Source: Fictibacillus arsenicus (lineage in GTDB: Bacteria; Bacillota; Bacilli; Bacillales; Fictibacillaceae). Taken from it: 64,000 nt of DNA. Where the stretch lies: the NCBI RefSeq assembly GCF_001642935.1, contig NZ_CP016761.1, positions 2,046,001 through 2,110,000 of the forward strand, read 5' to 3'. The notes beneath the pieces are model-generated. The model made no database searches and was not told where the DNA came from. It saw only the letters and a program-made list of their open reading frames with translations. A program made the position numbers and the translations under genes. Of this stretch, positions 1-64,000 are shown piece by piece. Position 1 is the stretch's first letter, and the number at the start of each line of letters is the position of its first letter.

Positions 1-1
1 T

Positions 2-727
2 GTTCTTTCTATTTTATTGGTGCTGTTTTTAGTTAAAGTTCCAAAGAAAGACCAAGAAAAGCAGCCGTTTAAAGAATTTTTAAAGAATGTTAAAGAAATT
101 TTTCATAATGAAGGTAAATGGCTTATGGCTATTTTTTTTATCGGCGGAGTTATTATGTTTGTCCTTTTTGGAATTTTATTTTACCTATCGACCATCTTAG
201 AGGAAAAATACGGAATTAAAGGTGTTATGAAAGGTTTAGTACTGGCGGTTCCTTTATTGGCTTTATCAATTTGCTCATATATAGCAGGGAAAAAAATTAA
301 ACAAAATAAAATAGTTATGAAATGGTGCACATTTATATCCATGGTTCTTCTCGGAGGATCTGCCTTCCTGATTACATTTTTTGAGAATGTTTATTTTTTA
401 TTAGGGGCATTATTCATTGCCGGAATTGGTATTGGGGCAGCATTGCCTTGTTTGGACGCATTAATTACAGAGGGAATAGATAAGGAAGCAAGAGGAACGA
501 TAACCTCTATTTATAGTTCAATGCGATTCGTGGGAGTAGCTTTAGGTCCGCCAATCTATGCAGTACTGATGCAATCCTCACACGAAATGGTTTTCTATAC
601 ATCTGCAGGTGTAAGTATTCTTGCTGCAATAGCCGCCTTCTTTGCAATAAAACCTGAAAAGGAAAAGGGCGGGGGAGATGAAGGCAGCAAAGAAGCAAAG
701 CCTGCAAAGAATTTGGAGCCGGCATAG
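2..727 (+). CDS. MFS transporter, C-terminal part (5' truncated by window edge)
   Basis: The reading frame is open to the left edge of the window, so only about the last 240 residues are present. They contain alternating hydrophobic segments typical of the second six-helix half of a major facilitator, with a loop after the fourth visible helix reading LITEGIDKEARGTITSIYSS, the motif seen in Bacillus drug/siderophore-type exporters. The tail is hydrophilic and Lys/Glu-rich. Substrate cannot be told from this half. The gene is followed by 400 bases without a gene that hold a repeat element. Confidence 0.8.
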   Translation, partial: VLSILLVLFLVKVPKKDQEKQPFKEFLKNVKEIFHNEGKWLMAIFFIGGVIMFVLFGILFYLSTILEEKYGIKGVMKGLVLAVPLLALSICSYIAGKKIKQNKIVMKWCTFISMVLLGGSAFLITFFENVYFLLGALFIAGIGIGAALPCLDALITEGIDKEARGTITSIYSSMRFVGVALGPPIYAVLMQSSHEMVFYTSAGVSILAAIAAFFAIKPEKEKGGGDEGSKEAKPAKNLEPA

Positions 728-800
728 AGTAAGAAAGGAATAAAAGGCTTTTGTCCATTGTCTTTTCAAAAATTGTTGCTTTGTGATTCTTTTTTGTTTG

Positions 801-971
801 GCTCTTTTCTAAAAGATTGTTGCTATTGGCTCTTTTCTTCATCTGCAAGTTGATTGACTCCTAATGGCGCAAAGCGGCAGGAGGCTCACCGCACGCCCCG
901 TGAAAAGAGAGCAACCTGGAGCGGAAATCAATTACATTCAAGAGCAACAATGTATGCGAAAACAGCCTTTT
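801..971. repeat. Interspersed palindromic repeat, copy A (short form)
   Basis: Begins with a TCTAAAAGATTGTTGC end, continues through AAGTTGATTG, the core GGCTCACCGCACGCCCCG and GGAGCGGAAATCAATT, and closes with GAGCAACAATGT and GCGAAAACAGCC. The outer ATTGTTGC / GCAACAAT and inner GTTGATT / AATCAA segments are inverted relative to each other. Five other copies in this window share these parts. This copy lacks the long central section of the others and sits between the MFS gene and the convergent cyclase gene. Confidence 0.8.
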
Positions 972-997
972 GCTTCTTTCATAAGTTGTTTGGAGCA

Positions 998-1076
998 GCT
1001 ACATGAGTATTCTTCTCGTAAGGCTTGCGACGAGGAAGCTAGCCTCGGCAGGATTTTCATTAAACGCAGAAAGCAG
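998..1076. repeat. Detached internal module of the interspersed repeat
   Basis: A 79-base segment containing TATTCTTCTCG and GCGACGAGGAAGCT. It is roughly four-fifths identical by eye to bases 47068-47146, where the same module lies inside repeat copy E. Here it lies about 25 bases outside the end of copy A. It can fold into a hairpin with CTTCTCG pairing to CGAGGAAG. Confidence 0.65.
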
Positions 1077-1111
1077 AAATCAACCATGTCCAATACGCGA
1101 AAAAGGCAAAT

Positions 1112-1141
1112 AAAAAAACAGCGGACTCAACCGCTGTTTTT
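1112..1141. terminator. Bidirectional terminator
   Basis: AACAGCGG and CCGCTGTT form an 8-bp stem with a 6-base loop. There is an A-run on the left and a T-run on the right, so it works on both strands. It most directly serves the cyclase-zwf operon on the minus strand. Confidence 0.8.
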
Positions 1142-1146
1142 CTTAT

Positions 1147-1758
1147 TTATTCTTCAATTAATACAATACGTGCCGGAGAGGCATCCAGACCCCTGATTTT
1201 TAACGGAGCAGCTACCATCAAGTATTCGCCTTCGGGCACATCCTTTAACTGCAGACCTTCTATAATTATTACATCATTTTGAAATAATTGTTTGTGGGTA
1301 GGATGATTTTCTTGAGCACGCTCGACTCCGAGAGCGTCGATGCCTACACCTGATACTCCGATTTCAGCGAGTGTTTTGGCAGCTTCATGATTTACATAAA
1401 TGAACTCAAAGTTAAATTCCTTATCCCACGAGTTTTTCGTTTTGAAAAGTACAAAATCACCTTTTTGAATATCTTTGCCGGCAAGGTCATCCGCTTTAAT
1501 TGAATCTTCAGCATTTGTAAGATCGATTACTTTTGCTTTCCGTACTAATTTTTCTAACGGCAGAGTTTCAATCGTATCACCGCCAGGGACCATGTGAAGA
1601 GGAGCATCAACATGTGTTCCTGTATGAACATCCATTGCGATTCTAGTTTCGGTAACATGGCCGTTTTGTGAAGTGTCAAAAGAAGGCTGTTTTTCAGGCT
1701 TGTTTTTATATACAGGCATACCTTCATAAATTGGTAATGAAACGTCGTAAATTTTCAT
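1147..1758 (-). CDS. Cyclase family protein (kynurenine formamidase-like metal hydrolase)
   Basis: A 203-residue protein of the cyclase/KynB family, metal-dependent amide or lactone hydrolases. The family signature HTGTHVDAPLH is present near residues 46-56; its His and Asp residues normally bind Zn or Mn. Length is normal for the family. The start lies 4 bases after the zwf stop, so the two genes are probably translationally coupled and co-transcribed. No other kynurenine gene is near, so kynurenine formamidase activity is not implied; a lactonase or amidase role next to glucose-6-phosphate dehydrogenase is possible but unproven. Confidence 0.88.
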   Translation of the reverse strand: MKIYDVSLPIYEGMPVYKNKPEKQPSFDTSQNGHVTETRIAMDVHTGTHVDAPLHMVPGGDTIETLPLEKLVRKAKVIDLTNAEDSIKADDLAGKDIQKGDFVLFKTKNSWDKEFNFEFIYVNHEAAKTLAEIGVSGVGIDALGVERAQENHPTHKQLFQNDVIIIEGLQLKDVPEGEYLMVAAPLKIRGLDASPARIVLIEE

Positions 1759-1762
1759 TTGA

Positions 1763-3274
1763 TTAACATTCCTCTCTTACTTTAGTCGGTTCCCACCAGG
1801 AATGGCCATCTGCGTACAATAATTGTTCTGCTTCCTGAGGACCCATGCTTCCTGAGTTGTAATACGTAATTGGAGCACCGGTGCCATTCCAAGTTTTAGT
1901 TATACGGTCAATAAACTCCCAGCTTAATGCAACTTCATCCCAGCGTGTAAAGTATGTGGAATTACCCAATAAACAATCATGCAAAAGTTTTTCATATGCC
2001 TCAGGAGAGTTCATGTCAGTTGCTGACTTATTGTTATATGTCATATCGATCGGCAATAGATCTGATGTGTCTCCTTTTGGTTTAGCATTTAATGTGAGAC
2101 TGACACCTTCATCAGGCTGAATATGAATCCTTAACAGGTTTGGCTGATATTTTTCTGTATTAGCGTGATAGAGAGCCATTGGACCTTGTTTAAACTGAAT
2201 AACAATCTCGGTTGATTTAACAGCCATGCGTTTTCCTGTACGGATATAAAATGGAACGCCTGTCCATCTGAAATTATCAATGAACAGTTTAGCAGCAACA
2301 AAAGTTTCAGTTTTTGATTCCGGATCTACATTTTCTTCTTTTAAGTAGGCGGGAACTGATTCACCTTTAATTTTCCCATCTGTATATTGGCCGCGGATAA
2401 CGTTCTTTCTTACTTCTTCTTCGTTAAAGAAACGCAATGAACGTAGAACTTTTACTTTTTCATCACGGATATGTTCAGGTTTTAGTTCACCAGGCGGTTC
2501 CATAGCTACCATCATGACCATCTGAAGCATATGGTTCTGGACCATATCTAATAGAGCTCCTGATTTTTCATAATAGGCAGCTCTGTCCTCAACGCCCAAA
2601 GTCTCACTTGATGTAATCTGTACAGAATCAATATATTTATTGTTCCAAATCGATTCAAAAATCGCATTTCCAAATCGTATAACTTGTATGTTTTGTACCA
2701 TTTCTTTTCCGAGGTAGTGGTCAATACGATAGATATCATCTTCATTAAAACTTTGCTGAATTTCTTCATTTAGTTTAGTAGCAGAAGGAAGATCGTGACC
2801 GAACGGTTTTTCAATTACGATTCTCTGCCAGCCCTCAGTGTTTGTGATGCCTTCTGACTTTAAGAATGTAGGTATGGTTCCAAAGAAACGAGGTGCCATC
2901 GCTAAATAATATAAACGGTTGCCATTTGTCTGATAATCTCTGTCCAGAACATTCAGCAGTTCTTCAAGCTCATGATAGCTAGGTTCACTCGTAACATCCA
3001 TCTTTAAGTAATAAAAATGAGAAGCGAATTTCTTCACTTTATCACTTTCGGTGCCTGGTGTGTGTTCGTTAACTGCTTCATACACTTCTTGCTGGAATTG
3101 TTCATGTGAATATTCTTTTCTGGATACACCAACTACAGAAAAGTTCTCTTTCATATGTCCCTTTTGATACAATTGATAAAGAGCAGGAAAGAGTTTTCGG
3201 TGAGCGAGGTCACCTGTTGCTCCAAAGATTACAATAGAAGCATTTGGTATACTATGTATCATTTTGCAAGTCAC
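1763..3274 (-). CDS. zwf: Glucose-6-phosphate 1-dehydrogenase
   Basis: Catalyses NADP-dependent oxidation of glucose 6-phosphate to 6-phosphogluconolactone, the entry to the oxidative pentose phosphate pathway, in the cytosol. The N-terminal nucleotide-binding motif is FGATGDLAHRKL (about residues 17-28) and the substrate-site motif DHYLGKE is at about 185-191; 503 residues is typical. The start is taken at GTG 3274. An in-frame ATG at 3262 fits almost as well because no strong ribosome binding site decides between them. First gene of a two-gene operon with the cyclase; divergent from the sulfurtransferase gene. Confidence 0.96.
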   Translation of the reverse strand: MTCKMIHSIPNASIVIFGATGDLAHRKLFPALYQLYQKGHMKENFSVVGVSRKEYSHEQFQQEVYEAVNEHTPGTESDKVKKFASHFYYLKMDVTSEPSYHELEELLNVLDRDYQTNGNRLYYLAMAPRFFGTIPTFLKSEGITNTEGWQRIVIEKPFGHDLPSATKLNEEIQQSFNEDDIYRIDHYLGKEMVQNIQVIRFGNAIFESIWNNKYIDSVQITSSETLGVEDRAAYYEKSGALLDMVQNHMLQMVMMVAMEPPGELKPEHIRDEKVKVLRSLRFFNEEEVRKNVIRGQYTDGKIKGESVPAYLKEENVDPESKTETFVAAKLFIDNFRWTGVPFYIRTGKRMAVKSTEIVIQFKQGPMALYHANTEKYQPNLLRIHIQPDEGVSLTLNAKPKGDTSDLLPIDMTYNNKSATDMNSPEAYEKLLHDCLLGNSTYFTRWDEVALSWEFIDRITKTWNGTGAPITYYNSGSMGPQEAEQLLYADGHSWWEPTKVREEC

Positions 3275-3357
3275 TTCTTTCTATCTGTTCTAATAGTTAC
3301 AGGTTTCCCTAGATGAAGATAAATTAACGTATTACTTCACAAAAAGGAGGTCGTCTT

Positions 3358-4191
3358 ATGTCCAATTTAGTAAGTCCCGAATGGGTGGACAGTAAAATAA
3401 GGGATAAAAACACTGTTATTTTTGATTGCCGTTTTTCTTTGGCTGACCCGGAAATGGGTTTTGAGGTGTACAAAAAAGATCATATTGAAGGAGCTTTTTT
3501 TGCTGACTTAGATCAACATTTATCTGGGACTATTACAACTCATGGCGGACGTCATCCGTTACCTTCCGTAAACATACTATCACAATTTTTAAGCAGTTGT
3601 GGAGTAGACTCGGAAAAAATTGTGATAGCATATGATGACCAATCCGGTATAATGGCAGCCAGATTCTGGTGGCTGATGAAATATGCCGGTTTGAATCAAG
3701 TTTATGTTATGCAAGGCGGTTACAAACACTATAAAGAAAAAGGGTACGCTGTCTCAAGTAAACTGCCTACTCAAAAGACATCAGAAATTAAACTTGATTT
3801 TAATAAGAATATGATAATTACACGTGATGAACTGGTTAAAGCTGTTCAGCAAAAAGATAAGCTGCTCATAGATGCAAGAGAACCTAACCGCTTTAAAGGG
3901 ATTGCCGAACCGATTGATCCTGTCGCAGGACATATACCAACAGCGATTAATGTGCCATGGGAGAGCCATTTTAATAAACCAGGATGGTGGAAAGATAAGG
4001 AGGATCTAACGAACTTATACAAAGATCAATTAGTGGATAACAAGACGCGGGTTGTTTATTGCGGATCTGGTGTAACTGCTTGTGTAAATGCATTTGCAAT
4101 GAGTGAAGCAGGATTAGAACTACCCATTTTATATGCTGGAAGCTGGAGTGACTGGATCAGTTACAATGATCATGAAATAGAAACAGACTGA
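3358..4191 (+). CDS. Sulfurtransferase (thiosulfate/3-mercaptopyruvate type, two rhodanese domains)
   Basis: A 277-residue tandem rhodanese protein that moves sulfane sulfur to a thiol acceptor in the cytosol. The first domain is the inactive type. The second carries the catalytic loop CGSGVTAC starting at Cys235, which takes the persulfide. The loop resembles the 3-mercaptopyruvate/SseA group, but substrate cannot be settled by eye. An AAAAGGAGG site precedes the ATG. Divergent from zwf and followed after about 50 bases by the PHP gene. Confidence 0.92.
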   Translation: MSNLVSPEWVDSKIRDKNTVIFDCRFSLADPEMGFEVYKKDHIEGAFFADLDQHLSGTITTHGGRHPLPSVNILSQFLSSCGVDSEKIVIAYDDQSGIMAARFWWLMKYAGLNQVYVMQGGYKHYKEKGYAVSSKLPTQKTSEIKLDFNKNMIITRDELVKAVQQKDKLLIDAREPNRFKGIAEPIDPVAGHIPTAINVPWESHFNKPGWWKDKEDLTNLYKDQLVDNKTRVVYCGSGVTACVNAFAMSEAGLELPILYAGSWSDWISYNDHEIETD

Positions 4192-4240
4192 AAATAAAAT
4201 TTCACGTACCGTAATTAAAATAGAAATGGAAGTGAAACTC

Positions 4241-5071
4241 ATGAGACAAGGTGATTTGCATACCCATACAACTGCTTCTGATGGAACATTTTCTCCATCT
4301 CAGAACATCCAGCGGGCAGTTGAAAAAGGATTAAAAGCAATCGCTATCACTGATCACGATACAATAAACGGTGTCGAAGCTGCATTAGAGGAGGCAAGCA
4401 AACACAATGATTTTGAATGTATCCCTGGCATTGAGATCAGCACACTGTATAAAGGACAAGATATTCATGTTTTAGGCTATTACATTGATTATAAAGACAA
4501 AAATTTTCTGCTGACACTAGAAAAGCTGACCTCAGTAAGAGACCAGCGGAACAAGATGATTTTGCAAAAACTAAATGAGCTGGGTATACAAATAGACGAA
4601 TCAGAATTAGAAGCAAAAAGGTGCGGCGAAGGGAACGTTGGCAGAGGACATATAGCTGAGATTTTAATGGAAAAGGGTATCGTTAACTCACTTCCTGAAG
4701 CATTTGAAAAATACCTAGGCAAAGGTAAAGCAGCATACGCTATACCGGATCGTATTTCACCAATTGAAGCCGTTAAAATTATTCAGGATGCAAATGGCGT
4801 CCCTGTGTTAGCTCATCCTGGAATCTATGATGCTGATGAACTGATTGCATTATTAATAGAAAATGGTCTGGCAGGTATCGAATGCTGTCATCCTGACCAT
4901 ACGATAGAACAGGTTCATCATTATGAGAAACTAGCAGAAAAATATTCCTTGATTAAGACTGCGGGCAGTGATTTTCATGGCTTTAGGAACGGTGAAGTTT
5001 TTCACGGAGATATTGGAAGCTGTACGGTTCCTTTAAGTACCCTGCGATCACTAAAGAATTTTTGTAAATAA
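4241..5071 (+). CDS. PHP-domain phosphoesterase (YciV/TrpH-like)
   Basis: A 276-residue PHP-superfamily protein. The metal-binding motifs are visible: HTHTTASDGT near the start, ITDHDT, the middle HPG segment and a terminal DFHG. Members of the TrpH/YciV group hydrolyse 3',5'-nucleotide phosphates or short 5' RNA ends with Mn. I place the start at 4241, where GGAAG lies 8 bases upstream. An upstream in-frame ATG at 4226 has no ribosome binding site. The RNA/nucleotide substrate is inferred from the family. Confidence 0.85.
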   Translation: MRQGDLHTHTTASDGTFSPSQNIQRAVEKGLKAIAITDHDTINGVEAALEEASKHNDFECIPGIEISTLYKGQDIHVLGYYIDYKDKNFLLTLEKLTSVRDQRNKMILQKLNELGIQIDESELEAKRCGEGNVGRGHIAEILMEKGIVNSLPEAFEKYLGKGKAAYAIPDRISPIEAVKIIQDANGVPVLAHPGIYDADELIALLIENGLAGIECCHPDHTIEQVHHYEKLAEKYSLIKTAGSDFHGFRNGEVFHGDIGSCTVPLSTLRSLKNFCK

Positions 5072-5101
5072 TCCTTGCCAGCAGGCTCGTAACCTTATAA
5101 G

Positions 5102-5125
5102 ATTCAATACGGAGAGTTATTGAAT
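5102..5125. promoter_or_regulatory. Perfect 8-bp inverted repeat before the TRIC gene
   Basis: ATTCAATA and TATTGAAT are exact reverse complements separated by 8 bases, ending about 20 bases before the start codon of the channel gene. It could be an operator or an RNA hairpin just ahead of the ribosome binding site GAGGAAG. No regulator can be named. Confidence 0.4.
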
Positions 5126-5144
5126 ACAGAGAGGAAGTACGAGT

Positions 5145-5741
5145 GTGACTTGGGATTTATTAAATATCATTGGAACGATCGCATTTGCAATTTCGGGTGC
5201 GCTCGTTGCAATGGAAGAAGATTATGACATACTGGGCGTATTTATTTTAGGATTGGTTACTGCGTTCGGTGGAGGAATCATACGTAATGTGTTAATAGGA
5301 CTCCCTGTGGATACGATTTGGGAACAGGGTCTTTTACTTAAATCAGCCCTAGTTGCTATGGGTATTGTCTTTTTCATGCCGGAAAGTTTAATTCAGTTCT
5401 CAAAAAGGAGTTTACATTTCTTTGATGCAATCGGCCTTTCAGCTTTCGCTATTCAAGGAGCAATCGCTGCTTCAAGCATGGGGCATCCTATGAGCGCGAT
5501 TATTGTTGCCGCGATTTTAACAGGAATAGGCGGGGGGATCATTCGTGATATTCTAGGTGGCAGAAAGCCAGTAGTGCTGAGAGAAGAAATTTATGCTGTT
5601 TGGGCTCTGCTAGGCGGACTGATTGTAGGTTTAAATATAGTGAACGGTACAATTGAATATATGATTCTATTTATCTGCCTCGTTGTCTTTAGGATGCTGT
5701 CCCTTAAATTTAATTGGAAGCTGCCTCATAGAGCATTATGA
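5145..5741 (+). CDS. TRIC-type cation channel family protein (UPF0126)
   Basis: A 198-residue integral membrane protein with about seven hydrophobic helices and the duplicated glycine-rich motifs FGGGIIRNVL and IGGGIIRDIL, the hallmark of the bacterial trimeric intracellular cation channel family. Each half-repeat has this motif at the pore-facing kinked helix. The family conducts monovalent cations; some members have been linked to glycine uptake. GTG start with GAGGAAG upstream. A terminator follows directly, so it is probably monocistronic. Confidence 0.9.
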   Translation: MTWDLLNIIGTIAFAISGALVAMEEDYDILGVFILGLVTAFGGGIIRNVLIGLPVDTIWEQGLLLKSALVAMGIVFFMPESLIQFSKRSLHFFDAIGLSAFAIQGAIAASSMGHPMSAIIVAAILTGIGGGIIRDILGGRKPVVLREEIYAVWALLGGLIVGLNIVNGTIEYMILFICLVVFRMLSLKFNWKLPHRAL

Positions 5742-5759
5742 TTGCATTCAGAACATTAT

Positions 5760-5783
5760 CCACCCTATACGGGTGGTTTTTTT
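5760..5783 (+). terminator. Rho-independent terminator after the TRIC gene
   Basis: CCACCC-TATAC-GGGTGG stem-loop followed by seven T residues. It separates the channel gene from ablB. Confidence 0.9.
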
Positions 5784-5842
5784 GTGCAGGAATTTATTCG
5801 ATATTTATGGAATTTATGTAAAAGAGACAGGAGGGCTGACAA

Positions 5843-6703
5843 GTGTATACTACTTTTTATCAAAACGAAAAAATTCAGCAGCCGAATTTCACAGCCGAAG
5901 TTTGTTTTGATTATTATAACGAACGGATCCGAATTGATGACTATCGCGGAAGTGTAAGTTTACTATCCAAGTGGCTCGACGAGATGGCAGCTCAAAATAA
6001 TTTCCATAAAATAATAATCAAATCCCGTCACGATGATCTTTCGAAATGGCTTGAGTCAGGTTTTATATATGAAGGGGAATTTACAGGTTACTTTAACGGT
6101 GCGTCTGCAGTTTCTATGTGCAAGTATTTTAGTAATGAAAGAAGAAACAGCAGTTATTGGATAGAGGAAGACAAAATTATAAAAGACGTATTAATGCTGT
6201 CCCCAACTTCAATATCAAATCCTATGCCGAAAGAATATACATTGCGGATGGCAGATGAACAAGACGCAAAAGAACTTGCAGATTTATATAGTCAAGTATT
6301 TGAGGTATATCCAACTCCAATGGATGACCCGGAATATGTCCTTAAAATAATCAAATCGGGAACTTTGTTCTGTGTGGTAACTTATCAAAAAAGAATTGTA
6401 AGTGCTGCGTCAGCTGATGTTAATGCTGTTTATCATAATGCTGAAATCACTGATTGTGCAACTCTCACGGAACATAGAAAATTCGGTCTTATGAAACATT
6501 TGATTGATCACTTGGAACAAGAACTTTTTAAAAGAAAAATCTATTGTTCCTATTCAATAGCGAGGGCTCTTTCATTTGGTATGAATGCCGTATTTCATCA
6601 AAAAGGGTATGTTTATAAAGGGAGACTGGCTAACAACTGTAAAATATTCGATAAATATGAAGATATGAATATCTGGGTTAAAGATTTATCCGAAAGCATA
6701 TGA
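5843..6703 (+). CDS. ablB: Beta-lysine N6-acetyltransferase
   Basis: A 286-residue GNAT-fold enzyme of the AblB/YodP family, which transfers acetyl from acetyl-CoA to the 6-amino group of L-beta-lysine, giving N6-acetyl-beta-lysine. The C-terminal half holds the acetyltransferase core (TLRMADEQDAKELADLYSQV onward, with a DCATLTEHRKFGLMKHL acetyl-CoA-binding segment); the N-terminal half is the family-specific region. GTG start with AGGAGGG upstream. In many organisms the product is an osmolyte made with KamA. Here the gene lies 2.5 kb before kamA with a regulator in between, and the downstream catabolic genes suggest the acetyl derivative is a pathway intermediate. No sigma-54 site is visible before it. 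Confidence 0.88.
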   Translation: MYTTFYQNEKIQQPNFTAEVCFDYYNERIRIDDYRGSVSLLSKWLDEMAAQNNFHKIIIKSRHDDLSKWLESGFIYEGEFTGYFNGASAVSMCKYFSNERRNSSYWIEEDKIIKDVLMLSPTSISNPMPKEYTLRMADEQDAKELADLYSQVFEVYPTPMDDPEYVLKIIKSGTLFCVVTYQKRIVSAASADVNAVYHNAEITDCATLTEHRKFGLMKHLIDHLEQELFKRKIYCSYSIARALSFGMNAVFHQKGYVYKGRLANNCKIFDKYEDMNIWVKDLSESI

Positions 6704-6761
6704 GTGCCTGAAATTCGGCACATGCTGACAAATAATCGGCATCAAAGGGCGGTGTTGTTTC

Positions 6762-8162
6762 ATGATTTCTGGATCAATGGAAACAGCTGAAACATTAAAT
6801 GCAATTTTAAAGACAATTGATGAAGGTATTCATGTTGTAGATGCAAATGGAATGACTATTTTCTACAATTCGGTAGCTGCCTCTTTGGACGGTTTAACTT
6901 TAGAAGAAGTGCATAACTATCATGTTTTGGATGCCTTTCCCTCACTTACAAAAGAAACGAGTACGTTATTAAAAGTTATACAAACAGGTACTCCTATATA
7001 TAATCAGCATCAAGCTTATACGAATCGAAAAGGAAAACAAATTGATACAGTTAATTCAACTCTGCCGCTTTGGCTGGATGGTGAGTTAATTGGAGCAGTA
7101 GAGGTTGCAAAAGATATATCAAAAGTTAAACAGCTTTCAGATCAGTTGCTCGACTTGCAGGCAAAAATGAAAACATCAAAAAATAAAACCGATAAACAAA
7201 CCTTTTCCACCTATCATTTTCATAATATTTTAAGCTTAGATCCTTTACTTAACGATATTAAAGAACAATGCCGAAAAGCATCTAAAACAAGTTCTCCCAT
7301 AATGATTTATGGTGAAACTGGGACAGGTAAAGAAATGTTTGTACAAGCTATTCATAATGAGTCACCGAGGGGCAATAAACCATTTGTTGTTCAGAACTGT
7401 GCAGCCATTCCTGGACCTTTACTTGAAGGGATATTGTTTGGCACGAAAAAAGGAAGTTTTACAGGTGCAGTTGACAGGCCAGGAGTTTTTGAACTGGCTG
7501 ACGGAGGCACATTATTTTTAGATGAAATAAACTCAATGCCTATTGAGCTGCAGGCTAAACTTCTTCGTGTTATCCAGGAAGGTGTAGTACAGCGTATTGG
7601 AAGTACAGATTTTCGAAAAGTAAATGTAAGAATAATATCAGCCCTTAATGAAGCTCCTGAAATATGTTTATCAAAAGGTGTATTAAGACAGGATTTGTTT
7701 TTCAGGTTAAATGTCGTTTATATTGAGCTTCCGCCATTGCGGGAACGGCACAAAGATATTTCCTATTTATCAATTCATTTCTTAAATGAATTAAATACTG
7801 CTTTTAAAAAGAATGTATTGGGATTAACACAGGAAGCAGAGCAATTATTTAATGAATATAGCTGGCCGGGGAACATTCGAGAGCTGAAACACGCCATCGA
7901 GCATTGTATGAATTTTGCTGATAACAACACATCAATTGGTATAGCTTTACTGCCTAAGCATATAAAAGGAACAAAAAGTTTCAGAACAGAAAATCACATA
8001 CCTCACCCCTCATCAATACCGCCATTGAGGGAAGCCCTTGGAGAATATGAAAAGCAGATCATCCAAATGGCTTTGAAACAAACCTCTGGCAATATTCAGC
8101 AAGCCGCAAAAATATTGCAAGTTCCTAGACAAACACTTCAATATAAAATCAGACAAAAATAA
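6762..8162 (+). CDS. PAS / AAA+ sigma-54-dependent transcriptional activator
   Basis: A 466-residue bacterial enhancer-binding protein of the RocR/BkdR kind. An N-terminal PAS sensor occupies about residues 10-125. The AAA+ domain has Walker A GETGTGKE (184-191), a GSFTGA sigma-54-contact loop (231-236; the usual form is GAFTGA) and Walker B GGTLFLDE (248-255). A C-terminal Fis-type helix-turn-helix (NIQQAAKILQVPRQTLQ) ends the protein. It sits immediately upstream of a perfect -24/-12 promoter that reads into kamA, so it very likely activates the lysine operon in response to a small ligand bound by the PAS domain; the ligand is unknown. A terminator follows the gene. Confidence 0.93.
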   Translation: MISGSMETAETLNAILKTIDEGIHVVDANGMTIFYNSVAASLDGLTLEEVHNYHVLDAFPSLTKETSTLLKVIQTGTPIYNQHQAYTNRKGKQIDTVNSTLPLWLDGELIGAVEVAKDISKVKQLSDQLLDLQAKMKTSKNKTDKQTFSTYHFHNILSLDPLLNDIKEQCRKASKTSSPIMIYGETGTGKEMFVQAIHNESPRGNKPFVVQNCAAIPGPLLEGILFGTKKGSFTGAVDRPGVFELADGGTLFLDEINSMPIELQAKLLRVIQEGVVQRIGSTDFRKVNVRIISALNEAPEICLSKGVLRQDLFFRLNVVYIELPPLRERHKDISYLSIHFLNELNTAFKKNVLGLTQEAEQLFNEYSWPGNIRELKHAIEHCMNFADNNTSIGIALLPKHIKGTKSFRTENHIPHPSSIPPLREALGEYEKQIIQMALKQTSGNIQQAAKILQVPRQTLQYKIRQK

Positions 8163-8186
8163 ACCGCCGATTTTTCGGCGGTTTTT
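8161..8186 (+). terminator. Rho-independent terminator after the activator gene
   Basis: AAACCGCCGA pairs with TCGGCGGTTT, followed by T residues. It overlaps the stop codon of the activator gene and isolates it from kamA, which therefore depends on its own promoter. Confidence 0.9.
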
Positions 8187-8276
8187 CTATATCAGTAATT
8201 TTGGATTTAGACCCGAAAACAGCCTAACGTGCATAAACTATACCGTGATTTCATTATTTAGAAATTTCAGATTAAT

Positions 8277-8292
8277 TGGCACGAATCTTGCA
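8277..8292 (+). promoter_or_regulatory. Sigma-54 (-24/-12) promoter of the kamA operon
   Basis: TGGCACGAATCTTGCA matches the sigma-54 consensus TGGCAC-N5-TTGCW in full. GG (8278-8279) and GC (8290-8291) have the obligatory 10-base spacing. Transcription would start near 8303, before the kamA ribosome binding site (8315-8322). The neighbouring enhancer-binding protein gene supports the call. Confidence 0.95.
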
Positions 8293-8329
8293 TGATTTAT
8301 TTGATGTAGAAATAAAGGAGGTCACTTAT

Positions 8330-9757
8330 ATGCCGGTAGTTGATGGATTGTTCAAACCTAAGAAACATTGGAAAGAGTATGAGCTTTGGAAGGATGTAAC
8401 TGAGGATCAATGGAATGATTGGTTATGGCAGCTTACTAATACAATCAGAAATTTAAACGATTTAAGGAAAGTAGTTAACTTGACACCTGAAGAAGAAGAA
8501 GGCGTAAAGATTTCTACTATGACAATACCTTTGAACATCACACCTTATTATGCATGGCTGATGGATCAAGATGATGCTAGATGTCCTATTCGAATGCAGT
8601 CTGTACCTATTGGAAAAGAAATTTTAAAGACGAAATATGATTTAGAAGATCCGCTGCATGAGGATGAAGATTCTCCTGTACCTGGACTTACTCATCGTTA
8701 TCCGGACAGAGTTCTTTTCTTGGTAACAAATCAATGTTCTATGTATTGCCGTTATTGTACGAGAAGAAGATTCTCAGGACAGATTGGCATGGGTGTTCCT
8801 AAAAAGCAGCTCGATGCGGCCATTAATTATATAAGAAATAATCCACAAGTGAGAGACTGCTTAATCTCCGGCGGTGACGGATTATTAATCAACGACAATA
8901 TTCTTGAATATATTTTAAAGAACCTTAGAGAAATACCACATCTGGAAATTATCCGTATCGGGACGAGAGCGCCTGTAGTATTTCCGCAAAGAATTACAGA
9001 AAACCTGTGTAATATCCTGAAGAAATATCACCCAGTGTGGCTTAACACTCACTTCAATACTTCTTTAGAGATAACAGAGGAATCAAAGAGAGCTTGTGAA
9101 ATGCTTGCGAATGCAGGTGTTCCTGTTGGGAATCAATCAGTCATTCTAGCTGGAATTAATGACAGTGTACCGATCATGAAGAAATTAATGCATGATCTTG
9201 TAAAAATACGAGTTAGACCATATTACATCTATCAGTGTGATCTATCAGAAGGAATCGGTCATTTCAGGGCTCCAGTATCAAAAGGTCTTGAAATTATTGA
9301 AGGATTAAGAGGCCATACTTCAGGCTATGCTGTTCCAACATTCGTTGTTGACGCTCCTGGAGGCGGAGGTAAAATCGCTGTTCAGCCAAATTATTTAATC
9401 TCGCAATCTCCTGAAAAAGTTGTACTCCGAAACTTTGAAGGTGTGATTACTTCCTATCCTGAACCGCAAAACTATCAAGCTGGGAGAGCGGATGCATATT
9501 TTAATGAAATCATGGGGACGAATCACATCAAACCGGCTATCGGTGTATCTGCATTAATGCGTGATGAAGCTTTCAACTTGGTTCCACAAGGCTTAAAACG
9601 TTTAGAGCGAAGAGAGGATTATGGCACAAACCCTGAACATAGTTCATTAAAAGATAAACGGGATAAACGTGATGAATTAAAAGAGAAAAAATTTAAATCT
9701 GAGCAAGAGAAAAACGCAGGAGTTTCTGGTACGCCTGAAGAACAAAAGAATGCATAA
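8330..9757 (+). CDS. kamA: L-lysine 2,3-aminomutase
   Basis: Radical-SAM, PLP-dependent enzyme that converts L-lysine to L-beta-lysine; 475 residues. The 4Fe-4S/SAM motif is Cys136-x3-Cys140-x2-Cys143, and the PLP lysine is Lys348 in the GGGGK motif. Both are offset by the same 11 residues from the Clostridium SB4 enzyme numbering (125/129/132 and 337). Very similar to B. subtilis YodO/KamA. The start is ATG 8330 with AAAGGAGG 7 bases upstream; a longer TTG frame from 8276 would begin inside the sigma-54 promoter and is rejected. First gene of a seven-gene operon. The highly charged C-terminal tail is typical of Bacillus homologues. Confidence 0.97.
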   Translation: MPVVDGLFKPKKHWKEYELWKDVTEDQWNDWLWQLTNTIRNLNDLRKVVNLTPEEEEGVKISTMTIPLNITPYYAWLMDQDDARCPIRMQSVPIGKEILKTKYDLEDPLHEDEDSPVPGLTHRYPDRVLFLVTNQCSMYCRYCTRRRFSGQIGMGVPKKQLDAAINYIRNNPQVRDCLISGGDGLLINDNILEYILKNLREIPHLEIIRIGTRAPVVFPQRITENLCNILKKYHPVWLNTHFNTSLEITEESKRACEMLANAGVPVGNQSVILAGINDSVPIMKKLMHDLVKIRVRPYYIYQCDLSEGIGHFRAPVSKGLEIIEGLRGHTSGYAVPTFVVDAPGGGGKIAVQPNYLISQSPEKVVLRNFEGVITSYPEPQNYQAGRADAYFNEIMGTNHIKPAIGVSALMRDEAFNLVPQGLKRLERREDYGTNPEHSSLKDKRDKRDELKEKKFKSEQEKNAGVSGTPEEQKNA

Positions 9758-9771
9758 GAATGGAGGATAAC

Positions 9772-10044
9772 ATGAAGTGTTTATGGTGTGAAAATGAAAA
9801 TGCAGAACAGACTGCCCGCACAGGTTATTGGGAACTTCCAGATGGCACAAGAGCAGTCGAAATAACTATAATACCTTCAGTTTCCTGCCCGTCTTGCGGC
9901 ATGGAGTATCAAGAAGACCATATTGTAGATGAAATTGAAGATCAGCTAATGCTCATTGATACAAAAAAGATAGATTCTTCTATTTCCTTTACTGACCTGA
10001 TGAGCATTCCAAGGTTTTTAAAGAAAAATTATTTTAAGCTATAA
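9772..10044 (+). CDS. yokU: YokU family small zinc-finger protein
   Basis: A 90-residue protein with two CxxC pairs (MKCLWCENEN and VSCPSCGMEY), an N-terminal zinc finger as in MqsA-type antitoxins. In B. subtilis yokU also lies beside kamA. The start at 9772 is supported by GGAGG 5 bases upstream; the in-frame ATG at 9760 overlaps that site. Role unknown: there is no HTH domain after the finger as in true MqsA and no toxin partner, so an antitoxin function is unlikely. Its place inside a catabolic operon suggests an accessory or regulatory job. Confidence 0.8.
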   Translation: MKCLWCENENAEQTARTGYWELPDGTRAVEITIIPSVSCPSCGMEYQEDHIVDEIEDQLMLIDTKKIDSSISFTDLMSIPRFLKKNYFKL

Positions 10045-10057
10045 CAACACATAGAGG

Positions 10058-10087
10058 AAGGAAATGTCTTCAATTTGGCATTTCCTT
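10058..10087 (+). promoter_or_regulatory. Intercistronic hairpin between yokU and yodT
   Basis: AAGGAAATG and CATTTCCTT form a perfect 9-bp stem with a 12-base loop, followed only by TTC. The weak T-run suggests partial termination or an RNA-stability/processing hairpin rather than a full stop in the operon. Confidence 0.5.
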
Positions 10088-10116
10088 TTCAACCTCACGA
10101 GGAAGGAGCCTTTTTT

Positions 10117-11484
10117 ATGAGAAAATCACATCTCATTAAACCGGTTCTAGGAAATGATTATCCTGTAATCAGTCATGGTAAAGGAATCTACCTATATGAC
10201 AAAGAAGGAAAACAGTACATTGACGGATCATCAGGAGCTATTACTGCCAATATAGGGCATGGTGTACAAGAAATTGCTGAAGCGTTGTGGAATCAGGCTA
10301 AACACGTATCCTTTGTATATCGATCACAGTTTACAAGTGATGCTGCTGAAATGCTGGCTGAAAAACTAGCTGAATATGCACCTGATGAATTAAAATCCGT
10401 TTTCTTTGTTAATAGTGGTTCTGAGGCAACTGAAACTGCATTAAAGATCGCTATTCAATATTTTCAAGAGCAAGGGGTTTTTACGAAAACAAAAGTTCTA
10501 TCGAGATGGACCAGCTACCATGGCATTACATTAGGAGCTTTATCTATGTCCGGACATCAGCTAAGAAGACAGCGTTTCAATTCGCTTTTAGAAGATTTCC
10601 CGGTAGCTCCAGCACCATATTGCTATCAATGTCCATTAAAGGATTCATATCCAGGATGCGGTGTCAGATGTGCTGATGAACTGGAAAACATCGTTCAAGC
10701 GATAGGTGCAGAACAGATAGCTGCTTTTATAGTTGAACCAGTAATCGGCGCTTCAGGTGGAGCTATTGTTCCCCCAGATGAATATTATTCAAAAATTAGA
10801 GCGATTTGCGATAAGTATGACATTTTAATGATTGCTGATGAAGTAATGACTGGAATGGGCAGGACTGGAAAAATGTTTGCGATGGAACACTGGGGAGTCA
10901 TACCTGATATTATTGCACTCGGAAAAGGCATGAGTGCAGGTTATACACCTATGGCGGCAACAATTGTTTCAGACAAAATCATGAATACAATTGAGTCAGG
11001 AAGCAAAGTCGTGATGAGCGGCCATACCTTTAGTGCCAATCCTCAGTCAGCAGCAGCTTGTCTTGCCGTACTTCATTATATTGAAAGAAATAATCTCCAA
11101 GAAAATGCAGCTTTAATGGGTGATTATCTTCAAAACCATCTACAGCGTTTGCAATGGAAATATTCATTGATTGGTGATGTTCGAGGAAAAGGACTACTAT
11201 GCGGACTTGAACTAATTAAAGATCCTATGACTAGAGAACCTTTTGAACTATCAAACAAGATTACAGACCGGCTATTATCGATTTGTTTTGAAAAAGGGCT
11301 GCTTGTTTATCCGGCTGTTGGCGGTGTAACAGGATTTTCAGGTGATTCTATCCTTATATCTCCGCCACTGACGGTAACAAAAGAACAAATTAATGACATT
11401 ATAGATATTCTTGACCAATCAATAGGCGAACTTACCAATCAATTAATCTCTGAAGGTTTATATATTACGGAAGCCACGAGTTGA
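10117..11484 (+). CDS. yodT: Class III PLP aminotransferase, YodT-like (probable N-acetyl-beta-lysine transaminase)
   Basis: A 455-residue fold-type I, class III omega-aminotransferase. The PLP lysine is Lys270 in LGKGMSAGYTP, with a preceding DEVMTGMGRTGK motif. A cysteine-rich insert (YCYQCPLKDSYPGCGVRC) is a family trait. It resembles B. subtilis YodT. By position it would remove the 3-amino group of N6-acetyl-beta-lysine to give 6-acetamido-3-oxohexanoate; this substrate is inferred from pathway logic. The start is ATG 10117 with GGAAGGAG upstream. The stop is 14 bases before yodS. Confidence 0.88.
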   Translation: MRKSHLIKPVLGNDYPVISHGKGIYLYDKEGKQYIDGSSGAITANIGHGVQEIAEALWNQAKHVSFVYRSQFTSDAAEMLAEKLAEYAPDELKSVFFVNSGSEATETALKIAIQYFQEQGVFTKTKVLSRWTSYHGITLGALSMSGHQLRRQRFNSLLEDFPVAPAPYCYQCPLKDSYPGCGVRCADELENIVQAIGAEQIAAFIVEPVIGASGGAIVPPDEYYSKIRAICDKYDILMIADEVMTGMGRTGKMFAMEHWGVIPDIIALGKGMSAGYTPMAATIVSDKIMNTIESGSKVVMSGHTFSANPQSAAACLAVLHYIERNNLQENAALMGDYLQNHLQRLQWKYSLIGDVRGKGLLCGLELIKDPMTREPFELSNKITDRLLSICFEKGLLVYPAVGGVTGFSGDSILISPPLTVTKEQINDIIDILDQSIGELTNQLISEGLYITEATS

Positions 11485-11498
11485 AAGAGGTGTGGGAG

Positions 11499-12227
11499 AT
11501 GGCACAAGTAAATAAACAAATATCATTAGAAAGTGCATCTCAATATTTTTTTAACGGAATGTCACTGATGGTAGGTGGATTTGGAGGGGTAGGTGCTCCT
11601 CCTTCTTTAGTGAATCTCATTCTGGAAAAGAATATTCAAGATATTTTTCTTATAAGCAATGATACTGGGTTTCCATGGATCGGACCCGGCAAGCTTATTA
11701 CTGAAAAACGAGTTAAAAAGCTGATCGTATCTCATATCGGTTCAAATCCAGAAGCCGGAAAACAGATGCAGGACGGGTCTTTGGAAGTGGAGTTTGTCCC
11801 TCAAGGAACGCTCGCAGAAAAAATCAGAGCAGGGGGTATGGGACTAGGCGGAATTTTAGTAGATGTAGGTTTAGGTACTGTTGTTGAAGCAAATAAACAA
11901 AAAGTTCATGTGAACAGCAAAGAGTATATGATAGAGACCGCTTTAACTGCAGACGTATCCATTATCTATGCGAAAAAAGCTGATTTGTATGGAAATCTTG
12001 TATATGACAAAAGTGCGCGAAATACAAATCCTCTAGTAGCGACAGCAGGACAAATCACGATCGCTGAGGTTGAAGAAATTGTGCCGACCGGTTCAATAAA
12101 TCCCGAAGAAATCATTACTCCTGGAGTATTTGTTGATTACATTATTCAAAGTAAAGGGGTGGACTGGAAATGGGTTTGGGAATTGAAACAAGGCACAGGA
12201 TCGCAAGAAGGGCAGCACTCGAAATAA
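11499..12227 (+). CDS. yodS: CoA-transferase subunit A, YodS-like
   Basis: A 242-residue class I (AtoD/ScoA-like) CoA-transferase alpha subunit. The N-terminal GGFGGVGAPPSLV motif is the typical CoA/acyl-binding signature. It pairs with the next gene to form a heteromeric 3-oxoacid CoA-transferase, here probably acting on 6-acetamido-3-oxohexanoate (inference). The start is ATG 11499 (MAQVNK); an upstream TTG at 11481 has no ribosome binding site. The last 58 bases overlap yodR in another frame, giving a C-terminal extension of about 20 residues past the conserved PGVFVDYIIQ end. Confidence 0.9.
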   Translation: MAQVNKQISLESASQYFFNGMSLMVGGFGGVGAPPSLVNLILEKNIQDIFLISNDTGFPWIGPGKLITEKRVKKLIVSHIGSNPEAGKQMQDGSLEVEFVPQGTLAEKIRAGGMGLGGILVDVGLGTVVEANKQKVHVNSKEYMIETALTADVSIIYAKKADLYGNLVYDKSARNTNPLVATAGQITIAEVEEIVPTGSINPEEIITPGVFVDYIIQSKGVDWKWVWELKQGTGSQEGQHSK

Positions 12228-12832
12228 AAGATGGCATGACAGTTAATCTGGGCATTGGCATTCCAACACTTGTTGCAGATTATATACCAAAAGAATTACA
12301 TATTATGCTCCACACTGAGAATGGCATTTTAGGGATGGGTGGTTCCCCTGCAGAAGGTAAGGAAGATGGAAATTTATCAAATGCAGGAGGATATCCAGTT
12401 ACGATTCAGCCAGGTGCTTCTTATTTTGACAGTGCAACTGCTTTCGGAATTATCCGCAAAGGTTTGCTTGATGTAACGATATTAGGTGCACTTGAAGTCA
12501 GCGAGAAAGGTGATATCGCAAATTGGATCGTTCCCGGGAAGCGTGTACCGGGCATGGGCGGTGCGATTGATCTTGCTCAAAAAGCGAAAAAAGTAATCAT
12601 TCTTATGAACCATACAGACAAATTCGGAAATCCTAAAATTGTTAAGAATTGTTCTCTCCCGCTTACCGTAAGGGAAGGAGCGCATATGATTATTACTGAA
12701 AAAGCTGTTTTTCATTGTGAATACGGCCAATTATTCCTCAGAGAAGTTATGAATCCATATACCGTTGAAGATGTTATCAATACGACGGGTGCTGCCGTTA
12801 TCGTTGATGAAAAAGTTTCTGTATTTCAATAA
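12170..12832 (+). CDS. yodR: CoA-transferase subunit B, YodR-like
   Basis: A 220-residue class I CoA-transferase beta subunit. It carries the catalytic glutamate at Glu50 in the HTENGILGMG motif, which forms the glutamyl-CoA thioester, and the GLGxxTP-like NLGIGIPTLV segment. The ATG is preceded by AAGGGGTGG inside the yodS coding sequence, so the 58-base overlap is real and implies coupled synthesis of the two subunits. Substrate as for yodS. Confidence 0.92.
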   Translation: MGLGIETRHRIARRAALEIKDGMTVNLGIGIPTLVADYIPKELHIMLHTENGILGMGGSPAEGKEDGNLSNAGGYPVTIQPGASYFDSATAFGIIRKGLLDVTILGALEVSEKGDIANWIVPGKRVPGMGGAIDLAQKAKKVIILMNHTDKFGNPKIVKNCSLPLTVREGAHMIITEKAVFHCEYGQLFLREVMNPYTVEDVINTTGAAVIVDEKVSVFQ

Positions 12833-12853
12833 AAGTGCTGAGGGAGGACAGTT

Positions 12854-14113
12854 ATGCTTCTAAAAGATAAACTTTCGAATTGGCTTTTAAAAGAACAAGA
12901 TAATGCGATACGTTTTTTGCAGGAAACAGTTCAAGAGGCAAGTACAACAGGCAATGAAGCAAGCGTTCAAAATATGATTGCGAAAAAACTGAATGAAATG
13001 GGACTCGAGGTAGATATGTGGCACCCTGATGGGGAAGAGCTGGCAAAACATCCATACTTCTGTGCGAGCCGAACTAACTTTAGCAGCAGTCCTAATGTAG
13101 TAGGTATTTGGCGAGGAAAAGGAAATGGACACTCGCTTGTACTAAACGGCCATATTGATGTTGTTCCCGAAGGCGATTTGAATCAATGGGATGATCATCC
13201 ATACAGCGGAAAGATTATAGATGGAAAACTATATGGACGTGGTTCCACTGACATGAAGGGGGGGAACTTGTCACTTCTTCTTGCGATTCAGGCGTTAAAA
13301 GAAACAGGAACAACTTTAGATGGAGACTTGTTTTTTCATAGTGTTATAGAAGAAGAGAGCGGCGGTGCAGGTACACTGGCAGCTGTTCTTAGAGGATATA
13401 CAGCAGACGCTGCTATCATCCCAGAACCAACAAACATGAAAATATTCCCTGCTCAGCAAGGATCCATGTGGTTTAAGCTAACCATTAATGGAAAGGCAGC
13501 ACACGGAGGAACCCGCTATGAAGGGGTCAGTGCAATTGAAAAAACTGCTGTAGTCTTAGAAGCAGTCAAGGCTCTTGAAACGAAACGCAACCAAAGGATA
13601 ACGGATCCATTATATAGGGATATACCTATCCCAGTTCCTATCAATATAGGAAAAATCTCAGGAGGAAATTGGCCTTCTTCCGTTCCTGATACAGTTCATT
13701 TAGAAGGCAGGATTGGTGTAGCACCTCATGAAACATTAGAAGAAGTAAAACGTGAGTTAGGAGACTATCTTTCTAGCATTCAGGATGAATGGCTATTGGA
13801 GCATCCTGTTTCTGTAGAATGGTTTGGAGCACAATGGCTGCCTGGTTCTATTGATACAGATCATCCTCTCATGAATACTCTTATCAAAAACTATGAACAT
13901 GTTAAAAAAGAAAGACCGATCATTGAAGCTTCTCCATGGGGAACAGACGGCGGTCTGCTTTCACAAGCAGGAAATACACCCTCAATTGTCTTCGGGCCAG
14001 GTGTTACTGCCGTTGCTCATTACCCAAATGAATACATTGAAATCTCAAAGATTATTGAAGCAGCAGAAATTATTGCTTTAACGATTTATGACTGGTGCGG
14101 GGGGAGTAACTAA
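12854..14113 (+). CDS. yodQ: M20-family deacylase, YodQ-like (ArgE/DapE type)
   Basis: A 419-residue zinc-dependent M20 hydrolase. Metal-site motifs are NGHIDVVP (His100, Asp102), GRGSTDMKGG (Asp133), the catalytic IEEESGG and a C-terminal TAVAHYPNE histidine. ArgE and related members remove acyl groups from amino-acid nitrogen. In this operon the logical substrate is 4-acetamidobutyrate (or its precursor), giving free 4-aminobutyrate; this is inference. The stop overlaps the next start by one base (TAATG). Confidence 0.9.
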   Translation: MLLKDKLSNWLLKEQDNAIRFLQETVQEASTTGNEASVQNMIAKKLNEMGLEVDMWHPDGEELAKHPYFCASRTNFSSSPNVVGIWRGKGNGHSLVLNGHIDVVPEGDLNQWDDHPYSGKIIDGKLYGRGSTDMKGGNLSLLLAIQALKETGTTLDGDLFFHSVIEEESGGAGTLAAVLRGYTADAAIIPEPTNMKIFPAQQGSMWFKLTINGKAAHGGTRYEGVSAIEKTAVVLEAVKALETKRNQRITDPLYRDIPIPVPINIGKISGGNWPSSVPDTVHLEGRIGVAPHETLEEVKRELGDYLSSIQDEWLLEHPVSVEWFGAQWLPGSIDTDHPLMNTLIKNYEHVKKERPIIEASPWGTDGGLLSQAGNTPSIVFGPGVTAVAHYPNEYIEISKIIEAAEIIALTIYDWCGGSN

Positions 14114-15420
14114 TGAAGAAATCAGAAGGATTATTAAAGCGAAAAGAGCTGAATGTACCAAGAGGACCCTTTAATACGGTATTGAGCTTTCTGGATCATG
14201 CAAAAGGCAGTACGATGACCGATGTCGACGGGAAGGAATACATTGATTTTGCCGGTGCTATCGGCACGCTTAATGTCGGCCATTGTCCGCCAAGAGTCGT
14301 TGAAGCATTAAAAAATCAAATTGATAAATACATTCATCCTTGTTTTCATGTCATGATGTATGAACCATATATTCAGCTGGCTGAAAAATTAAATGAGATC
14401 ACCCCAGGAATTCATCATAAAAAAACATTCTTCCTGAACAGCGGAGCAGAGGCAGTAGAGAACGCAGTTAAAATAGCAAGGAAATATACGGGAAGAAAAG
14501 CGATCATTTCCTTTGAGCGCGGTTTTCATGGGAGGACACTTCTTGCCATGTCATTAACTAGCAAAGTAAAACCATATAAGTTTGAATTTGGACCTTTTGC
14601 TCCTGAGACTTACAAGATGCCATATCCTTATTATTATAGAGATGATCGCAATACGGAGGAAACGGATGCAGCCATTTTAAGCAAATTTGAGGATTTCTTT
14701 TTAGGCGAAGTTCCTCCAGAAGAAATCGCAGCTATCATTTTTGAACCGGTTCAAGGCGAAGGCGGTTTTGTTGTTCCATCCAAAACTTTCGTGAAAGGTC
14801 TGCGCCAGATCTGTGACAAGTATAATATTTTGTTAATCGCAGATGAAATACAAACCGGTTTCGGACGTACAGGTAAAATGTTTGCAATGGAGCACTTTGA
14901 TGTGGTTCCAGACTTGATGACAATGTCTAAATCAATTGCTGCCGGCCTTCCTATCTCTGCAGTAACCGGAAGAGCGGAAATCATGGATGCGCCTGCCCCA
15001 GGAGAAATCGGCGGAACATATGGCGGCAGTCCCCTGGGCTGCGTCGCAGCATTAGAAGTAATTGCAATGATTGAAGAAGAACAGCTATTAACTAAAGCCA
15101 ATAAAATAGGGGAAATCATATTAGATACTTTTAACAAATGGAAAGATCAATACGAGTTTATCGGAGACGTTCGAGGTATCGGAGCGATGTGCGCACTCGA
15201 GATCGTCAAAGATAAAAAAACGAAAGCACCTGATCCAGATAAAGCAAAGAAAATCATAGCTTTGTGCAACTTAAACGGTGTTGCGATCATGGGTGCAGGA
15301 TTATATAGCAATGTGATTCGGATTCTCTCGCCGCTTGTTATTTCAGAAGAACAGCTTCTAAATGGACTTAATATTATTGAAGAGCAATTAAATCATATAA
15401 GTGAGACAGTATCTATGTAA
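14113..15420 (+). CDS. Class III aminotransferase, 4-aminobutyrate aminotransferase-like
   Basis: A 435-residue omega-aminotransferase of the GabT group: IGTLNVGHCPPRV, FLNSGAEAVENAVKIARKYT, IIFEPVQGEGGF, DEIQTGFGRTGK and PLP Lys273 in MSKSIAAGLPISAV are all present. It would transfer the amino group of 4-aminobutyrate to 2-oxoglutarate, forming succinate semialdehyde. Being the last gene of the operon, translationally coupled to the deacylase, it fits the final step of the proposed route. It replaces the position where B. subtilis has no such gene in its yod operon, as far as I recall. The family also includes ornithine and acetylornithine enzymes. Confidence 0.88.
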   Translation: MKKSEGLLKRKELNVPRGPFNTVLSFLDHAKGSTMTDVDGKEYIDFAGAIGTLNVGHCPPRVVEALKNQIDKYIHPCFHVMMYEPYIQLAEKLNEITPGIHHKKTFFLNSGAEAVENAVKIARKYTGRKAIISFERGFHGRTLLAMSLTSKVKPYKFEFGPFAPETYKMPYPYYYRDDRNTEETDAAILSKFEDFFLGEVPPEEIAAIIFEPVQGEGGFVVPSKTFVKGLRQICDKYNILLIADEIQTGFGRTGKMFAMEHFDVVPDLMTMSKSIAAGLPISAVTGRAEIMDAPAPGEIGGTYGGSPLGCVAALEVIAMIEEEQLLTKANKIGEIILDTFNKWKDQYEFIGDVRGIGAMCALEIVKDKKTKAPDPDKAKKIIALCNLNGVAIMGAGLYSNVIRILSPLVISEEQLLNGLNIIEEQLNHISETVSM

Positions 15421-15427
15421 TTAGTAA

Positions 15428-15462
15428 AACCTTGCTGAATCATTGAATCAGCAAGGTTTTTT
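15428..15462 (+). terminator. Operon terminator
   Basis: AACCTTGCTGA pairs with TCAGCAAGGTT, followed by a run of T. It closes the kamA operon. Confidence 0.93.
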
Positions 15463-15551
15463 CAATTCCAAAAAATAGGATTATTTCATAAATATTCTAA
15501 ATGTTGTGTTATTATTTTAAAAAGGGGAGATAGAGATGAGGGATTGCGGTT

Positions 15552-16991
15552 TTGAATAAATGGAAAAAAGTAATCATCGGAACTTTTCTTTTTGCAGGGT
15601 TTGTTATTTTTACGCAGTATGAGAAAAATGCAGAGCCTGCCTGGAAAGTTAATGGAAAAGAGTTTACAGTCGTAAAGACTTTTAATGAAGGGATAGAAAG
15701 AGAATACCTTAAGTTTGAAGAATTAGAAGTTGTAAATAAGTATGGATTTCTGCAAGAAGCTAACAAATCCATTCAATTGCGTGATGAGCTACGAACATTG
15801 AAATTCGAAAAGATCTGGAATATCGAAGGACGATTATACATGTTGTACAGTGTTGATCTGAAGGAACGCGATAAGGATGAAAGAGATATTCCGCGCCTTA
15901 CAGTAAAGAAAATAAAGCTTTCTACAAAGGATGGAAAAGATGCCGTATTTTCTGCAAGTGAAAATACAGGTTTTCCTGGAAAAAGAGACGAAGGTTTTGT
16001 TTATAAACACAGGCTATACAGATCGATGATGGTGATACCCATGATTGTCAATCATGACCAAATAGATTGGAATTTATTAATTCAGGCTAACAGATTTGAA
16101 TTACAAGATGTAGAAATTTCTACTTTAAAAGGCTCTAAATCAATAAAAAATATTCCATTTAAAGTTTCTTCAGAAAATTTATATACAAAAGTTCTTGAAT
16201 CTTCCCCAATAAATAAAACTTTTACATACGGGAATAACAAAATCGCTGAAATTAAATCGTATGACGTTCTGCTTTATGACCGACGCTTATCATTAGATAT
16301 ATCGAATGAAGATGAAGATCTTGTTGCTTTTTCAGGGTATACCAATAATCAAAAAGACCGGTTTACATGGGACATTATTGGGACTGAAGAAAAAGGCTAT
16401 TACCTTCCTTCCGTAGAAGATTATTTAGAAAATGACGATGGTGAGAAGACGATTACTTTTCATTCCTCCATGCATAAAAATGCTAAATCTTACTCTTGGA
16501 CAATTCATAAAGAAGATATTAACCGTGTAAACAAAAATATGGAGCAAACGTTTATAAAGAATGAGGAGATCTTAAATCAAAACAAAATGAAAGTCATTTA
16601 CGAAGGATTTTCAAAATTTAATGGTGAGCCAGCCATTCAGTTTAGTGTTCTTTCTAAAAGTATTAGTAACCGATTAAGATTAAATCCTGAGAGTATTTAT
16701 GGCAGAAATGAGATTCCTGAAGAATATAAGCGCCTTTTCCACCAAAATCTCTTAACGATAACAAATGAATCGAATGAACAGTTCAGTAACTATGAAATGC
16801 ACATGGATGAAACTGAAACAAAAACAACATATTATATCAATTTTTTCAAAGAAGATAGAAACGGAAGTACTAGAGATTACGTACCTATTCCAGAAGAGCG
16901 TTTAACAATTACTTTGTCAGATTTAGTGTACTCAAAACCTTTGCCCACAGAGGTTACGATAAAGTATAAAGTACCTAAATTGAAGAAATAA
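15552..16991 (+). CDS. Membrane-anchored extracytoplasmic protein of unknown function, paralogue 1
   Basis: A 479-residue protein not recognised by family. One hydrophobic segment (about residues 6-21, VIIGTFLFAGFVIFTQ) is followed by an all-soluble, charged, beta-rich-looking remainder, so it is probably anchored in the membrane with the bulk outside. TTG start with GAGGGA 8 bases upstream; no good ATG alternative. It is clearly paralogous to the next gene: both share QYEKNAEPAWKVN after the membrane segment, a WN-LY-LYSVD-KERDKDE block and an YKHRLYRSMM block. The two are probably co-transcribed. Confidence 0.82.
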   Translation: MNKWKKVIIGTFLFAGFVIFTQYEKNAEPAWKVNGKEFTVVKTFNEGIEREYLKFEELEVVNKYGFLQEANKSIQLRDELRTLKFEKIWNIEGRLYMLYSVDLKERDKDERDIPRLTVKKIKLSTKDGKDAVFSASENTGFPGKRDEGFVYKHRLYRSMMVIPMIVNHDQIDWNLLIQANRFELQDVEISTLKGSKSIKNIPFKVSSENLYTKVLESSPINKTFTYGNNKIAEIKSYDVLLYDRRLSLDISNEDEDLVAFSGYTNNQKDRFTWDIIGTEEKGYYLPSVEDYLENDDGEKTITFHSSMHKNAKSYSWTIHKEDINRVNKNMEQTFIKNEEILNQNKMKVIYEGFSKFNGEPAIQFSVLSKSISNRLRLNPESIYGRNEIPEEYKRLFHQNLLTITNESNEQFSNYEMHMDETETKTTYYINFFKEDRNGSTRDYVPIPEERLTITLSDLVYSKPLPTEVTIKYKVPKLKK

Positions 16992-17024
16992 GCATATTTC
17001 ATAACATATAAAGGGGAATCAGCT

Positions 17025-18467
17025 TTGAACAGCAAATTGGGAAAAATTATTATAGGAGCTGTTTTATTAATCGGCTTTGTGATCTATACACAATATGAAA
17101 AAAACGCTGAGCCAGCTTGGAAAGTAAACACGGAAAATTTTACTGTTCTAGATAGCTGGGAAGAGTTAATGAATTTTGAAAAAATGAAATATAATGATTT
17201 AAAATTTGTTGATCATTTTAACCTTTTTAAAGACAGTAGGGTTTCAGTTCCGATTACCAGTGAACATCGAACGTTAAGAATCGAGAAAACGTGGAATTAT
17301 GGCTTTCAGCTATATGTACTTTACAGTGTGGATATTAAAGAAAGAGACAAAGATGAAGGGGACATTCCTAGGCTGAATGTTGAAAGGATAAAGCTAACTT
17401 CAGAACAAAATAAAGAATTCATAGGCACTGCAGAATTATATCCAGGAGAAACCTCATCGGAAGGATATGTTTTTAAACATCGCTTATACCGTTCAATGAT
17501 GATTCATCCCGAATTTAATAATGCCGTAAATTCACAGGAAGATTGGGAAGAAGTGATGAAAAGTAACCGATTCGAGCTATATGACATCACTATGAGTTCG
17601 AAGAAAGGAGTAACAAATTTAAAGCCGATTGCTTTCCAGGTTGAACCAGCTCAGATAAGGGGTATTCCAAAAGCTATAGCATCAATCCCTGTTAACCAAA
17701 CATTGCACGTTAACAATGGAGATGAAATAACATTGAAAAGTATAGAATTTTTTCAGATTGGCTCGAGAATTATGTTAGATAAGAAAGTTGACAAAGATCT
17801 AGTTTCCTTAATTGGCGAAATTAATGTTAATGACCGAAAATTACCTATCGAATATGAGATTTCAAGTGTTCATGAAGCAGAGAATTATATTCAGACCTAC
17901 TCTTTAATGAGTGAATTGTTAAATTCAGCTCCATCTGAAGAAGGATTTTTTTCTATAACACATTCCGTTCATCGTACCAATAAAGAATATTCATTTTCTG
18001 TTGTTAAGGCTGATATTGAAAAGTATAACGCCAATCAATCGAATGGTTTAATAAAAAATAAAGTAATTGTAAATGAAAAAGATGTAAATATCGTATATGA
18101 AGGCTTAGAATGGGATGCAGCAAACAATCAAGGAGGAATAAAGTTCTCCATCAATTATCCTGACAACTCAGATAATGTAGAAGAAGCATTTATGTTTCCA
18201 CGTCCCAGCTATCACTTTGGTGATGGAAATGATGAGGATCGTTATGTAAGAAATCTGATTTCGGTCAAAGATTCTTCAGGGAAGCAATTGGAGAATTATG
18301 ATATAACGCAAATATACCAAGATGATAAACCTTCATTTATCATTTATTTTTATAACGGTTTACCCGTTGAAGATTTGACTATTACGCTTTCACGATTAAC
18401 ACATTATGAACCGCTAATAAATGCAGTTTCAATTCCATTAATACTTCCTGAACCAAATAAGAAATAA
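17025..18467 (+). CDS. Membrane-anchored extracytoplasmic protein of unknown function, paralogue 2
   Basis: A 480-residue tandem paralogue of the preceding gene with the same architecture: one N-terminal membrane helix (IIIGAVLLIGFVIYTQ), then QYEKNAEPAWKVN and a large outside domain. TTG start with AAAGGGGA upstream, 33 bases after the neighbour's stop. The N-terminal 120 residues are much more alike than the middle parts, consistent with an old duplication and divergence. Function unknown; secreted sensor, envelope or spore-surface roles are all possible. Confidence 0.82.
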   Translation: MNSKLGKIIIGAVLLIGFVIYTQYEKNAEPAWKVNTENFTVLDSWEELMNFEKMKYNDLKFVDHFNLFKDSRVSVPITSEHRTLRIEKTWNYGFQLYVLYSVDIKERDKDEGDIPRLNVERIKLTSEQNKEFIGTAELYPGETSSEGYVFKHRLYRSMMIHPEFNNAVNSQEDWEEVMKSNRFELYDITMSSKKGVTNLKPIAFQVEPAQIRGIPKAIASIPVNQTLHVNNGDEITLKSIEFFQIGSRIMLDKKVDKDLVSLIGEINVNDRKLPIEYEISSVHEAENYIQTYSLMSELLNSAPSEEGFFSITHSVHRTNKEYSFSVVKADIEKYNANQSNGLIKNKVIVNEKDVNIVYEGLEWDAANNQGGIKFSINYPDNSDNVEEAFMFPRPSYHFGDGNDEDRYVRNLISVKDSSGKQLENYDITQIYQDDKPSFIIYFYNGLPVEDLTITLSRLTHYEPLINAVSIPLILPEPNKK

Positions 18468-18471
18468 AACA

Positions 18472-18505
18472 AAGGAAGACTGCTCTATTTTAACGCAGTC
18501 TCCTT
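18472..18505. terminator. Hairpin between the paralogue pair and the zinc-ribbon gene
   Basis: AAGG-A-AGACTGC pairs with GCAGTCT-CCTT around an 11-base loop. The T-run is poor; it probably serves both converging genes. Confidence 0.55.
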
Positions 18506-18513
18506 ACTTGTAT

Positions 18514-18762
18514 TTATCTTGGATTGCTTTGAGCACGTTTAATGTACATTTCTTCTTCGCCTACAATACCGCAAGCTCCGCATTGAATTAATCTTTCAGA
18601 ACCCTTGTAAGGCAGGTGAAACATATCGAGCTGACCTTCTTCATACTGCTGCACAACATCACCTGTAGAAGGATCAAGTTTTACAGAAACAGGATTTTGT
18701 TCGATAACATTAAAACGTGTTCGATTTGTTTTGCAATTAGGGCACAAATAAGGATTTGCCAA
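18514..18762 (-). CDS. Small zinc-ribbon protein of unknown function
   Basis: An 82-residue protein with two CxxC knuckles, YLCPNCKTN near the N-terminus and IQCGACGIVG near residue 65, the pattern of a zinc ribbon. The middle is acidic and without membrane segments. TTG start with AAGGAGG upstream. A role in transcription, translation or DNA handling is usual for such ribbons, but nothing specific can be said. It is divergent from the small SASP-like gene. Confidence 0.75.
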   Translation of the reverse strand: MANPYLCPNCKTNRTRFNVIEQNPVSVKLDPSTGDVVQQYEEGQLDMFHLPYKGSERLIQCGACGIVGEEEMYIKRAQSNPR

Positions 18763-18865
18763 AATAAAGACCTCCTTTTAGTATTAGGCTAATCATTTAA
18801 GGAAAAATTATGTAAGTTTTAATTTAATAATATTTAGCCATAGTAAGATTAAGGAGGGATAACTG

Positions 18866-19006
18866 ATGGGCAGACAGAAAAAAGGCAATGCGAATGCGCA
18901 AAGAAACAACAATGTAAAAGAAAATGGAGCAGAAAACCAAACTGAATTTGCTTCTTATGCTGAGATGGAAGTTCAAAAGATGCATCACGGTAAGAAAACA
19001 AAATAA
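18866..19006 (+). CDS. Short gamma-type small acid-soluble spore protein (SASP-like)
   Basis: A 46-residue hydrophilic peptide with an ideal AAGGAGGG site 7 bases upstream. It contains one NAQ-N...NQTEFAS unit, matching the repeating NAQQVRKQN...GTEFASE unit of gamma-type SASPs (SspE), in which TEF-AS is the spore protease (GPR) cleavage site. SspE has two such units and is nearly twice as long, so this is a single-unit form. Rich in Asn/Lys, with a basic MHHGKKTK tail. Likely expressed in the forespore and used as an amino-acid store. Confidence 0.6.
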   Translation: MGRQKKGNANAQRNNNVKENGAENQTEFASYAEMEVQKMHHGKKTK

Positions 19007-19007
19007 T

Positions 19008-19036
19008 TTTACTTCTGATCCAAGACAGAGTATAAT
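19008..19036 (+). promoter_or_regulatory. Sigma-A-type promoter of the structured RNA
   Basis: TTTACT and a perfect TATAAT are separated by 17 bases. Initiation near 19041-19044 coincides with the 5' strand of the RNA's closing stem. Confidence 0.65.
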
Positions 19037-19040
19037 AAAA

Positions 19041-19269
19041 ATCTGCGATGTTAGTGGCTTTCCAATGTCTTTAACCTATGTGCTAAAGACGGGAATCCAA
19101 CATGATCTGTCAGACAGTCATGCCTTGCATTCGACTTGGAAGGCTGTAACGGCAGCTGCGGATACCCACCTGAGAGATCAGGTTCCAAAGGCATATAAAG
19201 TCACGGCAGAGCGGATTTTACTTAACAATTAACAAGCGTATTTTACTTCACTGTAAAATGCGCTTTTTT
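19041..19269 (+). ncRNA. Putative structured non-coding RNA (about 225 nt), class not identified
   Basis: A self-contained cassette: promoter, folded body, terminator. Bases 19038-19046 pair with 19211-19219 as a 9-bp closing stem with one G-U. Inside are GTCTTTA/TAAAGAC (19067-19090), CATGA/TCATG with a nested CTGT/ACAG (19101-19122), GCTG/CAGC (19143-19156), and ACCTGA-GAGA-TCAGGT (19168-19183), a GNRA-capped hairpin. TTGGAA (19136) can pair with TTCCAA (19183). The end is a strong terminator, GCGTATTTTAC / GTAAAATGCGC plus six T (19236-19269). No ORF with a ribosome binding site lies within. It could be 6S RNA, another stand-alone RNA, or a leader acting on ypcP 26 bases downstream; I cannot match it to a known class by eye. 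Confidence 0.6.
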
Positions 19270-19294
19270 CATAACATAACCGGGGGATATTTGA

Positions 19295-20182
19295 ATGGAG
19301 AAGAAAGAAGTATTACTATTGATCGATGGATTCAACCTGCTAAGCAGATGTTATTTTGCTACAGCTTATGGCAAAGAGATGCATGACCTTCCTCGAAATT
19401 CGAAAGGACAGTTCACGAATGCAATCCGTGTGACCATACAGAAATTACTCATGCTTGTAAGGGAACACGAGCCTACTCATATTGCAGTTGCTTGGGATGT
19501 GAAACGGGAAGAAACACTTAGACGAGAGAAATTTGCAGATTATAAAGGAACTAGAAACGAACTGCCAGAGCCACTCATCCAACAATATGAAACTCTTGTT
19601 GAATTGTTTGATACAATCGGAATTACACAGCTTACAATTCCTAGATATGAAGCAGACGATATCATAGGAACCATGGTTAACCGCTGGCGCAATGAAAGAG
19701 ACGGGGAGTGCATCATCTACAGCAATGATCGTGATCTATTACAGCTGCTATGCGATAGAACATCTCAGCTTATTGCAATAAAACGTGAAGAGTTGAAGTA
19801 TACACTAAACCATTTTCAGGAGGAGTATGGGATCACTCCTGCACAATGGATTGATGTAAAAGCATTATTGGGCGATAAAAGTGATAACATTCCTGGAGTA
19901 GCTGGTGTAGGAGATAAAGCTGCATTACCTCTCATTCAGCAATATGGAGCAGTTGAACTCATTTATGAAAATTTTGAAAATCTAGATCCTAAATTCAAGC
20001 GTTATCTGAAAAAGCTTGAAGCAGGAAGGGATATGGCTGTTTTAAGTAAAGATTTATGTACCATCTTCACTGATGTTCCAGATATAATTAACAGAGATCT
20101 TGAAGAATGCAGATATCTATTAAATAAAGAAGCGGTTCGAGAAGCTTTGCAGGCTTTGGAAATACAAATAAGAGTGGGTTAA
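19295..20182 (+). CDS. ypcP: 5'-3' exonuclease / flap nuclease, YpcP-like
   Basis: A 295-residue protein equivalent to the N-terminal 5'-nuclease domain of DNA polymerase I, which removes RNA primers and flaps in replication and repair. The acidic metal ligands are visible in LLIDGFNLL, YEADDIIG and YSNDRDLLQL. The helix-hairpin-helix reads GDKSDNIPGVAGVGDKAA. Length matches B. subtilis YpcP. It heads the same neighbourhood (RNase H-like genes) as in B. subtilis. Its stop codon overlaps that of the convergent EamA gene. Confidence 0.94.
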   Translation: MEKKEVLLLIDGFNLLSRCYFATAYGKEMHDLPRNSKGQFTNAIRVTIQKLLMLVREHEPTHIAVAWDVKREETLRREKFADYKGTRNELPEPLIQQYETLVELFDTIGITQLTIPRYEADDIIGTMVNRWRNERDGECIIYSNDRDLLQLLCDRTSQLIAIKREELKYTLNHFQEEYGITPAQWIDVKALLGDKSDNIPGVAGVGDKAALPLIQQYGAVELIYENFENLDPKFKRYLKKLEAGRDMAVLSKDLCTIFTDVPDIINRDLEECRYLLNKEAVREALQALEIQIRVG

Positions 20183-20197
20183 TATCCCACTCTTTTT
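20171..20197. terminator. Terminator shared by two overlapping convergent genes
   Basis: GAGTGGG pairs with CCCACTC, followed by five T. Both stop codons (20180-20182 on plus, 20179-20181 on minus) lie in the loop, so the hairpin includes coding sequence of both genes. Confidence 0.8.
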
Positions 20198-21105
20198 GTT
20201 TTCTTTTTAAACATTAAATCACTCCATTTCAGCTCTGAAAGAATCATTCCGAACAAAATGAGAATACATCCAATCAATGCTTTTGAACCTAAACGTTCAT
20301 TAAGTACAATAAAAGCTGTGATAGCTGCAAAAACAGGTTCCATCGCGAATATCAATGCCACTCTTGCAGGAGTAGTAAAGGATTGAAAATACGTTTGGGC
20401 TAAAAAGGCGAGAGCAGTCGCAAACAATGAAGTGATTAGAAGAGCGGTAATGACTTCAGATTTAAAAAGCATATTCGCAGCAAATATCTCCTGCCATTGT
20501 TCAGTAAATAATGCTGTGATAAAGCTTAATATGGACACAATAAAAAGCTGAACAACAGTCAGGCATAAAGCATCAAAGGATTTGGCAAACTTACCTGTAA
20601 AAACAATGTGCAGCGCAAACGATACTGCACATAGAAGAACATAACCATCACCTATGTTTAAGGAAAAACTATTATGGATTGTAAGTAAATACAGTCCAGC
20701 TACTGCAAGCAATGAACTAAAGCCAATCTGCCAGTTCAGTTTATGTTTTAGTAACATATAGCTTAAAAGAGGGACAAGTACTACACTTAATCCTGTTATA
20801 AATCCAGCTTTTGAGGAAGTCGTATACAGCAGTCCGACAGTTTGAAATCCGTACCCTAAGAAAAGCCAAAAACCCAATAACGTACCACTTTTTAATAGAT
20901 TTTTATTTTTAAAATCCTTAAATGATGTACGCTTAAAAAAGTATATAATGAATAATAATAGTATGGCAGCTATAAAAAAACGGACCGTATTAAATGAATA
21001 TGGTTCTAGAAAAGCAATCGCTTTCTGGACAATAACAAACGTCGTTCCCCAGACAAACGCAACTAACAGCAAGTTAAAATCAGCAAACCATGGTTTCTTT
21101 ATCAT
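20179..21105 (-). CDS. EamA/DMT-family transporter
   Basis: A 308-residue membrane protein with ten predicted helices in two EamA repeats (FVWGTTFVIVQKAI near the N-terminus; MEPVFAAITAFIVLNERLG in the second). Family members export amino acids or metabolites; the substrate is not determined. Starts with GGAG upstream and overlaps the end of the RNase H gene by 4 bases (ATGA), so the two are co-translated. Confidence 0.9.
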   Translation of the reverse strand: MIKKPWFADFNLLLVAFVWGTTFVIVQKAIAFLEPYSFNTVRFFIAAILLLFIIYFFKRTSFKDFKNKNLLKSGTLLGFWLFLGYGFQTVGLLYTTSSKAGFITGLSVVLVPLLSYMLLKHKLNWQIGFSSLLAVAGLYLLTIHNSFSLNIGDGYVLLCAVSFALHIVFTGKFAKSFDALCLTVVQLFIVSILSFITALFTEQWQEIFAANMLFKSEVITALLITSLFATALAFLAQTYFQSFTTPARVALIFAMEPVFAAITAFIVLNERLGSKALIGCILILFGMILSELKWSDLMFKKKTKRVGY

Positions 21106-21503
21106 TCGGAACTCCTGTTTAACTGGATAGCTTTCCTAGCCAGTTCATCTGCTGCTTTATTTTGTTTTGATGGTATCCATTTGATAAAGAATAAATCGAG
21201 CTGGTCCGCTAAAGATAATGCTTTTTCAAGAAGTACAGTGTATCTTTTGTCTTTGGCATATCTCTTATCTATTGCATTTTCTACAGCTTGAGAATCTGTA
21301 CGGAAGGAAACAATTCGCCACTTGTTTTCAACACATAACTCCAAGCCTCGTATTAGAGCTTGAAACTCTGCTTCATGGTTAGACATATTGCCTAATGGGA
21401 AACGATAAGATTGGGTTGTGCCGTCTCCGATTTTCACATAAACTCCTGCACCTGACAATCCAGGATCACCAGCACTTGCACCATCTATATATACTTCGAT
21501 CAA
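21102..21503 (-). CDS. RNase H-like protein (YpdQ type)
   Basis: A 133-residue RNase HI fold. Candidate catalytic acids are Asp in YIDGASAG, Glu in NHEAEFQAL, Asp in FRTDSQAV and Asp in KAADELARKA, so the DEDD set seems complete. B. subtilis YpdQ in the same neighbourhood has been reported as lacking RNase H activity, so activity should not be assumed. TTG start with GAGGAGAG upstream. First gene of a two-gene unit with the EamA transporter. Confidence 0.85.
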   Translation of the reverse strand: MIEVYIDGASAGDPGLSGAGVYVKIGDGTTQSYRFPLGNMSNHEAEFQALIRGLELCVENKWRIVSFRTDSQAVENAIDKRYAKDKRYTVLLEKALSLADQLDLFFIKWIPSKQNKAADELARKAIQLNRSSE

Positions 21504-21576
21504 TTGATGACTCTCCTCTATATAAATTTATATACGTATTATAATGCACTTTAAAAAAAACAAAAAGGAGATTGCT

Positions 21577-22245
21577 ATGAACTTCTCCATAGAATATATG
21601 TACAAACATCCAAAATCACAATTGAAAATTCGTTTTGTTTCTGATCCAGTTTCTTTGCAAGAAGCAATTTTTACGGCGAATGACCTGGAAAAAACGGGCC
21701 GAATTTCTGAAATGTTGTTCATTGACACTAAAGGTGTTACATGGACAAAAAAAGAACTGTTAAAACTTACTGAAGTTAAAAAAGAAGAGCCTAAAGAAAT
21801 CCATGTATTTTTTGATGGAGGTTTTTTGGCGGAATCCAGGATGAGCGGCCAAGGAATCATAATTTACTTCTCGCAGAACGGGATAAAATACCGACTAAAG
21901 AAAAACACCAGTTTTACAAATATTGAATCTAACAACGAAGCTGAATATGCAGCGTTATGGGCTGCTGCCAGGGAACTCGAAGAACTTGGTGTTCAATATG
22001 AGCAGGTGTTAATTCAGGGAGACTCCAAGGTTGTAATCGAACAGTTGAAAGGTGAATGGCCATGTTATGAAGTGAACCTCCAAAACTGGGCAGATAAAAT
22101 CGAAACACTGTTTAAGAAGCTTCAGATTGAACCTGTTTACGAATGGATTCCAAGAAATGAAAATAAAGATGCTGACCAATTAGTAAATCAGGCTTTAAAT
22201 GGCAAGATAATCAAAGCCAAAAAAGAAGTCATTGATAATTTCTGA
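21577..22245 (+). CDS. ypeP: RNase H-like protein with N-terminal extension, YpeP type
   Basis: A 222-residue protein: a family-specific N-terminal domain of about 75 residues, then an RNase HI fold (VFFDGGFL, NNEAEYAALWAA, IQGDSKVV, NKDADQLVNQA). The four acidic positions are preserved. B. subtilis YpeP is the counterpart. The start is ATG 21577 with AAAAGGAG upstream. Divergent from the other RNase H gene by 70 bases. Confidence 0.85.
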   Translation: MNFSIEYMYKHPKSQLKIRFVSDPVSLQEAIFTANDLEKTGRISEMLFIDTKGVTWTKKELLKLTEVKKEEPKEIHVFFDGGFLAESRMSGQGIIIYFSQNGIKYRLKKNTSFTNIESNNEAEYAALWAAARELEELGVQYEQVLIQGDSKVVIEQLKGEWPCYEVNLQNWADKIETLFKKLQIEPVYEWIPRNENKDADQLVNQALNGKIIKAKKEVIDNF

Positions 22246-22297
22246 TTATAACTGGTACAATTTACTAGAGTCTTTTGATTTTGGGGTTGATTAAAAC

Positions 22298-22597
22298 ATG
22301 GAAGCAAACATTTTAGAAGATTATGTAGCATTGCTAGCTTCAAAAGGATTTCGTCTTTCAGATGGGGATCTTCACTTTATTGACTTTGGCAGGCATTATA
22401 CAGAAGCAACTGAATCGCAAGTGAAAATAGCTTTAGAAGTTACACTCATCAAACAATTATCTTTTGATGGGAGTTACTTTATTGCACTGCTTGAATCATT
22501 TGTTAAAGAAGGTGTCCGTTCTAAGAAACGTGCATATAAATTACTTGACCAATTACAATCGAACAAAGAAATTAACCGTTATTGTACTGTGGGGTAA
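22298..22597 (+). CDS. Conserved small protein of unknown function (ypeP-linked)
   Basis: A 99-residue soluble, mostly helical protein without recognised motifs; I cannot assign a family with certainty. It starts 53 bases after ypeP and its stop lies 2 bases before the HD-domain gene, so the three are probably one operon. Confidence 0.7.
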   Translation: MEANILEDYVALLASKGFRLSDGDLHFIDFGRHYTEATESQVKIALEVTLIKQLSFDGSYFIALLESFVKEGVRSKKRAYKLLDQLQSNKEINRYCTVG

Positions 22598-22599
22598 AG

Positions 22600-23244
22600 A
22601 TGAGCCAATTAATGATAGAAAAAACTGAGGTATTTGTTAAAGAAAAATTAAAAGATGAAAGCAGCGGGCATGACTGGTACCATATTTACCGTGTGAAAAA
22701 GCTGGCAGAAAACATTGCCGAGCAAGAAGGTGCTGATCATTTTATATGTGTAATGGCAGCATTGCTTCATGATATAGCTGATGAAAAAATAGCAGGCACT
22801 GAAGAAAAAGGACTGCAAGAAGTTAGGTTATGGCTAGAGTCTATCGCTGTAGAAAATCAATACTTAGAACAAATCATATCTATTATAAGCACGATGTCGT
22901 TTAAAGGCGGAAATCAGTCTGCTATGCAAACTCTTGAAGGACAGGTCGTCCAAGATGCTGACAGGCTGGATGCTATTGGAGCAATAGGTATCGGAAGGAC
23001 TTTTGCTTATTCTGGAGCAAAAGGACAATTGATGTATGACCCCGAGATTCCAGTCCGGGAAAAGATGACGAAAGATCAATACAGGAATGAAAAGAGTACT
23101 GCAGTTAACCACTTTTATGAAAAATTATTAAAATTAAAAAATACAATGAATACAACTTACGCAAAAAAGCTTGCGAATGAACGGCATGCATTCTTGGAGA
23201 GCTTTTTAGAGCAGTTTTTTGGAGAATGGGAAGGGAAGAAGTAG
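22600..23244 (+). CDS. HD-domain phosphohydrolase (YpgQ-like)
   Basis: A 214-residue HD-superfamily hydrolase: GHDWYHIYRV supplies the first His, LLHDIADEK the HD pair, and VQDADRLDAIGAIGIGRT the distal Asp. This arrangement is found in small nucleotide pyrophosphohydrolases such as B. subtilis YpgQ, which acts on (d)NTPs; the exact substrate is inferred. I place the start at ATG 22600, directly after the preceding stop; an upstream frame start at 22582 overlaps that gene without need. Confidence 0.88.
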   Translation: MSQLMIEKTEVFVKEKLKDESSGHDWYHIYRVKKLAENIAEQEGADHFICVMAALLHDIADEKIAGTEEKGLQEVRLWLESIAVENQYLEQIISIISTMSFKGGNQSAMQTLEGQVVQDADRLDAIGAIGIGRTFAYSGAKGQLMYDPEIPVREKMTKDQYRNEKSTAVNHFYEKLLKLKNTMNTTYAKKLANERHAFLESFLEQFFGEWEGKK

Positions 23245-23250
23245 GTAAGC

Positions 23251-23280
23251 GTAAGTTTTGCGCTCCAAAACTTACCTTTT
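23251..23280 (+). terminator. Terminator after the HD-hydrolase gene
   Basis: GTAAGTTTTG pairs with CAAAACTTAC around a 5-base loop, followed by CTTTT. Confidence 0.75.
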
Positions 23281-23330
23281 CAGATACGCTATGGGGTATA
23301 AAGAGGAAGGATACCTCAAAATAAATGTTT

Positions 23331-23424
23331 CAATCCACGAAAATTGCATCTGAATCCACGAGAATGACCCCTCAATCCACGAGTTTTAACCCTGAATCCA
23401 AAAATTTTCTGTGTTTATCCACGA
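23331..23424. repeat. Five-unit array with exact 21-bp period (AATCCACGA motif)
   Basis: AATCCACGA occurs at 23332, 23353 and 23374, a degenerate AATCCAAAA at 23395, and TATCCACGA at 23416, every step being exactly 21 bases. The 12 bases between motifs differ. It lies between two convergent genes and between their two terminators, so it is probably not transcribed at high level. The unit is too short and spacers too short for CRISPR. Confidence 0.8.
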
Positions 23425-23425
23425 G

Positions 23426-23442
23426 TTGTCATATGTTGACAA
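23426..23442. repeat. Inverted repeat next to the 21-bp array
   Basis: TTGTCA-TATGT-TGACAA, a perfect 6-bp dyad with a 5-base centre, directly after the fifth array motif. It resembles a protein-binding operator; the protein is unknown. Confidence 0.45.
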
Positions 23443-23481
23443 ATTTCGAATGCCTCGAATTACGGAATATCGATTAAATAG

Positions 23482-23510
23482 AAAAAAAGGGCCCGCATGG
23501 CCCTTTTTTT
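23482..23510. terminator. Bidirectional terminator, ferredoxin gene end
   Basis: AAAGGGCC-CGCAT-GGCCCTTT with A- and T-runs on either side. On the minus strand it follows the ferredoxin stop. Confidence 0.85.
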
Positions 23511-23838
23511 ATTCGCATTCTTCAGCTGGACGGGGCCCAGCATCTAAACCTTCAGAACTTACAGTAAGTACTGGTTTGATTGACGCATCTGAACTCACGC
23601 AGATTTGACATGAAAGTCTAACGTTGCCTGATAAGCCTTTTGTTTCAATAATGTTCGCTTCTTTTTCTCCAATAGGGCCTAAATCTCCGGATAATACTTC
23701 TACACGGCAAGAAGTACATTTTGCTTTTCCTCCACAGCGGTGAAGAATATCAATACCATTGTCTTCTAAAGCCAAAACAAGTTTTTTTCCATCTTCAATG
23801 TTATAAATTCCATAGCCTTGCACGTCAATTTTTGCCAT
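23509..23838 (-). CDS. 2Fe-2S ferredoxin
   Basis: A 109-residue plant-type ferredoxin. Cluster ligands are CGGKAKCTSC (CxxxxxCxxC) plus a distal Cys in RLSCQICV. It carries single electrons to an unidentified redox partner. ATG with GAGGAGG upstream. A possible promoter (TTTACT-16-TATAAT) lies upstream on the minus strand around 23875-23897. Divergent from fhs; monocistronic. Confidence 0.93.
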   Translation of the reverse strand: MAKIDVQGYGIYNIEDGKKLVLALEDNGIDILHRCGGKAKCTSCRVEVLSGDLGPIGEKEANIIETKGLSGNVRLSCQICVSSDASIKPVLTVSSEGLDAGPRPAEECE

Positions 23839-24009
23839 TAAGCTGCCTCCTCAAGAATATCTTTCCATTTCTATTATACGATAACCTAGAATCAAGTAAA
23901 GTAAACTAAACCAATCAAAGTTATCATATAAAAACTAATCGCATCACATACTTATTTCATATACAATAGAGAGTGGAGACAATTTTTACATATGGAGGGT
24001 TAAATCAAC

Positions 24010-25698
24010 ATGCTAGAAAAGGTTACGTATAAAAGTGATATCGAGATTGCCCAATCTGCTAAAATGCTGCGCATTGAAGAAATTGTAGGACAACTGGGAA
24101 TTGATGAGGATGATTGGGAACCTTACGGAAGATACAAAGGAAAACTTTCACTAGATCTATTTCAGAAGCTTCAAAATGTTGAAGATGGAAAAGTAGTCTT
24201 AGTTACAGCAATAAGTCCTACACCTGCAGGAGAAGGTAAATCTACTGTCACTGTCGGACTTGGACAAGCACTTAATCGCGTTGGAAAGAAAACGATTATC
24301 GCTTTACGCGAACCTTCACTAGGTCCTAGCATGGGTATTAAAGGTGGTGCAGCAGGAGGCGGTTACTCTCAAGTAATGCCTATGGAAGATATCAACCTTC
24401 ATTTCACTGGAGACCTTCATGCCATAACTACTGCTAATAATGCACTTGCGGCACTTATTGATAATCATATCCATCAAGGTAATGAATTAAATATAGACCC
24501 TCGCCGTATTGTATGGAAACGCGCTTTGGATATGAACGATCGCGCTTTAAGAAAGATTGTTATCGGTTTAGGCGGACCTGTTCAAGGTGTTCCCCGTGAA
24601 GACGGCTTTGACATTACAGTAGCTTCAGAAATCATGGCCATTTTTTGTTTGGCTAATAACCTTGAAGATTTAAAGCTCAGACTATCAAGAATGGTAGTAG
24701 CTTTCGATTATGGAAATGAGCCTGTAACAGCTGGGGACTTGAATGCACATGGTGCGCTTACGCTTCTGTTAAAAGATGCGATCCGTCCTAATATTGTCCA
24801 AACACTCGAAAATACACCTGCACTTGTTCATGGCGGTCCTTTTGCAAATATCGCGCATGGATGCAACAGTGTAATTGCAACTAAACTGGCATCCAAACTA
24901 GGTGATATGGTTGTTACCGAAGCAGGATTCGGAGCAGATTTAGGTGCTGAAAAGTTTTTAGATATAAAAGCAAGATATGCTGGCATTAATCCTAGTGCTG
25001 TAGTTATCGTTGCAACGGTTAGAGCACTAAAGATGCATGGCGGACTAGCAAAGGAATATTTGAAAACTCCAGATGTTGCTGCGCTAGAAAAGGGAATGCC
25101 GAATCTTGAAAAACATCTTGAAACATTAAAACAATTTGGGGTTCCGGTTGTTGTAGCCATCAATAAGTTTGTTACAGATACAGAAGAAGAGATTGCTTTT
25201 ATTAAAGATTGGTGCAGCAAAAAAGGTGTCGCTTCAGAAGAAGCTGATGTATGGGCTAAAGGCGGAGAAGGCGGAGAAGAATTAGCAAAAAGAGTTCTAG
25301 AGACAATCGAAAATGAAAAAAATGAATACAGACCATTATATGACCTGGATTTATCTATTTCGGAAAAAATCGAAACGATATGTAAAAATGTTTATGGTGC
25401 AGGTGAGGTTCAATTTTCACCTAAGGCTTTTAAACAAATGAAACAATATAGTGATTTCGGCTGGGACAAACTTCCTATCTGCATGGCAAAAACACAATAT
25501 TCCTTCTCTGATGACCCTAAAAAACTTGGCCGCCCCGAAAACTTTACAATAACGATCAGAGAACTAAAACCATCTATTGGGGCTGGATTCATTGTGGCGT
25601 TAACAGGTGATGTAATGACAATGCCTGGACTGCCAAAAGTTCCTGCTGCTAATAATATGGATGTTACAGAAGACGGTAAAGCTGTAGGTCTATTCTAA
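24010..25698 (+). CDS. fhs: Formate--tetrahydrofolate ligase
   Basis: ATP-dependent synthesis of 10-formyl-THF from formate and THF, feeding purine and fMet-tRNA formation. 562 residues, normal length. The ATP-binding P-loop is [18 protein letters not shown] (about residues 73-90), and the family motifs [18 protein letters not shown] and [13 protein letters not shown] are present. ATG with ATGGAGGG upstream. Absent from B. subtilis 168 but common in related bacilli. The small yycC-like gene follows. Confidence 0.96.
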
Positions 25699-25756
25699 AA
25701 AATATTGTGTATACGGATTATTTTAAACTGCTATACTTTTTGCTGGAGGGAAACAT

Positions 25757-25906
25757 ATGAAACCATTACAATTATCTGCTGAAACTGCGGTTAAATTAGC
25801 AAAAGAGTTAAATGTACCGTTAGAGCAATTAATGCATATGCCTCAGCACATACTAGTAAAAAAACTTATGGAGCTTGAGGCAGCAAAAGATAATAAAGAT
25901 GAATAA
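25757..25906 (+). CDS. yycC: YycC family protein
   Basis: A 49-residue peptide beginning MKPLQLSAETAVKLAKELNV, with the family hallmark LEQLMHMPQHILVKKL, matching the small YycC proteins of bacilli. GGAGGG lies 6 bases upstream of ATG. Function unknown; helical and soluble. A terminator follows. Confidence 0.88.
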   Translation: MKPLQLSAETAVKLAKELNVPLEQLMHMPQHILVKKLMELEAAKDNKDE

Positions 25907-25923
25907 ATAAGATCAAGAAGGCG

Positions 25924-25945
25924 AAAACCTACTATGTAGGTTTTT
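25924..25945 (+). terminator. Terminator after yycC
   Basis: AAAACCTAC-TAT-GTAGGTTTT stem-loop followed by T-rich sequence. Confidence 0.85.
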
Positions 25946-25960
25946 CTTTTTTTCTTTAGC

Positions 25961-26183
25961 GCTCTTTTCTAAAAAATTGTTGCAACTGACAGATTTTCGA
26001 AATTCTTCATTGAATAGTTAATTGGAGCGAAAGGACGAGACTCCAGCAGGATGAGTGGGACAGGTGAGACCACTCAATGTCGCTGGGCGACGAGGGACTC
26101 ACCGCACACCCTGCGGAAAGCGAGTCCTGTAGTGGAAATTAACCTCTTACAAAAGCAACAAAGTTTACGAAAACAGCCTTCTT
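25961..26183. repeat. Interspersed palindromic repeat, copy B
   Basis: Starts TCTAAAAAATTGTTGC, then TTAATTGGAGCG, GTGGGACAGGTGAGAC, GACTCACCGCAC, CTGCGGAAAGCGAG, GTGGAAATTAA, and closes AAAGCAACAAAG and GAAAACAGCC. Diverged in its centre (a GTCGCTGGGCGACGAGG hairpin replaces the usual GGCGCAAAGCGCC). It fills the whole space between the yycC terminator and cvfB. Confidence 0.82.
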
Positions 26184-26211
26184 AATTGATCAACAGAAAA
26201 GGAATGAAACG

Positions 26212-27072
26212 ATGGAAACAAAAAAACCTGGATTAGTATATACACTGAAAGTACTCAGAGATTCAGATTTGGGATATGTTTTAGATCTAGAAGACGGAAA
26301 AGAAGTGCTTTTACATAAAGCAGAAGCAAAAGGAAAATATGAAGAAGGTGGAAGTGTAGAAGTTTTTCTCTATCAGGACCATGAAGGAAGACTAGCAGCT
26401 ACTGAAACCATTCCTAAAGTAAGACTTGATTCTTTGGCTTGGCTGGAAGTAGCTGGGGTAAATCATAAGCTTGGTGTATTTTTGCATATTGGCATCAAAA
26501 AAGATCTTCTTCTGTCAAAAGATGATCTTCCAGAATCGTGGGATGAGTGGCCGCATATTGGAGATAAAGTGTATTCTGGTATGAAGCTTGATAAAAAGGG
26601 ACGTTTGTTTGCTGACTTAGCTACAGAAGAAGAGATGGTTGAACAAGCAGAATCAGCAACTGAAGCAGCTTTTAATCAGCAAACATCAGGACATGTTTAT
26701 AAAATCAACGAATCTGGTGTATTGGTGTTTACTGAAGAACAGCATATTGGTTTTATTCATAATGATGAATTAAAAGTAAAACCGCGTCTAGGGCAAAAAT
26801 TGGGTGCAAGGGTTGCATTTGTCCGAGAAGATGGAAGAATTAATTTGTCCATGAAAGCTAGAAAAGAAGTAGCTTACAGTGAAGATGCAGAGCGTATTTA
26901 TCAATACTTGCGGGAGAATAAAGGGCAGATGCCTCTAACTGATAAATCATCACCAGATGAAATAAAAGCAACGTTCCAGATGAGCAAAGCAGCTTTCAAA
27001 CGTGCACTTGGCAAGCTTATGAAAGAAGAGAAAATCATTCAGGAAAACGGAAAAACATATCTTCAAATTTAG
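26212..27072 (+). CDS. cvfB: S1-type RNA-binding protein CvfB
   Basis: A 286-residue protein of the CvfB/YitL family: three S1-like OB folds and a C-terminal winged helix (ATFQMSKAAFKRALGKLMKE). Visible S1 landmarks include LLHKAEAKG and GFIHNDEL. In Staphylococcus it affects virulence gene expression by binding RNA; the role here is probably post-transcriptional control. ATG with AAAGGAA upstream; monocistronic, ending at a terminator. Confidence 0.93.
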   Translation: METKKPGLVYTLKVLRDSDLGYVLDLEDGKEVLLHKAEAKGKYEEGGSVEVFLYQDHEGRLAATETIPKVRLDSLAWLEVAGVNHKLGVFLHIGIKKDLLLSKDDLPESWDEWPHIGDKVYSGMKLDKKGRLFADLATEEEMVEQAESATEAAFNQQTSGHVYKINESGVLVFTEEQHIGFIHNDELKVKPRLGQKLGARVAFVREDGRINLSMKARKEVAYSEDAERIYQYLRENKGQMPLTDKSSPDEIKATFQMSKAAFKRALGKLMKEEKIIQENGKTYLQI

Positions 27073-27077
27073 TAATA

Positions 27078-27107
27078 AAGGAACCTGCTCATAGGTTCCT
27101 TTTTTTG
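27078..27107 (+). terminator. Terminator after cvfB
   Basis: AAGGAACCT-GCTCAT-AGGTTCCTT with seven T. Confidence 0.93.
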
Positions 27108-27204
27108 TTGCTACTAGACACTTAATGGAAGGGCTATATAAAAGTGTGGATTTGAACACAGGCTCAATGGGTAAAATAAATGATGATTGAAAGGTGGTAT
27201 ATCA

Positions 27205-28617
27205 TTGAAAAGAAATCTAGGTTTTTGGGTATTAACAGCCCTTGTAGTCGGAAATATGGTAGGGTCAGGAATCTTCATGCTGCCAAGATCGCTAGCAGAA
27301 GTGGCTAGTCCTGCTGGTGTGATTTCAGCATGGGTAATTACAGGTTTTGGTGTATTAATGACGGCTCTGGTTTTTGGGAATTTATCTCTTAGAAAACCTG
27401 AATTAAATGGCGGTCCGCAAAACTATGCAAAGGCATTGTTCGAAGAAAACAAAAGATCTTCCTTATTGAGCGGATACCTTGTCAGTTGGGGTTACTGGGT
27501 TGCTAACTGGTCAGGGAACGTTGCTATCATAACAACATTTGCTAGTTATTTATCTACATTCTTTCCTGTAATGACAAGTTCAAATGCCTTATTTAAGATT
27601 ATGGGAACAACGATAACCACAGGGGGAGTTATAACATTTATCGTATGTACAATTCTTCTGTGGGGCGTGCACTTCTTAATTTTAAATGGGATAGAAGGCG
27701 CTGGCAAAGTTAACTTTATAGCTACTGCTGCAAAAGTATTAGGATTCTTATTATTCATTTTTGCTTGTATGTATGCATTTCAGAGCAGTAACATTGTTCC
27801 TTTCTACGAACCAGTTGAAGGAGAGGGCGGAGTAGCTAATGGATTTCTAAGCCAGATTAATAATGCAGCAATTGCAACTCTATGGGCTTTTGTTGGTGTA
27901 GAATCAGCTGTTGTATTCTCGACACGTGCTAAGAAAAAGAGTGATGTTAAAAAAGCAACTATTTTGGGGCTTTTAATAGCTCTAGCACTTTATTTAAGCA
28001 TCACTCTCTTAGTTATGGGGACTCTTCCTCAAAATGAGTTGGTCTCTTCCCAAAAGCCGCTAGTCGATGCTCTAATGGTTGCAATTGGTCCATCAGGAAG
28101 TATGATTATGGCATTGCTCGGAGTCATTTCATTATTAGGTGCTACGATTGGCTGGGTTCTGCTTTCAGCTGAAGTCCCTTTTCAGGCAGCACAGCAAAGG
28201 ATGTTTATACCTGTATTTCTAAAGGAAAATAAAAAAGGGGCTCCCGTTTTTTCTTTATGGGTCACTAACTTATGTACACAGCTCTTTTTATTTTCAGTCG
28301 TTTCACAATCCATGGCGCAGGCATTTGACTTTATGATATTTATAGCTACACTTGCGTTTTTAGTTCCTTATATAGTCGCATCCCTTTATCAACTAAAACT
28401 TGTAATAAAAGGGGAGACTTATGTAGATGCCGGAAATAAAAGAACGACGGATGGTATTATCGCAGCATTAGCAGCGATTTATTCAATTTGGGTTATTTAC
28501 GCAGGAACAGCAGATATCAAAACATTCCTCTTTGGTATTGCATTGCTTGCATCTGGAATATTATTTTATCCGCTCGTTCCCAAAAATGCGGATACAAGTG
28601 AAAAACCGGCTGATTGA
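27205..28617 (+). CDS. Amino-acid permease of the APC basic amino acid/polyamine antiporter group
   Basis: A 470-residue protein with twelve hydrophobic segments. The first helix carries GNMVGSGIFMLPRSL, the APC substrate-backbone motif. Closest in style to ArcD/YvsH-type lysine or arginine/ornithine exchangers. TTG 27205 is chosen because AAAGGTGGT lies 7 bases upstream; the frame extends to an earlier TTG at 27187. Possible substrate lysine would connect with the kamA operon 12 kb away, but this is speculation. Confidence 0.9.
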   Translation: MKRNLGFWVLTALVVGNMVGSGIFMLPRSLAEVASPAGVISAWVITGFGVLMTALVFGNLSLRKPELNGGPQNYAKALFEENKRSSLLSGYLVSWGYWVANWSGNVAIITTFASYLSTFFPVMTSSNALFKIMGTTITTGGVITFIVCTILLWGVHFLILNGIEGAGKVNFIATAAKVLGFLLFIFACMYAFQSSNIVPFYEPVEGEGGVANGFLSQINNAAIATLWAFVGVESAVVFSTRAKKKSDVKKATILGLLIALALYLSITLLVMGTLPQNELVSSQKPLVDALMVAIGPSGSMIMALLGVISLLGATIGWVLLSAEVPFQAAQQRMFIPVFLKENKKGAPVFSLWVTNLCTQLFLFSVVSQSMAQAFDFMIFIATLAFLVPYIVASLYQLKLVIKGETYVDAGNKRTTDGIIAALAAIYSIWVIYAGTADIKTFLFGIALLASGILFYPLVPKNADTSEKPAD

Positions 28618-28630
28618 CAGCCGGTTTTTT
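28601..28630. terminator. Bidirectional terminator between permease and symporter
   Basis: AAAAACCGGCTG-ATTGA-CAGCCGGTTTTTT overlaps the permease stop and lies 3 bases from the end of the convergent symporter gene. Confidence 0.93.
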
Positions 28631-28632
28631 CC

Positions 28633-30174
28633 TTATGCACCTTTACGCAGACCTGAACCTGTGTTTGCTTTTACAAGAATTTCATTAAACTTGTCAGCAT
28701 CAGATGGCTTAGATAACATTGTTCCTATGAAAGCACCTAAGAAGCCTAGAGGAATAGAAACAATACCAGGGTTAGCAAGAGGGAAAATAGCTTCTCCCGT
28801 TAGAATGGCTGCTCCCTCTACTGGAGACCAGACACTTGGTGACAGGGCTACAAGGATAAGAGAACTTAATAATCCCACGAGCATACCAGTAACAGCACCA
28901 CCTGTGTTAAAGCGTTTCCAAAAAATCGTTAATAAAATAATCGGAAGGTTTGCACTAGCTGCAACTGCAAATGCAAGTGCTACTAAAAATGCTACATTCA
29001 ATTTTTGTGCGAATAAAGCCAAAATAATGGATAAAATCGCAACACCGACAGATGCCCATTTTGCTGCTTTCATCTGTTCCTTTTCAGTAGCTTTTCCTTT
29101 TCGAACAATGTGTGTATAAAAGTCATGAGCAAATGCTGAAGCTGCTGATAAAACTAGACCGGCAACTACAGCTAAAATAGTAGCGAAAGCAACAGCTGAA
29201 ACAAATGCAAATAAGAATTCTCCGCCTAATACTTGTGCTAAAAGGGGGGCAGCCATGTTTCCTGCCGCATTTGCTGCTACTATGTTGTCCTGACCAACAA
29301 ATGCTGCAGCACCGAATCCTAAGAAGATCGTCATGATATAAAAAGCACCTATAAGCCAAGTTGCATAAACTACAGATTTTCTTGCAGTCGGTGCATCTTT
29401 AACAGTGAAGAACCTAATTAATATGTGCGGAAGTCCAGCTGTTCCTAACACAAGAGCTAAATTCAACGAAATCGTATCAAGCGGGTCTTTAAACTTATTG
29501 CCGGGATTTAAGAAAGATTCTCCTAATGGAGTAGATTCCTTAACTTGTGCAAACATTTCTGTAAAACTAAATCCAAACTTCGCAAAAACCATAACTGAAA
29601 TAATAAATGTCCCAATCATTAAAAGAACTGCTTTTACAATCTGTACCCAAGATGTGGCTGTCATACCTCCAAATACAACATAGACTGTCATCAAGACCCC
29701 TACGATCAGTACAGAATATACATAATCAATTCCGAGGAGAAGTTTTATAAGGGCGCCCGCCCCAACAAGCTGAGCGACCATATAGAACGTTGAGATTGCC
29801 ATAGTATTTAATGCTGCGACACCGCGCACTTTTTTGTCATTGAATCGTGCAGCAATCATATCTGCCATCGTATATTTCCCTAAATTTCGAAGAGGTTCCG
29901 CGACTAGATATAAAACAACTAGATAAGCAACTAAAAACCCGATGCTATAGAAGAAACCATCAAATCCTGCTAGGGCGATTGAACCCGCTATTCCTAAAAA
30001 CGATGCAGCGGACATGTAATCTCCAGCAATGGCAAGTCCATTCTGCATTCCAGTAAGCCCGCCATCAGCTGTATAGAAATCACTCGTTGTTTTCGTCCTT
30101 TTGGAAGCAAAATATGTAATGACTAAAGTTAGGGCTACAATCGCTAGGAATAAAGTGAATGCTGTACCATTCAT
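28633..30174 (-). CDS. ywcA: Sodium:solute symporter, ActP/YwcA-like (acetate/short-chain acid uptake)
   Basis: A 513-residue SSS-family symporter with about 13 membrane helices (YTADGGLTGMQNGLAIAGDYMSAASFLGIAG near the start, a signature of ActP-like proteins). It takes up acetate, pyruvate or similar monocarboxylates with a cation. It overlaps the preceding DUF485 gene by 4 bases; the pair is the conserved yjcH-actP / ywcB-ywcA unit. Symbol by similarity of gene order and sequence. Confidence 0.93.
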   Translation of the reverse strand: MNGTAFTLFLAIVALTLVITYFASKRTKTTSDFYTADGGLTGMQNGLAIAGDYMSAASFLGIAGSIALAGFDGFFYSIGFLVAYLVVLYLVAEPLRNLGKYTMADMIAARFNDKKVRGVAALNTMAISTFYMVAQLVGAGALIKLLLGIDYVYSVLIVGVLMTVYVVFGGMTATSWVQIVKAVLLMIGTFIISVMVFAKFGFSFTEMFAQVKESTPLGESFLNPGNKFKDPLDTISLNLALVLGTAGLPHILIRFFTVKDAPTARKSVVYATWLIGAFYIMTIFLGFGAAAFVGQDNIVAANAAGNMAAPLLAQVLGGEFLFAFVSAVAFATILAVVAGLVLSAASAFAHDFYTHIVRKGKATEKEQMKAAKWASVGVAILSIILALFAQKLNVAFLVALAFAVAASANLPIILLTIFWKRFNTGGAVTGMLVGLLSSLILVALSPSVWSPVEGAAILTGEAIFPLANPGIVSIPLGFLGAFIGTMLSKPSDADKFNEILVKANTGSGLRKGA

Positions 30175-30506
30175 GAAGAGACCTCCTTGTCCATTTCAGA
30201 TACAACTTTTTCTGCAAGTTCATCAAATCGTTTTGCTTTTTTTGTATAGATCATGCAAAGTGCCCATGTCATAATAAATTGTGCAAAAGCAAATATCCAT
30301 GCCCAAGAAATATCGCCGATTACCTTGTTATTTAATACATCTGAATAAGCTGTTAAGACCGGAAGACTAAAATAAAACAGTAAAAAAAATAAAGTCATCG
30401 GTAAAATAAAACGCTTTTTTTCTTCCATCAGCTGCTTAAAGTAAGTGGAACGAACAATTTCGCTATACCTTGGTTCTTCATAGTTTTTCTGTTTTTTAGG
30501 TAACAC
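30171..30506 (-). CDS. ywcB: DUF485 membrane protein (YwcB/YjcH-like)
   Basis: A 111-residue protein with two hydrophobic helices flanked by charged ends, the DUF485 pattern (YSEIVRSTYFKQLMEEKKRF ... MTLFFLLFYFSLPVL). It always accompanies ActP-type symporters and is thought to help their assembly or function. GTG start with AAAGGAGG upstream. First gene of the two-gene operon. Confidence 0.92.
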   Translation of the reverse strand: MLPKKQKNYEEPRYSEIVRSTYFKQLMEEKKRFILPMTLFFLLFYFSLPVLTAYSDVLNNKVIGDISWAWIFAFAQFIMTWALCMIYTKKAKRFDELAEKVVSEMDKEVSS

Positions 30507-30714
30507 TGAACTTCCTCCTTTAATTGTGTTGTATAATTCTTTCAGTAAACCTCCTTTACGGAATTATTTTTATTTTCAGATAATAAAGCTTTTCTTATTA
30601 TAAACGGAAAACCTGTACCAATTCAAATTAATCAGCTTAATGTTTAGAAGGAATATATGCGGTAGTTTGCGTATTATTAAGTAAGGGCAAAAACAGAGAA
30701 GAGGTGCAAACATC

Positions 30715-31395
30715 ATGAGTGTTGTCTTAGTTAAACTAGGGATATCCGCTTTTTTTGGATTAATAATTGGTATTGAACGCGAATTAAAAAACAAACCAGT
30801 GGGGCTTAAAACAAGTCTTGTCATCTCGATCAGCAGTTGTTTGCTCACAATTGTAAGCATTGAATCAGCTGAACAATACTCTACCGTATCAGGACAAACC
30901 GTTATGGACCCCATGCGTCTAGCCGCTCAAATCGTAAGTGGGATAGGTTTTCTTGGAGCAGGAGTAATATTAAGAAGAAGCAATGATGTCATTTCAGGGC
31001 TTACAACAGCTGCAATGATTTGGGGAGCTTCTGGTTTAGGAATTGCAGCTGGGGCAGGTTTTTACAAAGAAGCTGCAGCTGGAGCTTTGTTAATTTTAAT
31101 CAGCGTAGAATTGATACCTTTGATTATGAAATGGATAGGACCAAAGGCATTAAGGCAGATTGATGTAAAGTTAAAATTAATCGTAGAACCCGAAACAAAC
31201 ATGAGTGATGTAATGAAACAAATTAATGAGCTTAACGTTCGTATTGTAAACGTTAGAATTAAAGATCTCGAGAATGATAATCGGAAAATGGAGATGGCTG
31301 CTTCCATTTATGAAAAAAGGTATACCACTGATCTGTATGATGATGTAAAAAAAATTAAAGGAATACGAAGCGTTGAAATTGAGACACTTGATTAA
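30715..31395 (+). CDS. MgtC/SapB-family membrane protein
   Basis: A 226-residue protein with four or five N-terminal helices carrying GLIIGIERELKNKPVGLKT and GFLGAGVI, the MgtC signatures, followed by a soluble ACT-like C-terminal domain of about 80 residues. Members help survival under Mg limitation or low pH by modulating other membrane proteins. No Mg riboswitch is visible upstream. Followed after 13 bases by the nicotinamidase-like gene, probably the same operon. Confidence 0.92.
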   Translation: MSVVLVKLGISAFFGLIIGIERELKNKPVGLKTSLVISISSCLLTIVSIESAEQYSTVSGQTVMDPMRLAAQIVSGIGFLGAGVILRRSNDVISGLTTAAMIWGASGLGIAAGAGFYKEAAAGALLILISVELIPLIMKWIGPKALRQIDVKLKLIVEPETNMSDVMKQINELNVRIVNVRIKDLENDNRKMEMAASIYEKRYTTDLYDDVKKIKGIRSVEIETLD

Positions 31396-31408
31396 ATAGG
31401 AGGAAAAG

Positions 31409-31981
31409 ATGAAAGCTTTAGTAGTTATTGATTACACAAATGATTTTGTCGCTGATGAAGGGAAGCTGACTTGCGGGAAACCAGGTCAGGCAATAGAAGA
31501 GAGAATTGCAGCTATTACTGACGAATTTATTAAAAATGAGGATTATGTTGTTTTTGCTGTGGATGTTCATGACGAAAATGATCCCTATCATCCAGAGAGC
31601 AAACTGTTTCCTCCACACAATATCAGGAATACAGAAGGCAGAGAATTGTTCGGGAAACTTAAAGAAGTATACGTTGAGAACATGGCTAGGCCAGAAAAGA
31701 ATATTTTATGGATCGATAAAACACGTTATAGTGCTTTTGCGGGTACAGACCTGGAGATTAAATTAAAGGAGAGAAATATTCAAGAAGTACATCTGACAGG
31801 AGTATGTACTGACATTTGTGTATTACATACTGCTGTAGATGCTTACAATAAAGGCTTTAATATTGTCATACACGAGGATGCTGTGCAAAGTTTTAGCCAG
31901 CCAGGTCACGAATGGGCGCTTTCCCATTTTAAAAATACACTTGGTGCAGAAGTTGTCACCAAGAACAGCAGTCTCGTTTAA
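31409..31981 (+). CDS. Cysteine hydrolase, nicotinamidase-like
   Basis: A 190-residue isochorismatase-superfamily protein: catalytic Asp in VIDYTNDF, Lys in IDKTRYSAF and Cys in VTGVCTDICVLHTA order (here LTGVCTDICVLHTAVDAY). The HTA and DICV context is typical of nicotinamidases (PncA/YueJ), which turn nicotinamide into nicotinate for NAD salvage. nadE lies 14 kb downstream. AGGAGG 5 bases before ATG. Activity is inferred from family only. Confidence 0.88.
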   Translation: MKALVVIDYTNDFVADEGKLTCGKPGQAIEERIAAITDEFIKNEDYVVFAVDVHDENDPYHPESKLFPPHNIRNTEGRELFGKLKEVYVENMARPEKNILWIDKTRYSAFAGTDLEIKLKERNIQEVHLTGVCTDICVLHTAVDAYNKGFNIVIHEDAVQSFSQPGHEWALSHFKNTLGAEVVTKNSSLV

Positions 31982-32057
31982 AAATAGGGGGGATGACTCA
32001 AAAAGTATAAAATTTTTTGAGGTCATGCCTCTTTTTATTAGGCTAAATAAAATCCTC

Positions 32058-32316
32058 TTTCGCAATCATTGTTGCTCTTGGAAGTAGTTGATTTCCGTTC
32101 CAGGATGCTCGCTTCCCGCGGGGCGTGCGGTGAGCCACCTTGGCGCTTTGCACCTACAGTGTCTCACCTGTCCCGCTGGTCCCGCAGGACAAGGAAGGCT
32201 TCGGCAGAGTTACATCGCACGAAGAAAATGCGATTTTCATTTTCGAGGAGTCTCGCACCTTGCACTCCAATCAACTTGTCAATGAAGAAATGAGTCAAAA
32301 GCAACAATCTTTTAGA
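32058..32316. repeat. Interspersed palindromic repeat, copy C (reverse orientation)
   Basis: Reads in reverse relative to copies A, B, D and E: CATTGTTGCTCTTG at the left, then GTTGATTTCCG, GGATGCTCGCTT, CGCGGGGCGTGCGGTGAGCC, GTCTCACCTGTCCCGC, an internal module 32189-32250 shared with copy D, GCACTCCAATCAACTTG and AAAGCAACAATCTTTT. Lies between pncA-like gene and the SDR gene. Confidence 0.85.
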
Positions 32317-32319
32317 ATC

Positions 32320-32362
32320 GGGGCTGCCAAAAGTAAGTTTACTTTACTTTTGGGACAGCCCC
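32320..32362. terminator. Two-tier inverted repeat, possible terminator
   Basis: GGGGCTG pairs with CAGCCCC and, inside it, CCAAAAGTAA with TTACTTTTGG. The hairpin is very stable but has no clean T-run on either side. It lies between the repeat and the end of the SDR gene. Confidence 0.5.
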
Positions 32363-32373
32363 CTTACTTTTTA

Positions 32374-33438
32374 CTAATAACGCTTTAATGAAGCATCAGC
32401 AGCATTTTCTTTGTAATACCGGACAAGTACCGGCACATATTCTTCAAAAGGCGGACATGCTATTCCAGTACCTTCTAGATCCTGGACTAGTTGAGAAGTA
32501 TCATACTCTGCTTCATGTGAAAAGTAAGAAAGTGTTTCTCGGGGTACACCAAGCCATTTTGAAATAAAAGAAATGGATAACATTCGATCCGCAATTGATC
32601 GAGGCAAATGCCAGCTTGGTTTCTTATCAATAAGCTCTCTGCATATTAAAGTATAAGCATCATGGATATTGGGCGATGATGGACTTAATAAATGATAAGT
32701 TTTTGATTCACCCCGTTTATCGTGCATCAGGAATATAGAAGCATTAACAATAAAGTCAACCGGTACAAGGTGAATTTTAGAAGTAGTACGGCCGATATAA
32801 GGGATTGGCAGAGCAGATAGTCTTCTTAAAAATCGCATCATAAAATAAGGACCATCAAATTTTATTGTTACGCCAGTTTTGGAATCACCTACTATGATTC
32901 CAGGTCTTATTATGGTAATTGGCAGTTCATCAATATACATCCTTACCATTCGTTCTGCCTCATATTTGGTTTGTTCATAATAGTTCCGAAAGCCAGCAGG
33001 TTCTGACAAACAGGACTCTACAATTTTTCCTTTTTCATTTCCTGATACATATGCAGTGCTGAAATAACAAAAACGTTTAATATTCTTACAGCCTTTTACA
33101 AATTTTATTACATGTTCAGTACCAAGGACATTACAAGAATAAGAAGGAGAAAAAGCTGCTGTTAAATCGTAAAGAGCAGCAAGATGTATACAATGTGTTA
33201 TTTTTTCAGCTATTTCTCTTCTCAAATAATCAGGCAGACCAAGTCCTTCTTTTGTTATATCACCCTCTAAAAGAACGGTGTTTTTATCGCAGTCTTTAAG
33301 TTTTTGTTCAGCAATTTTTCTTTCTTGTTTTAAAGTAAGTAAATAAAATTGTGACGAAGGATATTTGTGACGAAGTGCTTCTAATAGTTTTGTAGCTATA
33401 AAACCTGGAAATCCAGTGATAAAATAAGTATGTTCCAA
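32374..33438 (-). CDS. Extended SDR / fatty acyl-CoA reductase-like NAD-binding oxidoreductase
   Basis: A 354-residue extended short-chain dehydrogenase of the male-sterility (NAD_binding_4) type. The Rossmann motif is TGFPGFIATKLL, the catalytic pair is Tyr/Lys in NYYEQTKYEAE, and IRPGIIVGDS is the downstream family motif. The start is set at TTG 33438 (MEHTYFITGF) with GGCTGGTG upstream; GTG 33447 is the alternative. Substrate unknown; may reduce an acyl-thioester or act on a sugar/terpenoid. Divergent from another NAD-binding oxidoreductase gene. Confidence 0.85.
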   Translation of the reverse strand: MEHTYFITGFPGFIATKLLEALRHKYPSSQFYLLTLKQERKIAEQKLKDCDKNTVLLEGDITKEGLGLPDYLRREIAEKITHCIHLAALYDLTAAFSPSYSCNVLGTEHVIKFVKGCKNIKRFCYFSTAYVSGNEKGKIVESCLSEPAGFRNYYEQTKYEAERMVRMYIDELPITIIRPGIIVGDSKTGVTIKFDGPYFMMRFLRRLSALPIPYIGRTTSKIHLVPVDFIVNASIFLMHDKRGESKTYHLLSPSSPNIHDAYTLICRELIDKKPSWHLPRSIADRMLSISFISKWLGVPRETLSYFSHEAEYDTSQLVQDLEGTGIACPPFEEYVPVLVRYYKENAADASLKRY

Positions 33439-33502
33439 AATTAGCACCAGCCTGTCTTAATAGTTTTCGGAAAACTTGTTGAAAAGAGAAAGGATCATTA
33501 GT

Positions 33503-34165
33503 ATGAATGGAAAAAAAGTTATAGTAGCAGGATCAAGCGGTCTTGTTGGCAAAGAAGTTGTAAAACAGCTAATCTCTGATCCGTCTTGTAGTGAAATTAT
33601 CCTGCTTGTTAGAAATAACTCAGAGATTAAACATCCAAAAATTAAAGAGATTTTTTTTGACTTTACAAGTTATGAATATGAGATTGAAAACTTAGAAGCA
33701 GATAGTTTGATTATTTGTATTGGTACCACCATGAAAAATGCACAAACAAAAGAAGGATTTAAAGAGGTTGACCTCATCATCCCTGTCAAACTTGCAAAGC
33801 TAGCGATTAAGTTAAACGTTCAAAATGTCGCAATCATTTCTGCAATGGGTGCAGATTCCAAATCTTCGTTCTTTTACAATCGAGTAAAAGGGGAGATGGA
33901 AACACAATTGATCTCCTTAAATATTAAAAACCTTACTATAGTCCGACCTTCCTTATTAATAGGTGAACGTAACGAATTCCGTTTCGGAGAAAGAATGGCA
34001 GAAAAGGTTTATACAGCACTTCCTTTTATTTTTCCGAAAAAATATAAACCAATCGATGCTGGCAGTGTTGCCAGAGCAATGATTAAAGCTAGCTTTGCTT
34101 TTTCAGATAAACAAGTGAACATAATAGAAAACTCGGCCATCCATCAGTTAAGCCGAAACAGTTAA
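33503..34165 (+). CDS. NAD(P)-binding atypical SDR protein (YraR/HTATIP2-like)
   Basis: A 220-residue protein with an N-terminal VIVAGSSGLVGKEVVKQL dinucleotide-binding motif and a SAMGADSKSSFFYNRVKGEME segment holding the Tyr/Lys pair of atypical SDRs. IVRPSLLIGER is a family motif. ATG 33503 is used; the upstream TTG frame adds nine residues without better support. The substrate is unknown. Confidence 0.85.
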   Translation: MNGKKVIVAGSSGLVGKEVVKQLISDPSCSEIILLVRNNSEIKHPKIKEIFFDFTSYEYEIENLEADSLIICIGTTMKNAQTKEGFKEVDLIIPVKLAKLAIKLNVQNVAIISAMGADSKSSFFYNRVKGEMETQLISLNIKNLTIVRPSLLIGERNEFRFGERMAEKVYTALPFIFPKKYKPIDAGSVARAMIKASFAFSDKQVNIIENSAIHQLSRNS

Positions 34166-34230
34166 AAAAATAGCTTATTTAAGCTATAATAACATTGTAT
34201 GTAAATGATTCATTTTCAGGAGGAATACTT

Positions 34231-34659
34231 ATGAATGCCTATGAAGAATATATGAAACAAATGGCTCAGCCCATGAGAGATGAATTGACTCGTGCTGGTT
34301 TTGAAGAATTAAAGACACCAGAAGAAGTAAATTATTTTATGCAAGAAACTGAAGGTACTGCACTTGTAGTAATAAACTCCGTATGTGGATGCGCAGCTGG
34401 CCTTGCTCGTCCAGTAGCAGTAGCATCATTGAACCACTCAGTAAAACCTGAACAGTTTGTTACGGTATTTGCAGGTCAGGATAAAGAAGCAACTGCACAG
34501 ATCAGAGAATTCTTTGGTGATATCCCGCCTTCTTCTCCTTCTATGGCTCTTTTAAAAGATGGAAAAGTGGTACATTTTATCCACAGACATAACATTGAAA
34601 ATCATTCACCAGAAGAAATCCTTGAAAATTTACTGGGGGCTTATGACAGTCACTGTTAA
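34231..34659 (+). CDS. brxA: Bacilliredoxin BrxA (YphP)
   Basis: A 142-residue thioredoxin-fold protein that removes bacillithiol from protein cysteines under oxidative stress. The active site is Cys-Gly-Cys in INSVCGCAAGLARP; VFAGQDKEAT and PPSSPSMALL are family motifs. The sequence is closer to YphP (BrxA: AYEEYM, AAGLARP) than to YqiW (BrxB). The start is ATG 34231 with AGGAGG upstream. Ends with DSHC, the C-terminal Cys common to BrxA proteins. Confidence 0.95.
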   Translation: MNAYEEYMKQMAQPMRDELTRAGFEELKTPEEVNYFMQETEGTALVVINSVCGCAAGLARPVAVASLNHSVKPEQFVTVFAGQDKEATAQIREFFGDIPPSSPSMALLKDGKVVHFIHRHNIENHSPEEILENLLGAYDSHC

Positions 34660-34715
34660 ACATTGGTAATTTTTATTTTTATAATAACACAGGGCCTTTA
34701 CAAGATAAATGTAAA

Positions 34716-34747
34716 AAAGAGAGAAGCGAATTCGCTTCTCTCTTTTC
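34716..34747. terminator. Perfect 15-bp palindromic terminator
   Basis: AAAGAGAGAAGCGAA and TTCGCTTCTCTCTTT are exact complements with no spacer. It serves brxA and the convergent YjcZ-type gene. Confidence 0.88.
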
Positions 34748-34768
34748 TGTAGTAAAAATAATTACATA

Positions 34769-35002
34769 TTAATGGGATGATGAAGATTCATCACAATGAT
34801 CGTCTTTACAGTCTTTACCATGGAATGCTGTAGCACCGATAATGATTAATAGAATGAACAGAACAACAATAATTAAGAACCCGCATCCATAACCATGACC
34901 ATAGCCACCGCCGTATCCACCGTGAATAGGCATGTTAGCTACTGGCTTCATGCCAATATTCATATTGTCACCATAAGGCATATTCATTTTCTTATTTTCC
35001 AT
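34769..35002 (-). CDS. YjcZ/SscA-family sporulation protein
   Basis: A 77-residue protein: hydrophilic start, glycine/tyrosine-rich [15 protein letters not shown] block, one hydrophobic helix [16 protein letters not shown] and a charged, Cys/His/Ser-rich tail. The GYGxGF...ILLIIIGA pattern is that of the YjcZ/SscA peptides linked to spore coat assembly; this one has longer ends than usual. GGAGGG upstream of ATG. Monocistronic. Confidence 0.85.
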
Positions 35003-35144
35003 TTCAGTCCCTCCAAAATTTAAGTCTAGGTCAACGTCACATTACACAATATGACCGGACTACCTAAGCCGACACGGACAAATGCGGAGTTTTTAGTGAA
35101 ATCGCCTGTACTTTTTTAGGAGAAGAGCCTATTTTTTAAAAAGA

Positions 35145-35177
35145 ATAAGAAAAAACCGTTCTTATTTTTAAGAACGG
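35145..35177 (-). terminator. Terminator after plsY
   Basis: CCGTTCTT pairs with AAGAACGG; the A-run to the left is a T-run on the minus strand. Confidence 0.88.
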
Positions 35178-35180
35178 TCG

Positions 35181-35765
35181 TTAAATCCATTTTACTTTTG
35201 GTTCAGTTTTCTTTACTATCCGTACAATGTTCTGCCTATGTCTGTACAATAAAAAGAGGGTAAACCCGATCAGGATATAAGTAGTAATGTTATCAGCAAG
35301 TAAAAGACTTAAGATTACTGAACCCACACCAGCCATGATCGATGAGAGAGATACATATTTACTTATGTATAAAGATAAAAAGAAAGTAAGCAAGACCAAT
35401 AGAAATAATAATGGCTCTGCAAACAATAGAACTCCGCCAGATGTTGCTACAGCTTTTCCACCCTTGAATTTTGCGAATACTGGATAACAATGTCCAATGA
35501 CGGCGGGAATTCCTGCAACCAATGGATGAAGGTCTGCATTTAGTATTACGGGCAAGCTGGCAGCGAGTGTTCCTTTTAATACATCTGCTGCAGAAACGAT
35601 GAATCCTGCTTTTTTGCCTAAAATTCGAAATGTATTAGTACCGCCTAAATTACCGCTCCCATGCTGGCGAATATCAATTCCATAACCAAATTTTCCTACT
35701 AAAAGCGCAAAGGGGATAGAGCCTAGCAAATAGGAAAGAAGTATAATAATAACTGTCTCGATCAT
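35181..35765 (-). CDS. plsY: Acyl-phosphate:glycerol-3-phosphate acyltransferase PlsY
   Basis: A 194-residue membrane enzyme that acylates glycerol 3-phosphate from acyl-phosphate, the first step of phospholipid synthesis. Three conserved motifs are visible: [20 protein letters not shown] and [18 protein letters not shown]. Five hydrophobic helices. AGGGGTG before ATG. Bacilli may carry more than one copy; this window shows one. Confidence 0.95.
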
Positions 35766-35841
35766 ATAAACACCCCTAATATAAAACTAGCTAATTCTTA
35801 TTATAGGACATAATGTTTTAATTTCCCACTATTGTTTAATG

Positions 35842-35869
35842 AAAAAAGCACCCTTATTAAAGAGTGCTT
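35842..35869 (-). terminator. Terminator overlapping the MMPL gene end
   Basis: AAGCACcCTT and AAGaGTGCTT pair around a 4-base loop; the A-run 35842-35847 is the T-run on the minus strand. It includes the last codons of the transporter. Confidence 0.75.
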
Positions 35870-38034
35870 CGCTGTTTATTTCGTTTTGAGAAAGGCATCC
35901 ACCAGTTCCAGTGTCCAAGAAGTTTCATAAGGGAAGGAACAAAAATCATTCTTACAATGGTTGCATCGATAAAGATAGCTAATGCAATGGCAATTCCTAT
36001 CTGTTTAACTGGCATTACATCTGTAAATGCGAAGGATCCAGTAATAACGATCATTATCGCTGCTGCAGATGTAATAATCTTTGAAGTTGAAGTTAGACCA
36101 AGCAGCGTTGCTTGATCATTGTCACCCGTTTCTTCATACATCTCTTGAATTCTAGAGATCAAGAACACTTCGTAGTCCATACTTAATCCAAAAACGATGC
36201 CAAAAGTAAAGACCGGAATCATCAATCCAATTTCCACCGGCTCCATAATTGTTCCGCTTTGAAAAATCCAAACGAGTATACCGAAAGTAGCAGCTAAACT
36301 CAGCATGTTCATGAGGATTGCTTTAAGCGGAATAAAGATTGACCTAAAGGCAACCATCAGGATAAAAAGAGTTGCTGCAAGTACAACAGCTAGTCCATAT
36401 GGTGCTTTTTCAATAATCTCGTCGAAGATTTCTTGATTAAACTTAGTTGCCCCGCCAATCGTTAAGGAAAGACCTTCATGTTTCTTTTCCCATTCTTTCA
36501 CAAACTGTTTCGCATCGCTTCCATTAACATCTACAGATAGATATGCGCGAATAACCGCTGTATGGTCATTTACGAAAGGTTCCAGAGCAGGGGATTGCTG
36601 TTGTTTACCTTGTTCTGTCTGAAGTAATTGGAATAGTTCAGTGCTGCTTAACTGATTTGTATAATCGAAAATTGATTCTGTTTTTGCGATTTCTTTTTCT
36701 TCTTGCAGGTCTTTTACTAACTGTTCTAAAGACTGCAAGGCAGTTATATCCTGTAAGTATGATTTTTCTGACTCTGCAACAATGAGAACAGGGTACAACT
36801 CATCTTCTCCAAAAGTTTTTTCAAACTTTTCAAATGCGATTCTTGATTCATAATCAGGAGGTAAAGCTTCTGCTTCTGGGATTGAAAGCTTCATATCCTT
36901 AACAGGTGTTACTGAGAAGATGAGCAAAACAGCTGCAAACAATGCCATTATTACTGGCCGTTTCATCACAAATGATGCAAATGAATGCCAGATAGATCGT
37001 TCTTTTTCTTTTGTTTTGAGTATTTTTAGCGCATTAACTCGTTTACCAAGTACCGCAAGCATCGCTGGCAGGAATGTTATAGCATTCAATACAGATAACA
37101 CGACAACGACCATTCCGCCAATAGCTACTGTTTTAAAAATATCGATATCAATAAGGAGCATTCCTGATAGTCCTAAAAAGACACATAAACCAGAAAAAGC
37201 AATTGATCTCCCCGCAGTTTGCACAGATATGATTGTAGCTTTTTCAATACCTTGATGAAGTTCTTCCCGAAACCGGTTAACGAGAAGAAGCGCAAAATCA
37301 ATTCCTAATGCCAGTCCGATCATAGGAACAACATTTAATAGAAATATACTTACGTTCGCTTCTAGTCCGTAAAAGTATAATAATCCAAGGGAACTCGCTA
37401 CACTAATCAATCCAACAATTATAGGCAGACCTGCAGCTACAAGACCTCCAAACGCAAGCAACAGAATAATTAGAGCTGCGGGAATACCAATTGCTTCTGC
37501 TCGCGCTAAATCCTGCTGGCTGGCTGTATTCATATCCTCAGCAATAACTGGGCCGCCAGTTAAAGAGACAGAAATATCACCGTCTTTCGGTAATCTGTCT
37601 CTAATTTGATCGATAGATTTCTTTAAATCATTAAAGCTTTTATCAAATCGAATAGAGGCAAATGAAACATTTTCTTTTATCATTTTGTCAGGAGCATCAT
37701 AAGGACTTTGAACACCCACCGCATCTTCAACATCCTTTACTGATGCAAGTGTCTTATTTACAAATTGTTTATAAGCATCATCTTGTGTTTCGTATTTTTT
37801 TGAATCAAAGACTAGCATTACAGAAGACTTAGGCTGGTTAAACTTATCTTGGAGAATATTTTCAACCTTTGAAAATGAGCCAACCATCTCAAACCCGCTG
37901 CCGCTCAATATGGAAGGCAATTTTATCGCAAAGAAGCCTAATAGAATGGTAGTCAAGATCCAAAATGCTATAATAGCAATACGGAATCGGTATGTAATTC
38001 TTCCTAATCTCAGGAAGGGGGAGCTTTTTTTCAT
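35857..38034 (-). CDS. MMPL-family (RND superfamily) transporter
   Basis: A 725-residue protein with two copies of a membrane bundle (one helix, large outside loop, five helices), the MMPL architecture. GIDFALLLVNRFREE and MDYEVFLISRIQEMYEE are the duplicated GXXXDY-like motifs that carry proton-relay Asp residues. B. subtilis YdfJ/YdgH are comparable. Probably exports lipids or hydrophobic compounds. Start at ATG 38034 with AAGGAGG 8 bases upstream. Confidence 0.92.
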   Translation of the reverse strand: MKKSSPFLRLGRITYRFRIAIIAFWILTTILLGFFAIKLPSILSGSGFEMVGSFSKVENILQDKFNQPKSSVMLVFDSKKYETQDDAYKQFVNKTLASVKDVEDAVGVQSPYDAPDKMIKENVSFASIRFDKSFNDLKKSIDQIRDRLPKDGDISVSLTGGPVIAEDMNTASQQDLARAEAIGIPAALIILLLAFGGLVAAGLPIIVGLISVASSLGLLYFYGLEANVSIFLLNVVPMIGLALGIDFALLLVNRFREELHQGIEKATIISVQTAGRSIAFSGLCVFLGLSGMLLIDIDIFKTVAIGGMVVVVLSVLNAITFLPAMLAVLGKRVNALKILKTKEKERSIWHSFASFVMKRPVIMALFAAVLLIFSVTPVKDMKLSIPEAEALPPDYESRIAFEKFEKTFGEDELYPVLIVAESEKSYLQDITALQSLEQLVKDLQEEKEIAKTESIFDYTNQLSSTELFQLLQTEQGKQQQSPALEPFVNDHTAVIRAYLSVDVNGSDAKQFVKEWEKKHEGLSLTIGGATKFNQEIFDEIIEKAPYGLAVVLAATLFILMVAFRSIFIPLKAILMNMLSLAATFGILVWIFQSGTIMEPVEIGLMIPVFTFGIVFGLSMDYEVFLISRIQEMYEETGDNDQATLLGLTSTSKIITSAAAIMIVITGSFAFTDVMPVKQIGIAIALAIFIDATIVRMIFVPSLMKLLGHWNWWMPFSKRNKQRSTL

Positions 38035-38143
38035 TATGGGGCCTCCTTGCATATATCTTCCCATATTTTAGGTTTGTTCCAAGAGATATGCAAATAAATT
38101 GAAATATGTTAATACAATTATTTTTTTAGACAGGATGATTTTT

Positions 38144-38917
38144 ATGATTGTAACAACAGCAGGGAAAAATGCAGAAAGAATTTATGAAAAAGCTAAAGAA
38201 ACTGCACGTTTATTAAATAGCTCTTTTGTAGATAGAGGCCGCCATTCTATTTCTTCAATTATTGAAAAATATAATGATAATGTTCTAATGATCGGAATAG
38301 ATAAAATTTCTTATCATCCAAAAGATGGAAGCTCTCCTTTCTTCTTTCATCCTAACTCCTCTATGTTTAGAGTAAAGCAATTATTTAGAGGAGATAAAGA
38401 TCCTTTTATTGCAGCAGCAAAACTAAAAGCTGGTATGTCATTACTGGACTGTACCCTTGGACTCGGTTCTGATTCTATTGTTGCAAGTTTAGTAGCCGGT
38501 GAAAATGGAAAAGTGACTGGGATTGAGAGCAGCAAGGCTATTTCATTTGTTGTACAGAGCGGCTTGAAAATATGGGATAGCAGTATAAAAGATATGAATG
38601 ATGCCATGCGCCGTATTGAAGTCATTCATAGTGATCATTATGAATTCTTAAAAAAAGCAGCAGATAACTGTTTTGATGTAGTATATTTTGATCCCATGTT
38701 TGAATCGAGTATCCAATCACCAGGAATTCAAGGTTTAAAAGGAAGTGCTGATTATCGTGTGATCACACCTGAAGTTATAGAAGAAGCTTTACGAGTGGCG
38801 TCACAGCGAGTAGTGATGAAAGACAGCAGAAACAGCAGTAAATTTGAAGAGCTTGGATTCAATGTAATTCAGCGCAACGCCAGCTTTTTATATGGAGTAA
38901 TTGAGAAGAAAAAATAA
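38144..38917 (+). CDS. Class I SAM-dependent methyltransferase (RsmJ-like)
   Basis: A 257-residue methyltransferase. Motif I is LLDCTLGLGSDSIVASL, motif IV is VVYFDPMFES. The DPMF form is that of the YhiQ/RsmJ family, which methylates the N2 of a 16S rRNA guanosine in E. coli. Target here is inferred only loosely. ATG 38144 is preceded by AGGATG; the frame stays open upstream to 38099. Followed after 15 bases by the threonine aldolase gene. Confidence 0.82.
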   Translation: MIVTTAGKNAERIYEKAKETARLLNSSFVDRGRHSISSIIEKYNDNVLMIGIDKISYHPKDGSSPFFFHPNSSMFRVKQLFRGDKDPFIAAAKLKAGMSLLDCTLGLGSDSIVASLVAGENGKVTGIESSKAISFVVQSGLKIWDSSIKDMNDAMRRIEVIHSDHYEFLKKAADNCFDVVYFDPMFESSIQSPGIQGLKGSADYRVITPEVIEEALRVASQRVVMKDSRNSSKFEELGFNVIQRNASFLYGVIEKKK

Positions 38918-38932
38918 ATCAGAGGTGATAGA

Positions 38933-39952
38933 ATGATTGATTTAAGAAGCGATACACTGACACAGCCAACAAAAAGAATGAGACAAGCTATTTTTGAAGC
39001 AACGGTAGGGGATGATGTTTACGGTGAGGACCCTACAATAAACAGGTTAGAAGAACTGGCAGCTGAAATGCTTGGTAAGGAAGACGCACTATTTGTTACA
39101 AGCGGAACGCAAGGAAATCAATTAGCTGTTCTTGGCTTTTGTTCACCAGGCGATGAAATTATCGTAGAATCCGAGTCTCATATTTTCTTTTATGAAGGAG
39201 GGGCTATTTCAGCTTTAGCTGGAGTGCAACCCCGTGTAATACAGGGGATAAAAGGGGCAATGGATCCAAACGAAGTTAAGAGCGCAATCCGGTCAGAAGA
39301 TATTCATTTTCCTGATACTTCATTAATCTGTCTTGAAAACACACATAACCGGTCGGGAGGCTCAATTGTTTCTACAGAGAATATGAAAGATATCTTTCAG
39401 GTTGCCCAAAAGGCATCTATACCTGTACATATAGATGGTGCAAGGTTATTTAATGCTGCAGTGGCATCTAATAAAAAGGTGACCGACTATACACAATATT
39501 GTGATTCAGTTCAGATTTGTTTATCAAAAGGTTTAGGTTCTCCGGTTGGATCCCTCTTGGCAGGAAAAAAAGAGGTGATTCAAAAAGCTAGAAAATGGAG
39601 AAAACGATTAGGCGGCGGTTTGAGACAGGCAGGCTTTTTAGCAGCCAGCGGTATAATTTCTTTAACCGAAATGGTAGACCGATTAGCTGAAGATCATGAA
39701 AAAGCAATGAGACTAGCTGATGCTATTGAAGATATTAGCGGACTTTCATTAAAAAATAGACCAGACACCAACATCGTTATTGTAAATATTGAAGAGACTC
39801 AGAAATCTAATGAAGAATTTTTAGATGATCTAAAAAGAGAAGGCGTTCTTGCTGTATCTTTTGGAGAAGGTCAAATACGATTAACAACTCATTACGATGT
39901 GAGTTTAGAAGATATTGACCAAGCAATCTCTGCATTAAAGAAAATCGTTTAA
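38933..39952 (+). CDS. Low-specificity threonine aldolase
   Basis: A 339-residue PLP enzyme that cleaves L-threonine/allo-threonine to glycine and acetaldehyde. The N-terminus IDLRSDTLTQPTKRMRQA and GDDVYGEDPTINRLEE are family hallmarks; the PLP lysine is in CLSKGLGSPVGSLLAG. AGAGGTGA before ATG. Probably co-transcribed with the methyltransferase. Confidence 0.94.
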   Translation: MIDLRSDTLTQPTKRMRQAIFEATVGDDVYGEDPTINRLEELAAEMLGKEDALFVTSGTQGNQLAVLGFCSPGDEIIVESESHIFFYEGGAISALAGVQPRVIQGIKGAMDPNEVKSAIRSEDIHFPDTSLICLENTHNRSGGSIVSTENMKDIFQVAQKASIPVHIDGARLFNAAVASNKKVTDYTQYCDSVQICLSKGLGSPVGSLLAGKKEVIQKARKWRKRLGGGLRQAGFLAASGIISLTEMVDRLAEDHEKAMRLADAIEDISGLSLKNRPDTNIVIVNIEETQKSNEEFLDDLKREGVLAVSFGEGQIRLTTHYDVSLEDIDQAISALKKIV

Positions 39953-39960
39953 ACATAAAG

Positions 39961-40264
39961 TTTCTTTTCTAAAAGCTCTTCTCTAAAAGATTGTTGCCCA
40001 TTGGGTCATTTTTCCATTCTCTTCATTGGCAAATTGATTGGAGAGGAAGGTGCGAGACTCCTCGAAAATGAAAATCAACATTTTCTTCGTGCGAAGTAAC
40101 GCTGTCGAAGCCTTCCTTGTCCTGCGGGAGCAGCGGGACAGGTGAGACTCCTAAGGGCGCAAAGCGCCGAGGAGGCTCACCGCACGCCCCGCGGAAAGCG
40201 AGCATTCTGGAGCGTAAATCAACTCCTTTCAAGAGCAATTAAGGTTTGCGAAAACAGTCTTTCT
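39961..40264. repeat. Interspersed palindromic repeat, copy D (long form)
   Basis: Starts TCTCTAAAAGATTGTTGC, then AAATTGATTGGAGAGGAAGG, an inserted module 40061-40120 shared (inverted) with copy C, GCGGGACAGGTGAGACTCC, GGGCGCAAAGCGCC, GAGGCTCACCGCACGCCCCG, GGAAAGCGAGCAT, GGAGCGTAAATCAACT and AAGAGCAATT with GCGAAAACAGTC. Longest copy in the window; lies downstream of the threonine aldolase. Confidence 0.86.
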
Positions 40265-40282
40265 AAAAGGTCGTTTCACTAT

Positions 40283-40358
40283 TTTGTTCGGTTAGCTTTG
40301 ATTTTTGTACGGTTATCCTGCATATTTGTTTAGTTCCAAATTCATTTGTTCTATTCAC
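40283..40358. repeat. Four-unit array with about 21-bp period (TTTGTTCGGTT motif)
   Basis: TTTGTTCGGTTA, TTTGTACGGTTA, TTTGTTTAGTTC and TTTGTTCTATTC have their G at 40286, 40307, 40328 and 40348, steps of 21, 21 and 20. Between the motifs the sequence differs. It lies between convergent genes, like the array at 23331, but with a different motif. The remaining bases to 40412 show nothing recognisable. Confidence 0.65.
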
Positions 40359-40413
40359 GAAGATTTAGCAGCTAAAATCCAACGTGCGAGCTTCAAATAG
40401 GAGCATCCAAAAT

Positions 40414-40443
40414 AAAAACCGGGGATTTTCCCCGGGTTTTTTT
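40414..40443. terminator. Terminator at the amidase gene end
   Basis: CCGGGGA-TTT-TCCCCGG, with A-run left and T-run right; functional on both strands and placed directly at the amidase stop. Confidence 0.9.
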
Positions 40444-41899
40444 ATTTGAATTCAATTGGTTTACGCTTTTGGGTGACTTTTTCATATGCATATGCAATCT
40501 CTATCAGTTTTTTCTCTGAGAATGCTTCGGCAGTCAAAATGATGCTTAGCGGCAATCCATCAACATCGAATCCAGAAGGTACTGAGATCGAAGGGTAGCC
40601 AGCTTTTGCAGGAATTCCATACCAAACATCGTTAGGACTGATAAGTGCATCAAGCTGATTTTCACTTATTACTAAATCAATTCCCATATTTTGTGAATTC
40701 TCTAAATCATTCAATCTAGATTTTAAGTAATCAGGGCTTGTTAATGTTCCTACTGTCTGGTCACTCTCAATCAATAATTCTTGATTATGTTTCAGACAAT
40801 CTTCTTTATGTTTTTCGTTATAGGTAATGATATCTGATAACGTCTTTAAGCCAAGGGCAGGAGACACAGTCTTCAAGTAATTATTGATGCCTGATTTAAA
40901 TTCGTGCAATAAAACATTATAATCAAACCTGCTTTTTTCTAATGGAGAAATTAGATCCAAATAAATAATCTCTGCTCCTTCTTTTTTTAGGTCAAAAAGA
41001 GCTTGGTCAAAAGCCGATTTTTGATTTTCATTTAAGTTTTTAATGCAAAAATCATACGTTACACCGAATCGTTTCCCTTTAAGTGATACCTTTGCAAGTC
41101 CATCTGTATAGGAGATGGCCGAGGGTGCACAATGTGTGGCAGAATCATCAGAGTCATAACCTGCTAAAATTTCCAGCAAAACAGCAGCATCTTTAACGTT
41201 TCTTGCCATTGGACCAGCTGTATCCTGACTAATAGAAATAGGGATAATTCCTGATCTTGAAACTAGACCTACTGTAGGTTTTATCCCAACAATATTGTTA
41301 TTTCCTGCAGGGCAAAGAATGGAGCCTGAAGTTTCAGTTCCAACTGCAAGCATTGTAAAATTGCAAGCTACTGCTGCTCCTGATCCCGAACTCGAACCAC
41401 TTACATCAAGGACACCGGGACCATAAGGGTTTAACACTTGTCCGCCTCTTGAACTGAAGCCATTCGGCATATTATAAGCCATGAAGTTTGCCCATTCTGT
41501 CATATTTGCTTTACCTAGAATTATTGCACCAGCATTTCTAAGTTTTTGAACAATAAATGCATCCTTCTTTGCGTAGTGATTTTGAAGGGCTAATGACCCA
41601 GCACTTGTATGCATTTGATCGGCAGTATCGATATTATCTTTAATAATCACAGGGACACCATGTAAAGGACCGCGAACTTTACCGTTTTTTCGCTCTGCAT
41701 CCATATTGCGGGCAATGAAAAGAGCCTCTGGATTTACCTCAAGAACAGAATTAATAGAAGGACCAGCTTTGTCGTACATGGCTATTCGTTTCAAATAGTG
41801 TTTAATCAGTTCGAATGATGTCAATTCCTCATTTTCATAATAAGTATGTAACTGGTCAAGCGTCATTTCTTCAATTTGCAACAGGTTTATTTGGGACAT
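40442..41899 (-). CDS. Amidase-signature family protein
   Basis: A 485-residue amidase of the GatA superfamily. The Ser-cisSer-Lys triad is visible: Lys in PVIIKDNIDT, Ser in DVSGSSSGSGAAVA and the nucleophile Ser in GTETSGSILCPA. It is not GatA of the glutamyl-tRNA complex, since gatB and gatC are absent. Such stand-alone enzymes hydrolyse small amides; the substrate is unknown. ATG with GAGAGGAAG upstream; monocistronic. Confidence 0.9.
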   Translation of the reverse strand: MSQINLLQIEEMTLDQLHTYYENEELTSFELIKHYLKRIAMYDKAGPSINSVLEVNPEALFIARNMDAERKNGKVRGPLHGVPVIIKDNIDTADQMHTSAGSLALQNHYAKKDAFIVQKLRNAGAIILGKANMTEWANFMAYNMPNGFSSRGGQVLNPYGPGVLDVSGSSSGSGAAVACNFTMLAVGTETSGSILCPAGNNNIVGIKPTVGLVSRSGIIPISISQDTAGPMARNVKDAAVLLEILAGYDSDDSATHCAPSAISYTDGLAKVSLKGKRFGVTYDFCIKNLNENQKSAFDQALFDLKKEGAEIIYLDLISPLEKSRFDYNVLLHEFKSGINNYLKTVSPALGLKTLSDIITYNEKHKEDCLKHNQELLIESDQTVGTLTSPDYLKSRLNDLENSQNMGIDLVISENQLDALISPNDVWYGIPAKAGYPSISVPSGFDVDGLPLSIILTAEAFSEKKLIEIAYAYEKVTQKRKPIEFK

Positions 41900-41986
41900 T
41901 TTGCCGCTTCCTCTCTTATTTACTCATTACTTATTATATAAAACTGTCGCAAAAAAAGGAAATTTCATATTATTGCTAGAATACAT

Positions 41987-42014
41987 AAAAGAAGGCCCGC
42001 ATCATGCAGACCTT
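41987..42014 (-). terminator. Probable terminator after the 42.0 kb gene
   Basis: On the minus strand GGTCTGCAT and ATGCGGGCC can pair (with G-U pairs), followed by TTCTTTT. Confidence 0.5.
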
Positions 42015-42039
42015 TAAGAGAATAAGCCGAATTGGTGTA

Positions 42040-42780
42040 TCAGTCTTCTATTGAGATTTTCATTGGTGTCCATTCCCCAATGATACCTTGTCCATGAAGG
42101 GAAGTGCTTCCTTCAGGAGATAAGTCTTTTTCTGTCATTAAACCAAGTGCAACTGTAAATTCATTAAACTTAATCGGAACATTTTTCTCAATTCGCACTT
42201 CATCACCATTTACCGAAAAAATAATTTCATCGGCTGCACGGTTATAAGCAATCTCATACTCATTCCATTCTCTTTGTTTAAATGCAGATTCTTCTTTAAA
42301 GATACAAAAATATCTTGTTTTATTCGTATCAGGAACTTGTACACCCGGAAAAGGGAGGACAGCATAAACACTGGCATACTGGTCATTGCCAGCAAAGAAA
42401 TCAAGCGCTGCACCCGTTGTGAAATCTAATAAGTTTACAGAAACAAATCCATCATATAAATCACCAGGATTCGCACCGATAGGGCGAGAACGCATTTTCC
42501 ACTTAAATGTGATGCTTCCTTCTTCAGGAACTTTCACTGGTTCTTTAGAGTAATACATGTGCTTTGCATTATCTAAAAATTGGACAGAAGGGTGGGTTTT
42601 AGTAAATGGATTAACTCTGACATATAGTTCATCATTTCTTACAATTACAACTGCTTCCGGCTCTCTAAACTCATGGAAAGATCCATCAGGAAGAGGGAAA
42701 CCTCCCATTTTCCATGTATCAGATTCCGATAGTATGGAATGAAAATTACCCAGTACAATTTCACTTTGAAGTTTTTTCAT
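42040..42780 (-). CDS. Uncharacterised soluble protein, probably beta-sandwich
   Basis: A 246-residue protein with no signal peptide or membrane segment. It contains a repeating aromatic/Gly pattern and phrases such as GSITFKWKMRSRP, DGFVSVNLLDF and NEYEIAYNRAADEIIFSVNGDEV that recall concanavalin-like or DUF1349-like beta-sandwich folds used for carbohydrate or glycoside handling. I do not recognise the family with certainty. AGGAG before ATG; monocistronic. The 190 bases upstream hold nothing notable. Confidence 0.7.
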   Translation of the reverse strand: MKKLQSEIVLGNFHSILSESDTWKMGGFPLPDGSFHEFREPEAVVIVRNDELYVRVNPFTKTHPSVQFLDNAKHMYYSKEPVKVPEEGSITFKWKMRSRPIGANPGDLYDGFVSVNLLDFTTGAALDFFAGNDQYASVYAVLPFPGVQVPDTNKTRYFCIFKEESAFKQREWNEYEIAYNRAADEIIFSVNGDEVRIEKNVPIKFNEFTVALGLMTEKDLSPEGSTSLHGQGIIGEWTPMKISIED

Positions 42781-42970
42781 TAAACACAGCTCCTAGTTAT
42801 TTGCTTTATAAAGTTATTTAATCAAATAAAAAGTTTTGAGGCAAATGCTGGCTGTTCTATTAATACCCGTCCATAAAAAAGCTAGATTTATTACATGGAC
42901 AAGTATATTTCAGAAAAAACTGAATAATAATGGTATTAAGAGCTCGCAAATTAAAGGAGGGTGTTTCTCT

Positions 42971-43255
42971 ATGAAAACTGTATCTCATATTAATTTACGA
43001 AAAGAAAAGGAAAAAACGTTCACTTGTGATGATAGAATCATGTTGTTTATTACGAAATTTCATTTAAAAGCCAAAAGGGACAAATGGTTAACATTGAGGC
43101 TGCTTCTTAGAAAAGGTTCAGCAGATCTCGTAGAACAAATTTTAATCAGTTCAGAATACAGAAGAGATTTCCCTGAACTGCTTGAAGATGAAACTGTCAG
43201 AGATTTTTACTTGGACTTAAAGAATCCAAAAAAAGAAATGTGTCTTACCATTTAG
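42971..43255 (+). CDS. Small protein of unknown function
   Basis: A 94-residue basic, helical protein (KTFTCDDRIMLFITKFHLKA, LLLRKGSADLVEQILISSEY). No known motif recognised. The start at 42971 has a perfect AAAGGAGGG 9 bases upstream, which trims an apparent 135-base longer frame. Ends directly at a strong terminator, so it is a genuine independent transcript. Confidence 0.72.
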   Translation: MKTVSHINLRKEKEKTFTCDDRIMLFITKFHLKAKRDKWLTLRLLLRKGSADLVEQILISSEYRRDFPELLEDETVRDFYLDLKNPKKEMCLTI

Positions 43256-43279
43256 CCTTTTGGGAAACCAAAAGGTTTT
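43256..43279 (+). terminator. GAAA-capped terminator
   Basis: CCTTTTGG-GAAA-CCAAAAGG followed by TTTTC, beginning at the base after the stop codon. Confidence 0.9.
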
Positions 43280-43354
43280 CTTCTTGCCATTTTTAGTGTG
43301 CATGGATACCTTCATTTGTTATAATACTGACAAGAATATGAAGGAGCATGATTT

Positions 43355-43729
43355 ATGAAACGTTATACATTAGAAGAAGCGAATCAACTGCTGCCAATAC
43401 TGTCAAAGGAATTTGATTCTCTGCATAACCTGCAAAGAGAATTCGATCTTTGGTATGAATCCTTTCAGCAGGTCGAGCCGCATTTAAATGCTGATGAAAA
43501 AGCAGAATGGGAAAAAAGAATTCAATATATGGAATTGGAAGCTGAAATTTTCATCTCAAATATTCTTTCTCATGGTGTATGGTTTGAAGATGCATTTTCA
43601 TCTACACTTCATTTTCCCGCAATCTTAAATGGAGAAAAAGGTATTTTCAAATGGCATCCAGAGGAACCGTTAATAACCGTATATCAAAGTGCTGAAGAAA
43701 AAATTACTCCATTGAACTTAGTAAATTAA
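43355..43729 (+). CDS. DUF2203 family protein
   Basis: A 124-residue cytosolic protein starting with KRYTLEEANQLLPILS, the recognisable start of the DUF2203 family; it ends with the typical FEDAFSSTLHFPAILNGEKGIFKWHPEE region that brings a WH-E motif. Function unknown. GAAGGAG before ATG. Followed by the tRNA-Arg gene. Confidence 0.82.
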   Translation: MKRYTLEEANQLLPILSKEFDSLHNLQREFDLWYESFQQVEPHLNADEKAEWEKRIQYMELEAEIFISNILSHGVWFEDAFSSTLHFPAILNGEKGIFKWHPEEPLITVYQSAEEKITPLNLVN

Positions 43730-43809
43730 GGTAACCCTATTTAATAGTTGTAAAAAAAGCTTGTTTTATTTCTGTTTATTGTTTATGATATTAATCGTGA
43801 CGGTAATTA

Positions 43810-43884
43810 GCGCCTATAGTGAAATGGATATCACACGAGATTTCGGCTCTCGTATTCTGGGTTCGAATCCTGGTGGGCGCGCCA
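43810..43884 (+). tRNA. tRNA-Arg (anticodon TCG), CCA encoded
   Basis: Acceptor GCGCCTA pairs with TGGGCGC (43874-43880), discriminator G, then CCA. The D-stem is GTGA/TCAC, the anticodon stem CGAGA/TCTCG with loop TTTCGGC, placing anticodon TCG at 43843-43845 (reads CGA). The T-arm is CTGGG-TTCGAAT-CCTGG with two wobble pairs. The shape is complete and the gene is single, followed by a terminator. Confidence 0.93.
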
Positions 43885-43916
43885 CTTTCCAATTGAATAT
43901 CTGATTATCGGTAAAT

Positions 43917-43965
43917 CCGGTACTCACCACGGGGAATGGTAATTTGGACCGGTGGTTTTTTATTT
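43917..43965 (+). terminator. Terminator after tRNA-Arg
   Basis: CCGGT (43917-43921) and ACCGG (43948-43952), or the overlapping ACCAC/GTGGT pair, close a loop followed by TGG and six T. Confidence 0.65.
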
Positions 43966-44006
43966 GGCGTCATAAATAAACTAACGTTGCAGGTTGGTGA
44001 TTATTA

Positions 44007-44927
44007 ATGTCAGAAAAAATGAGAGTACTTTTGTATTATAAGTATGTACCGATTGATGATCCGGAAAGCTTTAAAGACGAACATTTAAAGTTTTGCAAGG
44101 ATTTAGGACTTCTCGGACGAATTATTGTTGCGCCAGAAGGGATCAACGGAACAGTTTCAGGTACATTTGAACAAACACAAATCTATATGGATTATCTAAA
44201 AGCAGATCCTCGCTTTGAAGATATTGTCTTTAAGATAGATGAAGTTGAAGGACATACATTTAAAAAAATGTTTGTGCGTCATAAAAAGGAACTTGTAACT
44301 TGGCGTTTCGAAGAAGATGTGAATCCGAATCAGCTTTCGGGTAAACGATTGTCGCCAAAAGAGTTTTATGAAGCTCTTCAAGATGAAGATGTTATCGTAA
44401 TTGATGGTCGTAATGACTATGAATATGAAATCGGCCATTTCAAAGGTGCGATTAAACCTGATGTAAAAGCTTCACGCGATTTCCCAAAATGGGTCCGTGA
44501 AAACTTAAGTGAATTTAAAGATAAGAAAGTATTAACATATTGCACAGGAGGAATCCGGTGCGAAAAGTTCTCAGGATTCTTATTGCAAGAAGGCTTTAAG
44601 GATGTTTCACAGCTTGAAGGCGGTATCGTAACTTATGGAAAAGATCCTGAAGTACAAGGACGATACTGGAACGGTAAATGTTATGTTTTTGACGAGCGGA
44701 TCTCAGTGCCAATTAATCGTACTGAAGAAGATGTAGTGATCTCTAGTTGTTATTATTGCGGCAAAACAGAAGATCGATACGTAAACTGCGCAAATCCAGA
44801 GTGCAATAAACAGCATGTGTGCTGTACGGATTGTGAAGTTAAACATAAACGTTCATGTACAAAGGAATGTTTGGAGCATCCTCGAAATCGATACGAAACA
44901 GAAAGTAAAGAACAACAGAGCGTTTAA
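44007..44927 (+). CDS. trhO: tRNA uridine-34 hydroxylase (rhodanese-type, TrhO/YbfQ)
   Basis: A 306-residue UPF0176/TrhO protein that hydroxylates U34 of tRNAs with O2 towards 5-methoxyuridine. An N-terminal acylphosphatase-like domain ([12 protein letters not shown]) is followed by a rhodanese domain with the catalytic loop [11 protein letters not shown] and a C-terminal cysteine-rich tail ([28 protein letters not shown]) that likely binds Zn. Adjacent to, but not co-transcribed with, tRNA-Arg. Confidence 0.94.
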
Positions 44928-44930
44928 ACA

Positions 44931-44960
44931 AGAGCCAGTAAATATACTGGCTTTTTCTTT
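44931..44960 (+). terminator. Terminator after trhO
   Basis: AGCCAGTA-AATA-TACTGGCT followed by TTTTCTTTTT. Confidence 0.92.
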
Positions 44961-45009
44961 TTGCCTGTTTTAAAGTTAACTTTAACAACTAGTACTAGGG
45001 GGAACAAAT

Positions 45010-45330
45010 GTGAACCGTGCAAATGAAATTTCTGAAAAAGTAATCAGTAATTATCAAAAAGATGAGGGAATGATGATAATTATTTATGCCCAGTGGTGCG
45101 TAAATAACGGACTTGATCCAAAAGCTGTGTATTTAAAAGCCTATCCTGAACAGGGGAATAATGAATATGTAATGCATATGCTTGAGCAGACTGTAACTAA
45201 AGAAGAGGCAGAGGATATTGCTAATGAAACGCTTCTGCAGGTTTTATCTTTATTTGGGAACGAGGACCTAGCTTTCACTGTATCAAAAGAGATAGATGCA
45301 TTGGAGGCGAAAAAGAATGACAGGACATAA
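45010..45330 (+). CDS. Small protein of unknown function, coupled to kapB
   Basis: A 106-residue acidic, helical protein with no motif I recognise. GTG start (an ATG two bases earlier is followed at once by a stop); TAGGGGGA lies upstream. Its last 14 bases overlap kapB, so the two are translationally coupled. By context it may act with KapB in sporulation-kinase signalling, but this is only inference. Confidence 0.7.
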   Translation: MNRANEISEKVISNYQKDEGMMIIIYAQWCVNNGLDPKAVYLKAYPEQGNNEYVMHMLEQTVTKEEAEDIANETLLQVLSLFGNEDLAFTVSKEIDALEAKKNDRT

Positions 45331-45691
45331 AAAGCTAGTGCTTGCCAGTTATAAAACAGGACAATATATAGGTGAGGCAGAAGATGAAAGAAACCAAATG
45401 GTACTCTTAAAAGTTCTGGCAGTTGTATCTCATCCTTGGCAAGGCGACCTTCATAATCCAAAGAAAGCTGACGTTCCATTTTTTCAGGAAAGAAGAGCTT
45501 TAAGCTTTGGAGAAAGAGCATGGGTGCCAATTCATACTATTAAAGAATTTGATGGGAATCCTCCTGAATACAAAGAATCTTTAAGAACAGCTTTAAGCAA
45601 TTACATAAATAAACTTAAAGAAGATAATAGTGACTGGGCTAAACGTTCACTGGAATGTCTTTATCAATTAGAAAAAGATTATAAAATTTGA
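45317..45691 (+). CDS. kapB: Kinase-associated protein B
   Basis: A 124-residue protein matching B. subtilis KapB: YKTGQYIGE near the start, VLAVVSHPWQGDLHNPKKADVPFF and ERRALSFGERAWVP are diagnostic. KapB is needed for signalling through the KinB sensor kinase into the sporulation phosphorelay. Despite its older name it has no lipobox or signal peptide here. Start at ATG 45317 with GGAGG upstream. KinB is not in this window, so the gene is separated from its usual partner locally. Confidence 0.92.
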   Translation: MTGHKKLVLASYKTGQYIGEAEDERNQMVLLKVLAVVSHPWQGDLHNPKKADVPFFQERRALSFGERAWVPIHTIKEFDGNPPEYKESLRTALSNYINKLKEDNSDWAKRSLECLYQLEKDYKI

Positions 45692-45753
45692 TTAAGAAAC
45701 TTTAAATTGTGGAAATGAAATGATAATACACACATAATAAGGTGGCGATATAA

Positions 45754-46575
45754 TTGGATTTGCAGCAGAAAATAATCGAAGAATTACTAGTAAAACCTGA
45801 AATAGATATTGAAGATGAAATAAATCAAAGAATACAGTTTTTGAAAGATTATTTAAAAAGAACAGGTGCAAAGGGTTATGTCCTGGGAATTAGCGGAGGA
45901 CAGGATTCGACATTAGCAGGTAAACTAGCTCAGATCGCAATGGAACAACTGAGAGAGGAAACAGGTGAAGAATATTCATTTATTGCTGTAAGACTTCCAT
46001 ATGGTGTACAAAAAGATGAAAATGATGCACAATTGGCTTTAAAATTTATTAATCCTGATATTTCTCTTACGGTCAATATTAAATCAGCAGTAGATGCCTC
46101 GGTGAAAAATTTCAAAGCTGCAACTGATAAAGAATTGAATAACTTTCTTAAAGGAAATACGAAAGCCCGAGAAAGAATGAAAGTGCAATACGATATAGCT
46201 GGTGCCTATCAATGTCTTGTGATTGGAACAGACCACGCAGCAGAAGCGATTACTGGTTTCTTCACAAAACACGGTGACGGTGCATGTGACCTCGTTCCTT
46301 TATTTGGACTTAACAAGAGACAAGGCAGAGCTTTGCTGAAACAATTAGGAGCTGACGAACGCCTTTATTTAAAAGTGCCGACAGCTGATTTAGAAGATGA
46401 CAAACCGCTTATTCCAGATGAAACAGCATTAGGGGTAACATATGAAGAGATCGATGATTATTTAGAAGGAAAAGAAATCTCAGCATCTTCAAAACAAAAA
46501 ATTGAAAAACGATTTGTACAAACCATGCATAAACGTAATCCTCCTGCCTCAGTTCATGATACATGGTGGAAATAA
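45754..46575 (+). CDS. nadE: NH3-dependent NAD+ synthetase
   Basis: A 273-residue enzyme that amidates deamido-NAD with ammonia and ATP. The ATP-pyrophosphatase P-loop is [16 protein letters not shown] (residues about 46-61); [30 protein letters not shown] is the diagnostic C-terminal region. No glutaminase domain is fused, matching bacillus enzymes. TTG start with AAGGTGG upstream. Ends at a strong terminator. Confidence 0.96.
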
Positions 46576-46581
46576 CATTGG

Positions 46582-46608
46582 ACACCTGGTCTTATACCAG
46601 GTGTTTTT
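46582..46608 (+). terminator. Terminator after nadE
   Basis: ACACCTGGT-CTTAT-ACCAGGTGT followed by T residues. Confidence 0.93.
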
Positions 46609-46666
46609 GTTTTAAGGATTTTAGGTTATACTTGTTTTTGGAGAAAAGGGGAAGGGGATTCTTGAT

Positions 46667-46918
46667 TTGAGTAAAACAGCAAAAATCATTATTGTTGCAG
46701 GTGTTATATTTCTTGCTTATTTTGTATTTGATTCGATTAATCGTGAAAATACCAGAAAAGAACGTCTTAATGTGATCGATGATCATTTTAAAAAACCTTT
46801 TAAAATTGAAGAAGAACTTAAAGAGCAATATGATGAAGATTTTTTAATCGAAATGGACAATGAATTTTATATGGTAACTGTAAAAGACAATAAAGTTGTT
46901 AAGACAATTAAACAGTAA
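46667..46918 (+). CDS. Small single-pass membrane protein of unknown function
   Basis: An 83-residue protein: an N-terminal helix IIIVAGVIFLAYFVF then a charged soluble part ending in VTVKDNKVVKTIKQ. TTG start with AAAGGGGAAGGGGA upstream. No family recognised. Followed by its own terminator. Confidence 0.7.
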   Translation: MSKTAKIIIVAGVIFLAYFVFDSINRENTRKERLNVIDDHFKKPFKIEEELKEQYDEDFLIEMDNEFYMVTVKDNKVVKTIKQ

Positions 46919-46923
46919 TTAAA

Positions 46924-46951
46924 AGACCGCTGAAAAGAGCGGTTTTTTTAT
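46924..46951 (+). terminator. Terminator
   Basis: ACCGCT-GAAAAG-AGCGGT with seven T. Confidence 0.9.
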
Positions 46952-46956
46952 TTTAA

Positions 46957-47257
46957 AGGCTCATTTTTAAAAACGATTGTTGCTTCTGAACATTTTTTGT
47001 TGAGTATGCTTCTTTGACTAGTTGATTGGAGCGTAAGGTGCGAGACTCCTGCGAGAGCAGCGTGCCAGCTACCTGACTATTCTTCTCGCAAGGCATGCGA
47101 CGAGGAAGCTCGCTTCGGCGTGATTTTCTTGTAGACGCAGGAGCAGCGCTTCAAATATCTTTCCGCGGGGCTCACCGCACGCCCCGCGGAAAGCGAGCAT
47201 CCTGGAGCGGAAATCAATTTCTTCTAATAGCAACAATGTTTCCGAAATCAGCCATTT
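46957..47257. repeat. Interspersed palindromic repeat, copy E (with inserted module)
   Basis: Begins AACGATTGTTGCTTC, then TAGTTGATTGGAGCG, AAGGTGCGAGACTCCTGCG. Module 47068-47146, also found at 998-1076, follows. Then TTTCCGCGGGGC and GCCCCGCGGAAA (47160-47192) form a perfect 12-bp inverted repeat with a 9-base loop. It ends GCGAGCATCCTGGAGCGG, AAATCAATTTC and AATAGCAACAATG. The 180 bases after it, up to the next gene, contain only AT-rich sequence and a weak AACTTTT/AAAAGTT dyad near 47314. Confidence 0.86.
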
Positions 47258-47439
47258 GAAAATATGTTCCATTACTAAGTTAGTAGGACATTATACTTAA
47301 ATCCTTTACAAAACTTTTATATAAAAAGTTCTTTAGGAGCAATTTTCTTTACAATTGAAAATGCATGCTAACTCCTTGGCTTTCCTATGCTATGATTTTT
47401 TTGGTTTTACAAAATCATTGCAAAAAAGGGGTTTGTTTT

Positions 47440-49389
47440 ATGAAATGGAAAAAATGTTTATCTGCTTTTGTCATAATAACATCCGTAATTTCTGTACAGT
47501 CACCGTATAATTCAACGGTTGGTGCTGCAGGAACAAGTGAAGGGCCAGTCATATCTGAAGTAGCATGGATGGGGACAACCATAGATGCAAACGATGAATG
47601 GGTTGAACTCTTTAATCCGACAAACGAGATCATACAGCTAGATGGCTGGACACTTAAAGCTTCCGACGGAACTCCATCTGTGCAGCTCACAGGCTCAATC
47701 AGCCCCGGAGAAACTTATTTGCTCGAAAGAACAGACGATTCAACAGTTCCTGGAATAACAGCCGATCAGATCTATACAGGAGCTCTCTCAAATACCGGAG
47801 AAGTTCTAGAACTAGCTGATGGAGCTAATCAAACAATTGATACTATTTCGAGCTGGTATGCGGGCGATTCTGCGTCAAGAGCGACGATGGAAAGAAAAAG
47901 CCCGTCTGTATCCGGTGATGACCCTCAGAATTGGCAAACAGCAACTGTAAACTATGACGCAGGATTTGGTACACCAGGAACAGTAAGGGGTACGTCGAAC
48001 GGTCAGCCAGAACAGTTAAATAACATAAGCAATGAAGTTGGAGCCATAAATGTTTATTTTAATAAAAGTGCATTAACTCAGTTTGCGACACCTGGTAATT
48101 CCGCAAACTATAATGTGAACCTAGAAAACCGTTTAATTAACCGTATTAACGAAGCAACAGAATCTATTGATATCGCTACATATGAGATTAATCTCCCAAA
48201 CGTAGTTAATGCATTAATTGAAAAAGCTGCAGCAGGTGTTACAGTTCGTATGATCGCTGATGCAAAGCCATTAAGTGATGCTGAGCATGATGCAAGATAC
48301 GAACTTATGAAACTTTATTTAGAGAAATTAACTAGAGGAAAAGACGGAGCAGTTAACACTGCTGATGATATTCATATTTTTTCAGATTCAATAATCTTTG
48401 CCGTAGAGGATTCCGCGAAACGATCTCAGTATAACCTGTCTCAAACCGGTTATCAGGATTTCACACAGCGTACAGTAAATGTGGGAAGCGGCAGTCAAAC
48501 AGGACACATGCTTGTCGATGGGGAGTCCAAAGATTCAAATGCTTATTATTCACCCGATGATCAAATGCATAATAAATATCTGATTATTGATGGGAAATGG
48601 GTATTTACAGGAAGCTGGAACTTTACCACTACAGGTCTTTACGGTACAGATGAGAACAGAGAGTCAGGCATCTTAGATGGAAACTCCAATCATTCAATTG
48701 AATTGCATTCAACTGAACTCTCAGCCATATATAAGACTGAATTTGATGAAATGTGGGGAAGTGCAGATGTAAACCCAAATCCTGCAGTTTCTAACTTTGG
48801 ATCTCGCAAAACTGATAATACCCCGCACCAAGTTACAGTAGGGGGCAAAGTGATAGAAGTATATTTCTCTCCTGGTGATAATGCAGTTCCTAAAATGAAT
48901 GAGACTATAGAATCATCAGCTGATCAAAATACGTATTTTAGTATATTTGCATGGTCCGATCAATCACTTGTTGATACGCTGAAAGTGAAATGGGAAGGAT
49001 CTCCTCATGATATGGAAGGTACACTGACTGGCTTTGATATCAAAGGGGTTTTTGATGATTCATTCTGGAATATGTGGTGGTCAGCATCTGTGGATATGAC
49101 AGGAAGAACTGCTTCACAAACGAGTACAAACAATCCAAATACACGCTGGAAAAATCCTGCTCCGGTTTATATGGATAAGGAATCAAGAAAACTTCATCAT
49201 AAATACTTTATCATTGATGCTGATACTTCCAGTGACCCGTTAGTTATTACAGGTTCTACAAACTGGAGTACAAACGGAAACGATGTAAATGACGAAAATG
49301 CATTATGGATTCATGACTTATCTATTACGAATCAATTCAAACAAGAATTTATGGCTAGATATGAACAAGCCGGCGGTGCTATTCAATAA
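47440..49389 (+). CDS. Secreted lamin-tail domain + phospholipase D-like protein
   Basis: A 649-residue exported protein. The signal peptide is MKWKKCLSAFVIITSVISV with a cleavage region near AAG. A lamin-tail (LTD) beta-sandwich follows at about residues 32-150 (PVISEVAWMGT, DEWVELFNPTN, IQLDGWTLKASDG). The rest holds two HKD half-sites, HNKYLIIDGKWVFTGSWNF and HHKYFIID...TGSTNW, the paired catalytic motifs of the phospholipase D superfamily. The likely activity is an extracellular phosphodiesterase, nuclease or phospholipase; the LTD domain may bind DNA or cell surface. ATG 47440 with AAAAAGGGG upstream. Monocistronic. Confidence 0.88.
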   Translation: MKWKKCLSAFVIITSVISVQSPYNSTVGAAGTSEGPVISEVAWMGTTIDANDEWVELFNPTNEIIQLDGWTLKASDGTPSVQLTGSISPGETYLLERTDDSTVPGITADQIYTGALSNTGEVLELADGANQTIDTISSWYAGDSASRATMERKSPSVSGDDPQNWQTATVNYDAGFGTPGTVRGTSNGQPEQLNNISNEVGAINVYFNKSALTQFATPGNSANYNVNLENRLINRINEATESIDIATYEINLPNVVNALIEKAAAGVTVRMIADAKPLSDAEHDARYELMKLYLEKLTRGKDGAVNTADDIHIFSDSIIFAVEDSAKRSQYNLSQTGYQDFTQRTVNVGSGSQTGHMLVDGESKDSNAYYSPDDQMHNKYLIIDGKWVFTGSWNFTTTGLYGTDENRESGILDGNSNHSIELHSTELSAIYKTEFDEMWGSADVNPNPAVSNFGSRKTDNTPHQVTVGGKVIEVYFSPGDNAVPKMNETIESSADQNTYFSIFAWSDQSLVDTLKVKWEGSPHDMEGTLTGFDIKGVFDDSFWNMWWSASVDMTGRTASQTSTNNPNTRWKNPAPVYMDKESRKLHHKYFIIDADTSSDPLVITGSTNWSTNGNDVNDENALWIHDLSITNQFKQEFMARYEQAGGAIQ

Positions 49390-49406
49390 AATATAAATTT
49401 GTAATA

Positions 49407-49436
49407 AAGTGACTCTTGAAGGGAGTCACTTTTTCA
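49407..49436 (+). terminator. Terminator after the PLD gene
   Basis: AAGTGACTC pairs with GAGTCACTT, then five T. Confidence 0.92.
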
Positions 49437-49493
49437 TTTACAGTAGATGAAAGCTCAATTGCATACATACTATATAGATGAGGTGGTTAATAT

Positions 49494-50363
49494 ATGGAAA
49501 ATTCATACGTTTTATATCACGATCAGATAATTAAAAGTGGTTCAATACCTGTAGATCCTGAAGATAGAGGCTACTTATTCGGTGATGGTATTTATGAGGT
49601 TGTTTTTGTATATGACAGAAAACCCTTTGCATTTAATGAGCATTTTGACCGGTTTGAGCAAAGCGCAAAAAAATTAGAACTTGCAATGCCATATGATATT
49701 GCAACTTTCAAACATCTAACAGAAGAATTAATTACTAAAAATAATATTGTGAACGGAATGGTTTATATTCAAATGACAAGAGGGGTTGCACCTCGCAATC
49801 ACTTGTATGAACGTAATATGCAGAGTGTAGTTACAGGATTTGCTAAGTCCGTTTCTTTAGATTCCATTGAAAAGTCTCAGTCCAATGGAATTCAAACATA
49901 TCTGACAGAAGATATTCGATGGCTGCGCTGTGATATTAAAAGTTTAAATTTACTTGGTAATGTAATGGCAAAAAGAAAAGCTGCAGATTTTGACTGTCAG
50001 GAAGCTATACAGCACAGGGATGGGACAGTTACTGAAGGTTCATCATCCAATGTTTTTATAGTGAAAAATGGTACGCTTAAAACTCATCCTGCTACAAATC
50101 TTATTTTGAATGGCATCACTCGGCAAATCGTTATTAACCTTGCTGAAAAGCTTCAAATTCCAGTATTGGAAGAATCCTTTACAGTTGATGAGCTTACTGG
50201 TGCAGATGAAGTATTTATTACAAGTACAACAATGGAAGTAACGCCTGTTGTCCAACTAAGAGGAAACAAAGAACAAGCTTATAAAATTGGACCTGTTACT
50301 GCAGAATTACAAAAGCAATTTAAAACTCAAATCCAACAAAATACTTCTGCAATGAAATCTTAA
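49494..50363 (+). CDS. dat: D-amino acid aminotransferase
   Basis: A 289-residue fold-type IV PLP enzyme that interconverts D-alanine and D-glutamate for cell-wall synthesis. DRGYLFGDGIYEVV and the PLP Lys149 in CDIKSLNLLGNVMAKRKA are characteristic; TEGSSSNVFIVKNG and TSTTMEVTPV follow. AGGTGG upstream of ATG. Followed after 18 bases by the DUF502 gene, likely an operon. Confidence 0.93.
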   Translation: MENSYVLYHDQIIKSGSIPVDPEDRGYLFGDGIYEVVFVYDRKPFAFNEHFDRFEQSAKKLELAMPYDIATFKHLTEELITKNNIVNGMVYIQMTRGVAPRNHLYERNMQSVVTGFAKSVSLDSIEKSQSNGIQTYLTEDIRWLRCDIKSLNLLGNVMAKRKAADFDCQEAIQHRDGTVTEGSSSNVFIVKNGTLKTHPATNLILNGITRQIVINLAEKLQIPVLEESFTVDELTGADEVFITSTTMEVTPVVQLRGNKEQAYKIGPVTAELQKQFKTQIQQNTSAMKS

Positions 50364-50381
50364 AAAACGTTAGAGGAAAAC

Positions 50382-50954
50382 ATGAAGACTTTACTCAAAT
50401 ATTTTATTAATGGTTTATTAACAATCCTTCCGATCGTGTTAGCCGTATATATAATCTATAAGATTTTCGGTTTCTTAGACAGCATTCTTGGCAATTTACT
50501 AAAGGATGTATTAAAAGAAGACTATATTCCGGGAATTGGTCTTGTTACAACCATTGTCTTAATTACAGTTTTAGGATGGATGTCTACACAGTATATTTCA
50601 GGTAAGATATTTAGACTTATTGATCGAGTACTTGAAAAAACACCATTTGTAAAAACGGTATATACAGTTATTAAGGATACTGTTCATTCACTCTTTGGTG
50701 AAAAGCGGTCTTTCTCAACAGTTGTGCTTATCGAGTATCCAGAGCTTAATATGAAAAGTGTAGGTTTTGTCACTACAGAGGACGTAAGCAGTCTAGGGGA
50801 CGAACTGGCGGATCACGTAGCAGTATATATTCCACAAACCTTTCAGATTGCAGGGTTTACATTTTTAGTACCAAAGGAAAGAATAATAATTCTGGATATA
50901 AAACCTGAAGAAGCTATGAAATTTTTGCTATCTGGCGGAGTTGCAACAAAATAA
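50382..50954 (+). CDS. DUF502 family membrane protein
   Basis: A 190-residue protein with two N-terminal helices (GLLTILPIVLAVYIIYKIF and IPGIGLVTTIVLITVLGWM) and a soluble C-terminal part containing FVKTVYTVIKDTVHSLFG and a PTF-like IPQTFQIAGFTFLVPKE, the DUF502 pattern. Function unknown. AGAGGA before ATG. Ends at a terminator. Confidence 0.88.
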   Translation: MKTLLKYFINGLLTILPIVLAVYIIYKIFGFLDSILGNLLKDVLKEDYIPGIGLVTTIVLITVLGWMSTQYISGKIFRLIDRVLEKTPFVKTVYTVIKDTVHSLFGEKRSFSTVVLIEYPELNMKSVGFVTTEDVSSLGDELADHVAVYIPQTFQIAGFTFLVPKERIIILDIKPEEAMKFLLSGGVATK

Positions 50955-50962
50955 ACGAAGAA

Positions 50963-50992
50963 GCACCCTTAACATTTTAAGGGTGCATTTTT
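50963..50992 (+). terminator. Terminator after DUF502 gene
   Basis: GCACCCTTAA-CATT-TTAAGGGTGC followed by ATTTTT. Confidence 0.92.
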
Positions 50993-51044
50993 GTGTTATA
51001 AACCTTTTCATTTCATACATTGTGAATAAAGGAAGGTGTTAACA

Positions 51045-52247
51045 TTGCGACGCTCAAAGAGAATCTATACAAAATTAACACTTATTCCGCTGCATATAAT
51101 TATTCGTCCTTTTTTTACGGTAAAAAAGAAAAAGGTAATTTGGGAGCTCAATGCAAATCAAAAACAGCAATTACAACGGAAATGGAATAAAATATTTGAG
51201 TTTTCTGAAGGGCTTTCAATAACTTTTCAAAAAGACAAGGAATTAATAGAACGAATTAAAAGGGAAACTTCACTTAATAACAAAAATAATATAACAAGAA
51301 CAGCTGCCTACCTTTCTTTTTATAAAAGTCACCCTGAGGTTCACTGGTCATTTTTAGCACATATGGTCTCCAGGAATGCAGGTTATTTTATGACAGATCT
51401 TAAAGGTGAATTTTTGCCTGATTTAATAGATCGTTCTGTAATTGAAGAATTATATTTCATGCTCGAAAAAGGGAACAGTATGATTTTTCAAGATGCCTAT
51501 CCTCAATTACTCCTATATGAAGAAAGTAAAAGGAGAAATATCTCACTTTTTAACTTATGTAAATTCTTTAATGTTTCGTCATTTATGGAAGGTATATGGG
51601 AAATGTTTTTTGATGGCGACCGCACTCCTTTATTGCCAACGGCTCAAATAATTAATGAACAAAGCCATATCGAGAAGCATTTGATTAGAACAGAACAATT
51701 TCACAAGTTGCAAAATCAAATATCTTTTAAGCTGCAGGAGTGGCTTCACCTTTCACAAATTCTCTTTCCGGTAATGCCCATAAATAATACAATAGGGGAT
51801 ACCATGCAAGGGTTTGAAACAATAGAAAAACGAATAATGTTAGGACAAAACTTATACGTAATGCTCTTTCAGCATAACAACTTTGATCCTGTTTATAATT
51901 TCGCAGAAAATAATCAACATACTGGCTCTCGTTCTGATTATGATTCTGTTGTTTTTGCAGCATCTAAAAAGCAGAACACTGGATCGCCAAAAGAAAAGTT
52001 ATCTCTTTTTAAAACAAAAAAAAATCAAAGACTATACAGTCCTAAACTTGAGGCAGTGTGGAACAAAAACTTTCATGGACCTTTTCATTCTTCTGATTGG
52101 TTCTCTAATCCACAAAAAATAATTTCTCAGATCAGATTAGTCTCAAAACCTTCTTCTCAAATCTGGATGGCTTATTGGGCAGGGCTTCATCAAATAGAAA
52201 CTGTATATCTTTTGATACAATATTACCGATTAATCAAAAAAAAATAG
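51045..52247 (+). CDS. yppC: DUF2515 family protein, YppC-like
   Basis: A 400-residue protein with a basic N-terminus and the DUF2515 segment NNITRTAAYLSFYKSHPEVHW ... MVSRNAGYFMTDLKG (about residues 80-120). It resembles B. subtilis YppC, whose function is unknown. The start is TTG 51045 with GGAAGGTG upstream. Unusually AT-rich. It lies next to a YppG-like gene, as in the ypp region of B. subtilis, but here convergently. Confidence 0.82.
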   Translation: MRRSKRIYTKLTLIPLHIIIRPFFTVKKKKVIWELNANQKQQLQRKWNKIFEFSEGLSITFQKDKELIERIKRETSLNNKNNITRTAAYLSFYKSHPEVHWSFLAHMVSRNAGYFMTDLKGEFLPDLIDRSVIEELYFMLEKGNSMIFQDAYPQLLLYEESKRRNISLFNLCKFFNVSSFMEGIWEMFFDGDRTPLLPTAQIINEQSHIEKHLIRTEQFHKLQNQISFKLQEWLHLSQILFPVMPINNTIGDTMQGFETIEKRIMLGQNLYVMLFQHNNFDPVYNFAENNQHTGSRSDYDSVVFAASKKQNTGSPKEKLSLFKTKKNQRLYSPKLEAVWNKNFHGPFHSSDWFSNPQKIISQIRLVSKPSSQIWMAYWAGLHQIETVYLLIQYYRLIKKK

Positions 52248-52270
52248 AGGCCTTTAAAAAGGGCTCTATT
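52241..52270. terminator. Hairpin between convergent yppC and yppG
   Basis: TAGAG-x-CC and GG-x-CTCTA pair around TTTAAAAA. The stem overlaps both gene ends; moderate strength. Confidence 0.6.
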
Positions 52271-52655
52271 TAAATAAAGAAAGTATGTTTCCCATTTGCT
52301 GAGCTAAACCCATAACTTGGTTCGCTCCACCCATCATTTTGCCAAAATTAAATCCTGAGCCTTGTGTGTTTGGATACATAGATGCATTCTGCTGACTGCC
52401 CTGTTGAGGATTAAATGGCATACCCTGCATCATTGGATGGGGGGCTAATCCAGGCGGCATCATTGGCGGCATATATTGCATGTGCGGCTGTACGAATCCT
52501 TGTGTATATTGCTGCGGCATTGTTGGAGCAGGAGCTGCTGGAGCATAAGGAGGTCTGTCAGGGATGTTATGGCTTTGGGAGAATACTTTTGAAGAAGGAG
52601 TGGAAAAAGGATCATATCCGCCATATGGGAACATTCTCACAGAATTCTCTTTCAA
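52266..52655 (-). CDS. yppG: YppG-like proline/methionine-rich protein
   Basis: A 129-residue low-complexity protein rich in Pro, Met, Gln and Gly, with repeated MQYMPPMMPPGLAPHP-like stretches and the conserved C-terminal GFNFGKMMGGANQVMGLAQQMGNILSLFK, matching YppG of B. subtilis (spore-coat-type composition). TTG start with GAGGTGA upstream; a shorter ATG start at 52634 is possible. Function unknown. Confidence 0.8.
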   Translation of the reverse strand: MKENSVRMFPYGGYDPFSTPSSKVFSQSHNIPDRPPYAPAAPAPTMPQQYTQGFVQPHMQYMPPMMPPGLAPHPMMQGMPFNPQQGSQQNASMYPNTQGSGFNFGKMMGGANQVMGLAQQMGNILSLFK

Positions 52656-52821
52656 AAAAAATCACCTCAAAATAGTTTCTATATATATATATTCAACTAT
52701 ACAAAAAGCGACATAACCCTTAGGAGGAACTGATTAAAACGCCCTGTCCAAATTTCACCATTGATAGCCTTTCTAAATGATTTGTAAAATTCAAGCATCC
52801 TAAAGCGTAATCGAGACTCAA

Positions 52822-53049
52822 AAAAGGCTGTTTAAGCAATCTTTGATGCCTTTGAAAGTAGTCGATTTCCGCTCCAGGATGCTCGCTTTCCACGGGGCGG
52901 GCGGTGAGCCTCCTCGCACTTTGCGCCTTTAGGAGTCTCACCTGTCCCACTCGTCCCGTAGGAGTCTCGCACCTTGCACTCCAATCAACTTGCACAAGGA
53001 TGCTCATTAAAAAAATGATCCAAAAGCAACAATCTTTAAGAAAAGAGCG
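52822..53049. repeat. Interspersed palindromic repeat, copy F (reverse orientation)
   Basis: In the orientation of copy C: AGGCTGTTTAAGCAATC, GTCGATTTCCGCTCCAGG, ATGCTCGCTTTCC, CGGGGCGGGCGGTGAGCC, CCTTTAGGAGTCTCACCTGT, AGGAGTCTCGCACCTTGC, ACTCCAATCAACTTGC and AAAGCAACAATCTTTAAGAA. Lies between yppG and proC, followed by the proC terminator. Confidence 0.86.
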
Positions 53050-53084
53050 AAAAAAACACAAAGCCATAAGTGACTTTGTGTTTT
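53046..53084 (-). terminator. proC terminator
   Basis: AAAACACAAAG and CTTTGTGTTTT pair as 11 bp. On the minus strand the stem is followed by TTTTTTTCGC. A remnant of the palindromic repeat sits between it and the proC stop. Confidence 0.8.
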
Positions 53085-53088
53085 ACCC

Positions 53089-53136
53089 GCCGAAAGCGAG
53101 CATCGAAATCAACATCTACAAAAGCGACATTGTTTA
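53089..53136. repeat. Remnant (one end only) of the interspersed repeat
   Basis: CGAAAGCGAGCATCGAAATCAAC and ACAAAAGCGACATTGTTT match the right-hand end of copies D and E with the CTGGAGCG portion deleted. It is in opposite orientation to copy F, 40 bases away, and is part of the proC 3' untranslated region. Confidence 0.65.
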
Positions 53137-53139
53137 GGC

Positions 53140-53982
53140 TTATAGCACAGGCACTTTTTCAAATTCTTTACGCAATGTTTTCGAGCGCTCAGCAGCATTT
53201 TCTACAGCTGCTTCAATTGCTTTCCCGCCGCCGTTTTCGTCCAGAGCATCAAGGCCGGCTGCAGTAGTTCCGTTCGGTGAAGTAACCTTTTTGCGCAGCT
53301 CAGCAGGTGAATCATCTGATTCCATAACCATTTTACTTGCTCCGTATAAAGTCTGTGCTGCAATATCTCGAGCCATCTCGCGATCAAGTCCGTTCTCAAC
53401 TGCTACATCTTCCATATGTTCTAGCAAATAGTAGAAATATGCCGGACCGCTTCCTGCGATTCCTGTGAAAACATCCATTTGTTTCTCAGAGATAATTTTT
53501 ACTTTGCCAATTGCTTTCGATAATTCTTGAGCTAAATCCAAATCTTCATTTTTTACAAACTTACCAGCACTGATTCCCGTTATGGATTCTCCAATCATAC
53601 TGGATGTATTAGGCATAACACGGATTACTGGGAGGTGTTTGCCGATTATCTCTTCAATGAATGGTGTTGATATTCCAGCAAGAACTGATAAAATCACATG
53701 GTGGTGGTCTTGCAGATTCGGCTTTAGTTGCTGCAGAACCTCTTCTGCTTGTTTTGGTTTTACCGCAAGAATAATCACATCTGTATTCTTTAATGAAAGC
53801 TCATTAAAAGAAACAGCTTGGATGTCGTACTTGTTAATTAGTTCAGATCTTCTTTCAACATTAGAATGATTTGCTGCTGTAATCCTTTCAGGTGAGATAC
53901 CAGCTTTGTTAATAAGACCTGATATCATTGCTTCTGCCATAGATCCTGCACCAATAAAAGAAATGTTTCTGTATTTTAACAT
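53140..53982 (-). CDS. proC: Pyrroline-5-carboxylate reductase
   Basis: A 280-residue enzyme that reduces pyrroline-5-carboxylate to proline with NAD(P)H. The Rossmann motif FIGAGSMAEAMISGL, VILAVKPKQ and the C-terminal signature ITGIAGSGPAYFYYLLE ... GASKMVMESDDSPAELRKKVTSPNGTTAAGLDAL are diagnostic. It could be the ProI/ProC/ProG paralogue; which one cannot be told by eye. ATG with AGAGGGG upstream. Confidence 0.95.
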   Translation of the reverse strand: MLKYRNISFIGAGSMAEAMISGLINKAGISPERITAANHSNVERRSELINKYDIQAVSFNELSLKNTDVIILAVKPKQAEEVLQQLKPNLQDHHHVILSVLAGISTPFIEEIIGKHLPVIRVMPNTSSMIGESITGISAGKFVKNEDLDLAQELSKAIGKVKIISEKQMDVFTGIAGSGPAYFYYLLEHMEDVAVENGLDREMARDIAAQTLYGASKMVMESDDSPAELRKKVTSPNGTTAAGLDALDENGGGKAIEAAVENAAERSKTLRKEFEKVPVL

Positions 53983-54125
53983 GCAACCCCTCTTTCAAAA
54001 TTTTAACTGTTATTTATAAAGTACTATGTTAACATGTTCACAATTAGATGCAAGTTTATCTGTTCATTATTACAGGATTGTAATATGATTTTTACATTAA
54101 AACGTTTTCAGGTAGGGGAGAGACA

Positions 54126-54506
54126 ATGAAATTTTATATCGCATCCAGCTTTAAAAATAAAGGGCTTGTTCAAAAGATGGCAAAAGATATTCAGACACAA
54201 CTAGGATGGCAACATACATATGATTGGACTTTGAATGAAAGAGCGGAAACGATTGAAACACTGACAGACATAGGAGTAAAAGAATTTGAAGGAGTATTAG
54301 AATCAGATGTGGTTATCGTGATTCTGCCCGGTGGAAAAGGATGTCATACAGAAATGGGAATTGCGCTTGGCAGTAAAAAGCTCCTATTTCTATATGATCC
54401 GGACAGGATTCTAAATAACCTAAGTGATGCAGCTGCCTTCTATTTTTTACCGGAGATTAAACATTGGAACGGAGATATTAAAGTATTGAATGATACTTGT
54501 CTATGA
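54126..54506 (+). CDS. Nucleoside 2-deoxyribosyltransferase-like protein
   Basis: A 126-residue protein of the deoxyribosyltransferase fold: MKFYIASSFKN at the start, a DVVIVILPGGKGCHTEMGIALGSKK segment equivalent to the family's active-site Asp...GTxxExG pattern, and a conserved Trp/Asn end. Such proteins cleave or transfer the sugar of nucleosides; activity is unproven. GGGGAG before ATG. A perfect ATGTTAACAT dyad lies upstream near 54026 and might be regulatory. Confidence 0.8.
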   Translation: MKFYIASSFKNKGLVQKMAKDIQTQLGWQHTYDWTLNERAETIETLTDIGVKEFEGVLESDVVIVILPGGKGCHTEMGIALGSKKLLFLYDPDRILNNLSDAAAFYFLPEIKHWNGDIKVLNDTCL

Positions 54507-54511
54507 ATGAA

Positions 54512-55336
54512 TTATTGAGCTTTTTTATAAGAATGATTTTGAAATGTTGTAATGGTTTTTTCGGCAATTCTATCATATCCTTCATCATTAGGATGGATGG
54601 AGTCATAAAGCCATTTATCAATATCTTCAGTTTGAAGTGCGTCACTTACAGGAACCACTACAGACGGCTGATGGGAAAGTGCTGTTTCATATGCAATTAA
54701 ATTCCAGTCATTCAATAATTTTTCTGTTGCCGGATAATAGTTTTTCTCAGACTTCACAACATTATATAATTCATTAAGCACCAATACAGCATCCGGGTTA
54801 TGTTTACGGATAAGCTCAAATATATCTTCTAAATTCTGTTCGTAGCCGGTTTTAACTTCATCATAGCTTTGAATTGCTTTAAGAGGACCTTCTTCTTTTG
54901 CGATTTGAACCAGATCATTGCCGCCAATATTAATCGAAATAATATCTGCTTTTTTTACCGATTCCTGCACGGCAGCTATTTGCAGCTGATTCAACAAACC
55001 TTGGCTGGTTGCACCAGAAATTCCTTGGTTTTCAAGAACAAAGGTTTTGTCAGTTAAGTTTTGGAGATTTGTATTTACCTTTTGAGCAAATCCGCCTTCT
55101 TCAGAACCTCTCCCTTGTGCAACGGAATCACCAAGTACTAAGTGGCTGAATGTTGATTTTGGACTGTTTATAAAGTAATCAAGATAAGTAATTTGGTGCT
55201 TATCCTTATTTTCACTTTTAATAATAACCGACGCTTCTTTAATTTGGTTTATTTTATACTGTGGATAGTAATACCACCCAGCTGTACCGATTAAGATGAA
55301 TAAAAGAAGCAAGGATACGATATATCTTTTTTTCAC
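54512..55336 (-). CDS. SGNH/GDSL-family esterase, membrane-anchored
   Basis: A 274-residue hydrolase with an N-terminal signal anchor (YIVSLLLLFILIGTAGWYYY). SGNH block I has the nucleophile Ser in LVLGDSVAQGRG, block III is NIGGND, and block V is YDSIHPNDEGY with the Asp/His pair. Acts outside the membrane on acyl esters of lipids or polymers; similar proteins in bacilli are annotated LipV-like lipases. GTG start with GGAGGAGGG upstream. Convergent with the deoxyribosyltransferase-like gene. Confidence 0.9.
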   Translation of the reverse strand: MKKRYIVSLLLLFILIGTAGWYYYPQYKINQIKEASVIIKSENKDKHQITYLDYFINSPKSTFSHLVLGDSVAQGRGSEEGGFAQKVNTNLQNLTDKTFVLENQGISGATSQGLLNQLQIAAVQESVKKADIISINIGGNDLVQIAKEEGPLKAIQSYDEVKTGYEQNLEDIFELIRKHNPDAVLVLNELYNVVKSEKNYYPATEKLLNDWNLIAYETALSHQPSVVVPVSDALQTEDIDKWLYDSIHPNDEGYDRIAEKTITTFQNHSYKKAQ

Positions 55337-55412
55337 TTTTATCCCTCCTCCTTAAATATTTTATATTAAAAGATATTAACATAAATATGCCTAGAAAGTG
55401 CAAGGTGACAAT

Positions 55413-56357
55413 TTGACAAACGATACGCTTAAAATACCCGTTTTCATTCCTTTGATTATCGGAATAATCGCTATATCATTTTCATCTATTTTTGTGAAAT
55501 GGTCAGACGCTCCTGTATCTGTCCAAGGGATGTACCGGCTTGTATTTACATTATTTTTAATGCTTCCATTTACATTGAAGCATATAAAAGCTCTTAAAAG
55601 CATTTCTTTAAGGAAATGGCTGCTGCTGCTTTTATCAGGAACATTTTTAGCTCTTCACTTCTTGTTTTGGATGGGCTCTTTAAAGTTAACAACTGTAGCA
55701 AGCTCCACTATATTGCTTTCACTGCAGCCTGTTTTTGTTATGGCAGGTGCATATTTTGCTTTTCGTGAAAAAACATCAAAACCAGCCATTATCGGAATGC
55801 TTGTTGCCATTACCGGTGCTGTCATGATTGGCTGGGGAGACATTGGTATCTCAAAACAGCACATACAAGGAGATATTTTATCCATATTAGGAACAATCGT
55901 AGTTGCTGTTCATATGCTGATTGGCCAAAAGCTCCTTAAAACGATACCCGCTGCAATTTATAGTTTTTCGGTATTTTTATCTGCAGTTATCGTTTTTGCT
56001 GGTTACAATACACTTTTACATATCCCAATGACAGGATATTCTGATAAAGATTGGGGTATATTTTTATTGCTAGCCATTGTCCCAACAGTTTTTGGACATG
56101 TTCTTTTTAATTGGCTTCTAAAATACGTAACTGCTGCAACTATCTCTATGGCAATATTAGGCGAGCCTGTAGGAGCTACATTGCTTGCGTATTTATTATT
56201 AAATGAAACATTAACTTTCTCACAATGGGCAGGTGGAGCAATCGTGCTATTAGGACTTTATTACTTTTTAAAAAATACCCGAATACTGAAGAAAGATAAA
56301 CCGCCAGCTCCTATAAAAAGTCCTGTAACTGCAGGACCCATCGTAAAAAAAGGGTAA
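55413..56357 (+). CDS. EamA/DMT-family transporter
   Basis: A 314-residue protein with ten helices in two EamA repeats (ISFSSIFVKWSDAPVSVQGMYR and ILGEPVGATLLAYLLLNETLTF). Probably an exporter of amino acids or drugs. The start is TTG 55413 with AAGGTGA directly upstream; a GTG at 55398 is in frame. The second of three EamA-fold genes in the window. Confidence 0.88.
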   Translation: MTNDTLKIPVFIPLIIGIIAISFSSIFVKWSDAPVSVQGMYRLVFTLFLMLPFTLKHIKALKSISLRKWLLLLLSGTFLALHFLFWMGSLKLTTVASSTILLSLQPVFVMAGAYFAFREKTSKPAIIGMLVAITGAVMIGWGDIGISKQHIQGDILSILGTIVVAVHMLIGQKLLKTIPAAIYSFSVFLSAVIVFAGYNTLLHIPMTGYSDKDWGIFLLLAIVPTVFGHVLFNWLLKYVTAATISMAILGEPVGATLLAYLLLNETLTFSQWAGGAIVLLGLYYFLKNTRILKKDKPPAPIKSPVTAGPIVKKG

Positions 56358-56444
56358 TGACACTTAATCGATAAAGCCTTTTTCTATGTTTTTGTGCGAC
56401 ATTCTTATATGATGGAACAAATATATAAAAAGGAGTTTGATTTC

Positions 56445-57407
56445 ATGAAGGAGTATGAGATTGCTGCTTTTGCAGGAGGCTGCTTTTGGTGCATGGTAAC
56501 ACCTTTTGAAGAGTGGCCAGGAATTATTAAAGTTGAATCAGGCTACACAGGAGGACATACAGAGAACCCTACGTATAAAGAAGTGTGCAGTGAAACGACA
56601 GGGCATTTTGAAGCTGTCCAAATCACTTTTGATCCATCAATCATTTCTTATGAAAAAATAGTATCTGTTTTCTGGAAGCAAATTGACCCTACAGATGCCG
56701 GAGGACAATTCTATGATCGGGGGGACTCTTATCGCACAGCTATTTTCTATCACAATGAAGATCAAAAAAATATAGCTGAACAATCCAAAGCTGAATTACA
56801 GGAGAGCGGACGATTCGATAAGCCAATTGCAACCTTAATACTGCCTGCTCAGACTTTTTATAAAGCTGAAGAATATCATCAGGATTATCATAAGAAAAAT
56901 CCGTTTCATTATAAAAGATACAGACAGGGTTCTGGTCGTGACCTCTTTATAAAATCACATTGGGAGGATAAAGAGAAAAAAGAAGAAATACTGAAAACAC
57001 TAAATCCGATGCAATATAACGTTACACAGAACGATGGAACAGAACCACCATTCCAAAATGAATTTTGGAATCACACTGAAGAAGGTCTATATGTCGATAT
57101 TGTTTCTGGAGAACCGCTTTTCAGTTCTTTTGATAAATTTGACAGCAGCTGCGGATGGCCAAGCTTTACTAAACCAGTTCGTTCTTCGACGGTTGATGAA
57201 AAAGAGGATCTTTCTCATGGAATGATCCGCACAGAAGTCAGAAGCAAAGAAGCTGATTCACATCTCGGCCATGTTTTCACAGATGGTCCTAGAAATAAAG
57301 GCGGCCTTCGTTATTGCATAAATTCTGCTGCTCTCCGCTTTATTCCGAAAGACCAATTAAGGGAAAAGGGTTATGGAGAATACTTGACACTTTTTGAAAA
57401 CAAATAA
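56445..57407 (+). CDS. msrAB: Bifunctional methionine sulfoxide reductase MsrA-MsrB
   Basis: A 320-residue fusion that reduces both epimers of oxidised methionine. The N-terminal MsrA domain has FAGGCFWC (Cys13) and the C-terminal MsrB domain has [15 protein letters not shown] and the catalytic Cys291 in [11 protein letters not shown]. The usual zinc-binding CxxC pair of MsrB is absent ([12 protein letters not shown]), so this is a non-zinc form. ATG 56445 with AAAAAGGAG upstream; the longer frame to 56394 is not supported. Confidence 0.94.
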
Positions 57408-57428
57408 AACCAGCCGTTGGCTGGTTTT
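57406..57428. terminator. Bidirectional terminator between msrAB and MATE gene
   Basis: AAAACCAGCC-GTT-GGCTGGTTTT, overlapping both stop codons. Confidence 0.92.
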
Positions 57429-58788
57429 ATTTGTTTTTAAGAGTTGAATAGGAGTTAGATTGTATAGATTTAAGACGGATAAATAACATGATAGCCCCAG
57501 CAGATAAACCTGAAATCAACCCGATCCAGTAGCCATACGCTTCAAATGAAGTGAAATTGGCTAAATAATACCCAACTGGCAATCCAAGTACCCAATAGGA
57601 GATGAATGACAATATAAATGTAACATTTACATCTTTATATCCTCTTAACGCACCCTGTATGGGAGCTCCTATCGCATCAGCAAGCTGGAAAAACACAGCG
57701 TACCATAAAAAAGAGGTAGTAAGCTGTATTACATCTGGTTCATTCGAATAAATGCGTGCAACTTGTTCATCAAAGGCAATAAGAAAACCTGATAAAATCA
57801 GTGCAAAACCAAGAGCTGTAAAAATTCCAATATAACCGTACTGTGCAGCATCTTTATATCGTGATGCTCCGACTTCAAATCCGACTGCTATCGTTAGAGC
57901 AAAGGAAATACTCAATGGGAGCATATAAAGAAAAGAAGCAAAATTTAAAGCAGCCTGATGAGCAGCAATTGTTACCGTATTAAAGTCACTCATCAATAAA
58001 GTAACTGCAGCAAAAATACTAACTTCAAAAAAGATTGCCAGCCCAATTGGTATTCCGATTTTCAATTGTTCCTTCCATGCAGAAAGGGAAGGCTTATAGA
58101 AATTCTTGAATAGATGATAACTTCTAAATTCGTTCAATCTCATCACAATGACAATAGTTATAATAGCTGTAATCCAATATGTTATAGAAGAAGCAACTCC
58201 GGCGCCGATTCCTCCTAGTTCAGGAAATCCAGCTTTACCAAAGACAAACAAATAATTGAAAAAGGCATTTACAGGCAATGCCAGCAGTGTAACAAACATT
58301 GAAATTCTAGTTTGGCCCAATGCATCTATAAAGGACCTTAATGCACCGTATAAAAATAAAGGCAGTATTCCAAAAGACAATGCGATTAAATATCCTCTAG
58401 CTACACGTTCGACCTCAACTTCTAATGACATTGCATTCAAAATCGGATCCAATATAAAGGACCCAAGAACAATAACAATCATTGAAATCACAACGGAAAG
58501 GTAAACTGCCTGCATGACAGCTTTAGGAACATTCTTAGTGTCTTTTGCACCTGTCAGCTGAGATACAATGGGAGTCAAAGCCATTAAGATCCCGTTTAAA
58601 CCTGTAAAAACCGGTACCCAAAGACTTGTACCTATGGCAACACCTGCAAGCTGTTTCGCTCCCGCATGTCCGCTCATAACTGTGTCAAAAAAGTTCATCG
58701 CATATAGCCCAAGCTGCGTAATCAGTACAGGGACTACCAAGATGAAAAATTGCTTATATTTTTCTTTTAATGTGTGTGTTTGGAACAT
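57427..58788 (-). CDS. MATE-family multidrug efflux transporter
   Basis: A 453-residue protein with twelve helices in two MATE halves (FFILVVPVLITQLGLYAMNFFDTVMSGHAG and the mirrored FAIFFEVSIFAAVTLLMSDF region). It exports cationic drugs by Na or H antiport, in the NorM style. Start at ATG 58788 because AAAGGAAG is 7 bases upstream; the ATG at 58794 is too close to that site. Confidence 0.92.
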   Translation of the reverse strand: MFQTHTLKEKYKQFFILVVPVLITQLGLYAMNFFDTVMSGHAGAKQLAGVAIGTSLWVPVFTGLNGILMALTPIVSQLTGAKDTKNVPKAVMQAVYLSVVISMIVIVLGSFILDPILNAMSLEVEVERVARGYLIALSFGILPLFLYGALRSFIDALGQTRISMFVTLLALPVNAFFNYLFVFGKAGFPELGGIGAGVASSITYWITAIITIVIVMRLNEFRSYHLFKNFYKPSLSAWKEQLKIGIPIGLAIFFEVSIFAAVTLLMSDFNTVTIAAHQAALNFASFLYMLPLSISFALTIAVGFEVGASRYKDAAQYGYIGIFTALGFALILSGFLIAFDEQVARIYSNEPDVIQLTTSFLWYAVFFQLADAIGAPIQGALRGYKDVNVTFILSFISYWVLGLPVGYYLANFTSFEAYGYWIGLISGLSAGAIMLFIRLKSIQSNSYSTLKNK

Positions 58789-58875
58789 TTGCATACTTCC
58801 TTTGTTGTTTTAACTGACAAACAGAGCTAATGCATTATATCATATAATTATAAACACATACGTAAAGGAGCAGCT

Positions 58876-59148
58876 ATGAGCGTTCAATTTTTATTTGAAG
58901 TTGAATCGGTTCAGCCAGGTGAGCAATCGGATGAAAAACTAGTTTTAGTATCTACAGATCTTTTATATAAAAGCAGCGGAGAAACGATCTTTAACGGAAT
59001 CATACCTGTTAGAGTTAATGAACATGGGGTTTTCGTTTCTATACAAGCCATTTCTTCTGCATTTACATCCAAGTACTTACGAACTGAAACATTGTTCAGG
59101 CTGAAACGATACATTAAGAGGATGAGAGATTACTTAGATTTAGATTAA
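58876..59148 (+). CDS. Small protein of unknown function
   Basis: A 90-residue soluble protein, beta-rich in the first half and with a basic helical tail (RTETLFRLKRYIKRMRDYLDLD). No family recognised. AAAGGAG lies upstream of ATG. It is followed at once by the argS promoter; no terminator is seen between them. Confidence 0.65.
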   Translation: MSVQFLFEVESVQPGEQSDEKLVLVSTDLLYKSSGETIFNGIIPVRVNEHGVFVSIQAISSAFTSKYLRTETLFRLKRYIKRMRDYLDLD

Positions 59149-59158
59149 ATGGAATATG

Positions 59159-59187
59159 TTGACTTTTTAGATTTACCCTCATATAAT
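59159..59187 (+). promoter_or_regulatory. Promoter of the T-box leader
   Basis: TTGACT and TATAAT separated by exactly 17 bases; transcription would start near 59194, at the beginning of the T-box leader. Confidence 0.88.
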
Positions 59188-59209
59188 ATGAAAAACTAAA
59201 GAACAGAAC

Positions 59210-59434
59210 ATTTATGAAAAAGAGAGTACTCTGTTTAGTTTGTTATAGAGAGCCGGGAGCGGTGGAAGCCTGGCACAACTGTCAGAAGAAGCGCACTTTG
59301 GAAATGTTTGCTTGAAAATTCCGTAGGGCAAACCGGGACATCCCGTTAACAGATCAAGCGGCCTTTTAAAGGCAACAAGAGTGGTACCGCGGTATAATCC
59401 GTCTCTTCTATTATTAGAAGAGGCGGTTTTTTAT
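59210..59434 (+). promoter_or_regulatory. T-box leader (arginine) before argS
   Basis: The T-box sequence AACAAGAGTGGTACCGCGG is at 59374-59392. The stem I region begins about 59210, with AGAGAGCCGGGAGCGG. A candidate arginine specifier CGC is at 59292-59294, not proven by folding. The terminator CCGTCTCTTCTA / TAGAAGAGGCGG plus six T is at 59399-59432, alternative to the T-box antiterminator. Uncharged tRNA-Arg binding would prevent termination and switch on argS. Confidence 0.93.
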
Positions 59435-59450
59435 TTTGGGAGGGAAAAAT

Positions 59451-61133
59451 ATGAATGAAAAAAGAGAGTTTGCAGCTTATCTTCAACGCCATATTGGTGA
59501 AGGTCTCACTTTTGAACAAATCGTATCTTTAATCGAAAAACCGAAACAGCTGCATCAAGGCGATTTAGCATTTCCTTGTTTTCAGTTAGCAAAAATCTAT
59601 AAATCTTCACCTGCTGAGATCGCTAGTAGATTATCTGCAGGCAGCCTCCCCAGTCTCTTTAGTAAGATTGAAACTGTTGGTGGTTATGTGAATGTGTTCT
59701 TGGATAAAAAATCGGCGGCAGCTAACCTGATAACTAACATATTAAAAGAACAAGAGAATTATGGCCGTCATTTGATCGGAAAAGACAAAACAATTGTGTT
59801 TGACTTGTCATCTCCAAATATTGCGAAACCTTTTTCAATGGGACACCTACGTTCAACAGTAATCGGATCCTCTTTAGCCTCTATCAGTGAAAAATGCGGT
59901 TATAAAACGGTGAAAATCAATTATATCGGAGACTGGGGTACTCAGTTTGGAAAATTAATCTCAGCTTATTTACGATGGGGAACAGAAGAAAAAGTGAAAG
60001 CCAATCCAATTCAAGAACTGACAAAACTTTATGTTCGCTTTCATGAAGAAGCAGATAATGATCCTGCATTAAACGATGAGGGAAGAAAATGGTTCAAACA
60101 GCTCGAAGATGGAGATCCACAGGCAACACAATTGTGGGTGTGGTTTAAAGATGTATCATTAAATGCATTTCAGAAGATTTATGAACTCCTTGGTGTCGAA
60201 TTCGATTCGTATAACGGAGAGGCATTTTTCAACGATAAAATGGATGCTACCGTAAAAGAGCTGATGGAGAAAAAACTTCTCGAACTTTCCGACGGCGCTC
60301 AAATCGTAAATGTTGGTGAAGACATACCCCCGTGTCTGATAAAAAAAACAGATGGAGCGACACTTTATGCTACACGTGACCTGACTGCAGCAATCTATAG
60401 AAAGAACACTTACGATTTTGATCAAGCTTTTTATGTTGTAGGGCATGAACAATCTCTGCATTTTGAACAAATTAAACGAGTACTTAGTAAAATGGGATAT
60501 GAATGGGCAAAAAATATGCATCATGTTCCATTCGGGCTTATTTTGCAGGACGGGAAGAAGATGAGTACACGAAAAGGAAGAACTGTTTTGCTTGAGAACG
60601 TTCTTTTAGATGCCATTCAGCTTGCTGAAAATAATATCCGAGAAAAAAATCCAGCATTACTTGAGGTGGATGAAGTCGCTCGTCAAGTTGGAGTAGGAGC
60701 AGTGATCTTTCACGACTTAAAAAATGAAAAAGGCAATGATGTTGAATTTTCTCTTGAACAGATGCTTAAGTTTGAAGGAGATACAGGACCTTACGTACAA
60801 TATACAGCAGCCAGAATTCAAACGTTATTAAATAAAGGAAATTTTAATCGTCAGATGCCAGATGAATTTTCAATTGCCGAAGAGAGCTGGGAGCTTATTT
60901 CTGTTTTAAATGAGTTTCCGTTAATCGTACAAAATGCATTTTTCCGAAAAGAACCTTCTATAATATCAAAATATGTTTTAAAGTTATCGCACAAGTTCAA
61001 CCATTATTATGGAAGTGTCAAAATTCTTAATAGCGATGAAACGGCAGAAAGACTTGCATTATGCGCCAGCATACAAATCGTTTTAAAAGAGGGCTTAAGA
61101 TTATTAGGAATTCAGACACCTAAACAAATGTAA
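59451..61133 (+). CDS. argS: Arginyl-tRNA synthetase
   Basis: A 560-residue class I synthetase charging tRNA-Arg. The HIGH-type motif reads FSMGHLRSTV in SPNIAKPFSMGHLRS (about residues 115-125), and the KMSK-type loop reads KKMSTRKG. It has the N-terminal Add-1 tRNA-binding domain and the C-terminal anticodon-binding alpha-bundle. Controlled by the T-box leader, which B. subtilis argS does not have, so it may be the second, inducible type of ArgRS found in some bacilli (inference). Start ATG 59451 with GGGAGGG upstream. Confidence 0.95.
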   Translation: MNEKREFAAYLQRHIGEGLTFEQIVSLIEKPKQLHQGDLAFPCFQLAKIYKSSPAEIASRLSAGSLPSLFSKIETVGGYVNVFLDKKSAAANLITNILKEQENYGRHLIGKDKTIVFDLSSPNIAKPFSMGHLRSTVIGSSLASISEKCGYKTVKINYIGDWGTQFGKLISAYLRWGTEEKVKANPIQELTKLYVRFHEEADNDPALNDEGRKWFKQLEDGDPQATQLWVWFKDVSLNAFQKIYELLGVEFDSYNGEAFFNDKMDATVKELMEKKLLELSDGAQIVNVGEDIPPCLIKKTDGATLYATRDLTAAIYRKNTYDFDQAFYVVGHEQSLHFEQIKRVLSKMGYEWAKNMHHVPFGLILQDGKKMSTRKGRTVLLENVLLDAIQLAENNIREKNPALLEVDEVARQVGVGAVIFHDLKNEKGNDVEFSLEQMLKFEGDTGPYVQYTAARIQTLLNKGNFNRQMPDEFSIAEESWELISVLNEFPLIVQNAFFRKEPSIISKYVLKLSHKFNHYYGSVKILNSDETAERLALCASIQIVLKEGLRLLGIQTPKQM

Positions 61134-61221
61134 CGGTTGAGTAACATTGAATTTTTTTTACAATATTATATAGAAGAAATAAATCTTTAAAGTCTTGAGT
61201 TTACTTGCTGGCAAATTCTTT

Positions 61222-61265
61222 CGATTCCGTTATATAATCTTATAACCTTAAATCTTCCGGAATCG
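61222..61265. promoter_or_regulatory. Long-range perfect dyad around the rarD promoter
   Basis: CGATTCCG (61222-61229) and CGGAATCG (61258-61265) are exact complements and flank a TATAAT at 61233-61238. The right arm touches the GAGG ribosome binding site. It could be a paired operator or a leader stem. Confidence 0.45.
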
Positions 61266-61277
61266 AGGAAAAGATCT

Positions 61278-62216
61278 ATGAAAACATACAACGAACAAAC
61301 TAAAGGAGTCTGGTACGCGGCTTTAGCTTACTTAATCTGGGGGTTCCTTCCTTTATACTGGAAACCCCTAGACCAATCCGGTTCAGGAGAAATATTAGCG
61401 CATCGCATCTTTTGGTCATTTGTACTAATGCTGGCAGTAATGTTTCTTTTAAAGAGAAAAAAGGACCTTAACAGAGATGTTAAGATTCTTTTCTCGAGCA
61501 AAAAACAATTCTTTTCTGTTTTTATAGCTTCTATATTAATCAGCGGGAACTGGCTAATGTATATATGGGCTGTTAATAACGATCATGTAGTTGAAGCAAG
61601 CCTAGGATATTACATCAATCCGCTTGTAAATGTCATTTTAGGTATGGCAGTCTTAAAAGAAAGATTAAATAGCTGGCAGATTGTATCCTTTGTAATTGCA
61701 GCATGCGGTGTGTTTCTTCTAACGTGGCAGTACGGGAAATTTCCCTGGGTAGCAATATTCCTGGCTCTCTCTTTTGGGCTTTATGGACTTGCAAAAAAAC
61801 TTGGGAGCTTTGATTCATTAACTGGATTAACATTAGAAACGATGTTTGTGGTTCCTGCTGCTTTTGCTTATTTAGCATATCTTCAATGGAACGGATCAGG
61901 TTCTTTTATTATTGGCGGCATTTCAATAACTGTCCTTCTATGGGGAGCAGGAATCGTAACAGCATTGCCGCTCGTATTGTTTGCTCAAGGAGTAAAGCGG
62001 ATTACAATGACGATGACAGGGTTTCTGCAATATATCGCGCCAACCATTATGCTTTTGCTGGGAGTATTCTTATATCACGAAACGTTTACTGAAATTCACC
62101 TCGTATCTTTTACCTTAATCTGGCTTGCACTCCTGATTTTTACTATAAGCAAAACGAAATGGGCAAATTATCTTATAAATCGTAAAAACAAAAATTCACT
62201 TTCTGCGAAAATATAG
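61278..62216 (+). CDS. rarD: RarD-type EamA transporter
   Basis: A 312-residue membrane protein of the RarD subfamily: KGVWYAALAYLIWGFLPLYWK at the start, EILAHRIFWSFV and ISGNWLMYIWAVNNDHVVEASLGYYINPLVNV are diagnostic. About ten helices. RarD is known as a chloramphenicol-sensitivity locus in Pseudomonas; the natural substrate is unknown. GAGG upstream of ATG. Confidence 0.92.
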   Translation: MKTYNEQTKGVWYAALAYLIWGFLPLYWKPLDQSGSGEILAHRIFWSFVLMLAVMFLLKRKKDLNRDVKILFSSKKQFFSVFIASILISGNWLMYIWAVNNDHVVEASLGYYINPLVNVILGMAVLKERLNSWQIVSFVIAACGVFLLTWQYGKFPWVAIFLALSFGLYGLAKKLGSFDSLTGLTLETMFVVPAAFAYLAYLQWNGSGSFIIGGISITVLLWGAGIVTALPLVLFAQGVKRITMTMTGFLQYIAPTIMLLLGVFLYHETFTEIHLVSFTLIWLALLIFTISKTKWANYLINRKNKNSLSAKI

Positions 62217-62222
62217 TATAAT
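62195..62222 (+). promoter_or_regulatory. Possible promoter for the odhA transcript
   Basis: TTCACT (62195-62200) and a perfect TATAAT (62217-62222) with 16-base spacing, overlapping the rarD stop. The hairpin 62247-62272 follows within the leader. Confidence 0.45.
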
Positions 62223-62246
62223 GGCAATGACCATTGTTACAGTTGA

Positions 62247-62272
62247 AACCTTATCAATGATAAGGTTCTTTT
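62247..62272 (+). terminator. Terminator or attenuator between rarD and odhA
   Basis: AACCTTATC-AAT-GATAAGGTT followed by CTTTTC. It ends the rarD transcript, or attenuates a transcript from the promoter at 62195. Confidence 0.75.
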
Positions 62273-62283
62273 CATTCATTGTT

Positions 62284-62297
62284 TGAGAGCGCTTTAT
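62284..62297 (+). promoter_or_regulatory. Candidate catabolite-responsive element (cre)
   Basis: TGAGAGCGCTTTAT matches the cre consensus TGWAANCGNTNWCA at most positions (mismatches at position 4 and the last two). About 90 bases before odhA, a TCA-cycle gene for which CcpA control is reasonable; not proven. Confidence 0.4.
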
Positions 62298-62386
62298 ATA
62301 GGGAAAAATTAATGGCGAGAAATGATGAATCACCTGTTAACAGCAACAGCACAATACTTACAAAGGGAAGCAGGAGGGAACAAAAG

Positions 62387-64000
62387 ATGAGTCATCAACG
62401 TTCCAAATCAGAAAATCCTTGGCAGGGACTAAGCGGTCCAAATATGGCTTATGTCCTTGAACTATATGATCAATATAGTGTGGATCCGGAATCTGTTGAC
62501 AGTTCTTTCAAAGAAAAATTTGAAACTTGGGGGCCTCCAAGCGAGGATTCTGCACCAAGTGAACGTACTGGACAGAGTTTTGATGGAATGAATTTAGAGA
62601 AATTAGCAGCTGCACTTAAACTCGCGGAAAACATTCGCACATACGGTCACTTAGCAGCTAATTTATATCCAGTTGGCGAATTTCCTAAAGACAACCACCA
62701 TATTGATCCAAAAGAATTTAATTTATCAATTGAAGATTTGAAAGCGATACCACCTTCCTTTATTTGGAAAGAAGCTCCGGCATCTGTTAAAGACGGCTGG
62801 CAAGCAATCCAAATGCTGCAGGAAGTGTATACGAAGAACATCGCCTATGAATTCAGTCATGTTCATGAAACAGAAGAACGTCAATGGCTGAACACTATGG
62901 TAGAAACAAGCCAGCATTACCCTGATTTTTCAGCCGAAGATAAGAAAAATCTTTTACACCGTCTATCAGAGGTAGAAGGTTTTGAAAAATTCCTTCACAA
63001 AACTTTTGTAGGTCAGAAGCGTTTTTCTATCGAAGGTGTAGATATGCTTGTACCAATGCTGGATGAAGCTGCAAAAGAAGGCTGCCGTGATGGAGCAGAG
63101 CACGCATTAATCGGAATGGCGCATAGAGGACGTCTAAATGTTCTTGCACACGTTCTTGGCAAACCGTACGAATTAATTTTCTCTGAATTTCATCATTCGC
63201 CAAACAAAGAGCTAATTCCTTCTGAAGGTTCTAGAGGCATTAACTTCGGCTGGACAGGTGACGTAAAGTACCATTTAGGCGCTAGCCGGACAGTTGAAAC
63301 GGATCAAGCACACAAGATCAAGATTTCTTTGGCTAATAACCCAAGTCACTTGGAATATGTTGATCCAGTTGTTGAAGGTTACACAAGAGCTGCACAGGAA
63401 ACACGTGACAGCAAAGGGTATCCTGTTCAAGATACATCAAAAGCATTTGCTATTTTAATCCATGGTGACGCTGCATTCCCAGGTGAGGGAATCGTTGCAG
63501 AAACATTGAACTTAAGCCGTTTAAGAGGTTATCAAACAGGCGGAACACTCCATATTATTGCGAATAACCTTGTTGGATTTACAACAGATAGCGGAGATTC
63601 CCGTTCAACTAAATATGCAAGTGACCTTGCTAAAGGTTTTGAGATTCCGATCATTCATGTGAACGCAGATGATCCAGAAGCTTGTATCGCAGCTGTTCAC
63701 TTAGCTTATGAATATCGTAAAAAGTTCCAGAAAGATGTTCTGATCGATTTGATCGGATACCGCCGTTTCGGACACAACGAGATGGATGATCCTTCTGCAA
63801 CACAGCCTAAATTGTACAAAAAAGTCAACAGCCATCCAACTGTTCGTGATGTTTATGCGAAGCAGCTAGTGAAAGAAGGCGTTCTTTCAGAGGAGGATGT
63901 TAAAGCGATTGAAGATGAAGTTTTAACAAAACATCAAACAGAGTACGAAAAAGTACAAGGCCGTAAAGAAAAATTCAAACTGGAAGACACTAGACTTCCG
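62387..64000 (+). CDS. odhA: 2-oxoglutarate dehydrogenase E1 component (3' truncated by window edge)
   Basis: The first 538 residues of a thiamine-diphosphate E1 enzyme that decarboxylates 2-oxoglutarate in the TCA cycle. The N-terminal E2-binding segment NPWQGLSGPNMAYVLELYDQY is followed by IGMAHRGRLNVL, DVKYHLGASR, ANNPSHLEYVDPVVEG, HGDAAFPGEGIVAE and TTDSGDSRSTKYASD, all OdhA/SucA hallmarks. AGGAGGG 7 bases upstream of ATG. odhB should follow outside the window. Frame is open to base 64000. Confidence 0.95.
   Translation, partial: MSHQRSKSENPWQGLSGPNMAYVLELYDQYSVDPESVDSSFKEKFETWGPPSEDSAPSERTGQSFDGMNLEKLAAALKLAENIRTYGHLAANLYPVGEFPKDNHHIDPKEFNLSIEDLKAIPPSFIWKEAPASVKDGWQAIQMLQEVYTKNIAYEFSHVHETEERQWLNTMVETSQHYPDFSAEDKKNLLHRLSEVEGFEKFLHKTFVGQKRFSIEGVDMLVPMLDEAAKEGCRDGAEHALIGMAHRGRLNVLAHVLGKPYELIFSEFHHSPNKELIPSEGSRGINFGWTGDVKYHLGASRTVETDQAHKIKISLANNPSHLEYVDPVVEGYTRAAQETRDSKGYPVQDTSKAFAILIHGDAAFPGEGIVAETLNLSRLRGYQTGGTLHIIANNLVGFTTDSGDSRSTKYASDLAKGFEIPIIHVNADDPEACIAAVHLAYEYRKKFQKDVLIDLIGYRRFGHNEMDDPSATQPKLYKKVNSHPTVRDVYAKQLVKEGVLSEEDVKAIEDEVLTKHQTEYEKVQGRKEKFKLEDTRLP

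Follow-up and report, generated by a model that had tools for sequence, protein, structure and literature searches.

Gene content of the locus

The locus lies on the Fictibacillus chromosome, in a window (the whole stretch of DNA analysed) of 64,000 nucleotides, and comprises nine genes on the + strand: ablB, kamR, kamA, yokU, yodT, yodS, yodR, yodQ, and a gene for a GABA aminotransferase. The initial annotation had described these genes in this order; all nine are in place, and every NCBIfam score given here (as bits versus the curated cut-off) is above the cut-off. The first gene, ablB (also known as yodP; 5843..6703), encodes a predicted beta-lysine N6-acetyltransferase (TIGR03827 equivalog, 294 vs 205 bits). 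It is followed by kamR (6762..8162), the gene for a sigma54 enhancer-binding activator consisting of PAS, AAA+, and Fis-type HTH domains (Pfam PAS_4, Sigma54_activat, and HTH_8), in which the GAFTGA loop is present as the variant GSFTGA. The lysine 2,3-aminomutase gene kamA (8330..9757; TIGR03820, 633 vs 525 bits) most likely starts at ATG 8330 rather than at TTG 8276, which falls within the -24/-12 promoter. KamA retains D293, D330, and K337 of the solved enzyme 2A5H, residues that include the lysine-binding aspartates. Because the protein passes the cut-off for AblA but not that for EpmB, we did not retain a role in supplying beta-lysine for the modification of EF-P.

The next gene, yokU (9760..10044), encodes a zinc-finger protein (TIGR03829, 132 vs 91 bits) and is followed by yodT (10117..11484), which encodes a class III aminotransferase (NF005375, 718 vs 535 bits) with the ALGKG PLP motif; among solved chains, those closest to it belong to other transaminases of class III. 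The most likely starts of yodT and yodS are ATG 10117 and ATG 11499, where the list of open reading frames gave TTG 10075 and 11481, respectively. Subunits A and B of a 3-oxoacid CoA-transferase are encoded by yodS (11499..12227; TIGR02429, 196 vs 129 bits) and yodR (12170..12832; TIGR02428, 291 vs 244 bits; ENGxxG motif), and with both subunits above the cut-offs, the pair is predicted to perform 3-oxoacid CoA activation. An M20 metallo-deacylase is encoded by yodQ (12854..14113; NF005373, 698 vs 428 bits), with the metal-site motifs GHID, DMKG, EEESG, and HYPNE. The last gene (14113..15420) encodes the GABA aminotransferase (TIGR00700, 599 vs 507 bits), which retains E211 and R141 of 1SF2. 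This gene overlaps yodQ in the sequence TAATG (14111-14115), which makes the translational coupling proposed in the initial annotation plausible. The families of YodT and YodQ are named merely “aspartate aminotransferase family protein” and “peptidase,” respectively. The roles proposed here, N6-acetyl-beta-lysine transaminase for YodT and 4-acetamidobutyrate deacetylase for YodQ, rest on context and not on family name.

Promoter and transcription units

A genome pattern search detected a sigma54 -24/-12 promoter, TTGGCACGAATCTTGCA, directly 5′ of kamA (8275..8291, + strand); the pattern matched 15 sites in the genome, compared with 2 for the reversed pattern. A sigma54-type site precedes kamA in all 50 loci in which kamR is located no more than 600 bases before kamA. 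Three loci with a larger kamR-kamA gap (L061, L086, and L089) were left out of this count; in L089, the motif precedes kamA, in L061, it precedes ablB, and in L086, no sigma54 motif was found.

An intrinsic terminator is located at the end of kamR (8161..8184, + strand), identified both in the terminator list and by folding (-16.8 kcal/mol, z -6.4). Downstream of the aminotransferase gene, folding alone detected a terminator-like hairpin (15426..15460, + strand; -18.5 kcal/mol, z -5.2) that is outside the terminator list. Because a strong terminator ends kamR and a strong hairpin lies behind the aminotransferase gene, the nine genes look like two transcription units rather than one, namely, ablB-kamR and kamA-to-aminotransferase, with ablB outside the sigma54 unit. 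Another hairpin lies between yokU and yodT (10058..10087, + strand; z -3.5 for 10044-10120), with a weak U tract, and is absent from the list of predicted terminators; a similar repeat was seen by eye at this position in other Fictibacillus. This hairpin is possibly an attenuator or a processing site and could split the expression of the kamA-to-aminotransferase unit. No clear dyad that could serve as a KamR binding site was found in the alignment of Fictibacillus kamR-kamA intergenic regions. A scan for sigma70 promoters was uninformative because the 28 matches observed are close to the 29.1 expected.

The kam locus of Bacillus thuringiensis HD73 is similar in that kamA adjoins the gene for a PAS-type sigma54 activator and has a -24/-12 promoter (PMC4428206). 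That report gives HD73_2540-2541, comprising kamA and one further gene, as the sigma54 unit and assigns kamA and six upstream genes to two operons. In Fictibacillus, unlike HD73, the sigma54 promoter faces kamA, yokU, yodTSRQ, and the GABA aminotransferase gene together.

Conservation of the gene cluster

YodT was found in 102 of the 103 genomes of the order that encode KamA and AblB, and yokU lies no more than 600 bases from kamA in 48 of the 49 loci with kamA. Two control genomes, Methanosarcina acetivorans (where the absence of YodT was judged at an E-value of 1e-150) and Bacteroides ihuae, encode KamA and AblB without YodT, showing that this pair for synthesis can exist alone. One set of locus counts leaves out L090 and L092-L099, in which YodT is less than 50% identical, and the fragmented L086 (340 aa); the accompanying tree leaves out L086 and seven of the nine low-identity loci, with L094 and L096 serving as the outgroup.

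Genes for LysP-type permeases lie next to the cluster, and relatives have ABC importers for amino acids. The Cytobacillus locus L179 contains, in one run, yodT-S-R-Q, the GABA aminotransferase, an aldehyde dehydrogenase, ablB, kamR, kamA, and yokU, and Cytobacillus has another copy of the yod genes, which lies next to an ABC importer and has no kamA.

The initial annotation had found no gene for thiolysis of the oxoacyl-CoA at the locus and called for a thiolase elsewhere. Indeed, the window contains no thiolase, and nine thiolases above the family cut-off are encoded elsewhere in the genome. Among the 73 loci that contain yodT, yodR, and yodQ, a thiolase gene lies between yodR and yodQ in 14 (nine from Bacillaceae and five from Thermoleophilia) and is absent from the other 59. 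The thiolase of the Thermoleophilia locus L088 is 60-64% identical to the Bacillaceae locus thiolases and at most 50% identical to any of the nine Fictibacillus thiolases; those of the other four Thermoleophilia loci are 63-64% identical to the thiolase of locus L053. In relatives from two phyla, a thiolase for the one missing step is thus encoded in the operon, at the predicted place. As its cluster has no thiolase gene, Fictibacillus must use one of the nine distant enzymes for this step. One of them (L008) is encoded in a region that has sigma54 sites and an activator gene; because inspection by eye showed its neighbors to be CoA ligases, an acyl-CoA dehydrogenase, and a CaiB-like protein, we did not link it to lysine. 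L002 comes closest to the thiolases of the locus type but, being only 47-50% identical, is not claimed as the orthologue. Its gene adjoins those for a CoA-transferase B subunit, an A subunit (assigned from its position), and a TIGR00366 protein.

The terminal aminotransferase is the only protein in the genome above the TIGR00700 cut-off for GABA aminotransferases. Such a gene is present in 16 of the 73 loci, a count that leaves out a truncated aminotransferase at a contig end (L052) and a fragment (L037). A canonical GABA aminotransferase above the cut-off is missing from 12 of the 24 yod genomes tested, seven Fictibacillus among them; the L052 genome was outside this test and outside the genome-wide checks for KamA and AblB. 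Given these 12 genomes, the enzyme is no general endpoint of the route, and we regard it as a local addition. The aminotransferase had been taken to strengthen the catabolic reading, and its being the genome's only one, together with the aldehyde dehydrogenase that follows it in Cytobacillus, agrees with this. L127, an aminotransferase linked to sigma54 and accompanied by its own activator, was rejected as the GABA aminotransferase because it scores 371 bits, under the cut-off, and fits PRK08117 best. A succinate semialdehyde dehydrogenase (SSADH) above its cut-off is encoded at genome position 1566069, far from the locus; the aldehyde dehydrogenases in the loci of relatives score below the SSADH cut-off.

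Proposed pathway

We consider it probable that the locus encodes a CoA-dependent pathway of lysine catabolism through N6-acetylated beta-lysine. The gene-by-step map from lysine to GABA put forward in the initial annotation gains support from the thiolase of relatives, the regular co-occurrence of YodT with KamA and AblB, and the sole GABA aminotransferase. What was observed is the families and order of the genes, the promoter sequence, the patterns of co-occurrence, and what relatives encode; the route that we infer would run from lysine through beta-lysine, N6-acetyl-beta-lysine, 6-acetamido-3-oxohexanoate, its CoA ester, 4-acetamidobutyrate, and GABA to succinate semialdehyde. KamA would move the C2 amino group of lysine to C3, and AblB would acetylate the epsilon amino group; this acetylation could keep the next intermediate from cyclizing and confine the beta-transaminase to the 3-amino group. 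YodT would then transaminate the product to 6-acetamido-3-oxohexanoate, which YodSR would convert to the CoA ester; 4-acetamidobutyryl-CoA, the product of the following step, would be the most economical CoA donor. Acetyl-CoA would be released by a thiolase, whose gene is part of the operon in some relatives and distant in Fictibacillus, YodQ would remove the acetyl group from 4-acetamidobutyrate to yield GABA, and the terminal aminotransferase would convert GABA to succinate semialdehyde, to be oxidized by the distant SSADH. KamR and sigma54, presumably in response to an inducer, would turn on the kamA-to-aminotransferase unit, with ablB and kamR forming a second, upstream unit.

The enzymes of a Pseudomonas pathway for the degradation of acetylated beta-lysine were reportedly studied in the 1970s-80s. 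The route proposed here would have the same intermediates, one enzyme family per step, and the same end in GABA and succinate semialdehyde. The Pseudomonas route began from beta-lysine, which in Fictibacillus KamA would make from lysine, and the Fictibacillus cluster has no thiolase gene; deacylation in Pseudomonas reportedly acts on the CoA ester and may do so in Fictibacillus as well. Searches of open-licence papers for the pathway intermediates or the Yod names found no paper, and among the matches listed by related searches, judged by titles and the starts of abstracts, none assigns yodTSRQ to this route. The first two enzymes, KamA (AblA) and AblB, are shared with the methanogen abl operon for the osmolyte N6-acetyl-beta-lysine; M. 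acetivorans has no YodT (at the E-value given above), whereas in Fictibacillus, the product would enter an operon for its degradation. Lysine fermentation in clostridia (kamA, kamDE, kdd, kce, kal/kat), as outlined in PMC3149608, has the lysine 2,3-aminomutase as a common first step and likewise depends on CoA for the cleavage of a 3-oxo acid. Among the nine Fictibacillus genes, there is none for beta-lysine 5,6-aminomutase, Kdd, or a Kce-type enzyme; acetylation and the CoA-transferase would take the place of the clostridial second aminomutase, dehydrogenase, and Kce-type cleavage.

Alternative explanations

Certain published observations count against catabolism, as do, among the present results, the 12 yod genomes without a canonical GABA aminotransferase, the 59 loci without a thiolase gene, the low SSADH scores of the aldehyde dehydrogenases in relatives, and the hairpin between yokU and yodT. 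B. thuringiensis HD73, which has kamA with a KamR/sigma54 promoter, is described as failing to use lysine as a nitrogen source (PMC4428206), B. subtilis KamA is described as a sporulation-only product (PMC6522883), and accumulation of N-acetyl-beta-lysine has been reported for Bacillus cereus CECT 148 (cited in PMC4685198). The last report would fit an osmolyte cycle in which N6-acetyl-beta-lysine is produced by KamA and AblB during osmotic stress and cleared by YodTSRQ once the stress is over, as would the synthesis of this osmolyte by the same two genes in methanogens (PMC1224877), the interpretation of the KamA/AblB pair in Pelobacter as osmolyte synthesis (PMC3543383), and the two control genomes in which the pair occurs without YodT. 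We find this explanation rather improbable, considering that YodT accompanies the pair in all but one of the 103 genomes of the order, that kamA, but not ablB, shares one sigma54 promoter with the breakdown genes, so that synthesis and breakdown are not opposed, and that the permeases, GABA aminotransferase, and aldehyde dehydrogenase in the loci fit nutrient use. Similarly improbable in our estimate is that YodTSR, a thiolase, and YodQ degrade another N-acylated beta-amino acid, KamA and AblB being merely borrowed in Bacillaceae. This would agree with a Thermoleophilia genome (G003; the one checked) that encodes yodTSR-thiolase-yodQ and an ABC importer, without a match to AblB and with a best KamA score of 230 bits versus the AblA cut-off of 525, and with two loci (L053 and L072) where neither kamA nor ablB adjoins the yod genes. 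However, both of the latter genomes encode KamA and AblB elsewhere, and imported N6-acetyl-beta-lysine would require the same genes.

A sporulation-linked program, in which the mother cell recycles lysine or gains GABA or succinate and no growth pathway is involved, seems unlikely to us, though it has several observations on its side: kamA and yodT of B. subtilis are listed under SigE control (PMC6522883); sigma54 and, at a later time, sigmaK are described as using the B. thuringiensis kamA promoter, and slightly reduced sporulation is described for a kamR mutant (PMC4428206); and a spore germination receptor gene was matched in 8 of 83 loci. Against it, the search for sigma54 sites found a promoter sequence of that type in the window. 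Moreover, this explanation does not compete with the proposed chemistry and overlaps with the catabolic reading because it concerns timing, not chemistry.

On the origin of the catabolic route, we tentatively suggest, as a possible if doubtful scenario, that yodTSR-thiolase-yodQ represents a portable module of old origin that serves to consume N6-acetyl-beta-lysine. In some Thermoleophilia, it would be combined with an ABC importer and a PucR regulator; lacking AblB and AblA (as seen in one genome), these organisms would scavenge the osmolyte released by methanogens and other microbes. The bacilli with L052 and L070 would have added an importer and AblB for uptake of free beta-lysine, Cytobacillus would hold an importer-type copy plus the second one coupled to KamA (L179), and Fictibacillus-type bacilli would have joined the module to KamA for lysine degradation, with CoA recycled through YodSR.

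Implications

In 2019, the physiological role of B. subtilis KamA was called undetermined, and YodT was guessed to function in biotin metabolism (PMC6522883). The gene set described here offers a concrete, testable answer to the role of KamA in bacilli. It also provides candidate genes for an acetyl-beta-lysine transaminase and a 4-acetamidobutyrate deacetylase, activities not known to have been assigned sequences. If the proposed pathway is correct, spore-formers would possess an additional route of lysine degradation, hidden behind the names “peptidase” and “aspartate aminotransferase family protein,” and the presence of kamA and ablB in Bacillales would not be a default sign of osmolyte synthesis.

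Organization of the locus

The gene order proposed in the initial annotation was borne out: ablB, kamR, kamA, yokU, yodT, yodS, yodR, yodQ, and a gene for a GABA-type aminotransferase were all found in the source genome (single contig, 4.06 Mb; window at G000:C1:2046001-2110000), and every protein of the locus except KamR exceeded a curated family cut-off. KamR consists of PAS, sigma54-activator, and Fis-type HTH domains. The best 16 matches to YodT in other genomes are all from Fictibacillus, with up to 96% identity.

A sigma54 promoter was predicted at 8275-8291 (TTGGCACGAATCTTGCA). Because the upstream TTG lies within this promoter, kamA most likely starts at 8330 rather than at 8276. The pattern TTGGCAY-N5-TTGCW has 15 matches in the genome, compared with 2 for the reversed control pattern, and a site of this kind precedes kamA in all 50 loci with kamR no more than 600 bases before kamA. 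There is a strong terminator at the end of kamR and a strong hairpin behind the aminotransferase gene; two transcription units are therefore likely, one from kamA to the aminotransferase gene, which overlaps yodQ at TAATG, and the other comprising ablB and kamR. Counted against a catabolic reading of the locus is possible partial termination at a hairpin in the yokU-yodT gap (10058-10087; z -3.5), which has a weak U tract and is absent from the terminator list. By eye, a similar repeat seems to be present between yokU and yodT in other Fictibacillus; its stem letters seem altered, with a hairpin still possible.

YokU (9760-10044) is a zinc-finger protein, a putative antitoxin according to Pfam, and its gene lies no more than 600 bases from kamA in 48 of the 49 kamA-bearing loci. 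The sigma54-contact loop of KamR (6762-8162) is rarely GAFTGA in relatives: a hand tally of 55 KamR open reading frames (ORFs) with >40% identity gave 10 GAFTGA, 22 of the GSFTG form, and 23 GSYTGA. Directly 3' of the operon (15552-18467) are two similar tandem ORFs, each ~480 aa long and hydrophobic in an N-terminal segment, followed by a 6S RNA (19037-19221, + strand; RF00013, 66 bits) overlapped by a probably spurious 102-aa ORF call; a T-box leader lies at 59205-59409 (RF00230, 126 bits). Elsewhere in the genome (L127, G000:C1:1340000-1349500), another class III aminotransferase, of the PRK08117 type, lies with a sigma54 site, a dedicated sigma54 activator of the PAS type, and, by eye, a putative sodium-solute symporter.

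Protein features and the proposed route

KamA retains the radical-SAM cysteines and, when aligned to 2A5H (positions counted by hand), D293, D330, and K337, known as ligands of the lysine side chain and as the lysine that carries PLP. The terminal aminotransferase retains the functional residues E211 and R141 of Escherichia coli GABA aminotransferase. It is the only protein of the genome above the TIGR00700 cut-off (599 bits, cut-off 507; runner-up 371) and falls slightly under that of the narrower NF005376 model (670 vs 676). A succinate semialdehyde dehydrogenase (SSADH) above its family cut-off (657 bits) is encoded elsewhere in the genome. The ENGxxG motif that holds the CoA-transferase glutamate is present in YodR; YodQ has GHID, DMKG, and EEESG, motifs of the M20 family. 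YodT and YodQ fall in families without a stated function; the solved structures nearest to them are, for YodT, other class III transaminases and, for YodQ, a putative acetylornithine deacetylase.

The chemistry proposed for the cluster is that of an acetylated beta-lysine pathway reportedly described in Pseudomonas. Acetylation of the terminal amine would be protective, keeping the 3-oxo acid made by YodT from cyclizing and leaving a single amine to be transaminated. YodSR could move CoA from the thiolysis product, 4-acetamidobutyryl-CoA, to the next 3-oxo acid, and YodQ would act on free 4-acetamidobutyrate. Such a CoA cycle would be ATP-independent, which would explain why the cluster contains neither a thioesterase nor an acyl-CoA synthetase.

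A thiolase in the operons of relatives

The initial annotation pointed to thiolysis as a step without a gene in the cluster; a thiolase was then found inside the operons of some relatives. A YodT search yielded 79 loci, and further genomes of the class of L088, a Thermoleophilia locus, added 4, for a total of 83; YodT is present in 5 of 199 Thermoleophilia genomes, G003 included. In 73 of the 83 loci, yodT, yodR, and yodQ occur together, arranged as yodT-S-R-Q (43 loci), with a downstream aminotransferase (16; in L059 and L064, more distant, beyond yokU and another gene), or as yodT-S-R-thiolase-Q (14). Of the inserted proteins, the three that were scanned, all from Bacillaceae, are thiolases (TIGR01930, 457-471 bits, cut-off 241), and the remaining ones match these by sequence. 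Nine thiolase loci belong to Bacillaceae, namely the Peribacillus group plus two Bacillus strains, and five to Thermoleophilia. The L088 thiolase is 60-64% identical to those of the Bacillaceae loci, and those of the four remaining Thermoleophilia loci share 63-64% identity with that of L053; none of the nine Fictibacillus thiolases is >50% identical to any of the four query thiolases. That a thiolase gene keeps its position across two phyla is as predicted by the CoA-transferase-plus-thiolase reading.

In the YodT tree, in which deep forks lack resolution and L086 was omitted, the loci with a thiolase make up the Thermoleophilia clade and, together with three Peribacillus-group loci that are missing the gene, a single clade of Bacillaceae. 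The simplest view is that most bacilli lost the thiolase gene and that a general thiolase took its place; alternatively, the distribution may reflect operon transfer.

Co-occurrence and evidence against the breakdown reading

Among 199 genomes of the order (E limits 1e-40 for AblB and 1e-150 for YodT and KamA), AblB was present in 113, YodT in 105, and KamA in 108. All three occurred together in 102 and none in 79; one genome had KamA and AblB without YodT, one had AblB and YodT without KamA, and AblB, KamA, and YodT were found alone in 9, 5, and 2, respectively. For AblB and YodT, the Fisher value of 7e-42 overstates independence, given the kinship of the genomes; by genus, YodT is present in 48 of 96. 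The control genomes of Methanosarcina acetivorans and Bacteroides ihuae contain KamA and AblB, with YodT absent at these limits.

Several results run against the reading. A GABA aminotransferase above the cut-off is missing in 12 of 24 yod genomes tested, seven of them Fictibacillus that lack the terminal gene; in these genomes, GABA must leave the cell or be handled by another transaminase. Bacillus thuringiensis HD73, with its KamR/sigma54 kamA promoter, reportedly could not use lysine as a nitrogen source (PMC4428206), accumulation of N-acetyl-beta-lysine by Bacillus cereus CECT 148 is cited in PMC4685198, and Bacillus subtilis KamA production is described for sporulation only (PMC6522883). 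Finally, G003, the one Thermoleophilia genome covered by the AblB and KamA searches, has the yod-thiolase operon, yet no AblB match and no KamA above the AblA cut-off; therefore, the module does not require them.

Variation of the locus among relatives

One Cytobacillus genome carries two yod loci. In L179, yodT, yodS, yodR, yodQ, GABA aminotransferase, aldehyde dehydrogenase, ablB, kamR, kamA, and yokU form one run on one strand, with a terminal enzyme 68% identical to that of the window. In L070, yodTSRQ and the GABA aminotransferase and aldehyde dehydrogenase genes adjoin an ABC importer for amino acids as well as an ablB 36% identical to that of the window, by position the one that exceeds the AblB cut-off (279 bits), and kamA is absent. 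One copy comes with an ABC importer and PucR and lacks kamA, the other comes with kamR and kamA, so that the two lend themselves to a comparison of beta-lysine use with lysine use. The same kind of importer adjoins ablB in L052.

A LysP-type permease gene at least 65% identical to that of L039 was found in 19 of the 83 loci, with two more weak matches; the L039 permease passes NF008094 (740 vs 735 bits), and that of L059 scores 726. For the aldehyde dehydrogenases, the top model is lactaldehyde dehydrogenase, under the cut-off, and SSADH model scores (383-387 bits) are below the cut-off of 646; closely matching genes are present in L048, L058, L070, and L179, and the matches in five further loci reach only 30-34% identity. 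A PucR-family regulator gene is present in 18 of 83 loci, divergent to yodT in several.

In Pseudalkalibacillus (L037, 13991-14269), a ~92-aa terminal-aminotransferase fragment (68% identity) lies 3' of yodQ, as if the gene were being lost; this genome has one GABA aminotransferase at another place. In L054 (14441-18425; see also L087), genes for a spore germination permease, a GerXA-like protein, and Ger(x)C lie between yodQ and ablB; the GerXA-like gene has matches in 8 of 83 loci. That lysine or beta-lysine is linked to germination is only a thought.

Relation to previous work

KamR/sigma54 control of kamA was already known in B. thuringiensis (PMC4428206), and a 2019 survey described B. 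subtilis KamA as a protein of undetermined role and speculatively placed YodT in biotin metabolism (PMC6522883). Among the matches listed from the open-licence literature, none assigned genes to the later pathway steps. The locus described here represents a variant in which a predicted sigma54 unit combines the KamA step with the breakdown genes, the last gene of the unit encoding the only GABA aminotransferase of the genome above the family cut-off. Judging from the varied make-up of the loci among relatives, the breakdown genes form a movable module whose coupling to KamA differs between loci.
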